A DNA stretch of 38,653 nt, from the IMG/VR virus record IMGVR_UViG_3300046028_005281, positions 1-38,653 of that record. The stretch is one strand, 5' to 3'. Both the position numbers and the translations under genes were made by a program. The DNA comes from a virus. How positions within the stretch are numbered: position 1 is the first letter of the stretch; each line of letters starts with the position of its first letter. Shown here in pieces: positions 1-38,653 of the stretch. The notes below the pieces were generated by a model. It was not told the origin of the DNA. It saw only the letters and a list, made by a program, of their open reading frames with translations, and made no database searches.

Positions 1-53
1 AGATTGAGAGCGGTGTACTCCCGCCAGACTTTTTATACTTTCACTCCCCCCCC

Positions 54-359
54 TCAGATCCCGAATCCTGACCTCTGTCCGGCCTCCGTGATGGTCTTCG
101 CTTTGTGGTGCTCTATACATATCCATTCGCGATTCAAGTCGCTCTCAGAGCCGCCCTTCCACAGCGGCACGATGTGCTCTAGCTCGTCACCGTAGCCGAC
201 CAGACCTAACCGAGTACAGGTCGCGCACAGTCTAGGGTTCGCTCGTTCAAACTTGCGCTTGATTGCAACCAGACTATTGCCACGGATGCGCTCAGTCACT
301 CCACCGGCCTTAACCAGTGAGGTGTTGATCGTCTTAATCTGTGGCTTGAGCGTCTTCAT
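54..359 (-). CDS. HNH endonuclease beside the packaging genes
   Basis: The predicted protein has 101 residues. It shows a Cys pair (C45-A-T-C48), the motif E61-H62-I-V-P-L with a following K-G-G, N76 and a C-I-E-H-H pair at 81-85. Together these are the zinc and metal ligands of an HNH nuclease. In many HK97-like phages an HNH protein encoded next to the small terminase gene works with the terminase at the cos cut (family knowledge). If the window ends are joined, this gene lies about 110 bp upstream of terS in the same direction. I start it at the ATG at 359, because upstream codons run through a terminator hairpin (368-395). The Shine-Dalgarno is weak. Confidence 0.85.
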   Translation of the reverse strand: MKTLKPQIKTINTSLVKAGGVTERIRGNSLVAIKRKFERANPRLCATCTRLGLVGYGDELEHIVPLWKGGSESDLNREWICIEHHKAKTITEAGQRSGFGI

Positions 360-367
360 CGAACGAA

Positions 368-395
368 TAAAAAAGACCACCGTTTGCAGGTGGTC
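368..395 (-). terminator. Intrinsic terminator upstream of HNH
   Basis: A perfect 7-bp stem GACCACC/GGTGGTC with a 7-nt loop is followed on the minus strand by a run of T. It sits between the Q-like gene and the HNH/terminase genes and follows a second terminator at 429-459. Confidence 0.8.
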
Positions 396-428
396 AAAGC
401 CCTGCGTGAGCAGAACCAAGGAGATAAC

Positions 429-459
429 AAAAAAGCCCACCGACTTGTGATCAGTGAGC
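429..459 (-). terminator. Intrinsic terminator at end of leftward early operon
   Basis: An 8-bp stem (GCTCACTG with CGGTGGGC, two G-U pairs) is followed by TTTTTT on the minus strand, directly after the stop codon of the Q-like gene at 460. With the hairpin at 368-395 it forms a tandem barrier before the late genes, like lambda tR'. Confidence 0.7.
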
Positions 460-912
460 TTACGTTTGCTTTAGGCGTAACTCTCCCGCCTTATCTAGAT
501 TTGAATCCTCTTTATGTACTGTGTCAACAGTGCGGATCAAATCTCTTTTGATCAGGTGTGGCAACAATGCAACCTTGGCCTCAAGGTAAGCAGCGTGTCT
601 CGCAGCTGGGCTCAGGTACTGTAGGCGCGGATTGCGAAACACTGCGGAACCGGCGGCCTTGTTCTTTGCGTGCGCACTGATAATCAAACGATACTCAAAG
701 CGCAGCTCGTCCAAGCACACGTTTACTTGCTCGGCTTGGTAGCGGTTTATCTTATCGTCTCGATCATCACCATCTTCGTATATGTCTGTCGTGTCCGCGT
801 GTGCAAAGCCTGGTGACACCCGAGGCGCGCCAAGGTAGGGTCGCTGTGCTTGCATCCAGCAATGCCACACAACAAGTAGGTCTTCAATCTGATCCGATTG
901 ATCTTGAGTCAT
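460..912 (-). CDS. Putative late-gene regulator (Q-like position)
   Basis: This protein of about 150 residues has no motif I can name with certainty. Its N-terminal part (E-D-L-L-V-V-W-H-C-W-M followed by L-G-A-P-R-V-S-P) and middle (L-D-E-L-R-F-E-Y-R) resemble small phage antitermination or Q-type proteins, which carry a W-rich start and a region-4-like helix set. It is the last gene of the leftward early operon and is followed by two tandem terminators and then the packaging genes, exactly where lambda Q sits. I start at 912, where the ATG overlaps the previous stop (ATGA) behind GGGAGA; an in-frame ATG at 930 is the alternative. The functional call is mainly positional. Confidence 0.5.
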   Translation of the reverse strand: MTQDQSDQIEDLLVVWHCWMQAQRPYLGAPRVSPGFAHADTTDIYEDGDDRDDKINRYQAEQVNVCLDELRFEYRLIISAHAKNKAAGSAVFRNPRLQYLSPAARHAAYLEAKVALLPHLIKRDLIRTVDTVHKEDSNLDKAGELRLKQT

Positions 913-1136
913 TTGGTATCTGTCTCCCATTTAGTCGTGTCTTGTGCATAAAGATCGCATCGGCGACCGTAAGTCTTGACTGAGAAAACGCATTTAAACT
1001 TTACCTCTCGCTTATCTTCGTACGCCCGTTTATGCACGCAATCGCCACACTTTGAATGAGCACGTTGTGCTTCAGCCTCACGCCTCATTGCCACCAGCTC
1101 TGGATCGCCCATCATCCACCTCTCCAATAAGCTCAT
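909..1136 (-). CDS. Small Cys-rich protein, probable zinc binder
   Basis: This 75-residue protein of unknown function has a charged N-terminal helix and a cluster C-G-D-C-V-H-K followed by two more cysteines (F-K-C-V-F and R-R-C-D-L), suggesting one zinc site of four cysteines. Both ends overlap neighbours by about 4 nt (ATGA junctions), so it is translated within the leftward early operon between RusA and the Q-like gene. Similar small zinc-ribbon proteins are common in phage early operons, but I cannot assign a role. Confidence 0.7.
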   Translation of the reverse strand: MSLLERWMMGDPELVAMRREAEAQRAHSKCGDCVHKRAYEDKREVKFKCVFSVKTYGRRCDLYAQDTTKWETDTK

Positions 1137-1324
1137 TTTTCTATTGCGTTAATCGGTACGTTTGAGCTCACCGAGATAAGCTCAGGCTGACTGGATGCTC
1201 TTGCCATCGCTAACTTGAGCTCGCGTGACAGCGTGTAAGGGCGAGTACTGAATGCTTGCTGGGGTGGCGCCAGCTGTCCTTTTACCTGCTCTCGCTTATG
1301 CTTTTTGACTCTTCGCAATTTCAC
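1133..1324 (-). CDS. Small basic hypothetical protein
   Basis: This 63-residue protein has a strongly basic N-terminus (K-L-R-R-V-K-K-H-K-R) and no recognised domain. It starts with GTG inside the 3' end of rusA, with TGGAGA upstream as ribosome-binding site, and overlaps the next gene by 4 nt. Tight packing in the early operon supports it as real. The basic stretch could bind nucleic acid, but that is only a guess from composition. Confidence 0.6.
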   Translation of the reverse strand: MKLRRVKKHKREQVKGQLAPPQQAFSTRPYTLSRELKLAMARASSQPELISVSSNVPINAIEK

Positions 1325-1694
1325 TCTCCAGGCTTTCGATCTGTTTAAAAGGATAGATAAACACTCGCAGCATTCCGCCCTTTAATACCGGCATTCGGAC
1401 AAATCTCAGATCATCAATGAGCCCATCGTTCTCAATGATCCCTGCGTGCTGTAGTGCATCGCCCAAACACTTATCAAGATTCCCTAGATCTCTGATACGC
1501 CGATCAGGTGGCCACGCCTCGACCCATACTGTCAATGTGCCGGGCTCAGCCTTAAGCTGGTGACGCATGGCTGTTTGCTTAACTGCCAACCTAAACGCCT
1601 GCCCATCAGCCTTGATAAACTTGCGGCCACCGCGAGCCGCACCGTAATAATGATTTACGCTCGGACACCAAGGGGTCGCAAAGCTAATCAGCAC
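1296..1694 (-). CDS. rusA: RusA-type Holliday junction resolvase
   Basis: RusA dimers cut four-way DNA junctions; in phages they resolve recombination or replication intermediates before packaging. The 132-residue product begins with the family pattern P-x-x-P-S-V-N-H-Y-Y (residues 8-17). It carries the acidic catalytic set in R-I-R-D-L-G-N-L-D-K (D69, D73) and I-E-N-D-G-L-I-D-D (D90, D94/D95). Length is typical. I start at the GTG at 1694, preceded by AAGG and overlapping the end of the previous gene by 11 nt; an upstream in-frame ATG at 1724 would give a larger overlap and a non-conserved extension. It belongs to the leftward early operon with NinB and the replication genes. Confidence 0.93.
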   Translation of the reverse strand: MLISFATPWCPSVNHYYGAARGGRKFIKADGQAFRLAVKQTAMRHQLKAEPGTLTVWVEAWPPDRRIRDLGNLDKCLGDALQHAGIIENDGLIDDLRFVRMPVLKGGMLRVFIYPFKQIESLESEIAKSQKA

Positions 1695-1917
1695 GTTTAG
1701 CCTTACGCACCGCCCGATCAGCATCCCACTTGGAAGTCAGCTTGCGGTACTCAGGATCGTTAGGCTGCCAATACCTCTTGACGTCTGAGGCTCGGATATA
1801 TCCGTTGATCTCGTCGATCTTATCGAGCGCCTCATTGTGTGAGGTCGAGTTTTCACCGTCCTCTTCACGTCGATAAATCGCTTCTTTGCCAGCTTGGATC
1901 AGCATTGCAGTAAGCAT
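1684..1917 (-). CDS. Hypothetical early protein
   Basis: This 77-residue hydrophilic protein is mostly predicted helix, with a conserved-looking W-Q-P-N-D-P-E-Y centre and a basic C-terminal tail (R-K-A-K-R). I recognise no domain. The ATG at 1917 lies 8 nt after the stop of the small gene at 1925-2098, and the 3' end overlaps rusA. Position in the early operon is the only functional clue. Confidence 0.6.
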   Translation of the reverse strand: MLTAMLIQAGKEAIYRREEDGENSTSHNEALDKIDEINGYIRASDVKRYWQPNDPEYRKLTSKWDADRAVRKAKRAD

Positions 1918-1924
1918 TTAGGCC

Positions 1925-2098
1925 TCATAGAGTTGCCAGCTCGTGCTTGATTTGCTCGACGCTGATGTTGTAATAAAAGTTAATAAAGGTAATGTCGGCA
2001 TCCTGTTTTGCACGCCACGGCCTCGATGCGCGAATAAAGGCAACGCGACAACCAGCGCAGCGGCCGAGCTCGTACACCGCGCCGTGTTTGTGATTCAT
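1925..2098 (-). CDS. Small CxxC protein
   Basis: This short reading frame of 57 residues starts with ATG at 2098, overlapping the stop of the preceding gene (ATGA), and ends with TGA at 1925. The product begins M-N-H-K-H-G-A-V-Y-E-L and has a C-A-G-C pair near residue 14, then a basic and aromatic stretch. It fills what would otherwise be a 180-bp gap in a tightly packed operon, which supports it. No function can be assigned. Confidence 0.65.
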   Translation of the reverse strand: MNHKHGAVYELGRCAGCRVAFIRASRPWRAKQDADITFINFYYNISVEQIKHELATL

Positions 2099-2556
2099 GC
2101 TGCTTGCAGACCTAGTGCGGTTTTGTAGGCACTAATTTGCACAAGGCTTAACTGCATCCCATTGCTATGTGCAGCCTGTAACTTTCTAGCCCAGCGCTTG
2201 TGATCCACTTGGCCGCGCTCGTTTACCGGTGGCTTCATTGCCGCGGCCGCCATCTTTGCGATCTCCGCGTCGACCAGATCAGGATCCACAACTGGTGGCG
2301 GTAGCTGCATCGTGATTTCAATCGGTGCCTGTCTGCACAGAGTTTTAAACTCGATTACGTTGGGCGCTCTCGGTGGTAAGTTTTCAAGCGCCCATGCAAT
2401 CGCCTTGAGTCTTGGTGCGTAAGCCGCTAGCTCGTGAGCCCAAACCGTTTTGATGGCGTTTGAATCCAGCCCTTCCCAGAGGTTTAACCAAGCCCTGCCA
2501 TAAGTGGCCATCAGTCTGTCAAACAGTCGATCTACGACGTTACGCGGCAATGACAT
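2095..2556 (-). CDS. Putative helicase loader (lambda P-like position)
   Basis: The 153-residue protein lies directly downstream of the putative replication initiator, as lambda P follows O. The N-terminal half has L-F-D-R-L-M-A-T-Y-G and K-T-V-W-A-H-E-L, followed by P-N-V-I-E-F-K-T-L-C-R-Q-A-P. This fits the pattern of phage replication P proteins, which end this region with a proline-rich F-x-x-(L/W)-C motif. P proteins recruit host DnaB helicase to the phage origin (family knowledge). The start at 2556 has GAGGT upstream; the CDS overlaps the O-like gene by 17 nt. Similarity is judged by eye. Confidence 0.6.
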   Translation of the reverse strand: MSLPRNVVDRLFDRLMATYGRAWLNLWEGLDSNAIKTVWAHELAAYAPRLKAIAWALENLPPRAPNVIEFKTLCRQAPIEITMQLPPPVVDPDLVDAEIAKMAAAAMKPPVNERGQVDHKRWARKLQAAHSNGMQLSLVQISAYKTALGLQAA

Positions 2557-3337
2557 TGAGCACCTCGATAGTTTGTTTTGCAACGCCAGGCGCAAACTCG
2601 GCCACGCGCTCTCGGACAGATTTTTGATAATTCGTTTCGTTGGTCGTTGGCGATGCTCTAGGCTGCGACGCTAGGTCGATCGAGCTTTGCATCTGTCGCT
2701 TCACAATGCCAAGAACGTAGGCAAAGTCTTTGTTTTTTTCCTTCGCCGTGTCGGCCGCTGCATCAAAGACCCCGATGGTTGCCCCAGCGTTTAGCAGGTC
2801 GATTAGCCCTTGGTGGCTAGGGTTTACAGAACCAAAACCTTTGGATTTAAGCAAAACACACACAGCTCCCGCTTGCGTCGGTATTACTAAATTATTCTCG
2901 GTGTGTGTTAGTAGTTCTTTTTTATTCTTCTCTTTCTCTTTCTCTTTCTCTAGCTCCGCAGAGTTGCCGCTGTTGTCCGCTTCTGATGCGGACAGACTGC
3001 GGACACTTGCCTTTCGTTGAGCGTCAGAGCAGCGACGTTTTGCAGACGAACCGTTATGCTCTTCAAACCTTACGATACGGATTCCCTCTGGGTGATCTGC
3101 CATCCAACCAATTACAAGCAGCGCCTCACCAAATCCTTTTATGCCAGTCTTGCGGTTAATGCTAGAGACTGACAGACCCGGCATTACCCCATCCTCAGAA
3201 TGCTGGTCAGCTGCCGCCCAAAGCCAGTACAAGCCACCAACCACCGCGGCCTCGCTTTGATCGGTCAGGTCACACATCTTTGCAATTCTTGGATCATCCC
3301 AAAGATTGCCGCGCATTTTGATCCAGTCACCGGCCAT
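2540..3337 (-). CDS. Putative phage replication initiator (O-like)
   Basis: The 265-residue protein has an N-terminal domain beginning M-A-G-D-W-I-K-M-R-G-N-L-W-D-D-P. This is the typical start of phage replication or winged-helix primosomal proteins that recognise an origin. A highly charged Lys/Glu linker near residue 130 (E-K-E-K-E-K-E-K-N-K-K-E) separates it from a C-terminal part resembling the DnaT/O-type partner-binding region. Lambdoid origins often lie inside this gene; here the linker corresponds to an AAGAG-rich purine tract around 2930-2960. I start at 3337 behind AAGGGG, overlapping the wHTH gene by 11 nt. It is followed by the P-like gene. Confidence 0.7.
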   Translation of the reverse strand: MAGDWIKMRGNLWDDPRIAKMCDLTDQSEAAVVGGLYWLWAAADQHSEDGVMPGLSVSSINRKTGIKGFGEALLVIGWMADHPEGIRIVRFEEHNGSSAKRRCSDAQRKASVRSLSASEADNSGNSAELEKEKEKEKNKKELLTHTENNLVIPTQAGAVCVLLKSKGFGSVNPSHQGLIDLLNAGATIGVFDAAADTAKEKNKDFAYVLGIVKRQMQSSIDLASQPRASPTTNETNYQKSVRERVAEFAPGVAKQTIEVLNVIAA

Positions 3338-3626
3338 CGAATAAACCCCTTTGACCGCGAAATGGCAACCCAACGAGCTTGGCCGAGCGCCCTGAAGATG
3401 TTTTGACGGTGCCTGACTCTTCAAGCACGCCTTTTGTGACCAGGCTATTGACCCGGCCGCAAACCTGACTTTCTTTCCAATCGAGCGCAGCTGCGATCTG
3501 CTCGCGTGTCATTGGTCTACCGGCCTCTTTAATGGCCGCTAGCACTTCCATTTCTTTATTCTGTAGCTCAGGTGCTCGAAACGAATGAAACGCCGCTACA
3601 GACGTTTCCGCTATTGCTGTCCGCAT
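3327..3626 (-). CDS. Winged-helix DNA-binding protein
   Basis: The 99-residue protein has a winged helix-turn-helix at residues 25-90: M-E-V-L-A-A-I-K-E-A-G-R-P-M-T-R-E-Q-I-A, then W-K-E-S-Q-V-C-G-R-V-N-S-L, then the wing. This is the pattern of MarR/ArsR-like or phage wHTH proteins. It starts at ATG 3626 behind AAGGGGG. It lies between an HNH-like nuclease and the O-like gene. It could regulate the early operon or assist at the origin; the sequence does not decide. Confidence 0.75.
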   Translation of the reverse strand: MRTAIAETSVAAFHSFRAPELQNKEMEVLAAIKEAGRPMTREQIAAALDWKESQVCGRVNSLVTKGVLEESGTVKTSSGRSAKLVGLPFRGQRGLFDGR

Positions 3627-3961
3627 ATTTCCCCCTTGTATTTATCTGCACGCTGATAGGCTTCTTCGAGCTCATCCGTCCAGTGTCCGAAAATCTGTAA
3701 CTGTTCACGCGTGCGCTCGACTAGTCCAAGCTCTCGACGTCTGCGCCACTCACGCGGATACTTTCCGCTCTGATCCAAATCAAAGTGACATCGCGTGCAA
3801 AGCGGGAAAATCTGCGAGTCGCACGCCTTGATTCCCATTCCTTTGCCGTAATTGCTATGCGCAGCCTGAGAAGGCGGCTCTGCGCCACAAAGACCGCACG
3901 GCATTGACGCGACTAGCCGCCTATGCTTTTCGCTTCTCAGAGGGCGAGATTTCTCAATCAT
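3611..3961 (-). CDS. HNH-like zinc nuclease (DUF1364/Ref/NinG-type)
   Basis: The product of 116 residues shows R-P-L-R-S near the start, M-P-C-G-L-C-G, A-A-H-S-N-Y-G-K-G-M-G-I-K, then P-L-C-T-R-C-H-F. This order (CxxC, A-H with G-K-G-M-G-x-K, CxxCH) is that of phage HNH-type nucleases of the Ref or DUF1364/NinG kind, several of which act on recombination structures. It follows ninB with an ATGA overlap (start 3961), paralleling lambda, where nin-region recombination genes cluster. Which subfamily it belongs to I cannot settle without a profile search. Confidence 0.72.
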   Translation of the reverse strand: MIEKSRPLRSEKHRRLVASMPCGLCGAEPPSQAAHSNYGKGMGIKACDSQIFPLCTRCHFDLDQSGKYPREWRRRRELGLVERTREQLQIFGHWTDELEEAYQRADKYKGEICGQQ

Positions 3962-4344
3962 GCGGCCTCCGCAAGGTGCTCGGCCTTCCAAGCATTGATG
4001 TATTCAATCAACTCTGAAAATTCCGGCTTAGTGAGTTTTGACGTGTGACGAAACACGACATCAACACCGTGGCCATCGAGGGCAGGTAAAAATTCAATTG
4101 ATTCGCCGCGAGCTCGCAACCAGGCAGCGGTTAATAAACGCTTCCAAGTCTCGACGTCGCGCAGCTGGCCAGCCCAAGGCACCTTCTTAGCGACCTCGCT
4201 GATGGCCGCGTGCAAATACGCGTTTTGGCCAAGGTTGCGTTCGTCCTTGGAGATCTTGACAATATCGCCTTGATCAGCGCACATCACGGCTTCGCACGCT
4301 TGCGCTCGCGCTATGTCGTGGACCAGGACAAAGTACCTTTTCAC
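3958..4344 (-). CDS. ninB: Recombination protein NinB
   Basis: NinB (lambda Orf) is a RecFOR-like mediator that helps load recombinase or Bet onto SSB-coated DNA (family knowledge). The 128-residue protein has the family hallmarks Q-N-A-Y-L-H-A-A-I-S around residue 41, W-A-G-Q-L-R-D-V-E-T-W-K-R-L-L-T-A-A at 58-75 and a C-terminal T-K-P-E-F-S-E-L-I-E-Y-I. It starts with GTG overlapping the stop of the upstream regulator gene (GTGA). It acts with the SSB and Bet encoded in the opposite early operon. Confidence 0.9.
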   Translation of the reverse strand: MKRYFVLVHDIARAQACEAVMCADQGDIVKISKDERNLGQNAYLHAAISEVAKKVPWAGQLRDVETWKRLLTAAWLRARGESIEFLPALDGHGVDVVFRHTSKLTKPEFSELIEYINAWKAEHLAEAA

Positions 4345-4763
4345 TTGCGACCAACTACCAAATCTTCAGCCCACTGCCTGCGCTCTGTTTCTTTAGTAAG
4401 CTGTCTTTCGAGCTCTTCAATGCGACGCTCAGCAGCGCTTTTCAGCATTACGAGTTGATAACCCCTTTTGTTTGATAACCACTGCAATGGAGCTTCGTTT
4501 CCGCACAAGGTCATAAGCTCATCGAGCTTGTCAACCGGGAAGTGAGCATCACCCTTCATAATCCTAGACCAGTGACCCGCATCAATTCCTAGAGTCAAAT
4601 AGATCTCTTTATCCTCAAGGCCAGATAGCTGTACACACAAAACGATTGACGCAAGAAAGGTTTTTTTACGAGCGACAAGCTCATAAGGGGCTTCCATAAC
4701 ATTTGCCTTTCGCACCAAGGACAGCTCAGGGTGCTCAACCGTAACTATTTTTTTTGATGACAT
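4341..4763 (-). CDS. Phage regulator in the cII position
   Basis: The 140-residue protein directly follows cro. It contains a helix-turn-helix-like core, S-G-L-E-D-K-E-I-Y-L-T-L-G-I-D-A-G-H-W, followed by I-M-K-G-D-A-H-F-P and C-G-N-E-A-P-L-Q-W-L, a pattern I associate with phage regulators of beta- and gammaproteobacteria. The C-terminal 30 residues form a charged helix that may be a coiled coil. The place equals cII in lambda, so a role in the lysis-lysogeny choice is plausible but inferred. Start at 4763 with ACAGG upstream; an in-frame upstream start at 4802 would run into cro. Confidence 0.6.
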   Translation of the reverse strand: MSSKKIVTVEHPELSLVRKANVMEAPYELVARKKTFLASIVLCVQLSGLEDKEIYLTLGIDAGHWSRIMKGDAHFPVDKLDELMTLCGNEAPLQWLSNKRGYQLVMLKSAAERRIEELERQLTKETERRQWAEDLVVGRK

Positions 4764-4794
4764 TTGCCTGTCTCTCGAGCTTAAAAAAATGGGA

Positions 4795-5043
4795 CTATGC
4801 AACTATGTTTTTTGATCTAACCAATTCAGGCCAAATTTGGCGCCAGTCATCTGGCCGTAGGTCACGACGAGTGACTTTGCCCTTAGTGGCCTTTTCAATA
4901 TCTACGCAACGAAAAGGAGGAACCGGTTTTTTTTTGCTTGACCAACAAGACAAATCAGGCGCGTGAGCACCAATTTCTTTTGCCAGTAATGACAAAGATC
5001 CGCGGCCTTGGTTCGATAGGTATGTTTTGAGTTCCATACGCAT
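4795..5043 (-). CDS. cro: Cro/YdaS-type repressor
   Basis: The 82-residue product (80 if M3 is used) has a helix-turn-helix at residues 13-35: S-L-S-L-L-A-K-E-I-G, then A-P-D-L-S-C-W-S-S. The end, T-R-R-D-L-R-P-D-D-W-R-Q-I-W-P-E-L, is typical of YdaS/Cro proteins of phages. It is divergent from cI across a region holding two operators, so it should compete with CI and shut down early promoters. There is no Shine-Dalgarno. A promoter at 5044-5072 would start RNA at or next to the second ATG (5037), suggesting a leaderless message. Confidence 0.88.
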   Translation of the reverse strand: MRMELKTYLSNQGRGSLSLLAKEIGAHAPDLSCWSSKKKPVPPFRCVDIEKATKGKVTRRDLRPDDWRQIWPELVRSKNIVA

Positions 5044-5072
5044 AATTTAGCGTAACGCTAATTTGATTGCAA
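5044..5072 (-). promoter_or_regulatory. Leftward early promoter (PR-like) for cro operon
   Basis: On the minus strand TTGCAA (5072-5067) and TAAATT (5049-5044) are separated by 17 bp. Operator 1 overlaps the spacer and -10, and operator 2 overlaps the -35, so repressor bound there would block it. The expected start point is about 5037, the second ATG of cro. Confidence 0.6.
5047..5061. promoter_or_regulatory. Operator 1 (CI/Cro)
   Basis: A 15-bp palindrome TTAGCGTAACGCTAA (only the central base unpaired) lies in the cI-cro intergenic space. Three related sites exist in the window (5070-5084, 6515-6529, 6540-6554), all in the two places where a lambda-type phage has its operators. Confidence 0.85.
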
Positions 5073-5084
5073 GCGTTATGCGAA
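5070..5084. promoter_or_regulatory. Operator 2 (CI/Cro), weaker match
   Basis: CAAGCGTTATGCGAA keeps the AGCG/CGCT-like core of operator 1 with substitutions in both half sites. Its centre is 23 bp from that of operator 1, about two helical turns. Confidence 0.6.
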
Positions 5085-5102
5085 TTCTTTTTATTGTTAT
5101 TT

Positions 5103-5111
5103 TGCTATTCA
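5103..5111 (+). promoter_or_regulatory. Candidate extended -10 element for cI
   Basis: TGC followed by TATTCA reads as an extended -10 with no good -35. The expected RNA start is near 5118, two bases before the cI ATG at 5120. As no Shine-Dalgarno precedes cI, a near-leaderless cI message like lambda PRM is possible. Weak by sequence alone. Confidence 0.35.
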
Positions 5112-5119
5112 ATCAAATC

Positions 5120-5845
5120 ATGAAAGAAATTACAGCAATTAGGCGCGAAAACCTAGCCAAACTTAGGGCTAACTACAAAACACTCGACGAGTTTGCGGAA
5201 GCCTGCGGGATCTCTTCGTCTCAGCTAAGCCAATGGATTAATGGATCGCTTGATTCAAAAACAGGCAGGCCAAGAGGTATGCGGTCTGATAGTTGCAGAA
5301 AAATTGAAGAAATGACCGGCATTACAAAAAACTGGTTAGACACGGATCACTCAACTGGACAAGCAAAACTAGCAAGTCAGTGGGAGCAAGGACTTCATTT
5401 TGTATCTAACATTCAACCCGTTACATTAACGGCCAATCAAATACCTTTAGTTTCATGGGTAACAGCTGGACACTTAGTGGATATTATTGATAACAATCTG
5501 CCCGGAGAGGCTGATGATTGGATAACGCCAGAGTTTACAAAACCCAGTCGCCATGCCTTTGCTTTGCGAGTTGAGGGCGATAGTATGTCTGGGGGCGGTA
5601 CCGGAATCAATTTCCCCGAAGGTTGTTTAATTATTATTGACCCGGAGAGAGCTCCGAAGTCGGGTGATTATGTTGTGGCCAAAGACGTGGTTACTCAAAA
5701 AGCTACATTTAAAAAACTAACAACTGATGGTGCAAGTTGGTTTTTAAAGCCAATCAATCCAGCTTATCCAACAAAAGAAATTGACGACCCTGCATTGCGA
5801 GTAATTGGTGTAGTTATCGAATGGCAGACCGGCGGAAAGCTTTGA
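5120..5845 (+). CDS. cI: CI-type repressor with S24 self-cleaving domain
   Basis: This 241-residue protein should hold lysogeny by binding the four operators. An N-terminal helix-turn-helix spans residues 5-45 (L-D-E-F-A-E-A-C-G-I-S-S-S-Q-L-S-Q-W). The C-terminal LexA/CI peptidase domain shows the cleavage site A116-G117, nucleophile S155 in V-E-G-D-S-M and general base K198 in T-F-K-K-L, so RecA-stimulated autocleavage on DNA damage is expected. I start at 5120 because the fold begins there; codons upstream (TTG 5063, ATG 5078) would run through operator 2 and encode a hydrophobic stretch. The HIRAN gene follows after 36 bp. Confidence 0.92.
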   Translation: MKEITAIRRENLAKLRANYKTLDEFAEACGISSSQLSQWINGSLDSKTGRPRGMRSDSCRKIEEMTGITKNWLDTDHSTGQAKLASQWEQGLHFVSNIQPVTLTANQIPLVSWVTAGHLVDIIDNNLPGEADDWITPEFTKPSRHAFALRVEGDSMSGGGTGINFPEGCLIIIDPERAPKSGDYVVAKDVVTQKATFKKLTTDGASWFLKPINPAYPTKEIDDPALRVIGVVIEWQTGGKL

Positions 5846-5881
5846 TTCAAATACTTACAACCCGCTAAGATCGAGATAAAA

Positions 5882-6412
5882 ATGAGAAAAATGATTCTGC
5901 CTCTAATTATTTTTTATTTTTTAGCTGAAGTATTTTCACAAATTTTTAAGCAAAATTTTTGGGCGTGTTTTGCAGCTGTGTTAGTCATTGGTTATTTTGC
6001 TGTCAACATACTTGGCGGGGCTATTGAAGGGCTTAAAGGCGGTGCGGCCAGCTCGGGCGAGTCTGTTTTTCAGTGGCCATCATTGGGGCGCTTTGAGTTT
6101 GAAGTGGTTGGAGAATCAAATTACCAAAGCGCCATTAAATCAATTGCCGACAGCAGCGAGCAGTGCATAGCGTCGATCATTCCCGAAGATAGCAATAAAT
6201 TTGACCAGATGGCGGTCAGAATTGATATTCAAAATAAGACAGTGGGCTATATGTCAAAAGATGATGCTCGCAGCTTTCGTAAATTGCTAAGTAAAAATAA
6301 AATTGGCGGCAAAGTAACAAGTTGTAATGCAACGATTACAGGCGGCTTTGTTTTAAGAGATGGTAGCAAAGCACACTATGGAGTGTGCCTAGACATCAAG
6401 CCATTTGCCTAG
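5882..6412 (+). CDS. Membrane-anchored HIRAN-like protein at rex position
   Basis: The 176-residue protein has two hydrophobic segments (about residues 4-22 and 26-46), then a soluble domain. This domain reads F-E-V-V-G-E-S-N-Y-Q near 72, P-E-D-S-N-K-F-D-Q-M-A-V near 101, and V-G-Y-M-S-K-D-D-A-R near 121. These are the signatures of a HIRAN domain (V-x-G, E-x-x-N-x-x-D-x-x-A-V, V-G-Y). HIRAN domains bind 3' DNA ends or stalled-fork DNA in helicases; as a lone membrane protein the role is unknown. It lies 36 bp after cI with AGATAAAA upstream and before a terminator, so it should be expressed in the lysogen, as rexAB is in lambda. Exclusion of other phages is my inference. Confidence 0.7.
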   Translation: MRKMILPLIIFYFLAEVFSQIFKQNFWACFAAVLVIGYFAVNILGGAIEGLKGGAASSGESVFQWPSLGRFEFEVVGESNYQSAIKSIADSSEQCIASIIPEDSNKFDQMAVRIDIQNKTVGYMSKDDARSFRKLLSKNKIGGKVTSCNATITGGFVLRDGSKAHYGVCLDIKPFA

Positions 6413-6431
6413 TTCATAATCTAAATAAACC

Positions 6432-6456
6432 AAGCCCGCCTTTGCGGGTTTTTTTT
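6432..6456 (+). terminator. Terminator of the cI transcript
   Basis: A CCCGC/GCGGG stem with a CTTT loop, extended by weak flanking pairs, is followed by eight T. It isolates the lysogenic cI-HIRAN unit from the early operon promoter at 6529. Confidence 0.92.
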
Positions 6457-6514
6457 CGTCTGCAATTTTATAAATCCTAAGTAATTTCATATAAGGGTTT
6501 ATATATTTTGTAAA

Positions 6515-6529
6515 TTAGCGTAATGCTAT
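6515..6529. promoter_or_regulatory. Operator 3 (CI/Cro)
   Basis: TTAGCGTAATGCTAT differs from operator 1 at two positions. It ends at the first base of the -35 of the rightward early promoter. Confidence 0.8.
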
Positions 6530-6557
6530 TTACAAGAATTTAGCATTTCGCTAATAT
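6529..6557 (+). promoter_or_regulatory. Rightward early promoter (PL-like)
   Basis: TTTACA (6529-6534) and TAATAT (6552-6557) are separated by exactly 17 bp, a strong sigma-70 promoter. Operator 4 covers the spacer and half of the -10, and operator 3 abuts the -35, so CI would block it. RNA should start near 6564, upstream of the AAGGAGAT site for the first gene. Confidence 0.88.
6540..6554. promoter_or_regulatory. Operator 4 (CI/Cro)
   Basis: TTAGCATTTCGCTAA is a 15-bp near-palindrome related to operators 1 to 3, overlapping the -10 of the early promoter. Its centre is 25 bp from operator 3. Confidence 0.8.
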
Positions 6558-6592
6558 CTTTTTATCGGCAACTCGCCGCCAAGGAGATAAAA

Positions 6593-6817
6593 ATGAAACA
6601 AGGAAGCTACACCGGACAGAACTGGAGCCGGTCTCAGTCCACTTTAAGCACTGGCGCCCTGCCAATGCGTAAGTATCGGCGCGGCAGTTGGTACGAGGCT
6701 CAAGGCCTGTACGCGCAAGGCTCTGAGCGAATTCCACCCGTCGCGTGGGTCTTGGCAGCCCTGTTCATTTCAATCGCCGTTGGCGCGCTGCTAGTGGGCG
6801 CAAAGGCGGGTCTGTGA
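6593..6817 (+). CDS. Small single-pass membrane protein
   Basis: This is the first gene of the rightward early operon. The 74-residue product has a polar N-terminal half and one membrane helix near the C-terminus (V-A-W-V-L-A-A-L-F-I-S-I-A-V-G-A-L-L-V-G). A perfect AAGGAGAT ribosome-binding site precedes ATG, predicting high early expression. In lambda this position holds host-interfering genes; the function here is unknown. Confidence 0.75.
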   Translation: MKQGSYTGQNWSRSQSTLSTGALPMRKYRRGSWYEAQGLYAQGSERIPPVAWVLAALFISIAVGALLVGAKAGL

Positions 6818-7017
6818 AAGACGATCAACAACCAGCATTTCCGACTTGGAAAAGATCGGAAGATGTTTCGGAAGGTATGTCGCTGCGCGATTATTTTGCA
6901 GCGGCTGCGTTGCAAGGATTGCTTGCTGATGGGCATAACAATGGATCACCAAATTGTTTTGCAGACAGTGCGTATGTGTACGCCGACGCAATGTTGAAAT
7001 TTGCGAGGTCAAAATGA
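6814..7017 (+). CDS. Conserved phage early protein, GMSLRDYFA motif
   Basis: The 67-residue protein contains E-G-M-S-L-R-D-Y-F-A-A-A-A-L-Q-G-L, then A-Y-V-Y-A-D-A-M-L-K. This layout is seen in many small proteins of proteobacterial phages whose function is not known. I start at GTG 6814, overlapping the previous stop (GTGA) behind AAAGGCGGG; the upstream reading frame would overlap the preceding gene by more than 70 nt. Confidence 0.75.
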   Translation: MKDDQQPAFPTWKRSEDVSEGMSLRDYFAAAALQGLLADGHNNGSPNCFADSAYVYADAMLKFARSK

Positions 7018-7379
7018 GCCTCTGCCGCGTATCCATTGAAGAAGCACTAAACGACATTCCGGCCGGAAAGTATCAGGCCGCGATTGTCAGCAAAACCAAC
7101 GAGCTGCTGGCAGGAATGTTTGACCCAATGTCAAACGACAACTTCGCTTGTTTTTTTAGCGCTGACCTCAACGATAAAGACATCCAGATGCTGCTTTATA
7201 TGCGCGACGCGCTAAGAGTCGGCCACTTCGACCAGGCTGCAAATATTTTTAAGACCGCACTGGTCAGCTTTTACACCCGCCTCGCGCGCATCGAGGCACA
7301 AGATCAAATTGATAACGCAGATTGCCGCCAGTGCTTTGACGTTGGCTGCTTTAACTGTTTTGAACCGGAGAGGGAATAA
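7014..7379 (+). CDS. Hypothetical early protein with CxxC pair
   Basis: The 121-residue, mostly helical protein ends in C-R-Q-C-F-D-V-G-C-F-N-C, two CxxC pairs five residues apart that may bind zinc. It starts at ATG 7014, overlapping the previous stop (ATGA), and abuts bet directly. It may be a partner of the recombination module, but only position suggests this. Confidence 0.65.
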   Translation: MSLCRVSIEEALNDIPAGKYQAAIVSKTNELLAGMFDPMSNDNFACFFSADLNDKDIQMLLYMRDALRVGHFDQAANIFKTALVSFYTRLARIEAQDQIDNADCRQCFDVGCFNCFEPERE

Positions 7380-8147
7380 ATGAGTAACGCACTGCAAACG
7401 CTGACGCAAACCTTAGCCGCCAAGCTCAATATGGGCAGCGGTGAGGGCTTGATTGAAACCCTTAAAGCCACGGCCTTCAAAGCAAAAGAAGGCGTCTCAG
7501 ACGCTCAGATGACCGCGCTGATGATTGTGTCAAATCAATACGGCCTTAACCCTTGGACGAAGGAAATTTACGCATACCCAGACAAGGCAAACGGAATTGT
7601 GCCGGTGGTCGGACTCGATGGCTGGTCGAGGATCATTAACTCAAATGCGCAATTCGACGGCATGGATTTTGAGCAAAACGACGAATCATGCACCTGCACG
7701 ATTTACCGCAAAGACCGCACGCGACCAGTGCGCGTAACTGAATACCACTCGGAGTGCTACCGACCGGGCTTTAAAAAAGACGGTTATGAAATTAAAGGAC
7801 CGTGGCAGTCGCACCCCAAAAGAATGCTGCGCCACAAGGCAATGATCCAGTGCGCGCGCTTGGCATTTGGATTTGTTGGTATTTATGACCAGGACGAGGC
7901 CGAGCGGATTGTTGAGTCAACAAGCATCGATGCAAGCACCGGCGAAGTCACCCCCAAGGCCACGCAAGCTCGCGCCGAAAAATCTATCTGCTCAGACGAA
8001 AAATTTGCAGAGAACCGGACAGCATGGCGCGAGCTTATTAAGTCAGGCAAGAAAACCACGCAGCAGCTGGTCGCAATGCTTTCAACCAAAACACTTTTAA
8101 CCGAGGATCAGTTAGTTGAGATTGACTCTTGGAACCACGAGGAATAA
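7380..8147 (+). CDS. bet: Phage recombinase Bet (Red-beta/RecT superfamily)
   Basis: Bet anneals single-stranded DNA and works with a 5'-3' exonuclease and SSB. The 255-residue protein carries family hallmarks: L-M-I-V-S-N-Q-Y-G-L-N-P-W-T-K-E-I-Y-A-Y near residue 48, P-V-V-G-L-D-G-W then, and P-K-R-M-L-R-H-K-A-M-I-Q-C-A-R-L-A-F-G near 140. Length matches lambda Bet. It is followed after 5 bp by the YqaJ exonuclease and then ssb, the standard two-component recombination set. Its start abuts the previous stop, with GAGAGGG upstream. Confidence 0.95.
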   Translation: MSNALQTLTQTLAAKLNMGSGEGLIETLKATAFKAKEGVSDAQMTALMIVSNQYGLNPWTKEIYAYPDKANGIVPVVGLDGWSRIINSNAQFDGMDFEQNDESCTCTIYRKDRTRPVRVTEYHSECYRPGFKKDGYEIKGPWQSHPKRMLRHKAMIQCARLAFGFVGIYDQDEAERIVESTSIDASTGEVTPKATQARAEKSICSDEKFAENRTAWRELIKSGKKTTQQLVAMLSTKTLLTEDQLVEIDSWNHEE

Positions 8148-8152
8148 TCGAA

Positions 8153-9745
8153 ATGGAAAAAATCTTACGCCACCTCGACCAAGGCTCGCAGTCCTGGCAC
8201 GATTTCCGCGCTAATCACTTTGGCGCGTCTGAGGCGGCCGCAATGCTTGGTCTGTCAAAGTATCAGACACGCACTGAGCTGCTGACTGCAAAGAAAACAG
8301 GCATTACACCCGAAGTCAGTGGATTTACGCAAAGTTTGTTTGATAAAGGTCATGCGGCCGAAGCCACAGCTCGCGCGATCCTTGAGTCAAGGCTAAAAGA
8401 AGACCTATACCCGGCTGTTTATTCAAAAGGCAAGCTATCCGTAAGCTGCGACGGCATCGATCTTGCCGAGACTTTCGCTTTTGAGCATAAGTTATTTAAT
8501 TTTGCGTTATTTGATTCGATTGCGGCCGGAATGCTGCCAGACGAGTACCAGCCTCAGTGTCAACAAGCTTTGTACATCACGGGCGCTAGCCGCCTGTATT
8601 TTGTTTGCTCTGATGGTACGGACGAAAATTTTGCAATGATGGTAGTCAAGCCCGACGCAGACTGGATCGCTCGGATCATCCAAGGCTGGGCTCAGTTTGA
8701 GCGCGACCTAATCGACTTTGTGCCAGTAGTCCACGCAGAGAAGCCCAAGGCCGAGCCAGTTAAAGCCCTGCCAGCGCTTGCGATTTCGATTAAGGGCGAA
8801 GTATCAGTCTCGAACTTGCCGCGCTTTAAAGAGGCCGCGGATGCCTTTGTCGCGACGATTAAGACTGATCTCACAACAGATCAAGATTTTGCCGACGCTG
8901 AAAGCAATGTGAAATTTTTGGACGAGGCCGAGAAATCGCTTGAGCTGGCCAAGAAAAACGCATTGGCTGACACTGCCGACATTGACGAGCTGATGAAGAC
9001 TATCGACCATATCAAGGATTCGATGCGCGTCAAGCGTCTCGCCCTAGAGAAGTTGGTCAAGTCAAAGAAAGAAGAAATCAAGTCTGGCATTATGCTTGCC
9101 GCGCAACAGAAACTCGCCGCGCACCTCAAAGAATTAAGCGACGAAATTAAGCCTGTCGTGCTGTCGGTCATTTGCCACTTTGCAGAATCTGTCAAGGGCA
9201 AGCGCTCGATTTCAAGTCTGCATGACGCTGTAGACACAGAGCTATCGCGCTGCAAGATCGAGGCCGACTCAATCGCCGCGACTGTTCGTAAAAATCTAGC
9301 GCTATTTGACAAACAAGCGCCAGGACAAAAAGCCTTGTTTGCGGATCTGGCCACGCTTGCGCTGCAATCCTTTGAGACCTTCTCAGCAATCGTCGAGAAC
9401 CGTCTCGCCGCCGAGCTGGCGCGAGTCGCACAGATCGAGATCGAAGCCAAGATTCGCGCCGAAGCACAAGCCAAAGCCCAAGTTGAGGCATTTTTTCATG
9501 CAAAGCTACAAGCCGAGATTGCAGCTCAGGCCGCGTCAGTTGTGCCGCCCATTGTGATGACAAACAAGACTGTTTCGATGCCTATTGCGCCTCCAGTTAC
9601 ACCGAAGTACGCAGACAAGCCGACCCCTACGCTGCGCGAGATTGCCTCCCTAGTCGCGTTTGACTATGCAGTCGACGCAAAAACGGCAACGGCTTGGATC
9701 GTAAGCGCAGTTAATCATTATCAAAACCAAAGCGAGGCAGCATAG
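8153..9745 (+). CDS. YqaJ/lambda-type exonuclease with long helical extension
   Basis: The 530-residue protein combines an N-terminal exonuclease domain (1-170) with a helical C-terminal half. The nuclease part shows Q-G-S-Q-S-W-H-D-F-R at 10-19, G-A-S-E-A, E70, D100 in S-C-D-G, E111-x-K113 and Q-C-Q-Q-A-L-Y-I-T-G, the PD-(D/E)xK signature of lambda Exo and YqaJ. It would resect 5' strands for Bet. Residues about 200-460 are charged helix resembling the DUF1351 region that other phages use beside YqaJ. Lambda Exo is only 226 residues. Start 8153 has GAGGA upstream; an in-frame TTG at 8129 lies in bet. Confidence 0.9.
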   Translation: MEKILRHLDQGSQSWHDFRANHFGASEAAAMLGLSKYQTRTELLTAKKTGITPEVSGFTQSLFDKGHAAEATARAILESRLKEDLYPAVYSKGKLSVSCDGIDLAETFAFEHKLFNFALFDSIAAGMLPDEYQPQCQQALYITGASRLYFVCSDGTDENFAMMVVKPDADWIARIIQGWAQFERDLIDFVPVVHAEKPKAEPVKALPALAISIKGEVSVSNLPRFKEAADAFVATIKTDLTTDQDFADAESNVKFLDEAEKSLELAKKNALADTADIDELMKTIDHIKDSMRVKRLALEKLVKSKKEEIKSGIMLAAQQKLAAHLKELSDEIKPVVLSVICHFAESVKGKRSISSLHDAVDTELSRCKIEADSIAATVRKNLALFDKQAPGQKALFADLATLALQSFETFSAIVENRLAAELARVAQIEIEAKIRAEAQAKAQVEAFFHAKLQAEIAAQAASVVPPIVMTNKTVSMPIAPPVTPKYADKPTPTLREIASLVAFDYAVDAKTATAWIVSAVNHYQNQSEAA

Positions 9746-10195
9746 ATGGCATCGGTCAATAAATTCATCGGGCTTGGAAATTTGGGGCGCGACCCTGAGG
9801 TCAGGCACTCGGCAGACGGTGTAGCCGTTTGCAATATCTCAATCGCTTGCACAAATTCTTGGAAAGACAAGACCACTGGCGAGCGCCGCGAAGAAACCGA
9901 ATGGGTGCGCGTGGTGTTCTACAACCGCCTAGCCGAGATCGCTGGTGAGTACCTGAAGAAAGGTAAACCAGTCTATGTCGAGGGTCGATTAAAGACTCGC
10001 AAATGGCAAAACAAGGAAGGTGTCGATCAATACACCACCGAGGTTATTGCCGACTCAATGCAGCTGCTTGGTGGCCGCGAGGAAGGCTCGCAAGCGCCAG
10101 CTCCGCAACAGCGTCAGGCACCGGCAGCGCAACCACAAGCCCAACGTCAGCCAGCTGCGAATTTGGCTGATATGGGTGATGACATTCCATTTTGA
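9746..10195 (+). CDS. ssb: Single-stranded DNA-binding protein
   Basis: The 149-residue protein has an OB fold at 1-110 ([38 protein letters not shown]), a Pro/Gln-rich linker and the acidic tip D-D-I-P-F that binds SSB partner proteins. All are typical of bacterial SSB, slightly shortened. It directly abuts the exonuclease gene and coats DNA during replication and Bet-dependent annealing; the tip should recruit host and phage repair proteins. Confidence 0.96.
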
Positions 10196-10459
10196 TATGG
10201 CGAAAGCGAATGCTGTTGCTTAGGGTAGCGCCCTGCAGACATTCTAGATAGACGCTGAGAACAGCTTGCACAGTGCAGCGAGTAGCCAGTAGTACCAGCG
10301 AGCAATCGCAGCCCGAGTGCAAGTCTCGGGGCTTACATACAAGCGAATCAGGGCGTTTGAATGTGAGCCGATCAGGTCTTAGCCGCCTGTTGTTGTTTTT
10401 AATCCTGAACTATCTAAACGCTGCTTTATGCGAGCGGCTCACAATAATAGGAGATCGAA
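10196..10459 (+). other. Structured non-coding stretch after ssb
   Basis: 264 bp without a credible gene in an operon otherwise packed to overlaps. It holds a hairpin at 10310-10333 (AGCCCGAG with CTCGGGGCT, one bulge) and a perfect 9-bp inverted repeat TGTGAGCCG (10362-10370)/CGGCTCACA (10435-10443) whose right arm ends 6 bp before the AGGAGA ribosome-binding site of the next gene. It could be a small RNA or a regulatory leader. There is no T-run for a terminator. Confidence 0.5.
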
Positions 10460-11044
10460 GTGAACGAGCAAAAATTACCAGCAAGTCATCGGACAATTTT
10501 ATCAATTTGCAAAACGGGTAAAACTCTACGCCAACTTACCGAACACCTACAGTTTTCGCCGAGCACGCTTTACAGCCAAGTATCAAAATTGCAGCGCCTT
10601 GGTCTTATGTCGAAAGCGTCCGGTCAATTCGGCAGCGTATTTTTTACCCTTCCAGAAGATCAGCGCCGCGAGCCAGTACCGTCAAAGGCAATCGCGCGGA
10701 AAAATGGGATGGTACTTGATGCCCATATCATTGAGCTTTGCAGAGGTGGCGCTCGTATGCCTGAGCTTGTCGAGCGCTTAAAGTTTACAAGCCCGTACAT
10801 CGGCCGCCGACTCGCGGGGCTTAGTGAAAACGGGCAGGTTAAAAAAATCAAGCTGGCCGCGCATCACGAATGGGCTTATCTGACTTTTGGCACCGAGCTC
10901 GACCCAAGATATTTAAATAAAGACGCTGCGCTTTTTGTAAATCCGGATCTGATCGAGCTCAAAAATTCCGAGCACGAACGATCACCAGGCACAAACGAGG
11001 ATTTTGTACGGCAGTCGCACAACATCTGGAGGATCGCAGCATGA
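10460..11044 (+). CDS. Tandem winged-helix protein
   Basis: The 194-residue protein contains two copies of a winged-helix fold. The first (about 8-68) reads I-L-S-I-C-K-T-G-K-T-L-R-Q-L-T-E-H-L, then S-T-L-Y-S-Q-V-S-K-L-Q-R-L-G-L. The second (about 90-150) reads I-I-E-L-C-R-G-G-A-R-M-P-E-L-V-E-R-L, then Y-I-G-R-R-L-A-G-L-S. This looks like an internal duplication. It starts with GTG behind AGGAGA and overlaps the HNH gene by 4 nt. It probably binds DNA; target and role are unknown. Confidence 0.7.
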   Translation: MNEQKLPASHRTILSICKTGKTLRQLTEHLQFSPSTLYSQVSKLQRLGLMSKASGQFGSVFFTLPEDQRREPVPSKAIARKNGMVLDAHIIELCRGGARMPELVERLKFTSPYIGRRLAGLSENGQVKKIKLAAHHEWAYLTFGTELDPRYLNKDAALFVNPDLIELKNSEHERSPGTNEDFVRQSHNIWRIAA

Positions 11045-11691
11045 AGCGATTTATCTGGACAGACATTAGCTTGCGCCAGCTGAGGCAGCATTACCCACAC
11101 ACTACAGGCGCTCACGTTGCGAAATTGATCGGCACTAGCCTGTCGAGTGTGTATGCGAAAGCAAAGGTTCTGGGGCTGTGCAAGTCTGCTGAGTTTTTTG
11201 CAAGCGCCGAGTCTGGACGCACGACTGGACAGATCGGCCAGCAGACGCGCTTTGCGTCAGGCCAAGAGTCTTGGAATAAAGGTAAGCATTACGAGGCTGG
11301 CGGCCGCAGCGCAGAGACGCGCTTTGTCGCCGGCGCCATGCCGCACAACACCAAGCCGATCGGCAGCTACAGAATCAACGGCGAAGGCTATCTTGATCTA
11401 AAGGTTAACAACGACAAAGGCGCGAATCACGTTCGCTGGCACCCAGTGCATCGCTTGGTCTGGGAAGAGGTCAACGGCAAAGTACCTCAAGGTTCGATGA
11501 TCGTATTTCGTCCAGGCGCGAGAACTAACAAGCTTGACGAGATAACGATCGACAAAGTTGAGTGCATCACCCGGGCCGAGCACGCCAGGCGTTATCAGCC
11601 ATACGCTCGGGGCAAAGAATTTGGCGATCTAGTCATCATCAAAAGCCAGATCACAAGACACGTTAACCGCATTCAGAGAGAGGCAGCATGA
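11041..11691 (+). CDS. HTH-HNH endonuclease-like protein
   Basis: The 216-residue protein has an N-terminal helix-turn-helix (about 5-50: T-G-A-H-V-A-K-L-I-G-T-S-L-S-S-V-Y-A-K-A). A C-terminal HNH-type module shows the first histidine in V-H-R-L-V-W-E-E-V-N-G and the asparagine in T-N-K-L-D-E-I. The usual central histidine (H-x-D-G) is replaced by V-F-R-P-G, as in a phage subfamily of HNH proteins. Activity is therefore uncertain. It may be a free-standing homing-type nuclease. It overlaps both neighbours by 4 nt, so it is well integrated in the operon. Confidence 0.8.
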   Translation: MKRFIWTDISLRQLRQHYPHTTGAHVAKLIGTSLSSVYAKAKVLGLCKSAEFFASAESGRTTGQIGQQTRFASGQESWNKGKHYEAGGRSAETRFVAGAMPHNTKPIGSYRINGEGYLDLKVNNDKGANHVRWHPVHRLVWEEVNGKVPQGSMIVFRPGARTNKLDEITIDKVECITRAEHARRYQPYARGKEFGDLVIIKSQITRHVNRIQREAA

Positions 11692-11936
11692 GCACAATGG
11701 CAGAGTTGCGCGCAGCGCTAATGGGTACGCTCAACGACCTGCGTGATCGCGAGAAGCCGCTCGATGTAGATCGGGCAAAAGCCATCGCACAAGTGGCTGG
11801 CGTCCTAGTCGAAACGGCCAAAGTCGAGGTCGATTACATAAAAGCAACTGGCGGAATCAAGAGCGAGTTTATTGAGCCTGAGCAAACGCTGCCGGCCGGA
11901 GTGCTTGGTATTCGTCAACACAGACTCAAGGGCTAG
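11688..11936 (+). CDS. Conserved small phage protein
   Basis: This is an 82-residue helical protein with the run M-A-E-L-R-A-A-L-M-G-T-L-N-D-L-R-D then V-A-G-V-L-V-E-T-A-K-V-E-V-D-Y, a pattern repeated in many phages of proteobacteria. It has no known role. It overlaps the HNH gene by 4 nt (ATGA) and is followed by a 36-residue membrane peptide. Confidence 0.7.
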   Translation: MSTMAELRAALMGTLNDLRDREKPLDVDRAKAIAQVAGVLVETAKVEVDYIKATGGIKSEFIEPEQTLPAGVLGIRQHRLKG

Positions 11937-11938
11937 AA

Positions 11939-12049
11939 ATGATCTCTTTAATCACTTCAATAATCGTGATGGGCGCTCTGACCTTAATCCCTTTTGCGCT
12001 CGGCTTTTGGTGCGGCAAACTTTACCAAGGGCTCAAAAATGAACGATGA
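11939..12049 (+). CDS. 36-residue membrane peptide
   Basis: This very short frame encodes a single hydrophobic helix (I-S-L-I-T-S-I-I-V-M-G-A-L-T-L-I-P-F) followed by a basic tail (K-L-Y-Q-G-L-K-N-E-R). It starts 2 bp after the previous stop and overlaps the DUF3310 start by 11 nt, so translation could be coupled. Phage early membrane peptides of this size are often host modulators, but there is no direct evidence here. Confidence 0.55.
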   Translation: MISLITSIIVMGALTLIPFALGFWCGKLYQGLKNER

Positions 12050-12263
12050 CAGCGTATTAAAGCGTCAGGTCGGAGGCGTTCATTACACCAAGCTAAAAAT
12101 TCAGCCGATGGAGTACAGCATGGGCAACGGATTAGATCCTTGCCAGCACACGATCATCAAGTATGTGACTAGATTCCGTGACAAAAACGGTCTTGAAGAC
12201 CTAAAAAAAGCTCGGCACACCTTGGATATGTTGATCGAATTTGAACAAGGCAAAACAAAATGA
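12039..12263 (+). CDS. DUF3310 family protein
   Basis: The 74-residue protein has V-G-G-V-H-Y, K-I-Q-P-M-E-Y, then I-I-K-Y-V-T-R-F-R-D-K-N-G-L-E-D-L-K-K-A-R with L-D-M-L-I-E, which is the DUF3310 pattern. DUF3310 proteins are common in phages and have been linked to nucleotide metabolism, but the activity is not settled. The start at 12039 follows AAGGGCTC and overlaps the membrane peptide; the next gene overlaps by 4 nt. Confidence 0.85.
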   Translation: MNDDSVLKRQVGGVHYTKLKIQPMEYSMGNGLDPCQHTIIKYVTRFRDKNGLEDLKKARHTLDMLIEFEQGKTK

Positions 12264-12772
12264 TTCCCCATCTTCACAATCTCACGCCAGAGCAATGGGC
12301 AGAAAGAAAGGCCAAGAGTGCACAAACTCGATTAAGAAATAAACAATTGCGAGCTGGGCGGTGGCAAAAAGAATCGACGTTGCTAGAAAAGCATACGGCT
12401 CTTGCAAATATTTCAATAAAACTAACTTCAAAAACTTTATTGTCAGAGGGTGAAATAGTAAGCCGCAGCGATCCGTGGGGCAGGGTAAGCGGGGTCTATT
12501 TTTTAATTTCAGATCAAAAGATTGTTTACGTCGGTCAATCACTATGTATTTTTTCAAGAATAGACCAACACAAAAAAGTCAAACGCTTTGATAGGTTTGC
12601 CTACATACCATGCGAAAAGACCCTACTAGACTCACTTGAGTCTCTTTACATTCATTGCCTTAGGCCTCCGCTCAACGGATACAGCAATGGCTTGATTTCT
12701 GCACCAATGCAACTCGACAAATTGCTAAGAAAGGCCGCTGGAAAGTCTGAATATTGTTTAACAGGGAGTTAG
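12260..12772 (+). CDS. GIY-YIG nuclease-like protein
   Basis: The 170-residue protein has a GIY-YIG core at about 77-140: G-V-Y-F-L-I-S-D-Q-K-I-V-Y-V-G-Q-S, R-I-D-Q-H as the conserved arginine, and L-E-S-L-Y-I with the metal-binding glutamate. The basic N-terminal 45 residues (N-x-x-P-E-Q-W-A-E-R-K-A-K; R-L-R-N-K-Q-L-R) could bind DNA. Such free-standing nucleases are often homing or anti-competitor enzymes, but this one lies inside the operon with a 4-nt overlap to DUF3310 and may serve replication. Confidence 0.85.
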   Translation: MIPHLHNLTPEQWAERKAKSAQTRLRNKQLRAGRWQKESTLLEKHTALANISIKLTSKTLLSEGEIVSRSDPWGRVSGVYFLISDQKIVYVGQSLCIFSRIDQHKKVKRFDRFAYIPCEKTLLDSLESLYIHCLRPPLNGYSNGLISAPMQLDKLLRKAAGKSEYCLTGS

Positions 12773-12776
12773 CAAA

Positions 12777-12812
12777 ATGCCAATCGAATTTGAAAGCAGA
12801 GGCGCGAAATGA
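12777..12812 (+). CDS. Possible 11-residue leader peptide
   Basis: ATG at 12777 is preceded by AGGGAG at good spacing, encodes M-P-I-E-F-E-S-R-G-A-K and stops in an ATGA overlap with the next gene. It may couple translation to the downstream gene rather than make a functional protein. Confidence 0.3.
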   Translation: MPIEFESRGAK

Positions 12813-12997
12813 CACCTGAGAATCTTGTGCGTTACCTAGAGCATGGCTACGTTATGAGCCCTGACGATCAAGTTCAGGCCGCGTTGTACACACGCCAGCT
12901 GCAGCAATCAAACAATGCACTGCGTCAAAGTTTGATTGAGTTTGCCGACCAGATTTTTATGCTGCGCCGCGAGTTAACTCAAAGGGATGCGAAATGA
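12809..12997 (+). CDS. Hypothetical early protein
   Basis: This 62-residue helical protein ends in a Leu- and Arg-rich amphipathic stretch (Q-I-F-M-L-R-R-E-L-T-Q-R). There is no recognised domain. It starts behind AGAGG and overlaps the next small gene by 4 nt (ATGA), as expected for a genuine operon member. Confidence 0.55.
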   Translation: MTPENLVRYLEHGYVMSPDDQVQAALYTRQLQQSNNALRQSLIEFADQIFMLRRELTQRDAK

Positions 12998-13173
12998 TCA
13001 CTTTACGAGACCAGCGCGAATCTGGGCAGTTATTTGACGAGCTCGAGCGGATCATCAGGGATCAGGACGAAACGATAAAAACGCTGCATAAAAATATCAG
13101 TTTGTATGCGACTGAGATCGTGAAAATCAATCGGTCGGTGGGCGCTGCACTGGCTGTGCTGCAAACTGGTTAG
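12994..13173 (+). CDS. Small coiled-coil protein
   Basis: The 59-residue product (M-I-T-L-R-D-Q-R, then L-F-D-E-L-E-R-I-I-R-D-Q-D-E-T-I) is a single charged helix likely to form a coiled coil. It begins in an ATGA overlap with the previous gene and ends with TAG at 13173. No function can be assigned. Confidence 0.55.
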   Translation: MITLRDQRESGQLFDELERIIRDQDETIKTLHKNISLYATEIVKINRSVGAALAVLQTG

Positions 13174-13217
13174 GCCTTGGACGTTGTGGCTGCAATTGAA
13201 ATATTGAGGGGTGTTAA

Positions 13218-13598
13218 ATGAAAGAACTAGAGATGGCATTAGAAGCCCTGACAAACCCGTCAACGATAGCGGTGCAACACGCTATTGAATTGATAAATGC
13301 AGAGTTAGCCAAGCCTGAGCAAGAGTTTTATCCCGATTGGGATATGCTCAAGCCGTATCACGAACGCATTGCAGAACTTGAGGCGCAGTTAGCCAAACCT
13401 GAGCAAACACCAAACTTTTGCAAAGATTGCGGCAAGCGATTAACAGAGGGTTGGGTTCACACTTGCAGCCCTCAAGTTAAGCGTGAATGGGTCGGGCTAA
13501 CGGATGATGAAGAAATCGAACTGGATGAAAAGTATGGCGATGACTTCAACGCATATATTGATGCCAGAGATGCCAAGCTCAAGGAGTTAAACGGATGA
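13218..13598 (+). CDS. Hypothetical protein with repeat and zinc-ribbon motif
   Basis: The 126-residue protein has a helical N-terminus with two copies of an A-x-L-A-K-P-E-Q unit (near residues 30 and 56). A C-K-D-C-G-K-R-L segment with a later H-T-C may form a zinc site, and the tail is acidic. It starts at ATG 13218 behind GAGGGG, and overlaps the DUF4224 gene by 4 nt. Function unknown. Confidence 0.65.
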   Translation: MKELEMALEALTNPSTIAVQHAIELINAELAKPEQEFYPDWDMLKPYHERIAELEAQLAKPEQTPNFCKDCGKRLTEGWVHTCSPQVKREWVGLTDDEEIELDEKYGDDFNAYIDARDAKLKELNG

Positions 13599-13804
13599 TT
13601 CTGTCTGGCGTCGAGCTCAAAGACTTAACCGGCCGCCGCCAAAAGGCTTGCCAAGTCCAAGCCTTGCGATTTATGGGCATTGAGCATAAAGTCAGGCCGG
13701 ATGGCTCAGTCGTTGTGCTTAAAGCGCACGTTGAGCAGTCTTTAGGTCTGCGGGAAGATCGCAAGGTCACAAAAGAATTTGAGCCTAATTGGGGCGCTAT
13801 GTAA
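13595..13804 (+). CDS. DUF4224 protein next to integrase
   Basis: The 69-residue protein shows the DUF4224 pattern: L-S-G-V-E-L-K-D-L-T-G-R-R-Q-K-A, then Q-A-L-R-F-M-G-I-E-H, then R-P-D-G-S-V-V-V-L. DUF4224 genes commonly sit directly before tyrosine integrases in proteobacterial prophages. The size and place suggest an accessory or excision factor (inference). Its stop overlaps the integrase ATG. Confidence 0.88.
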   Translation: MILSGVELKDLTGRRQKACQVQALRFMGIEHKVRPDGSVVVLKAHVEQSLGLREDRKVTKEFEPNWGAM

Positions 13805-14841
13805 TGGTTCGTGTACGAAATGCAGAGAATAAAGGCCTGCCCGCTCGATGGCAGCTAAAGCACGGTGCGTATTATTTTCGCGTGCCGCCGGGGCTTGAGT
13901 CACATTGGGATGGCAAAACAATGTTTCGGCTCGGGGCAACCCTGCCTGAGGCATACCGCGTCTGGTCGGCTAGAGTCGATGCGCAAGACAAAGCAAGCAA
14001 CGTGCGCCAGCTGCTCGAGCGCTATCTGCTTGAAGTTGTGCCGAACAAGGCACCCAAAAGCCAGACTGAGAATGTACGCAGCATTAAACGGCTGACTGCG
14101 GTGTTTGGCGATATGGGATTAAATGACTTTAAGCCCCGCCACGTCTACCTATACGTTGACAAGCGCGGAGCCAAGACCGCCGCGCACCGCGAGATCGAGG
14201 TGCTAAGCCACGCATTTACTAAAGCTGTCGAGTGGGGTTACATGGATCGCCACCCAACAAAAGGGCAAATCAGGCTTGAGGGTGAGCCGCCGCGCACGCG
14301 CTACCTTGAGGATTGGGAGGTTTTGGAGATGCTGCACCTTGAGCCAATCCGCAAATCCGGCAGCGTTTTAATGATCCAAGCCTATATTCGACTCAAACTC
14401 GTAACCGGCCTCGCTCGTTCAGACTTGCTCAGACTGCGCCATGGCGAACATTTAAAAGAAGATGGTATCCACGTCACCCGCCACAAGACCGGCACGCGTG
14501 CAACCGTCTACGACTACGCGATGGTGCCTGAGCGCCTAGAGGCCGTGAGCCTTGCGCTGCGCACGCGCCCTGCACTTTCACCCTTTCTATTCTGCAATCG
14601 CAAGGGCGAGGGCTATATCGACGAAGCAACAGGCGAAAGTCACGGCTGGGATTCAATGTGGAGCCGGTTCGTCGCAAGGGTGATGAGCGAAACAAAGATT
14701 AAAGAACGCTTTACCGAGCACGACTTAAGAGCCAAGGTAGGCAGTGATGCAGAGAGTCTAGATAAGGCGCGAGCTTTGCTGCAGCACGCCGATATTCGCA
14801 CGACTCAACGGGTTTACAGGCGCAAACCAGAGCGAGTTTAG
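13804..14841 (+). CDS. int: Tyrosine site-specific integrase
   Basis: The 345-residue recombinase inserts and excises the phage at the tRNA-Arg attachment site. The catalytic set is visible: R205 in T-G-L-A-R-S-D, K228 in R-H-K-T-G-T, H306-D-L-R309, H328 in L-L-Q-H-A-D and nucleophile Y338 in R-V-Y-R-R-K. The N-terminal about 65 residues form the arm-binding domain and 66-160 the core-binding SAM-like domain. ATG 13804 overlaps the DUF4224 stop. It is the last gene of the rightward early operon, with attP directly downstream. Confidence 0.95.
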   Translation: MVRVRNAENKGLPARWQLKHGAYYFRVPPGLESHWDGKTMFRLGATLPEAYRVWSARVDAQDKASNVRQLLERYLLEVVPNKAPKSQTENVRSIKRLTAVFGDMGLNDFKPRHVYLYVDKRGAKTAAHREIEVLSHAFTKAVEWGYMDRHPTKGQIRLEGEPPRTRYLEDWEVLEMLHLEPIRKSGSVLMIQAYIRLKLVTGLARSDLLRLRHGEHLKEDGIHVTRHKTGTRATVYDYAMVPERLEAVSLALRTRPALSPFLFCNRKGEGYIDEATGESHGWDSMWSRFVARVMSETKIKERFTEHDLRAKVGSDAESLDKARALLQHADIRTTQRVYRRKPERV

Positions 14842-14850
14842 CGATTTCTA

Positions 14851-14879
14851 TGGGACAGATGCCCATTTGTGGGACAAAC
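14851..14879 (+). repeat. Integrase arm-site candidates, left pair
   Basis: TGGGACAGAT (14851-14860) and TGGGACAAAC (14870-14879) are direct repeats 19 bp apart, just after the int stop. Together with the copies right of the core they look like arm-type integrase sites. Confidence 0.65.
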
Positions 14880-14897
14880 CCTGTTTTAGAAATGAAC

Positions 14898-14919
14898 ACG
14901 CCACCCCGAAGAGTGGCGT
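14898..14919. terminator. Hairpin between int and attP core
   Basis: An ACGCCAC/GTGGCGT stem extends to 9 bp with a TTCG tetraloop on the minus strand. No strong T-run follows on either strand. It may end int transcription or be the copied terminator of the host tRNA-Arg gene. Confidence 0.5.
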
Positions 14920-14934
14920 ATTTACTAGCTGTAC

Positions 14935-14983
14935 TGGTGCGCCCGGCAGGATTCGAACCTACGACCCCCTGGTTCGTAGCCAG
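14935..14983 (-). other. attP core: 3' half of tRNA-Arg(ACG)
   Basis: Read on the minus strand, these 49 bp run from the anticodon stem (CTGG, loop with anticodon ACG, CCAG) through the variable loop, the T arm (GTAGG-TTCGAAT-CCTGC) and the acceptor strand CGGGCGC to A and CCA. The sequence upstream does not continue into a D arm, so this is not a tRNA gene but the crossover identity copied from the host gene. Integration here would rebuild an intact tRNA-Arg at one prophage end. Confidence 0.92.
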
Positions 14984-15033
14984 ACGTTCTCTGACCTATA
15001 AATTATATAAAAATCATATACTTAGTACAAAAA

Positions 15034-15112
15034 AACTGTCCCATATTTTGACGAATGCACTATTGCTAAGTGCCTGATTTCATTAGCTTTCAAAAACCCC
15101 AATGGGACAGAT
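15034..15112. repeat. Integrase arm-site candidates, right pair
   Basis: TGGGACAGTT on the minus strand (15034-15043) and TGGGACAGAT on the plus strand (15103-15112). The last is identical over 10 bp to the left copy at 14851. Confidence 0.6.
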
Positions 15113-15123
15113 TTTTACCGCTT

Positions 15124-15588
15124 TTAGCGAGGCCAAGCCCGTTGCAACATTAAGGCGTCGTTAGCGTGTTGGTCAGCCTTTTGCGCCAGTTTTGAATATC
15201 GATCAGCGCACTCTGCGAGTAAAGCATTGGCGGCTTTGGCAAACTGACGGAGGGCGTCAGCGGAGGCGCTGGACAGTCGATTGTTGAGGGTGGTGAGCTC
15301 GTCGCGCAGCCCATCAAGTTGATCACGAGCAGCATCAGCGGCAGCAGTAGCAGCAATTTGATGACGTTTAAATTCATTTTGTGCCTCTTGCAATTGGTTT
15401 TGAAGGGTTAACTCGCGTTTTCTTGCCGCTTCTGATGCAACCAGTGCGCGCTGCACATATTCGTTTTGTGCCTCTGAATAGCCAAGGCCGCGCTCGTGTC
15501 GCCCGTAGCCCCACAATGCAGCCAGCGCGACCAGGACAACCAAAGCGATCTGAACATATTTATTCGACAGCAGCATCAAGACTGGCAT
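15124..15588 (-). CDS. Rz: Rz-like i-spanin
   Basis: Inner-membrane half of the spanin complex that fuses the two membranes at the end of lysis. The 154-residue protein has a membrane helix near residues 11-27 (V-Q-I-A-L-V-V-L-V-A-L-A-A-L-W) and a long Ala/Gln-rich periplasmic coiled coil, as in Rz. It overlaps the end of the lysozyme gene by 13 nt and contains rz1 in another frame. It is the last late gene, ending 11 bp from an attP arm site. Confidence 0.85.
   Translation of the reverse strand: MPVLMLLSNKYVQIALVVLVALAALWGYGRHERGLGYSEAQNEYVQRALVASEAARKRELTLQNQLQEAQNEFKRHQIAATAAADAARDQLDGLRDELTTLNNRLSSASADALRQFAKAANALLAECADRYSKLAQKADQHANDALMLQRAWPR
15150..15377 (-). CDS. Rz1: Rz1-like o-spanin lipoprotein, nested in Rz
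   Basis: The 75-residue protein is encoded entirely inside Rz in a different frame. It has a hydrophobic signal and a lipobox I-N-L-M-G-C with the lipidated cysteine at residue 24. A short Pro-rich mature part follows (S-S-P-P-S-T; C-P-A-P-P-L-T-P; P-K-P-P). Nested Rz/Rz1 is the lambda arrangement. Its start lies about 210 nt after that of Rz. Rz and Rz1 would join across the periplasm. Confidence 0.85.
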   Translation of the reverse strand: MNLNVIKLLLLLPLMLLVINLMGCATSSPPSTIDCPAPPLTPSVSLPKPPMLYSQSALIDIQNWRKRLTNTLTTP

Positions 15589-16031
15589 TTTTCGTACTCC
15601 TCTTGGCGCCTACGGGTCAAGCCGGGTACTTTTTGAGTGCCAACGTGATCAAACAAGAGAATCTTCTTACAGGCCGCGTCATAGTCCAATTTGTTTAAAA
15701 CTGGCGCGATGTACCGACAAAATGATCCGATGCCTAAGTTGTAGGTGAAGGATAAGTAAGCGTCGTACTCGCCCTGGGTGATGGGCGCAGTGATGCAAGC
15801 GACCATCCCGCGAGCGTGCGCCTCGGCTGACTCATTGAGCTTAATAAGAGCCCTGACTGGATCAGTGCGCTGCCCTTCTTTGACCCCGCTAGTCTCGCCA
15901 AAGCCGATGGTCAAAACCCCGCCAAGGTCTTTGTAGGTCTGGCCAACATAACCCTCGTGCTGCGCAATGCCGATAAGCGCCGCTGCCGAGATCGCAATAC
16001 TTCCGGCCGCCACTCTAATCTTCGTACCCAT
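15576..16031 (-). CDS. SAR-type endolysin (T4-like lysozyme, GH24)
   Basis: The 151-residue protein cuts peptidoglycan glycan strands. The catalytic triad has exact spacing: E26 (Q-H-E-G-Y), D35 and T41 in D-L-G-G-V-L-T-I-G-F-G-E-T, i.e. E-8-D-5-T. The weakly hydrophobic N-terminus rich in Ala, Gly and Ser (about 7-24) fits a signal-arrest-release helix, exporting the enzyme through Sec in inactive form until the holin collapses the membrane potential. It abuts the holin gene and overlaps Rz. Confidence 0.92.
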   Translation of the reverse strand: MGTKIRVAAGSIAISAAALIGIAQHEGYVGQTYKDLGGVLTIGFGETSGVKEGQRTDPVRALIKLNESAEAHARGMVACITAPITQGEYDAYLSFTYNLGIGSFCRYIAPVLNKLDYDAACKKILLFDHVGTQKVPGLTRRRQEEYEKCQS

Positions 16032-16235
16032 CTAAACCTCCTGCTGCCAGACCAAGCGAGAAACAATCACGCCGACGGTAGCCACGCCGGTAAGCACTGC
16101 GAACAGGTGCTTGGGCAGCTCGTCAACGTAAATTGGCACGACAACCTGCATCAAGGCGAAGATCGTTGCCAGCATCCCGAACCGAATCGACCAGGCCTTG
16201 CGTAGAATCTCGCGCCAGTTTGGATAGAGCCTCAT
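16032..16235 (-). CDS. Holin-like membrane protein
   Basis: The 67-residue protein begins M-R-L-Y-P-N-W-R-E-I-L-R-K-A-W-S-I-R and has two hydrophobic segments (about 19-36 and 43-60), typical of small phage holins of this type. Directly upstream of the endolysin, it should set lysis timing by permeabilising or depolarising the inner membrane. Its start overlaps the previous gene by 4 nt. Confidence 0.8.
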   Translation of the reverse strand: MRLYPNWREILRKAWSIRFGMLATIFALMQVVVPIYVDELPKHLFAVLTGVATVGVIVSRLVWQQEV

Positions 16236-16513
16236 AAATCACCCCTCACTTTTGCAGCCTCGCCAAATGCAACCAGGCACCCGACGCCTTCCGTGATCTG
16301 AACGAGCGACCAAGTGCCACTTTCCCGATTTCCGTAAAAAATGTATTCAGACTTCTCAACGGGGCTTGGTGAAGTCCAGATCGGAACCTCTTTGAATTTC
16401 TCAAGATCCGCCGCGACGTTTTCTTTCTTGCCACATAAAACAGGCTTATTGATGGTTTGTGCCTCACTAATGGCGCAAAAAAATAAACCTAGAAGTAAAA
16501 CAATGTTTTTCAT
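16232..16513 (-). CDS. Exported small protein beside holin
   Basis: The 93-residue protein has a signal peptide (M-K-N-I-V-L-L-L-G-L-F-F-C-A-I-S-E-A, probable cleavage after A18) and two later cysteines (V-L-C-G; G-C-L-V-A-F-G) able to form one disulfide. The end, G-T-W-S-L-V-Q-I-T-E-G-V-G-C-L-V-A, resembles a family I have seen near phage lysis genes with no known role. A periplasmic function in lysis or exclusion is inferred. Confidence 0.65.
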   Translation of the reverse strand: MKNIVLLLGLFFCAISEAQTINKPVLCGKKENVAADLEKFKEVPIWTSPSPVEKSEYIFYGNRESGTWSLVQITEGVGCLVAFGEAAKVRGDL

Positions 16514-16576
16514 TTATTAACCTTTAGGTAGCGAACCATCCGGAAGAGCCAGTCAATTCATTTACTAAATTTTTGG

Positions 16577-16915
16577 TTATTTATCTTCTTTGCCATCCAC
16601 TCTGCGATGTAACTCAGCAAATGCCTCTTTTGAATCCCGAGCCATTTGGTTAATTGCATCCAAAAGTTTGTCGACTGTCTTCTCTAGCTTTTCGATTGAC
16701 CTTGCAAGCTCACTCTGGGTGACGTAAGACTGCGCGACGTGCAACTTATGATCTGCTAGCTCTTTTTTCAAAGCTGTAATTTCAATGCCCTGACCAGAAA
16801 TCAGCGCGTCGATGCTCTTTTCTGATCTAGTGAGCGACCAGCGCAAGGTGCCGATAATTAGCGACATCACAAAAATACCGACTGATACGATCCATGCTTC
16901 CATGCCTGCCTCCAA
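16577..16915 (-). CDS. Membrane-anchored coiled-coil protein
   Basis: The 112-residue protein has an N-terminal membrane helix (about 8-24) followed by a long charged coiled coil with regular hydrophobic spacing (I-E-K-L-E-K-T-V-D-K-L-L-D-A-I). It starts behind GGAGG, 3 bp after the metallophosphoesterase gene. Similar proteins are found in phage lysis regions and sometimes called holin-associated; the function is unproven. Confidence 0.65.
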   Translation of the reverse strand: MEAGMEAWIVSVGIFVMSLIIGTLRWSLTRSEKSIDALISGQGIEITALKKELADHKLHVAQSYVTQSELARSIEKLEKTVDKLLDAINQMARDSKEAFAELHRRVDGKEDK

Positions 16916-16918
16916 AAA

Positions 16919-18079
16919 TTAAATAGCCAGCATCTCAGGCACGACGGTATTTCTAGCCACTTGGCCGTACTGTTTGTGATAGGTGATAGCCGATACTTGT
17001 CGCTCGCTGATCCAGCCGCCTCTGGCCGCATACGCATCTCTGGCCGCGAGCGTTGGGTGCTGAATCACAGTCATGCCGCTGTGTTCTTTTTCCTCGGTGT
17101 GGTGGCGATGGCCGGTGTGGCAATATCGTTTTGTGGTCGCGCCCCAAACTTTCGGGAATTGCGCCGCAAACAATAAGGGCAGCTGATCATTCTTGCTTAG
17201 GTGGCCGTGGTGAAAGGCAAGCATCGTCTCGCCATGTGCGTGCAAGTAGTAAGGCAGCTCGCTATCAATGACAAGCACGCGAGGCTCGTTTTCGTACAAG
17301 GCTCTGAACAACGTGCGCAGCCAGATGCTCGACACAAGGTCGTGATTGCCCTCGGCCATCAGCACAATGACCTTTTCGTGGTGCGCAAGCGAGAAATCTA
17401 CAAGCCGCCGCAAGATGCGAACACTTGCTTGGACAATCTTAGAGAACCGCCCGTCTGCATCGAGTTGGTGGTGATTGGTTGGTGTGACCGCTGCCATGCC
17501 ATCGAAGTGCAGCCAATCGCCTAGTTGACACACAAAGCCTGTGCCAGCTGGCGGTGAGGCCTTGACCATTTGCTCAAAGCAGCCGGTAAGAATCTGCTCT
17601 GCGATCTTTAAATCCCAATCTGCGCCGCCCTCTTTGTGCCATGCGAGCATCCCGACGTGCGTGTCAGTTAGAACGTATAAGTTACATAAAGCCTCGTTAT
17701 GTACCATTTGTGATACAGAGGGCGCCACTCTTGGCAAGTCCTCGGCCATCGCAGCAAAAGCCTCTTTAATGATCTGAGCACGTCGCTCTTCGTCGGCATT
17801 TGATTTGACCCACTGGCCGCGGGTCTTTCCGTCTTTGTCGTAGTAAGTCGAAACTCCCTTGACCTTAAACCCATCAGGAACAATTTTGTTCATGTCGTGT
17901 TCAGGCGAAAACCCACGCAATGCAGCGTTACGCTTTAGAATTGCTATTGACTGCTGGATCGCCGTTTTGCCGACTCCGAGTGCTTTAGCAGCGGCCGACA
18001 TTGAACCGTGTTCATTTACCGCATCGAGGCGCTCACCCTGCTGCGCGTTACCAAATTCTTTTAACTTTACGTCGAGCAT
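16919..18079 (-). CDS. Metallophosphoesterase with N-terminal helix-turn-helix
   Basis: The 386-residue protein has an N-terminal HTH (about 15-50: M-S-A-A-A-K-A-L-G-V-G-K-T-A-I-Q-Q-S). The calcineurin-like phosphoesterase domain shows D139-T-H141, G-D188-W-L-H191, G-N245-H246-D, H290-H-G-H293 and T-G-H-R-H-H at 322-327, a full two-metal set as in Mre11/SbcD-type nucleases. It could be a DNA exonuclease guided by the HTH, or a phosphatase. I start at ATG 18079 (GGAGAAAG upstream); an in-frame TTG at 18103 is less likely. It overlaps the GNAT gene by 13 nt. Confidence 0.85.
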   Translation of the reverse strand: MLDVKLKEFGNAQQGERLDAVNEHGSMSAAAKALGVGKTAIQQSIAILKRNAALRGFSPEHDMNKIVPDGFKVKGVSTYYDKDGKTRGQWVKSNADEERRAQIIKEAFAAMAEDLPRVAPSVSQMVHNEALCNLYVLTDTHVGMLAWHKEGGADWDLKIAEQILTGCFEQMVKASPPAGTGFVCQLGDWLHFDGMAAVTPTNHHQLDADGRFSKIVQASVRILRRLVDFSLAHHEKVIVLMAEGNHDLVSSIWLRTLFRALYENEPRVLVIDSELPYYLHAHGETMLAFHHGHLSKNDQLPLLFAAQFPKVWGATTKRYCHTGHRHHTEEKEHSGMTVIQHPTLAARDAYAARGGWISERQVSAITYHKQYGQVARNTVVPEMLAI

Positions 18080-18501
18080 CGAAGTTTCTTTCTCCAGTAG
18101 CAAGTTCCATCAGCGCCATAGTGACGCGACGGTAGATACATCTTGAAACCGCAAGAAATTAAATTATTTGTACTCGCTGGGTTCTGGTAGGTGTCTGAAA
18201 TCACCCAAGACCAGCCGAGCCGTTTTGCATGGGCAAGGCGAACCCGTATAAGCTTCTTTTGAATACCCTTGCCTGTGTACCGATGTAGCACACCCGCGCG
18301 GCACAGGTAGCCTGTATCACTCCAGCGCGACGATCTTTTTAGCCCACAAAATCCGATCGGGTTTCCGTCAACAAACGCGATCCACCAATACCCGCCGGAA
18401 ACGTCAAAAGGTGTGTCGCAAGGCAATATCTCAACCTGCAACCAAGCGAGCAGCGCTGCGACATTTTCTTTTGTCGCGTCGACCCGCTTGATTTGCAACA
18501 T
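18067..18501 (-). CDS. GNAT-family acetyltransferase
   Basis: The 144-residue protein has the GNAT acetyl-CoA loop in G-V-L-H-R-Y-T-G-K-G-I-Q-K-K-L-I (R-x-x-G-x-G type, residues about 70-85). The expected strand before it (G-F-C-G-L-K) and the late S-C-G-F-K-M-Y motif are present. The substrate is unknown. It lies between a tail-fibre-associated gene and the metallophosphoesterase, starting 12 bp after an intrinsic terminator. It could modify a virion or host protein; nothing in sequence decides. Confidence 0.85.
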   Translation of the reverse strand: MLQIKRVDATKENVAALLAWLQVEILPCDTPFDVSGGYWWIAFVDGNPIGFCGLKRSSRWSDTGYLCRAGVLHRYTGKGIQKKLIRVRLAHAKRLGWSWVISDTYQNPASTNNLISCGFKMYLPSRHYGADGTCYWRKKLRCST

Positions 18502-18512
18502 GGCAATCCCAT

Positions 18513-18534
18513 AAAAAAACCGCCAAAAGGCGGT
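18513..18534 (-). terminator. Intrinsic terminator before GNAT gene
   Basis: ACCGCC/GGCGGT stem with a TTTT loop, then TTTTTTTA on the minus strand. It separates the fibre genes from GNAT and the lysis region. Confidence 0.88.
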
Positions 18535-18552
18535 CTGTTTGGCTAGCTTGGC

Positions 18553-18876
18553 TTACTGTACCTCTTCAGCGACCCAAGGCAACGGAGCCGACACTGGCAC
18601 AGGTATCTTCTGCGCGTGGATCTGCGCTTGCACCTCGCCCTCCCAAGATTCGATCCGATCTGCGCCGGCAGCTTCTTTTGTCCACTCGATAGCTTGCGCT
18701 TCGGTAACTTCAGCGTAAGGAGTGTAATTTTTAGAATCGGCCTCAAGTAAATTAAGCGCGTAACTGACTTGACCCGTAATGCCATCTTGTTCGTCTGACA
18801 GAGTAAAGTTAACCATCGTCACCATGTCTGGGTGCGATTCGTTAGTCACCATCAAACTGTTTATTTTCCATTTCAT
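18553..18876 (-). CDS. Small fibre-region protein
   Basis: The 107-residue protein begins M-K-W-K-I-N-S-L-M-V-T and has an alternating hydrophobic pattern typical of small beta-sandwich phage proteins placed after tail fibre genes, ending in a Pro-rich stretch. I have seen this start in several phage proteins without known function. It overlaps the preceding small gene by 4 nt. Confidence 0.65.
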   Translation of the reverse strand: MKWKINSLMVTNESHPDMVTMVNFTLSDEQDGITGQVSYALNLLEADSKNYTPYAEVTEAQAIEWTKEAAGADRIESWEGEVQAQIHAQKIPVPVSAPLPWVAEEVQ

Positions 18877-19046
18877 AGTTGCACCTGTGGAATAGGAGTT
18901 ACGGGGGCGTGCGTGATTGCAGCAGCATCTGCTTGTTGCTTAATCTTTATCATAACGGGATAAGAATTGCTTTTATTTGGCTGCTCACCAAGCAATTGCA
19001 ATACATAGTTAATTTCTTCAATCGTAAGTTTAAAAGGCAAGTCCAT
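18873..19046 (-). CDS. Small protein after tail fibre
   Basis: This 57-residue frame starts at ATG 19046, 2 bp after the fibre stop, and ends in an ATGA overlap with the next gene. The product (M-D-L-P-F-K-L-T-I-E-E-I-N-Y-V-L-Q-L-L-G, Q-Q-A-D-A-A-A) has a helical pattern seen in small phage proteins that accompany tail fibres. The good junctions make it credible; role unknown. Confidence 0.7.
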   Translation of the reverse strand: MDLPFKLTIEEINYVLQLLGEQPNKSNSYPVMIKIKQQADAAAITHAPVTPIPQVQL

Positions 19047-19048
19047 TT

Positions 19049-22000
19049 TTATCCTACCAAAAGATTACGGGTTGTGCCGGCAGCGTCTTTAATCGTGATG
19101 TAGCCAGATTGAGCCAATATTCCGACTGTGTGTGTGCCAAATCTTAATACGCCTGTGCCTTTTGGTGTCAGGGCTAGGTCAATGTTGGTGTCTGAGCCAC
19201 CCGCTGAGATTGTCGGGGATGCGCCTGTTACGCCACCAGTCGCATTAATATAGTTGACTGCTGATGCAGTGTTGGTAACGGCGAATTGTGAACCAATAGT
19301 TAACGCACTAGCACCTGCCGTGATTGTAAGTCCGGGAATCCTGAACGCTGTGATTGAACTATTGCCTAACGTGATTTCGTTGCTGACGGTTGTAGTAGAT
19401 ACCGCTGCACCGTTACCAAGGATTAAATTATTACCGCCTGAGACTAACGTGTTTCCTGCCTGAAACCCTAACGCAGTATTACTGCTTCCTGCTGTGTTTG
19501 CAGTAAGTGTTTGATAGCCAACTGCTGTGTTGTTAGCACCCGTTACAAACGTAGCAACCGAAATACTAAACCCTGAGCCTGTGCCGCCAAGGAGTGCCGC
19601 TGCAACGGTTAAAACGGTAGCCGCTGTTGATGACGCAATAATACCCCCAGTCACTAATGTAACCGTAGTGACTACACCGCCTGCAACAACTACCGTGACG
19701 GTTGGATACGTTATAAATGTTGCGCCACTAACGGGAGTCATTGCAACGGTTGTGTACGTTCCATTCGTGTACCCACTGCCTGCGGTGATTGCGCCAAAGG
19801 TTGCCACGGCAGTCGTTGCGTTGATAAGTGCCTGATAACCAACCGCTGTTTGAGATGATGCAACCGTGTTGCAAGTCAGTGCGCTTGTGCCTACGGCAGT
19901 ATTAAAAATTCCAGTATTGGTAAAATATAAAGCATTAAAACCAACGCCTGTATTTTGATTCCCAGTCGTGTTTGTAAATAAAGCACCTGAGCCAATTGCT
20001 GTATTATTACTTTGCGATCCACCACCTTTGCCTACCGTTGCCCCGTTAATTGTGGCATCGGTAGTCGAAATTACTTTACCTGTGCCTTTTGCTGTCAAAG
20101 TCAAACTAATGTTGGTGTCTGAGCCTAAAGCAGAAATTACTGGTGCGCCCGTAGTAACCGCGCCAGTTAAGTTTAAATAATTGACTGCGGAGGCTGTGGC
20201 AGATACCAATACTTGAGTTGTGCTTGCGGTTTGAAGATATACGCCTTTATCGCCTTTGCCTGAAATCAACATTCCTACGTTTGTTTCGCCTGCCGCACCA
20301 AACTGAGGAAAACTTCCAGACCCTGCGGCTGATACTTTAACGTAATTGACTGCGGATGTTGTGCTGGCAATTTGAAATTGATTAAGACCGCCTGCGCTTC
20401 TAAACGAATGAGAGCCTGTGCCTTTTGCATCATAATTTAAAGTGATGTTTGCATCGCTACCTTGTGCCGAGATTGTCGGGCTATTACCTGTAGCTGCGCC
20501 TGTTGCTTGCAGATAGTTAACCGCAGAGGCTGTGTGGGCTACTACAAGTTGCAAATTAGCGCCGGAGTTTGTGTAAAGAAGTAAACCGCTACCGCCTTTG
20601 CTTGCTAAAGACAACCCAATGTTTGTATCAGAACCCTGTGCAATGATTGATGGTTGAGCAAGTGTTACTGCACCAAATACGCTCACATAATTCACCGCAC
20701 TCGCCGTAGGCGTGACCCGCAAAGACTCTGCGCCAACTAACCCGCCAAGCGATGTTGTGCCTGCAAAGACGTTAGCTGCCGTGCCGTTAGCGTAGAAGTT
20801 AAAACGGTTTGTGCCGCTTGCGATGTTGCCGTAGAAGCCGTAGTTGTTGGTTGCAACCGTTAAATTAGAATTTGCAAAAAATCCGTATTGGTTTGTTATA
20901 GCAGAGCTTGCCCCTAGCGTAGAAAACGCAGCGCCAAAATGCTGCATGTTTGTAATTGTATAAGCCGCTGCTGTTGTTGATGGTGAAGATAAAAATGAAG
21001 AAAATTCTGTAGTTGATGTGCTTGGGGCAGTGCCAATATTAGACACAGCTCTAGTCACATTTGATGCGCTAACTAAAGTTCCGCCAATTGTTATTTGAGT
21101 TGCACTACTACCCGCACCAATACCAGTCCCAGTCGTGATGCGACCATCATTAGTAATCCGCATACGCTCAGTCGGACTAGACGCACCATCAGCCGTGGTG
21201 CTAAACGTCAAACGACCGGGCATATCGTTTGTGCCGGGTGTGCCGTCTACGGATGAAGCAATAGATGCCGCAGCAATTGGGTTTGTGCCATCAGAAGCCG
21301 CAAAATAAATAGTGCCAATGGTATCCCCACTAGATACAACCCCTTGCGCTCCAATTGCGCCTCTGCTTTTGTTAATTAGCACAGAACAACCAAACGTATC
21401 AGCAGAGTAGCGCATAAGTGCTGTCGAAGAACTTTTATTATCTGTACCAAGCACTTGAAAATTTGGAGCAATTCCCGGTATATAAGCAGTTACTGCTGTA
21501 TGACCAACGGCTACTTCACCATTGCCATTAACCACAAACGGCGTAGCGTCAGGATTGGCACTATCCTCAACTAAAATAGCGTTTCCTGCACCAACTTGAG
21601 TAATGCGTAACGCAGCGTTTGCAGAGTTGTCTGAAATAACAGCATTAGCAGACGTTGTAAGCGTAGTAAACGATCCTGCCGCTGCCGTAGTTGACCCGAC
21701 TGTTGTGCCATTGATTGCGCCGCCTGTAATGGCCGCTGAGTTAGCGTCTTGCGTGGCAAGCGTGCCAGCGCCAATATTCTCTCTTGCTTGAAGAGACTGA
21801 GGTGCGGTTAAAGTCTGAGCCTGATCCCATCGAACGCTTGAAGCAAGTGTCGTCGAGGCATTGGTTGCACTTGTGGCGGCATTTGTGGCGCTCGTTGCTG
21901 CAGCTGCGGCGCTTGTGCTTGCACTTGTGGCGCTGCTTGCAGCATTGCTTTCGCTATTAGACGCGTTGGTTGCACTGATGCCGGCAGCGGTTGCTTGTGT

Positions 22001-23092
22001 CGTTGCAATCGTTGCTTGCGTTGACGCAGTAGTTGCGCTTGTTGCAGCTTCGCCTGCCTTAGTTGTTGCTATAGCAGCTTGCGTAGTCGCTGTAGAGGCC
22101 TGAGTGGTTGCAGTCGAAGCAGAACCTGATGCGTTTGTTGCGTTCGATGCGGCATTTGTTGCTTGAGTCGAAGCCGTAGTTGCAGACGTTTGAGCACTAG
22201 TAGCTGAATTACCCGCATTAGTTGCCTGCGTTGCAGCGGAAGTAGCTGATCCCTGAGAATTGGACTCAGAAGTCGCAGCTGCATTTTTCGAGGCTAGTGC
22301 TGCCGTTGCCGAGGTCGCTGCGTTGGCTGCGCTTGTAGCGGTTTCGCTTGCTTTAGTCGTGGCGGTCGTGGCTGATGTTGCCGCGTTCGTTGCACTTGTT
22401 TGTGCGCTTGTTGCGCTAGTCGCGGAATTTGTTGCGCTCGTCGCTGCTGCACTTTTTGATGCTAGAGCGTCAGTCGCGCTCGCTGCTGCATTGGTCGCAC
22501 TGGTGCCTGCCGCCGCATTACTTGCCGCCGCTGCCGTTGCGCTATTCCCCGCTGCTGTTGCAGAATTGGTTGCGTTGGTCGCGCTAGTTGCTACGGCCGA
22601 GACGGAGCCTGCAGCCGAGGTCGCAGACGATTGCGCAGCTGTCGCTGATCCGGCCGCCGCTGCTGAGGACGCTGCCGCATTAGTCGCAGACGCTGCCGAT
22701 TGCGTGGCGCTCGCAGACGAGGCTGCAGCTGCCGTTTGAGCCGCAAGTTTTGCAACCGTAGCCTGGTCAAGTGTCGGCGCTGTGCCAAAACCTAAAATCG
22801 CGTGCAAGTTGCAAGCAGAGGTCGGCACTGTGCAAGATCCGAGATCGATCGTGCCACCGTTTGGCTCAGACAGCATGACACGGTACTGAGTGCCGGCCGC
22901 ACCTAACGAGTTTGGCCAAAGGTTTGCAACAACCACGCCTGAGCTATTGGCTGTCGCCAAAATTTCTCTTGGCACGATCAGACCATTTTCAGTATCTGCG
23001 CTGCTAAGCAAAAACCTAAATTTGCCACCGGCAATAAAAGTACCGTCTGGACGGTTAGCCTGGCACGTTACTGATACTGTAGTAATCGGCAT
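19049..23092 (-). CDS. Long tail fibre with YadA-like repeats
   Basis: This 1347-residue host-recognition fibre has a globular N-terminus of about 110 residues, then about 300 residues of Ala/Ser/Thr heptad-like repeats (S-A-T-N-A-A-T-S-A-T style) forming a long trimeric shaft. A beta-rich middle follows, then five divergent copies of a unit with A-S-A-V-N-Y and G-S-D-x-N-I-x-L. Near the C-terminus come YadA-head-type repeats (N-T-A-V-G-Y-Q), interrupted by an inserted domain. I see no S74 chaperone motif at the end. A terminator lies directly upstream at 23105-23125. Confidence 0.88.
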   Translation of the reverse strand: MPITTVSVTCQANRPDGTFIAGGKFRFLLSSADTENGLIVPREILATANSSGVVVANLWPNSLGAAGTQYRVMLSEPNGGTIDLGSCTVPTSACNLHAILGFGTAPTLDQATVAKLAAQTAAAASSASATQSAASATNAAASSAAAAGSATAAQSSATSAAGSVSAVATSATNATNSATAAGNSATAAAASNAAAGTSATNAAASATDALASKSAAATSATNSATSATSAQTSATNAATSATTATTKASETATSAANAATSATAALASKNAAATSESNSQGSATSAATQATNAGNSATSAQTSATTASTQATNAASNATNASGSASTATTQASTATTQAAIATTKAGEAATSATTASTQATIATTQATAAGISATNASNSESNAASSATSASTSAAAAATSATNAATSATNASTTLASSVRWDQAQTLTAPQSLQARENIGAGTLATQDANSAAITGGAINGTTVGSTTAAAGSFTTLTTSANAVISDNSANAALRITQVGAGNAILVEDSANPDATPFVVNGNGEVAVGHTAVTAYIPGIAPNFQVLGTDNKSSSTALMRYSADTFGCSVLINKSRGAIGAQGVVSSGDTIGTIYFAASDGTNPIAAASIASSVDGTPGTNDMPGRLTFSTTADGASSPTERMRITNDGRITTGTGIGAGSSATQITIGGTLVSASNVTRAVSNIGTAPSTSTTEFSSFLSSPSTTAAAYTITNMQHFGAAFSTLGASSAITNQYGFFANSNLTVATNNYGFYGNIASGTNRFNFYANGTAANVFAGTTSLGGLVGAESLRVTPTASAVNYVSVFGAVTLAQPSIIAQGSDTNIGLSLASKGGSGLLLYTNSGANLQLVVAHTASAVNYLQATGAATGNSPTISAQGSDANITLNYDAKGTGSHSFRSAGGLNQFQIASTTSAVNYVKVSAAGSGSFPQFGAAGETNVGMLISGKGDKGVYLQTASTTQVLVSATASAVNYLNLTGAVTTGAPVISALGSDTNISLTLTAKGTGKVISTTDATINGATVGKGGGSQSNNTAIGSGALFTNTTGNQNTGVGFNALYFTNTGIFNTAVGTSALTCNTVASSQTAVGYQALINATTAVATFGAITAGSGYTNGTYTTVAMTPVSGATFITYPTVTVVVAGGVVTTVTLVTGGIIASSTAATVLTVAAALLGGTGSGFSISVATFVTGANNTAVGYQTLTANTAGSSNTALGFQAGNTLVSGGNNLILGNGAAVSTTTVSNEITLGNSSITAFRIPGLTITAGASALTIGSQFAVTNTASAVNYINATGGVTGASPTISAGGSDTNIDLALTPKGTGVLRFGTHTVGILAQSGYITIKDAAGTTRNLLVG

Positions 23093-23104
23093 TATTTATC
23101 CAAT

Positions 23105-23125
23105 AAAAAACCGCCCGAAGGCGGC
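23105..23125 (-). terminator. Intrinsic terminator before tail fibre gene
   Basis: CCGCC/GGCGG stem with a TTCG tetraloop on the minus strand, then TTTTTTATT. Fibre expression must pass it by read-through, antitermination or its own promoter. Confidence 0.85.
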
Positions 23126-23170
23126 TTGATTTGTTTGATTATGTAATTAACTTTTTTCTAGCAAATTTCG

Positions 23171-23929
23171 TCATGCTAGATATGTCCCAGAAGAAATAAA
23201 CTTTAAGATTGTAAAGTTTCCGCTTGTGCTAACCGTAGGTGATCCAGTTATTATCCCCGTATATTTTGCTGTAGGTATTTTCAAGATAGCCACACCAGAG
23301 CCGCCACCACCTGGAATTGTCGACCCCCCGCCGCCGTTGCCGGTATTTGCCGTTCCAGATCCCGTAGTTGCAGCATTATTGCCACCCCCGCCTTTGGCAT
23401 AAGTAACTGATGTGCCGGTTATTGATGATGCGAGGCCAACGCCGCCAATTCCGCTATTGCTAGCACCGGATCCTCCTGCGCCGCCTCCACCGCCGGAGTT
23501 TGCTCCACCGCCCGAGCCTTGCCCTGATACTCCAGATCCTCCAGCTTGACTTACACCACCGCCACCACCAGAACCCCCACTTTTCCCTGCAACCGATAAG
23601 TACGATCCAGCCCCGCCGCCAATGGATGTGGCAATATTTTCAATAACCGTTTCGTATCCATTTGTTGCTGGGCCTTGCCCGGTACTTGCCGCGCCGCCAA
23701 GACCAACAAGAATGCTGTAAATTTTCCCTTTAACAATTTGTGAGGTGCCAGCCAACCACCCACCCGCGCCACCACCACCCGCAGACTCAGCGCCACCTCC
23801 ACCACCGCCAACACATAAATATTCAATCAAGTATGAATAGCTTGAAAGCTGTTGTGATTCTGAAAGTGAAATAATGCCAGAGGCTGGAGTTTTTAAAGAG
23901 CCAATTTGACCAGCATTGCCGCGAGCCAT
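23171..23929 (-). CDS. Glycine-rich tail tip adhesin-like protein
   Basis: The 252-residue protein is dominated by poly-glycine motifs (V-G-G-G-G-G-G-A-E-S; G-G-G-G-A-G-G-W; G-G-S-G-G-G-G-G), the layout of polyglycine-II sandwich adhesins such as T-even gp38. In those, variable loops between glycine runs bind the receptor (family knowledge). It starts at 23929 in a TAATG overlap with the previous gene. It likely caps or decorates a fibre. Confidence 0.75.
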   Translation of the reverse strand: MARGNAGQIGSLKTPASGIISLSESQQLSSYSYLIEYLCVGGGGGGAESAGGGGAGGWLAGTSQIVKGKIYSILVGLGGAASTGQGPATNGYETVIENIATSIGGGAGSYLSVAGKSGGSGGGGGVSQAGGSGVSGQGSGGGANSGGGGGAGGSGASNSGIGGVGLASSITGTSVTYAKGGGGNNAATTGSGTANTGNGGGGSTIPGGGGSGVAILKIPTAKYTGIITGSPTVSTSGNFTILKFISSGTYLA

Positions 23930-24282
23930 TACGATATATCCTCGTAAGAGCAAACCCCCTCAAGATCAAGCGCAACGCTGGCGGTAAGTCTCAAAGAATC
24001 GCCCTCTTCAAGATAAAACGACTTGCTAATAATATCCAAAGTCGAGTCGGCAGGGACGCTTACAGTGCTTGCGATTCGATAGGCAACGCTTGCACGAAAC
24101 AAGTCAACCGTAACATCGGCAGCGTTTGTTCCGTCCACGTTAGAGATATATAGGGCATTAACTTTTAATACCTTTCCGCTGGCTGCGGCATTGGTAAGGA
24201 TGGCTGTTGCGGTTATCCCAATAATTTGTACAGCAGTCCTGCCTGTGATGGTGACGACGTTGACGACGTTAGGTGCGGCCAT
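23929..24282 (-). CDS. Probable tail-associated structural protein
   Basis: The 117-residue protein has a beta-strand-rich pattern with V-T-V-D-L-F-R-A-S-V-A-Y and S-F-Y-L-E-E-G-D-S-L-R-L-T-A-S. Comparable small proteins occur between tail and fibre genes in many phages and are thought to be structural. It overlaps the glycine-rich gene by 1 nt and lies 3 bp after the upstream gene. Confidence 0.6.
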   Translation of the reverse strand: MAAPNVVNVVTITGRTAVQIIGITATAILTNAAASGKVLKVNALYISNVDGTNAADVTVDLFRASVAYRIASTVSVPADSTLDIISKSFYLEEGDSLRLTASVALDLEGVCSYEDIS

Positions 24283-24285
24283 TAT

Positions 24286-24690
24286 TTAAGCTCCAAAAAC
24301 AATTGATAAGGCAACGGCTTTGCCGGTTGCGAATGTGGCAGGCAACCATTGAGCAGATACGCCGGGCGTTGCGGTCGTTACGTTTGCCAAGTTTGCTTTT
24401 AAAACCCAGACAACGCCGTTATGAGACACAGAAGCTGGGATGTTTAGTGCGCCAGTAAGCGTAGACCATTCGCCCTTAAAATTAGCCGCACCCGTCGCCG
24501 CTAAAGATGAGCTTGTGGCGCTCGTTGCGCTCGCTGCTGCGCTGACCCGATCTGCATCAACTGCAACTTCAAGAGCGTTTGCCTGAGTTACAAATCCAGC
24601 CAAAGACGCCACGAGAGCAAAAGCGCGAGTGTTAAAAGTTGCCGTGTCATCGGTTGGTAGTGGCGCCGTTGGAAGTACTGTCATTGTCAT
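24286..24690 (-). CDS. Probable tail fibre or baseplate protein
   Basis: The 134-residue protein has an N-terminal P-x-x-D-D-T-A-T-F-N-T-R-A-F-A-L, a short Ala/Ser coiled segment and a C-terminal module, F-K-G-E-W-S-T-L-T-G-A-L-N-I-P-A-S-V, then G-V-V-W-V-L. That C-terminal module is found repeatedly in phage tail fibres. It overlaps the upstream gene by 4 nt. A role in host contact is inferred. Confidence 0.65.
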   Translation of the reverse strand: MTMTVLPTAPLPTDDTATFNTRAFALVASLAGFVTQANALEVAVDADRVSAAASATSATSSSLAATGAANFKGEWSTLTGALNIPASVSHNGVVWVLKANLANVTTATPGVSAQWLPATFATGKAVALSIVFGA

Positions 24691-25595
24691 GTCAAGCCCT
24701 CAATTTCAAGTGAACAGTCTGATCTTGTTGGATACGAAATCAAAATGTCGAAACTTTTGTAAAAGCCAAAAATAGTAGTCGATTCGTAATCGTCTGTTCC
24801 AATCCAGAGCACGTTAGTTGCGCGGATCTCGGACAGAAATGTTTGCAGCTGATCGGTCTCGTATTTTTCAATAATCAGGTCAAAGTTTGCGCGCTTAGCA
24901 AATGCGCGCTCGACAAGCACCGTATCGCCAAAGTCGTTTTTCTCTTTGCGCGAATAGTCCTGAATTCCGACTCTTGCGCCGTACTGGACGCCAACACCGA
25001 AGGCTCGCTGCTGACCGAGCATCACCACGCCCACGGCAAGCTCTGAGCCGCCGTTGATTGTTATTGTGATGACCCCATCGACGTAGCTTGGAAGATCAAG
25101 GTTGATCGATTGCGTGGGTGTAATTTTGGTGCCGTAGAACCAAGCCCACCAAGCCGAGTACAGAGGCATCGCCGCAAGGTTTAACGTCTTTGAGAACACG
25201 GTACCGCCGCCCAGCACGCTTGTCATTGAAATGACAACAGAGGTTGCATTGGTCAGATTAAGCACGGCCAGCGCGTTAACCGCTTGATTTGGCGTGAGAG
25301 TGTAGCTAATGCTCGTCGCACGCTTGGTCTGCGTGGTGACAGACGTATCAAGGCAAGCCCAGCGATTTGTTGGGCTGACTTCAATCCACCACAAGGGCTG
25401 AGTCAGCGGGTCTTTGTTAAGGTTCGATGCTTGCAGCGACTCGTAAATCTTGTGAGTGGCCACGATAATGACGCGAGCACCAAGCGCGTAAGTTGCAGCG
25501 CTTGACCATGCCGAATAATCTGCTTCTGTCACAGTCGACGATGTAAGCATCGCATCGGTGATCGTAATAGGCTTAACTACAACTAAGGCGCTCAT
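24687..25595 (-). CDS. Tail tip protein with carbohydrate-binding module
   Basis: The 302-residue protein has an N-terminal module, Y-S-A-W-S-S-A-A-T-Y-A-L-G-A-R-V, then K-I-Y-E-S-L, P-L-W-W-I-E-V. It resembles the chitin-type carbohydrate-binding fold used in phage tails, followed by a beta-sandwich domain to the end. It directly follows the tape measure (4-nt overlap), where siphophages encode distal tail proteins. A tail-tip role is likely; whether it binds sugar is inferred. Confidence 0.7.
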   Translation of the reverse strand: MSALVVVKPITITDAMLTSSTVTEADYSAWSSAATYALGARVIIVATHKIYESLQASNLNKDPLTQPLWWIEVSPTNRWACLDTSVTTQTKRATSISYTLTPNQAVNALAVLNLTNATSVVISMTSVLGGGTVFSKTLNLAAMPLYSAWWAWFYGTKITPTQSINLDLPSYVDGVITITINGGSELAVGVVMLGQQRAFGVGVQYGARVGIQDYSRKEKNDFGDTVLVERAFAKRANFDLIIEKYETDQLQTFLSEIRATNVLWIGTDDYESTTIFGFYKSFDILISYPTRSDCSLEIEGLT

Positions 25596-28500
25596 ACTTC
25601 AAGCCTCACTTCGGGCAAGCCGTTTGTTTCCCACCGCTCAAGCACCTTAGCCGTGCGAATTTGAATCTGGGCATTCGATCTCGACTGCGCTTGAATATCG
25701 GTTCTGAGGCCTTGGATTTCCGCCGCAAGACTACCGCCGCCGAGAATCTCTGCTGTTTGGCCTGCCGTATAGATTTGACCAGGGCGATTAAAGTTAATCA
25801 ATTCTGCGCCTTGCTCGCCAACCATTGCTAGGCCGCCTGGGTAAGCCCCGCCAGTTGCGTAACCACGAGCCTTTGCCTCTTGGCTTCCAATAATTCCAGC
25901 GCGGATCTCTTCGATACTAATTCCGCGAGTTGTCCAGTCAGCTAGGCCTGCAGCGTCGGCATTGCGACCAAGAATTTCTAAATACAGCGCATTAACCTTT
26001 TCTGCGAGGCCATTGCTCGACTGCATTTTTGATGCGCTGATCGCAGAACCAAGCGCGTCCACTGCGCCTGCAACCGTCAACACCGATCCATTGAGGCCTT
26101 TCAATTCGTTGATCTGATCCTGAGCGTAGATTAGCTGCTCTTGGTAGAAGGCATTTGTCGACTCAGCTTGGGCGCCCAGCTCATCAATCATTTGCTGAGC
26201 GACTTCAAGTTGCAGCTCGGCAGTCGTTTTCTGATCTTGCGCGACGCCTCTTAAACTGGAAAGCTGCCCACCAAGCTGCATTTGAGCTAACTTCTGCTCG
26301 TAGCTCGATGTGTAGCTCGTTGCATCCATGCCAGACCGAACGGCTGAAACAGCCGTCTCGAGCAAGCCCTGATCTGGTAAATATCCAGTATTGTTTGCCG
26401 CATCAATGGCGTTTCGAATAAACGCCATACCCTCGGCCGCCGACTGAGCCGAGTTGATTGCGCCGCTGAGCTCGTCAATCTGGCCTGTCAGGTAATCAAA
26501 AATAGAGCCTAGCGCAGAAATATTTTGCGTGGCAACGTCTTGCTGTGCCTGGGCGATTGCTTTTCGCTTTTCAATCTCGTCGATCGCTGCCTTTTGCTCT
26601 GACTGGATTGCAGCCTGTAAATTCTGAAATGCTGTATCTACCAGAGCTGCAAGCGAGTTTTTCAGGCTGCTGAAAGCTGGTGCAAGTTTGATTAGGTTTG
26701 CAAACAGCGTGTCGTCACCGGCTGCGCGTGCGGCCTCAACCATTGACCTGAACTGAGCACTTGTCGAAGGCATGACTAGCCCGAGCTGGTCAAATACCTT
26801 GCTTAGATTTTCAGTTGTTTCAGTGGCTCGCTCTTGTGCTGAGTAGAAGTTTTGGTAATAGACATCCGTTGCTGCGACGAGTTTGTCTAGGCCGCCGAAA
26901 GCGTCAGCGAGTTTAGACGCTGCGTCTGCGCCGGCCGCTGACGAATCGTACAAAGCAATATTGAGAATGCCGAGCGTGTCGTTGACGGTTTTTAGACTGC
27001 CGCCAAGCCGTGCAAGCGTATCACTTAGCGCTTCACCTGAGCGCTGAAAAGGTGCGATTTCTGCTGCCGCGAATCCTGATAGACCGTCAGCGTAGGCCTT
27101 AATGCTTGCGTCAATGGCTTTCTTGGTTTCTTCTGGAGATAAACCCTCTAAGCTCTTTTCAATGTCGAGCGAGTATTGAGTGAGGTCGCGTGCTGGTAAT
27201 TTGAGAATGTCTGTGTACTGGCGAACCGAGAGAGCAACAACACCGATAGACGTATCAAAGTATTTTTGCAGCTCTGAGTCGACTGCTTTTAGCTCTGTGC
27301 CTTTCGAGCCGCCGCTTAACCAACCGCCTTTCTTTGACCAGTCTTCGTACTCTTGAACGATTGCGCCCATCGAGTTAAATGTAATTTTTAATCCGGTATC
27401 GTCGATAACTTTTTTGCCGGTACCAAAAGCGGCATTTGCCAAGCCGCCGACCACGCCACCGATCGCTGCGCCAAGTGGGCCACCGACAGCAAACCCAATT
27501 GCTGTACCGGCACCAGTTGCTAGCCAAGGGCTGCTGCCGCCGATGCCTTTACCGTCGCTGATGATGTTGCCTAGTGCAAGGCCTGCGCCGATTCCTGCAA
27601 ATGCAGACGCGGCCGAGCCAATAGCACTAGAGGACATCACAAGATTTGCACCTGCGTCGGCCATTAAACCGCCAGCCTCACCGGCAGAGGTCATTAGCGA
27701 AACTCCAAAATCACTTGCGGCAGAGGCGACTGTTGACCCTAAAGATGCAAAGCCGCCAGTGATCATTGAGTAGGCGCTTTTTAAAGTGCTTGCCATGCTG
27801 AGCATACCCATTGATCCGCCAACAGATCCGCCCGTCGAGCCATCCGTTGCCGCCGCCGCTCCTGATACACCGGCAGACATAAACCCGCCAACCATCCCAG
27901 TGATAATCGGCTGCAACATTGGCCGCAAGATCATCGTCTTAAACATCTTGACAAGAAAATCTTTAGCGTTAACTCCGCCTTCCATTAGCGCATCGGTTAG
28001 CGATTGCCCGATCTGGTTGTTAATCTGCTTGATCTCGTCTGCGTACTTTTCCTCTGCTTTGAGTCGATCTGCGATTGCTTTATCGTCGATCTTCTTGCGG
28101 TCATCGACGAGCTTTTGCATCTGCTCTTTTTCAATGGTCGCAAAAATTACGGCTTCTGAGTAAGTTGCCCACTCGGCTGTGCCTTCTTTAAGGCCAAGGG
28201 TAAGCAGCTTTTGTAAAGCAATGGCCGTCTCTTTTTCGACGTTTGACATTGTCAGCGCCGCAGTCTCAAACTGAATTGCGTTGACAAGGTCGTTGGCTTT
28301 GTCGATCATTTTTTGATACGAGTCTGCGCCTTCTTTTTTGTAGTTAATAAATTCTTTTGCGGACTTAGCCGCCGCTGCGGCCGCTGCCGCTTCCGCTGCC
28401 GATTCTTGATCGTCAACTTTATTAGCTCGTTTGACCGCGTCTAGCTCTTCGGCTCTTTTTCTTGCCGTTAAGATGCTCTCCGAAAACGCATCAATTTCTT

Positions 28501-29434
28501 TTCGTGCTGCCGCTGCGTCGGCTTTCATTTGTGTGCCGATCTCGCTGAAAGCTGTAAAGTCAAGCGTGGCAAGCGCTCCGAGCTGCTTTGCAATGCCGAC
28601 AATCTCCAGGCCGACTTGTTTTAAAACATAGACCACGTTTGCAACAATAACGATCACAGCCTCAAAGGCCACTGCAATTGCTTCAACCAGTACGGATAGT
28701 GCGCCGCCGGTGCGCTTGGATTCTGCAAAGGTTTCAGCAAGGGTTACAAGAATAGGCAGCAAACCGCTTGCAATGACCATGCTAGTACCCTTGGCGGCTG
28801 CTCCCATTTCTGCAAGTTTGTCATTAAACTCGTCTGCTCGCGCAACTAGCTCTGGAGTGATGCCGGACAAGTCTTTGCCCTTATCGATCATCTCTTGAAT
28901 TTTGGCGCTGCCCTCTGCCAGCAAGGGCGCGGCAGATTGCCAGCTCTTGCCAAGCGCCTCGGCCGCGACTGCTGCGCGCAGCTGTGGGTCTTTAATTTGT
29001 ACAAAAATATCGGACAGCTGCTTGAACGCCTCTAGCGGATCTTTGGCTGTAATGCCTAGTAATTTGAATTTCTCAGCGTCTTGACCCATCTGGACAGACA
29101 GCTTATTGATTGCTTGAGCTGTTCCATCAAGATCGCCGCCTGATTGCTTGGCCGCCAGCTCAAGGCCAGATAGGTTCTCGACAGAGAGTGCCGTGGCTTT
29201 GCTCAGGTCGTTTAGTTTGTCGGCCGCGTCGATTGCGCCCTTGATGTACGAGGCAAAGGCTGCGACAGATAAGGTCGCGCCAAGACCCACGAGCGCATTC
29301 ATTGCGCTGTTTGCGCCGCTTTTGATCGACGTCATCGCACTGGCGACGGTCTTTTTTGCAGCATCCATATCTTTCTGCAAGCGAGCGACGTTAGCCGCCA
29401 TCTCGATTGTCAGGGTGCCGATCGGTGTGCTCAT
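25592..29434 (-). CDS. Tape measure protein
   Basis: The 1280-residue protein sets tail length and helps DNA entry. The start S-T-P-I-G-T-L-T-I-E-M-A-A-N-V-A-R-L then long coiled coils are typical of lambda H-type tape measures. Hydrophobic Gly/Ala-rich segments lie in the middle (about 230-290 and 520-690). Near the C-terminus a DUF4214 module (V-N-A-L-Y-L-E-I-L-G-R, then A-A-G-L-A-D-W) is followed by the common G-G-L-A-M-V-G-E-Q-G-A-E-L tail. It follows the tail chaperone genes, with a 4-nt overlap. Confidence 0.95.
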   Translation of the reverse strand: MSTPIGTLTIEMAANVARLQKDMDAAKKTVASAMTSIKSGANSAMNALVGLGATLSVAAFASYIKGAIDAADKLNDLSKATALSVENLSGLELAAKQSGGDLDGTAQAINKLSVQMGQDAEKFKLLGITAKDPLEAFKQLSDIFVQIKDPQLRAAVAAEALGKSWQSAAPLLAEGSAKIQEMIDKGKDLSGITPELVARADEFNDKLAEMGAAAKGTSMVIASGLLPILVTLAETFAESKRTGGALSVLVEAIAVAFEAVIVIVANVVYVLKQVGLEIVGIAKQLGALATLDFTAFSEIGTQMKADAAAARKEIDAFSESILTARKRAEELDAVKRANKVDDQESAAEAAAAAAAAKSAKEFINYKKEGADSYQKMIDKANDLVNAIQFETAALTMSNVEKETAIALQKLLTLGLKEGTAEWATYSEAVIFATIEKEQMQKLVDDRKKIDDKAIADRLKAEEKYADEIKQINNQIGQSLTDALMEGGVNAKDFLVKMFKTMILRPMLQPIITGMVGGFMSAGVSGAAAATDGSTGGSVGGSMGMLSMASTLKSAYSMITGGFASLGSTVASAASDFGVSLMTSAGEAGGLMADAGANLVMSSSAIGSAASAFAGIGAGLALGNIISDGKGIGGSSPWLATGAGTAIGFAVGGPLGAAIGGVVGGLANAAFGTGKKVIDDTGLKITFNSMGAIVQEYEDWSKKGGWLSGGSKGTELKAVDSELQKYFDTSIGVVALSVRQYTDILKLPARDLTQYSLDIEKSLEGLSPEETKKAIDASIKAYADGLSGFAAAEIAPFQRSGEALSDTLARLGGSLKTVNDTLGILNIALYDSSAAGADAASKLADAFGGLDKLVAATDVYYQNFYSAQERATETTENLSKVFDQLGLVMPSTSAQFRSMVEAARAAGDDTLFANLIKLAPAFSSLKNSLAALVDTAFQNLQAAIQSEQKAAIDEIEKRKAIAQAQQDVATQNISALGSIFDYLTGQIDELSGAINSAQSAAEGMAFIRNAIDAANNTGYLPDQGLLETAVSAVRSGMDATSYTSSYEQKLAQMQLGGQLSSLRGVAQDQKTTAELQLEVAQQMIDELGAQAESTNAFYQEQLIYAQDQINELKGLNGSVLTVAGAVDALGSAISASKMQSSNGLAEKVNALYLEILGRNADAAGLADWTTRGISIEEIRAGIIGSQEAKARGYATGGAYPGGLAMVGEQGAELINFNRPGQIYTAGQTAEILGGGSLAAEIQGLRTDIQAQSRSNAQIQIRTAKVLERWETNGLPEVRLEV

Positions 29435-30173
29435 TTTTCCGTCATCTCTGCGATTGCTGCGCGGTCAATAAAAAAAATTGTCTCGACTTCAAAAGGCGAG
29501 AGCTCGACATTAAAGACTTGCTGATAAGCAAGTAATTCAGAAAATAGAATTGGGCTTATGCTCATTCCCCCAGCTGGCCGCGAGCAATGGAGCTCCATGA
29601 ATACCCTCAAGAGGTAGTCGCTGCCCAAAGGAATCGGAGGTACATCTAACTCAGGTGGTGCCTTACCCGTTGCCTTTTCAATGGCGCGAAGGTGATCGAG
29701 CTCTGCGCTGCCATCTTCGCGCTTCTTACCTAAGCGTATTTGCGCTCTAACGTGGGCTGCTAGGCCTTGGCTGAGCGCGTGATAAAAAGCTCTTTTTCGC
29801 CTAGTGCTGTATCAAGTTGGTCAACGAGCCAGCCCATCTCTGGATTGGTGTAAAGCTCAAGGGCTGCTGCCTTAGAGAATACGACAGGCACGCCAGCATC
29901 ATCGATTAAACCTGTCCAGCCAAGCGTGAAGGCTGCTAGGTTTTCTTTCTTTTGGCTTTCGGCGTCCTCTGGCTCAGGCATTTCTGCGCGACCAGTCTTT
30001 GCGTATGAGCGCAGGAATTTGCGCGACTGAGCGAAGGTGATGCGCTTGCGGTCTGGGTGCTCAGGGCCTGCCATTTCAAAAATCACGCCAGTCGGATCTC
30101 CGGTGGCCGGATCTTTAACTTGGATTTTTGCAGACGCGACTTGGCGAATCGATTTCAGATTGAAACCTGACAT
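29431..30173 (-). CDS. Tail assembly chaperone GT, made by ribosomal frameshift
   Basis: Frame G (30173-29760) continues into a second frame, shifted by -1, that runs open from 29811 to the stop at 29431. No ATG or GTG lies in that frame before a TTG at 29628, yet the 44 codons ahead of it encode conserved-looking sequence (R-L-G-K-K-R-E-D-G; H-L-R-A-I-E-K-A-T-G). The shift must occur at 29811-29760, most likely at A5 (29797-29793) or T5 (29788-29784); a canonical X-XXY-YYZ site is not in frame. Lambda makes gpG-T in this way. Confidence 0.82.
29760..30173 (-). CDS. Tail assembly chaperone G
   Basis: The 137-residue protein binds the tape measure during tail assembly and is normally not in the virion. 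It starts M-S-G-F-N-L-K-S-I-R-Q-V-A-S-A, then V-K-D-P-A-T-G-D-P-T-G-V, a common opening for lambda G-type chaperones in proteobacterial phages. It lies between the tail tube and tape measure. Its ribosome-binding site (AAAGGAAG) abuts an 11-bp hairpin. Confidence 0.85.
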   Translation of the reverse strand: MSGFNLKSIRQVASAKIQVKDPATGDPTGVIFEMAGPEHPDRKRITFAQSRKFLRSYAKTGRAEMPEPEDAESQKKENLAAFTLGWTGLIDDAGVPVVFSKAAALELYTNPEMGWLVDQLDTALGEKELFITRSAKA

Positions 30174-30182
30174 ATTGACTTC

Positions 30183-30233
30183 CTTTGAGGGTGAGAAAAA
30201 TTGCCCGTGCAGATACCCGCCGCACCCTCAAAG
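30183..30233 (-). repeat. 11-bp hairpin at ribosome-binding site of G
   Basis: Perfect inverted repeat CTTTGAGGGTG/CACCCTCAAAG with a 29-nt loop. On the minus strand its 3' arm ends in CAAAG, running into the Shine-Dalgarno AAAGGAAG of gene G. Confidence 0.85.
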
Positions 30234-30269
30234 TGCGAACGAGTACCTGTCGGTGCTAGTGCTGGCGAG

Positions 30270-31490
30270 TTAAGCCAGGCTGTCTTGAATGGCGATCGTG
30301 CTGGCTTCGTTAGCTGTGCCAGCGCCGCCTGCCGAGTTAAGCAAGGCTGTAAACGGGAAGGTGCGAACAACACCACCCTCGCCATCTGCCTTGTCTGCGC
30401 CGCCGAGCTTGACGCGACTCATTGAGAAAGAAATAAAATCAGCTGCTGCGTCGCCAGTGGTTGTCAGTGCAACTTGCAAGCCAAGCTCTGTCTCGCCGAA
30501 AAATGCTGCAGGCAAAACGCCATCTTCAAAATAGGCGGTGAATTGACCGCTGACTTTGACGCGACCCGCAAACTGAGTGGGTACAGTGTTGGCACCCACG
30601 ACTGGATCACCAGAGAACATTGCCTCGATGTCAAAATTCAAACCAGTCACAGACGCGAGAGTCTGGCCGCCGACGCGCAAGACGCCGTTTACTGAGGCAA
30701 ATACGCCTGAGCTCGATGCTGCTGTTGGGCTTGTGAAGTAGCGACTTGAGCCTGGTGTCTGACCGTGATCTTTTCCGACAACATCTAAGCCGATTGTGCT
30801 CATGCCTGTGGGTGGCAATCCGATCGACGCTTTAGAGAATTTGCAACCGGCAAAAGTCTCTGAGCGCGAAATGTCTGCATACCACTCTTCGATTGAAAAG
30901 CTCTTGTCAGTGTGGCCGCTTAAAGGGATAAAGGTGGTTTTGCCGGGTACCGAAACAGTAGCCGAGGCGATCGGGCCTTCTGCGACCAAAGCCGAGCCAT
31001 TGAGCACCAAGACTGTCAGAGCCAAAGCGGTAACACCGGTCACAAACAAGTTTTTATTTAGGTTTGATGCGTTGAAACTGCCAGCGCTCAGGCGCACAAC
31101 TTGGCCGACTTTAATGCCATCGGTCAAAAATGAACCGGCTGCACGAGTGACCGTGTAAGTTGGTGCTGTACCAGCAACAGTGATGCTTGCGGAAACAATT
31201 GAGGTGACAGCTGCAAATTCACGCTTGACCACCGCGGCCAAGTAAGGCGCGTAAGAGCCTGGTGACAATTCGCCGTTAATCGTACCGGCGACGCGACGCA
31301 CGCCATGACGCATATCTGCTGTTTGCAGATCGGCACGGATCTCGGTTGATTCGTAGGTATCTTTCGAGAGGTTGAAGGCTGCGTCAACGCGACGCAAGAG
31401 CTGCGCGCCAGTAACTACTGTTGGCAAGACTCCGTAGCTAGTCTCTTCTTTGATTGCAACTTGCTTAAATACACCTGATGCTTGTGGCAT
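30270..31490 (-). CDS. Major tail tube protein
   Basis: The 406-residue protein starts M-P-Q-A-S-G-V-F-K-Q-V-A-I-K-E-E-T-S-Y-G, the usual opening of tail tube subunits of lambda-like siphophages. It continues as a beta-rich body with T-D-M-R-H-G style loops and internal Ala/Ser/Thr/Val stretches. At over 400 residues it is larger than lambda V, so an extra domain is likely. The start at 31490 has AGGAAA upstream; earlier in-frame codons run through a terminator. Confidence 0.85.
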   Translation of the reverse strand: MPQASGVFKQVAIKEETSYGVLPTVVTGAQLLRRVDAAFNLSKDTYESTEIRADLQTADMRHGVRRVAGTINGELSPGSYAPYLAAVVKREFAAVTSIVSASITVAGTAPTYTVTRAAGSFLTDGIKVGQVVRLSAGSFNASNLNKNLFVTGVTALALTVLVLNGSALVAEGPIASATVSVPGKTTFIPLSGHTDKSFSIEEWYADISRSETFAGCKFSKASIGLPPTGMSTIGLDVVGKDHGQTPGSSRYFTSPTAASSSGVFASVNGVLRVGGQTLASVTGLNFDIEAMFSGDPVVGANTVPTQFAGRVKVSGQFTAYFEDGVLPAAFFGETELGLQVALTTTGDAAADFISFSMSRVKLGGADKADGEGGVVRTFPFTALLNSAGGAGTANEASTIAIQDSLA

Positions 31491-31502
31491 GATAATTTCC
31501 TG

Positions 31503-31547
31503 AAAAAATTGCCGTGAGGCGGACGAAAAAAACCGCCTCATCGACGG
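31503..31547 (-). terminator. Terminator before the tail tube gene
   Basis: Stem GAGGCGG/CCGCCTC extended by CCGT/ACGG across a small bulge, then CAATTTTTTC on the minus strand, just upstream of the tail tube ribosome-binding site. Confidence 0.7.
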
Positions 31548-31563
31548 TGTTGGTTGTTGGTAC

Positions 31564-31959
31564 TTATTCGTACCAGTGAATGATGAAATCTTGTGAGGCG
31601 TACCAAATCCCTGCGTCGGTGTCTTTTGATATTCCTGTACGCAAGTCGCGTACAACCGAAACGATCAACTTGCTTGCATACGAGCCGCTCTTTAGATTCA
31701 TCGCAGCCATTACCGCTGAGAGCACAGAATCGACGCCTGCCGCGTCTGCAGCGAGAGCTGTGACCTGCACCCTGCCCGTTAGCAACTGCGCCCCAAAGCT
31801 CGCATTTAACGTCATCACCGGGCTTGTGCTGATCGATTCGTACACGAGAGCTGGCATCGCCGAGCCCTGGTTAAGTTGAGACACAGCGCGACGGGTTCCA
31901 ACAAGGGAAGTCACGCCTGACACATTCAACAGTGCCGCTGTGATCAATTCCGCGCTCAT
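31564..31959 (-). CDS. DUF3168 tail terminator or completion protein
   Basis: The 131-residue protein shows L-L-N-V-S-G-V-T-S-L-V-G near the start, M-P-A-L-V-Y-E-S-I-S-T-S and a central V-Q-V-T-A-L-A, the DUF3168 layout of gpU-like tail terminators. It precedes the tail tube gene and overlaps the gp10-like gene by 4 nt. It would stop tail tube growth and join head to tail. Confidence 0.85.
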   Translation of the reverse strand: MSAELITAALLNVSGVTSLVGTRRAVSQLNQGSAMPALVYESISTSPVMTLNASFGAQLLTGRVQVTALAADAAGVDSVLSAVMAAMNLKSGSYASKLIVSVVRDLRTGISKDTDAGIWYASQDFIIHWYE

Positions 31960-32489
31960 CGCCCGACCTTTTTCAATTCTTTAGGAATTCGTTTAGTCAT
32001 GTAGTCTGCAAAAGCCTTGATTGCGGCTGCTGACTTTGAATCAAAAGCGGTACGCATAAAAGGGCTCGGATGGATACCGGGGTGCGTCACGGTTTCCTTG
32101 GCCAGCCCTGCAAAAAACAAACTCTTGCGACTTTTTGGTTTAATTTCGTAGGGCTTGCGCTTTGATTTTGAGCCCTTGCCTGCGTAAAAGCTGCCTGTAC
32201 CAAATTCAATCAGGTGGGCATACCAAGCCTTATTACTTCCGGCTGTAACCTTCCCACGCACAAAGCCAAACTTTTCGCTCTTGCGAACAAAACTCACTCT
32301 TACACTTCTCTGCAGCTCGCCAGTCTTAACGTGGCCGCCAGAGGTCAGCTGCGCTTTTGCTTCTGTTCTGATTTCATTCAGGCCAGCACGCATTGCGCCG
32401 CGCATTACATTTTTTTCGATCTTGGCTGGTAAGGTCTTGAGAATGTCATCAAGCTCTTTAAGCCCAGAGATGCTGATCTCAGAGGCCAT
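31956..32489 (-). CDS. HK97 gp10-family tail completion protein
   Basis: The 177-residue protein has the family pattern: G-L-K-E-L-D-D-I-L-K-T-L-P, R-G-A-M-R-A-G, then H-V-K-T-G-E-L-Q-R-S, Y-A-H-L-I-E-F-G-T and the end H-P-G-I-H-P-S-P-F-M-R-T-A-F. These define HK97 gp10-like proteins of the head-tail interface. I start at ATG 32489; it overlaps the adaptor gene by 11 nt. Confidence 0.92.
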   Translation of the reverse strand: MASEISISGLKELDDILKTLPAKIEKNVMRGAMRAGLNEIRTEAKAQLTSGGHVKTGELQRSVRVSFVRKSEKFGFVRGKVTAGSNKAWYAHLIEFGTGSFYAGKGSKSKRKPYEIKPKSRKSLFFAGLAKETVTHPGIHPSPFMRTAFDSKSAAAIKAFADYMTKRIPKELKKVGR

Positions 32490-32826
32490 CGAGCGAGCCT
32501 TCGACACAATCAAAGACGATCCACTGATTCTTTTCGTCTAGAATCCGCGCCGACAAAATATTGATAACCCTGCCGTTAAACAGAATCCGCATTGCAGCCA
32601 TGCCGATCGGTGCGCCCAATACAGCCTGATAGCGCGTCGCAATCGTGTGAGTCAATGCCGAGGTCATCTGACCGCCTGAAACCTTCTCAGACGAGCTGCC
32701 TGCTGGCCTGATGCTCGCCTTGGTTGTGACTACAGTTGCCCAGGTGTTTACTTGCTGGCCGTAAGCGTCAAGCGATACAGATTTGTTTTGTATCTGTATC
32801 GTGTGGCGGCACTCGTTGGCGTGCAT
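32479..32826 (-). CDS. Head-tail adaptor (SPP1 gp16-like)
   Basis: The 115-residue protein starts M-H-A-N-E-C-R-H-T-I-Q-I-Q-N-K, with a Y-G-Q-Q-V-N-T-W loop and R-I-L-F-N-G-R-V-I-N-I, as in phage head-tail stopper proteins. Order connector, adaptor, gp10, DUF3168, tail tube is the standard order. The start at 32826 overlaps the previous stop (TAATG). Confidence 0.85.
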   Translation of the reverse strand: MHANECRHTIQIQNKSVSLDAYGQQVNTWATVVTTKASIRPAGSSSEKVSGGQMTSALTHTIATRYQAVLGAPIGMAAMRILFNGRVINILSARILDEKNQWIVFDCVEGSLDGL

Positions 32827-33119
32827 TACAGAGTCCAGCCCGATCCGGCCAACCACAAACTGCGAGCCGATACTAAATACTTTTCGCGATCGGCTGGGTC
32901 TGCTTCGTAGTCAGCGCGAACCATCAAGATAATTCCGTTAGCGTACTCAGGCACCGTGAGCGGATCTGCCACGGCATCGGCGGCCGAGTAATCCGGCACA
33001 GTGCCATAGACGTGCTTGGCGCACTCACGCGCTGCCGACTCCATTAACCGCAAGATCAGCGCATTGTCATCATTGTGCGTAACCGAAAGCGCCGCTTTGA
33101 CGTCTTCAAGCGTAAGCAT
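32826..33119 (-). CDS. Head-tail connector (HK97 gp6-like)
   Basis: The 97-residue helical protein (M-L-T-L-E-D-V-K-A-A-L-S-V-T-H-N-D-D-N-A-L-I-L-R-L-M-E type opening) matches the gp6/gp15-like connector family that sits beneath the portal ring. It is followed at once by the adaptor and overlaps the upstream gene by 1 nt. Confidence 0.85.
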   Translation of the reverse strand: MLTLEDVKAALSVTHNDDNALILRLMESAARECAKHVYGTVPDYSAADAVADPLTVPEYANGIILMVRADYEADPADREKYLVSARSLWLAGSGWTL

Positions 33120-33304
33120 TACTGAAGCGACTCAGCGTAAGCGACTGCGGCCGGGTCTGTGTCGACGTGACCAGAGGCCTGTGCAACAGCTAAATCTGCC
33201 GCCTCAATCTCGATCACCTGGTCAACTTTTCCATAGGCGCAATCAAGCAAGACTCGCGCCTTGGTTTTCTCTGCAGGTTTATCTGCGGGTTTCTTTGTAG
33301 CCAT
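33119..33304 (-). CDS. Small head-region protein
   Basis: The 61-residue protein begins M-A-T-K-K-P-A-D-K-P-A-E-K-T-K (Lys/Ala/Pro-rich) and continues as a beta-rich part, V-L-L-D-C-A-Y-G-K-V-D-Q-V. It resembles the small proteins found between capsid and connector genes in HK97-like phages, some of which are neck or decoration proteins. The ATG at 33304 has GGAGA upstream. Confidence 0.6.
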   Translation of the reverse strand: MATKKPADKPAEKTKARVLLDCAYGKVDQVIEIEAADLAVAQASGHVDTDPAAVAYAESLQ

Positions 33305-33327
33305 TTTGGTCTCCAATTTGCTTTAAA

Positions 33328-33352
33328 CAGCCCACTTGCGAGAAATGGGCTG
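33328..33352 (-). terminator. Weak terminator after major capsid gene
   Basis: CAGCCCA/TGGGCTG stem of 7 bp with an 11-nt loop, then TTTAAAG on the minus strand. The short T-run makes it weak. Confidence 0.4.
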
Positions 33353-33366
33353 GCAAAGCAGACTGC

Positions 33367-34563
33367 TTAGGTTGCCGAATTCACGAAAACCTTGACTGCG
33401 GCTGTGTCGAGCAGGTTTGAACCTGTGCGAGTCCAGCCGACGAAACCGACTTGGCCATTCAAGGCAAAGGCGCTATCGTCAAAACGCAACATCGAAGTCG
33501 AGTTTTGAACGTCGCGGATCACAAACTGGCTGAAGTCACCAAAAGCAATCGACTTGGCGTTAGCTGCCATCGTTGCAACGTCATCATTGACCGTGAAGGC
33601 GTAGCCGCAAATGGTGGCTGGTACGCCGCCAGCAATGCCTTCTGCATCGCCTGGAGTCCAGATTGGGCGGCCGGTTGTGTCTTTCAACTTGCGAATGACT
33701 GCAACTGACAGATCCTTCAGCATGAAACGAGCGTTAGGACGATAAGCTGAGTTAACCGAATAGATCAGGTCAACCAGATCGTCATACGTCACGGTTGTAG
33801 CTGTACCAGTGGCACCAGTCTTGCCGGTTGCAGCGCGAGCCATAACGCCATAAGGCTTGCTAGAACCGTCGCCAGTTGTGTAATGCTGGTTAGTGATGCG
33901 AGCCAAACGGGTAGCCAAGCGATTGACAACAAACGACACGACGTCGATGGCTGAGTCTTGAACCAACTCAATTGGCAGGGCAATTTTCTTGCTGCCGTAT
34001 TTGAATGGGTTAACTGCAACGGTGCCGAAAGTGATGTCGCCAGCGCTTGCTGCGCCGTTCTGAGCCACGATCTCGCCGACTTCCGAAGTACCGTCTGAAG
34101 TTGGGTAGTTAAGATCATTGCCACCAGCTGTGGTCAGGATCTGCGAAACTTCGCGCATTCCACCGAAGGCTTTCATTGCGTCAACAACCATCGCAGCGAT
34201 TTCGCTAGGTACTGTGTACCCGCCTTCGCTTGATGTGCTGGTGCTCATCGCGTTGTGAATAGCGGCAGCCTGGTCAGGCGTGACATTCTTGCCATTACGC
34301 AAGTAGATGCCGAGCACGTCTTTTGCAGACATTTCGACAGACTTGCTAGGTGCGACGTTTTTGAAGAATGCGTCTGCATCCAAATCGCGCATTTTTTGAT
34401 CGGCCTTGAGCTGATCTTGCGCGCGCTGAATTTCATCTGCGATATTGTCAAACTTCGCTTGTTCGTCTTTCGACCAGACGAGCGAACCTTTTTCAGACAA
34501 CAAAGCGTTGGCTGAGTTTGCGAGGGCTTCGACTTTCTCGCGCAGAGCTTGAGTGTTTGTCAT
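33367..34563 (-). CDS. HK97-fold major capsid protein
   Basis: The 398-residue shell protein has an N-terminal coiled-coil delta domain (about 1-104) that acts as built-in scaffold and should be removed by the adjacent protease. The mature part starts near M106-S-T-S-T-S-S-E-G-G-Y-T-V-P-S, the usual sequence after cleavage, followed by the HK97-type K-I-A-L-P-I-E-L-V-Q-D-S and V-G-F-V-G-W-T-R end. The start at 34563 has GGAAAG upstream. Terminators flank the gene. Confidence 0.95.
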   Translation of the reverse strand: MTNTQALREKVEALANSANALLSEKGSLVWSKDEQAKFDNIADEIQRAQDQLKADQKMRDLDADAFFKNVAPSKSVEMSAKDVLGIYLRNGKNVTPDQAAAIHNAMSTSTSSEGGYTVPSEIAAMVVDAMKAFGGMREVSQILTTAGGNDLNYPTSDGTSEVGEIVAQNGAASAGDITFGTVAVNPFKYGSKKIALPIELVQDSAIDVVSFVVNRLATRLARITNQHYTTGDGSSKPYGVMARAATGKTGATGTATTVTYDDLVDLIYSVNSAYRPNARFMLKDLSVAVIRKLKDTTGRPIWTPGDAEGIAGGVPATICGYAFTVNDDVATMAANAKSIAFGDFSQFVIRDVQNSTSMLRFDDSAFALNGQVGFVGWTRTGSNLLDTAAVKVFVNSAT

Positions 34564-34576
34564 TTCGACTTTCCAT

Positions 34577-34597
34577 AAAAAAAGCCCCTTTCGGGGC
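34577..34597 (-). terminator. Terminator upstream of major capsid gene
   Basis: GCCCC/GGGGC stem with a GAAA loop and TTTTTTTA on the minus strand, 14 bp ahead of the capsid start codon. Confidence 0.88.
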
Positions 34598-34642
34598 AAT
34601 AATTGAGGCATCCGGCCTCGTCGGTTTGTCTACGCGAGAGCG

Positions 34643-35377
34643 TCAGGCAATCTGTAAAAGCCGCAAGCGATTTTGGTTAGCTGCGGCCATAAAAAAACCC
34701 GCTTCTGCGGGTTCGTTAATTGGTTCAGAAATAATTTCGGGTTCGGGCTGGATCGGCTCTGGCGGTGCATTTTTGAATGCCGAGAGGTTCCAGACATTCT
34801 GAGCGGATTTCACCGAATCGATGCGATCAATAAATCCGGCTGCAAGGGCTTCTTGTGCGGTAAACCAAGTCTCGGCTTCCATCATTGCTAGAACTTCAGC
34901 GTCACTCATTCCGGTTTTTTCTGTGTAATCCTTGATGATTGACAGCTCGATCTTCTCAAGCAGCGCTGCCATATCCATCATGTCATTTTTGTCGCCGTAA
35001 GCCATGCCAGAGGCGCAATGGATCATAAATAAAGCGCCCTCTTTCATCACGACTTCGTTGCAAGAGAGAGCAATCGAGGTGGCTGCCGACGCACAGAGCG
35101 AGTCAATGTGAGCAACGGTCTTACCAGAAAAGCGCCCAATTGCAGCCATAATGGCGCGGGCTTCAAAGACGCTGCCGCCAGGGCTGTTGATGTAGATGTT
35201 TAAGACGGGTGCGTCTTCAGCCTGGGCAAGCTCGTTAATCACGGCCGCTGCGCTGACGCCCCAGTATTCATCGATCACGTCATAGATATAGAGCGACGCT
35301 TCGGCCTCGTTCTTCACCAGCGTAAGAGGCTTAGCGATATTTGCGCGGTTGTCTGCGTAGAGTTTCATCAGTTTCAT
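34643..35377 (-). CDS. ClpP-like head maturation protease
   Basis: The 244-residue serine protease trims the capsid delta domain during maturation. The ClpP/crotonase fold shows I-N-S-P-G-G-S-V at 63-70, nucleophile S97 in L-C-A-S-A-A-T and H120 in F-M-I-H-C-A-S-G; D150 may complete the triad. The Pro/Glu-rich tail after 200 is encoded partly by a terminator hairpin (34691-34712), which reads N-E-P-A-E-A-G-F-F. It overlaps the portal gene by 4 nt. Confidence 0.93.
   Translation of the reverse strand: MKLMKLYADNRANIAKPLTLVKNEAEASLYIYDVIDEYWGVSAAAVINELAQAEDAPVLNIYINSPGGSVFEARAIMAAIGRFSGKTVAHIDSLCASAATSIALSCNEVVMKEGALFMIHCASGMAYGDKNDMMDMAALLEKIELSIIKDYTEKTGMSDAEVLAMMEAETWFTAQEALAAGFIDRIDSVKSAQNVWNLSAFKNAPPEPIQPEPEIISEPINEPAEAGFFMAAANQNRLRLLQIA
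34691..34712 (-). terminator. Intrinsic terminator inside the protease reading frame
   Basis: ACCCGC/GCGGGT stem with an AGAA loop, then TTTTTTTAT on the minus strand. It lies 48 nt before the protease stop codon and is translated. Confidence 0.85.
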
Positions 35378-36624
35378 GCTGGTACCTGTGTCTGTGCTGC
35401 CGGATTAAATAGCTGATCGGCGGCGCCACCGAGTGGTTTATTTCCTGACTTGCGGCGGATCTCGTCTGGCGTCATCCAGCCCATGCCGGTTCCAGGTCCG
35501 CCTAGAGCAGCCCGGTTATATTCAGCCTGAGCTTTCAAGTCGCCTTCAATCAGCGCGTCGCGGTCAAAGCGCAGATACTTGCCTGAATCACGAGGGAATA
35601 ACTTTCTGTTTAGCTCTTGCTCGATCTTGCGCAAATGAGGCTGCAACGTGTAAGTAACAAACCCGCGCGACATTGACTCAATGCCTGAGCCCCAGCTCGT
35701 CGATGCGGAGGTCTCGCCAATCATATGAGGCGGCACTCCGAAAGCGCGTGCAATGTCGATCACTTGAAACTGGCGCGCCTCGATCAGCTGCGCGTCGTCA
35801 GCGGTAATGCTGATTTCTTTGGCCGTTAATCCTTGAGTTAAAACTAGCGGAATTCGGTGGTAATTATCAGCGCCTGAGTATTTAGTTGAAAATGCAGACT
35901 GCAACGCTGTGATCTGATCGTCGCCCATCTTGCCGGGTGCCGAGAGAATCATCGACGGGTGAGCGCCATTCTCGAAAAACTTACCCGAGTATTGATCCAT
36001 TGCGAGCGCATTGCCAACGGCCGAGCGTGCAGCGTACTGGATCACTGACATTGACTTCAGGCCATCAAAGCCAAAGCCGGGGAAGTGCAGAATTTCGCTT
36101 GGCTCGATCCACGTCTGAATGCCGTAGTCAGCGAGCGAAAGGTAGTATCGGACAGACCCGTCTGGCTGACGCATCGGCGAAACTGATCCGGCCGGCAAAG
36201 GCAAGAGCTCGCGAATAGCGTTATTTGAGCCGCGACGGATCCAAGTGTAAGAGTCACCGCGCAGCAGCTGGCCGACGCTGACATTTTCCCAATGCGACGC
36301 GGCCGTGAAGTTAATATGCGGCTGCTCGTTTAATTTGTACCAAAGATCGTCACGCGCTTGTTTAACGGGGATCTCGCCATCGGTGCGGTACAGATCGCAG
36401 GGCAAAGTCATAATCGCGCCAGAGATCCGCTGCACGCAAGCAAAAACCGCGGCCACGCGCATTGCTGACAGAGGTGTGACCAACTGACCCGCTGCGTAAG
36501 ACGAGATCCCAAAGGCTTGCATGATCTCGTCGCTGTACTGACCCGTCGAGTCAATAGCATTTTTTGGGCGAGCGTCACCCTTGCCAAAGCCTAGCGCCCC
36601 GGCAATCTTTGTAAATACGCTCAT
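35374..36624 (-). CDS. HK97-family portal protein
   Basis: The 416-residue portal forms the 12-mer ring for DNA entry. Family motifs seen: V-A-A-V-F-A-C-V-Q-R-I-S-G near 58, L-P-L-P-A-G-S-V near 142, the D-A-Q-L-I-E-A-R-Q-F segment and I-A-R-A-F-G-V-P-P-H-M-I-G then, typical of HK97 gp3-like portals. Length is typical. It overlaps terL and the protease by 4 nt each. Confidence 0.96.
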   Translation of the reverse strand: MSVFTKIAGALGFGKGDARPKNAIDSTGQYSDEIMQAFGISSYAAGQLVTPLSAMRVAAVFACVQRISGAIMTLPCDLYRTDGEIPVKQARDDLWYKLNEQPHINFTAASHWENVSVGQLLRGDSYTWIRRGSNNAIRELLPLPAGSVSPMRQPDGSVRYYLSLADYGIQTWIEPSEILHFPGFGFDGLKSMSVIQYAARSAVGNALAMDQYSGKFFENGAHPSMILSAPGKMGDDQITALQSAFSTKYSGADNYHRIPLVLTQGLTAKEISITADDAQLIEARQFQVIDIARAFGVPPHMIGETSASTSWGSGIESMSRGFVTYTLQPHLRKIEQELNRKLFPRDSGKYLRFDRDALIEGDLKAQAEYNRAALGGPGTGMGWMTPDEIRRKSGNKPLGGAADQLFNPAAQTQVPA

Positions 36625-38282
36625 AAATTCACGAAACCTTGGTCAATTTGATCTGTCGCTGGGTTAAGACTCATCAGCGATACCGCATTAAATAAAGCCA
36701 TCAGAGGGTCAATTTTTGCAAACCCTGCTGCCTGCTTAGTAATTGATATTGCATTGCCTCTCGGCTCGATCTTTGCATTGCCGACACACCACGCCATCAT
36801 CTTCTGGCCGCCGTGGATCATCATCCCTTCGGCCAACTTGCGCTCGGAGGTCTTGATCGCGCCTGTCATTTTCCAGCCCTGACTAATCCCGACTATCTTC
36901 TCGGGTGGTATATCCATATCGTGCAAGGCTTCGATGATTCCACCGAGGCCGTGTGGGTCGACCCCAACTTTATCCAAAAGACCGCTTCGCTCAACTTGCG
37001 ACACGATCTGGGCAACGTCTGTCACGTCATCGCCAATTGTTTTAACGAGGGTTAAATCACCATCTATTGCGAAATCGGTAAAACGCGCACCCTCAGACTT
37101 TCGTCGCTCCATAACGGATGGGTGCGCCCAGGCATGAGTCCAGACCAGCCATTCGTGCGATTTGCGCTTTCTACCCACGACAGCAAAGCCAAGCAAATCG
37201 TCGAGGCCGCCGCCATCGATGCCAATGTCGATAACTTCACATTCATCCAGTATGGTTTGCAGCGTCACAGCTTGCGTCGCTTGCTCTTCCCAAAAATCTG
37301 CACCAGCCCAGCGATCAGAGCGAAGATTCAGCCCGATCTCTACGTTGGCGTGCTTGGCCAAGAATCCCCTAAAAGATTCCTCGCCACCTGTCTGTGCTTT
37401 CTTAAACTCGCGCTCTAGAAACTCTTGATCTACCGAATAACCTAGATTCGGGTTGACCATTCCAAGGTTCTCAACGAGTAGATGCTCTTTGCGCTCCACC
37501 ATATCAGGTGGGTGCTCGAAAATAATCGGTACAAAGCGCGGGTCGTGAATCTTGCCATCACGCACGTCTCGCGCATACTGCAATTTCTGCCTAAATACTC
37601 CGGCTGGTGGATCGTCTGACTGAGTAGTCAGGTAGATCACAAAACCTTCTGGACGCGATGCCAAGCCGCCGATCGCCTCTCTGAGCATTGATTCGGCTCC
37701 GGCCTGCTTGCCAAAAAGCCACAATTCGTCTACCAGAGTGCCGACTGACTTCTTGCCGCCCACTGTCGCGCTGTCTGCAGCCACCACCTTGAGCGTCGCA
37801 TTACTGTCGCGATGCGTGATGCTCTTAATGTGGGTCTGAACGTGCATTAGAGCGTCGAGCTCTTCGTCGCGCTGAACCATATCGCGCGCTGGTGCAAACG
37901 CATTATTTGCCACCTCAACCGTCGGGGCAAGTGCGACAAACTCCGCCGACTGTCTCCAGTTAAGGATTAGCGCGGTCATCATAATGCCAGCTGCGATCGT
38001 ACTTTTACTGTTCTTTTTGGGTAGGCAAACAAACCATTCTGTGATCAGTCTGCGACCTGAGTCGGCATCGTATGCCCCAAAGATCGAGGCCGCCAGATCA
38101 AACACCCAAGGCGCGCAAGCCTCACCAAAAGTAGGCGAGCCCGGTGCGTCGACAATCTTTAACTCTTTAAAAATCCGTAGTGCAATTTCAGCTTGCTCAG
38201 GAAAGATCGGTGCAGGGATTATCGACCTGCCTGTCTTGATCCTATCAGCCCAATCTAAGCAGGCCGTTGACCATTCCTTCAC
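36621..38282 (-). CDS. terL: Terminase large subunit
   Basis: The 553-residue motor packages DNA. ATPase: Walker A C-L-P-K-K-N-S-K-S-T at 86-95 (HK97-like K-K-N-x-K-S) and Walker B T-L-V-D-E-L at 182-187. The nuclease domain shows I-G-I-D-G-G-G-L-D-D-L as first acidic motif and V-G-V-D-P-H-G further on, giving the RNase-H-like metal site. It is most like HK97-type, cos-cutting enzymes. It overlaps terS and portal by 4 nt each. Confidence 0.96.
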   Translation of the reverse strand: MKEWSTACLDWADRIKTGRSIIPAPIFPEQAEIALRIFKELKIVDAPGSPTFGEACAPWVFDLAASIFGAYDADSGRRLITEWFVCLPKKNSKSTIAAGIMMTALILNWRQSAEFVALAPTVEVANNAFAPARDMVQRDEELDALMHVQTHIKSITHRDSNATLKVVAADSATVGGKKSVGTLVDELWLFGKQAGAESMLREAIGGLASRPEGFVIYLTTQSDDPPAGVFRQKLQYARDVRDGKIHDPRFVPIIFEHPPDMVERKEHLLVENLGMVNPNLGYSVDQEFLEREFKKAQTGGEESFRGFLAKHANVEIGLNLRSDRWAGADFWEEQATQAVTLQTILDECEVIDIGIDGGGLDDLLGFAVVGRKRKSHEWLVWTHAWAHPSVMERRKSEGARFTDFAIDGDLTLVKTIGDDVTDVAQIVSQVERSGLLDKVGVDPHGLGGIIEALHDMDIPPEKIVGISQGWKMTGAIKTSERKLAEGMMIHGGQKMMAWCVGNAKIEPRGNAISITKQAAGFAKIDPLMALFNAVSLMSLNPATDQIDQGFVNL

Positions 38283-38596
38283 TTAACCAACCGTAATGGT
38301 GCCGCGACTGGTGCAAATTTTCCTGTTCCGGCTTTCTTCGCAGCCTGTGCGCGCTCTTCTTTCTTGCCGCTCGCACCGGGCTTGCCGTGCATAAATGGCA
38401 TCAAAGCCTTAGCAGCCTCAAGCCGCATTCGAGGATCTGCAGCCGGGTCATTCATCAGGTCAAGCAAAAACTTTTGCGGATCAGGGCTTGTCTCAATGAC
38501 AACTGGCGCAATGACTTTGGGCTTGCGACCAGCACCAGGGCGTGCGCCTCCCGTATTCGGTCTAGCGCCTCCACTTTTGCCCTTCACCCCAGCCAT
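38279..38596 (-). CDS. terS: Terminase small subunit
   Basis: The 105-residue protein recognises the phage end and loads TerL. Its basic Gly/Arg-rich start (G-G-A-R-P-N-T-G-G-A-R-P-G-A-G-R-K-P-K) and following helical D-P-Q-K-F-L-L-D-L-M-N-D-P then L-E-A-A-K-A-L-M-P-F are typical of small terminases of this type. It overlaps terL by 4 nt; AAAGG lies upstream of ATG. The 57 bp before it end the window. Confidence 0.88.
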   Translation of the reverse strand: MAGVKGKSGGARPNTGGARPGAGRKPKVIAPVVIETSPDPQKFLLDLMNDPAADPRMRLEAAKALMPFMHGKPGASGKKEERAQAAKKAGTGKFAPVAAPLRLVK

Positions 38597-38653
38597 TTGT
38601 TGATTACCTTTGAAATACGATTTTTTACGCGAATGGCTTGAGAGCGCTTCTCC
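38597..38653 (-). other. Window end, probable cos or junction region
   Basis: Non-coding sequence upstream of terS. If the ends join, 110 bp separate HNH and terS, where HK97-like phages have cos. TTGAGAGCG occurs at 38638-38646 and again at 5-13 of the window, so the joined region would hold two direct copies about 20 bp apart. Confidence 0.4.

Follow-up and report, generated by a model that had tools for sequence, protein, structure and literature searches.

We identify here a gene (TM-HIRAN; 5882..6412, + strand) that codes for a HIRAN domain joined to a predicted membrane hairpin, and that lies directly behind a cI-type repressor gene, between operator-like sites, in the interval held by rexAB in phage lambda. 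It was found in the IMG/VR virus record IMGVR_UViG_3300046028_005281, of which the whole stretch of 38,653 nucleotides was analyzed (hereafter the window). Relatives of this gene recur behind different repressors in other phages, and we propose, with moderate confidence, that its product is an accessory protein made in the lysogen. The HIRAN domain, tethered to the membrane on the cytoplasmic side, would capture DNA 3' ends or single-stranded DNA intermediates of incoming phage and exclude or abort that phage.

Organization of the repressor region

The gene directly upstream of TM-HIRAN codes for an S24-peptidase repressor of the cI type (5120..5845, + strand; PF00717, E 1e-21; phrog_4, E 2.8e-41). 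Its likely start is the ATG at 5120, inside a TTG-initiated reading frame that opens at 5063, as the repressor of a related contig, L012, aligns from that methionine. Only 36 nt separate the repressor stop at 5845 from the TM-HIRAN start at 5882. On the opposite strand lies a divergent Cro-like gene of the YdaS/P22 Cro type (4795..5043, - strand; PF15943, E 1.9e-16; phrog_35), and a palindrome search recovered between it and the repressor an OR-like operator palindrome, TTAGCGTAACGCTAA (5047..5061). The repressor-HIRAN unit is ended by an intrinsic terminator (6432..6459, + strand) with an 8-bp stem followed by a T run. Beyond it are two imperfect matches to the same palindrome (6515-6529 and 6540-6554), which together constitute an OL-like region (6515..6554), overlapped by a promoter-like TTTACA-17-TAATAT element that is pL-like by consensus match (6529..6557, + strand). 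The palindrome has seven strand matches in the window versus 0.85 expected, a number reached in none of 100 shuffles; apart from those at 5047, 6515 and 6540, a single other, weaker match is seen in 38.6 kb. Given the operators at 5047 and at 6515/6540, the HIRAN gene is situated between OR-like and OL-like sites, as is rexAB in lambda, and the local order (OR, cI, rex slot, terminator, OL/pL) is the same in both. The initial annotation had placed the gene in a rex-like position between cI and a strong terminator, and the short spacing from the S24 repressor, the terminator and the flanking palindromes bear this out. Membership of the left operon is ruled out by the intervening terminator and operator sites.

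Comparison with a 79% identical homolog on another viral contig (L002) gave a dN/dS of 0.14 over the whole gene (0.10 for the HIRAN part); the low overall value indicates purifying selection, and hence that 5882..6412 is a real gene. A search of Rfam yielded nothing at 4500-7500, a tRNA search of the window found none, and a nucleotide search with 4700-6700 against phage records returned no match. Elsewhere the window codes for a 1347-aa tail-fibre-like protein with many Ala/Ser/Thr-rich repeats (19049-23092, - strand).

Architecture of the protein and assignment of the HIRAN domain

The 176-aa product, read from an ATG, has two hydrophobic segments by hydropathy (residues 3-22 and 25-49). An AlphaFold model built with 29 relatives as input (mean pLDDT 88.9) shows helices at residues 2-22 (5885..5947) and 26-54 (5957..6043), the latter comprising the second membrane helix and its continuation, and then a β-rich domain past residue 60. 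These predictions agree with the two membrane helices first noted from the sequence. The N-terminal hairpin is itself conserved, with 70% amino acid identity between the window protein and L002 and 45% between it and L012. The predicted layout is thus an N-terminal hydrophobic hairpin followed by a C-terminal HIRAN domain (residues 65-176; 6074..6409), which is presumably cytoplasmic.

Taken alone, the window protein scores 16.4 bits against the Pfam HIRAN model (PF08797), under the cut-off of 24.7, so the domain call could not be settled from this protein by itself. Many relatives exceed that cut-off, among them L004 (26.1 bits), the Nostoc phage L005 (34.5), L046 (26.5), L070 (27.8) and L082 (32.1), along with L095, L071, L076, L084, L069, L015 and L018; those that pass span 26-35 bits, and others fall just short. 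A profile of 29 relatives searched against the PDB recovered the HIRAN domain of human HLTF (E 9.6e-7) followed by lp_0118 (3k2y; E 2e-4), with nothing significant below. Foldseek searches with the AlphaFold model placed HLTF HIRAN at ranks 1-3 and lp_0118 (3k2y) at rank 4, and the first 17 rows are all chains of these two proteins (probability 0.94-1.00). Similarly, VIA-align gave Z-scores of 9.0 for 3k2y, 7.2-7.4 for five HLTF entries and 5.2 for yeast Rad5, the next row being a helix-only match at 4.2; rows 10 and below, which are helices or weak matches, were left out. The fold matches and the 29-sequence profile rule out a chance motif as the source of the sub-threshold Pfam score. By profile and by fold the window protein is a member of the HIRAN family, in line with the HIRAN-type domain of the initial annotation and with the fold check that it had suggested. 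A Pfam scan of the protein at E up to 1 returned only HIRAN and DUF2969, with no nuclease domain; NCBIfam held no relevant family for it; and no PADLOC defence model matched convincingly, the 19-bit match to PDC-M03B reflecting the shared HIRAN part only.

In HLTF, D94, H110 and K113 contact DNA, and the N and D of the pocket motif are features of HIRAN domains in general. Being general in this way, a conserved N/D pair denotes a preserved pocket and is not proof of DNA binding. The equivalents of HLTF N91 and D94 (N105 and D108 in the window protein) are invariant in all 31 phage relatives, the K113 position is K or R in 31/31, Y73 is Y in 26/31 and H110 is H or Y in 29. The Y72 and Y93 positions vary among the phage relatives; as the window protein has N and F there, both stacking tyrosines are replaced in its pocket. 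These positions were taken from an alignment to HLTF, numbered as in PMC4666394, and in HLTF the N90A/N91A double mutation fully impairs HIRAN function (PMC4666394). Most of the pocket is hence preserved across the phage family, whose binding of DNA 3' ends is putative.

Genomic contexts of the phage relatives

Relatives were gathered by protein scans of viral contigs, one scan of genome contigs and whole-genome searches; two query-specific viral scans recovered the query's own contig only. Contexts were counted over the 31 separate phage or prophage loci whose upstream sequence could be read. In 18 of these a same-strand repressor lies upstream of the HIRAN gene (the window, L003, L004, L009, L012, L014, L015, L018, L068, L069, L070, L072, L077, L078, L081, L082, L084 and L095), the upstream genes having been called repressor or transcriptional regulator from PHROG matches. 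The L072 gene matches a regulator only weakly (phrog_35, transcriptional repressor, E 8e-6; a family of unknown function is matched as well), and in L004, L015 and L018 one extra gene intervenes between repressor and HIRAN gene. The repressors of L004, L014 and L018 are short and lack an S24-type match in the PHROG lists. Clustering of 17 of the repressors yields 11 groups at 50% identity; at 80% there are 16. A rough binomial estimate for 17 of the first 28 loci lying behind a repressor is 2e-17 or 7e-11 for chance shares of 4% or 10%, which are assumed values applied to loci that are not a random sample. Among phage relatives, then, homologs are not mostly found away from repressors, which answers the survey of homologs behind cI that the initial annotation had called for.

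The HIRAN relative adjoins a tape-measure gene in 7/31 loci (L017, L019, L020, L023, L079 and L083 by test, L021 by its resemblance to L020), making this neighborhood a second cargo position for the HIRAN domain. Another six (L071, L073, L074, L076, L080 and L102) are placed elsewhere or, as L071 and L073, have no clear neighborhood class.

Searches with the window repressor as query recovered four other phages (L087-L090) whose repressors are 51-61% identical in the best segment. Contents assigned by eye to the slot behind them are, in place of HIRAN, a membrane protein on the opposite strand (L087), a lipoprotein (L088), a two-helix protein (L089) and a one-helix protein (L090). Such small membrane and lipoprotein genes behind related repressors would be anticipated if the slot holds exchangeable cargo. 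The L012 repressor is 81% identical to that of the window, and the anchor half of the L012 HIRAN protein is closer to the window's N-terminal part (45%) than to that of L003 (20%), while its HIRAN half is 88% identical to the HIRAN part of L003, a pattern consistent with recombination between the two modules, anchor and HIRAN.

The anchor itself varies across relatives, which have two helices, one helix, none, or, in L102 (3986-4567, + strand; adjoining an integrase gene), a C-terminal rather than an N-terminal membrane helix. No membrane segment accompanies the HIRAN domain in the repressor-linked L078, L081, L082 and L084 proteins, so a HIRAN gene can occupy the repressor slot without encoding an anchor. 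In the one-helix proteins of L004, L009, L010, L015, L018 and L073, basic residues follow the helix, from which the positive-inside rule predicts a cytoplasmic HIRAN domain; for the window protein the rule is uninformative. The helix-less L005, L019, L074, L076 and L080 proteins share a short N-terminus of the form MGLLxWLFG, with the look of an amphipathic helix that binds membranes.

Additional genes were observed around some of these loci. In L003 a HipA-like kinase gene and a HIRAN-containing partner (9501-11143, - strand; PADLOC PDC-M03B) lie close to the TM-HIRAN gene, giving this contig two HIRAN proteins. The gene between repressor and TM-HIRAN in L004 (7143-7787, + strand) codes for a protein whose C-terminus resembles a BRCT domain; it matches a PHROG family of unknown function strongly and DNA ligase weakly, and nothing in Pfam. 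In three phages (L003 8094-8957, L008 1934-2800, L012 5561-6415) the gene after TM-HIRAN codes for a lipoprotein, and the two may move together as a cassette.

Comparison with known systems

A close positional parallel is lambda RexA/RexB, which share with TM-HIRAN the interval of the repressor operon before the terminator and OL, a membrane component and a position that would be expressed in the lysogen, but are two polypeptides rather than one. No match of the window protein to the RexA or RexB families was found in Pfam or PHROG at E up to 1, and to our knowledge the HIRAN domain is absent from Rex proteins. Moron genes are often found between repressor and N, and BstA of the Salmonella prophage BTP1, which likewise lies directly behind cI as an accessory gene, is transcribed from the cI promoter (PMC7067206); it is, however, a different protein, and the window protein has no BstA-family match in Pfam or PHROG.

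AbiP of Lactococcus and PdpSau of a Staphylococcus prophage abort infection; both are anchored in the membrane and bind nucleic acids or are predicted to do so (PMC10127798). Both combine a short N-terminal membrane anchor with a small nucleic-acid-binding β-barrel, as would the arrangement predicted here, an anchor and a HIRAN barrel with putative nucleic-acid binding, and PdpSau is also prophage accessory cargo. They differ from it in having an OB-like fold in place of HIRAN and a single helix, and PdpSau in lying near the lysis genes and not behind the repressor. By analogy, TM-HIRAN might be a protein of the AbiP/PdpSau kind. SNIPE, which cuts phage DNA during injection, similarly unites a membrane anchor with DNA binding (PMC13190303), but has a nuclease domain, of which Pfam detects none in the window protein. 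The HIRAN domains of HLTF and Rad5 resemble that of the window in fold and most pocket positions; unlike them, the window protein has a membrane hairpin, N and F in place of Y72 and Y93, and no helicase, RING or other enzymatic domain. HipN and HipL, the bacterial conflict genes behind PADLOC PDC-M03B, also contain HIRAN, but joined to HipS-like or kinase domains and with no membrane anchor.

Cellular relatives and alternative functions

Matches to the family occur in 59 of 199 genomes related to that of a Nitrosomonas, some of them weak. These Nitrosomonas-type two-helix HIRAN proteins are chromosomal, with no repressor linkage in the flanks seen, and 19 of the 36 loci L032-L067 have a glutathione peroxidase gene in the flank; in L032 and L046-L067 the HIRAN gene directly adjoins it in at least 19 loci. 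Among the weak matches in whole genomes, those of L035-L039 are short HIRAN proteins, several with an apparent signal peptide and thus a seemingly exported HIRAN domain. Given the chromosomal paralogs beside glutathione peroxidase, the two-helix HIRAN architecture is not exclusive to phage exclusion, and the paralogs suggest a non-phage role for it. The phage family may derive from a chromosomal gene, or the reverse.

These paralogs raise an alternative that we consider unlikely, namely that the phage gene is a host-fitness gene acquired from bacterial chromosomes, its product being a stress- or redox-linked membrane protein that serves lysogenic conversion. Their abundance and peroxidase linkage speak for such an origin; yet no peroxidase was seen, by eye, beside any phage copy inspected, and the basic residue at the K113 position, kept in 31/31 phage relatives, is missing from 11/31 of the cellular set. 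Still less probable, in our estimate, is a role in prophage maintenance or induction, in which HIRAN would act in the lysogen as a sensor of stalled forks or DNA damage and tune repressor stability or induction, to no effect on other phages. Eukaryotic HIRAN domains do act in damage and fork processing (PMC4666394), and the repressor ahead of the window gene on the same strand is of the S24 type, for which a response to RecA is expected. However, other family members are linked to many different repressors, including the short ones of L004, L014 and L018 without S24-type matches, and the seven tape-measure-linked relatives lie far from any repressor.

Two helices and a barrel also recall the S-2TM-β proteins of CBASS and Panoptes, Cap15 and OptE, in which a two-pass membrane element precedes a nucleotide-binding β-barrel (PMC12657218). 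On this model, a di- or oligonucleotide entering or leaving the HIRAN pocket would gate permeabilization of the membrane, and both the overall layout and the conservation of the hairpin would suit it, as would the fit of a single dinucleotide in the HLTF HIRAN cavity (PMC4666394). We judge it the least likely of the three: the barrel is HIRAN, the Pfam scan at E up to 1 found no S-2TM-β family, no nucleotide cyclase adjoins the gene, whose neighbors are the repressor and left-operon genes, and the many relatives with one helix, a C-terminal helix (L102) or none fit a tether better than a pore. The listed fold matches include no S-2TM-β structure, an absence that on its own does not weigh against the model.

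A proposed role in exclusion of incoming phage

Because relatives recur in the slot behind many different repressors, we favor the reading that TM-HIRAN is probably a guard of the resident prophage against other phages. As an accessory (moron) gene in the lambda rex slot of the repressor operon, it would probably be co-expressed with the repressor in the lysogen. The short hydrophobic N-terminus would serve as an inner-membrane anchor and leave the HIRAN domain on the cytoplasmic side, where its pocket could bind a free 3' end or a short stretch of single-stranded DNA. It might thus catch phage DNA as it enters, or early replication and recombination intermediates, at the membrane, and either block establishment of the superinfecting phage or trigger a membrane-linked abortive infection. 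Were its expression coupled to that of the repressor, a naive cell infected by this phage would lack the protein, which would spare the phage's own DNA on entry. The seven tape-measure-linked relatives, the anchorless relatives and the chromosomal paralogs counsel caution about this exclusion model.

HIRAN proteins are already known in phages (PMC6469090), and the HIRAN parts of HipL and HipN have been proposed as sensors of phage DNA ends (PMC8262856). In the titles, abstracts and passages of the openly licensed literature that we consulted, no description was found of a HIRAN gene behind a phage repressor or of a membrane-anchored HIRAN protein. We more tentatively suggest a wider possibility, that of a hitherto undescribed family of prophage exclusion proteins which sense infection by DNA ends at the membrane. 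TM-HIRAN would then stand to RexAB as a one-piece equivalent, its tethered HIRAN domain catching phage DNA by the 3' ends as it enters. Members of the family would move as an exchangeable cassette, found behind many different repressors and also, frequently with no anchor, beside the tape-measure gene. The family offers a concrete, testable case for the question of what occupies the slot between repressor and OL in temperate phages. If the proposal is correct, free DNA 3' ends would be a non-sequence-specific mark of invading phage DNA, read by prophages at its point of entry through the membrane, and the reader would be a domain best known from human fork-remodelling enzymes.
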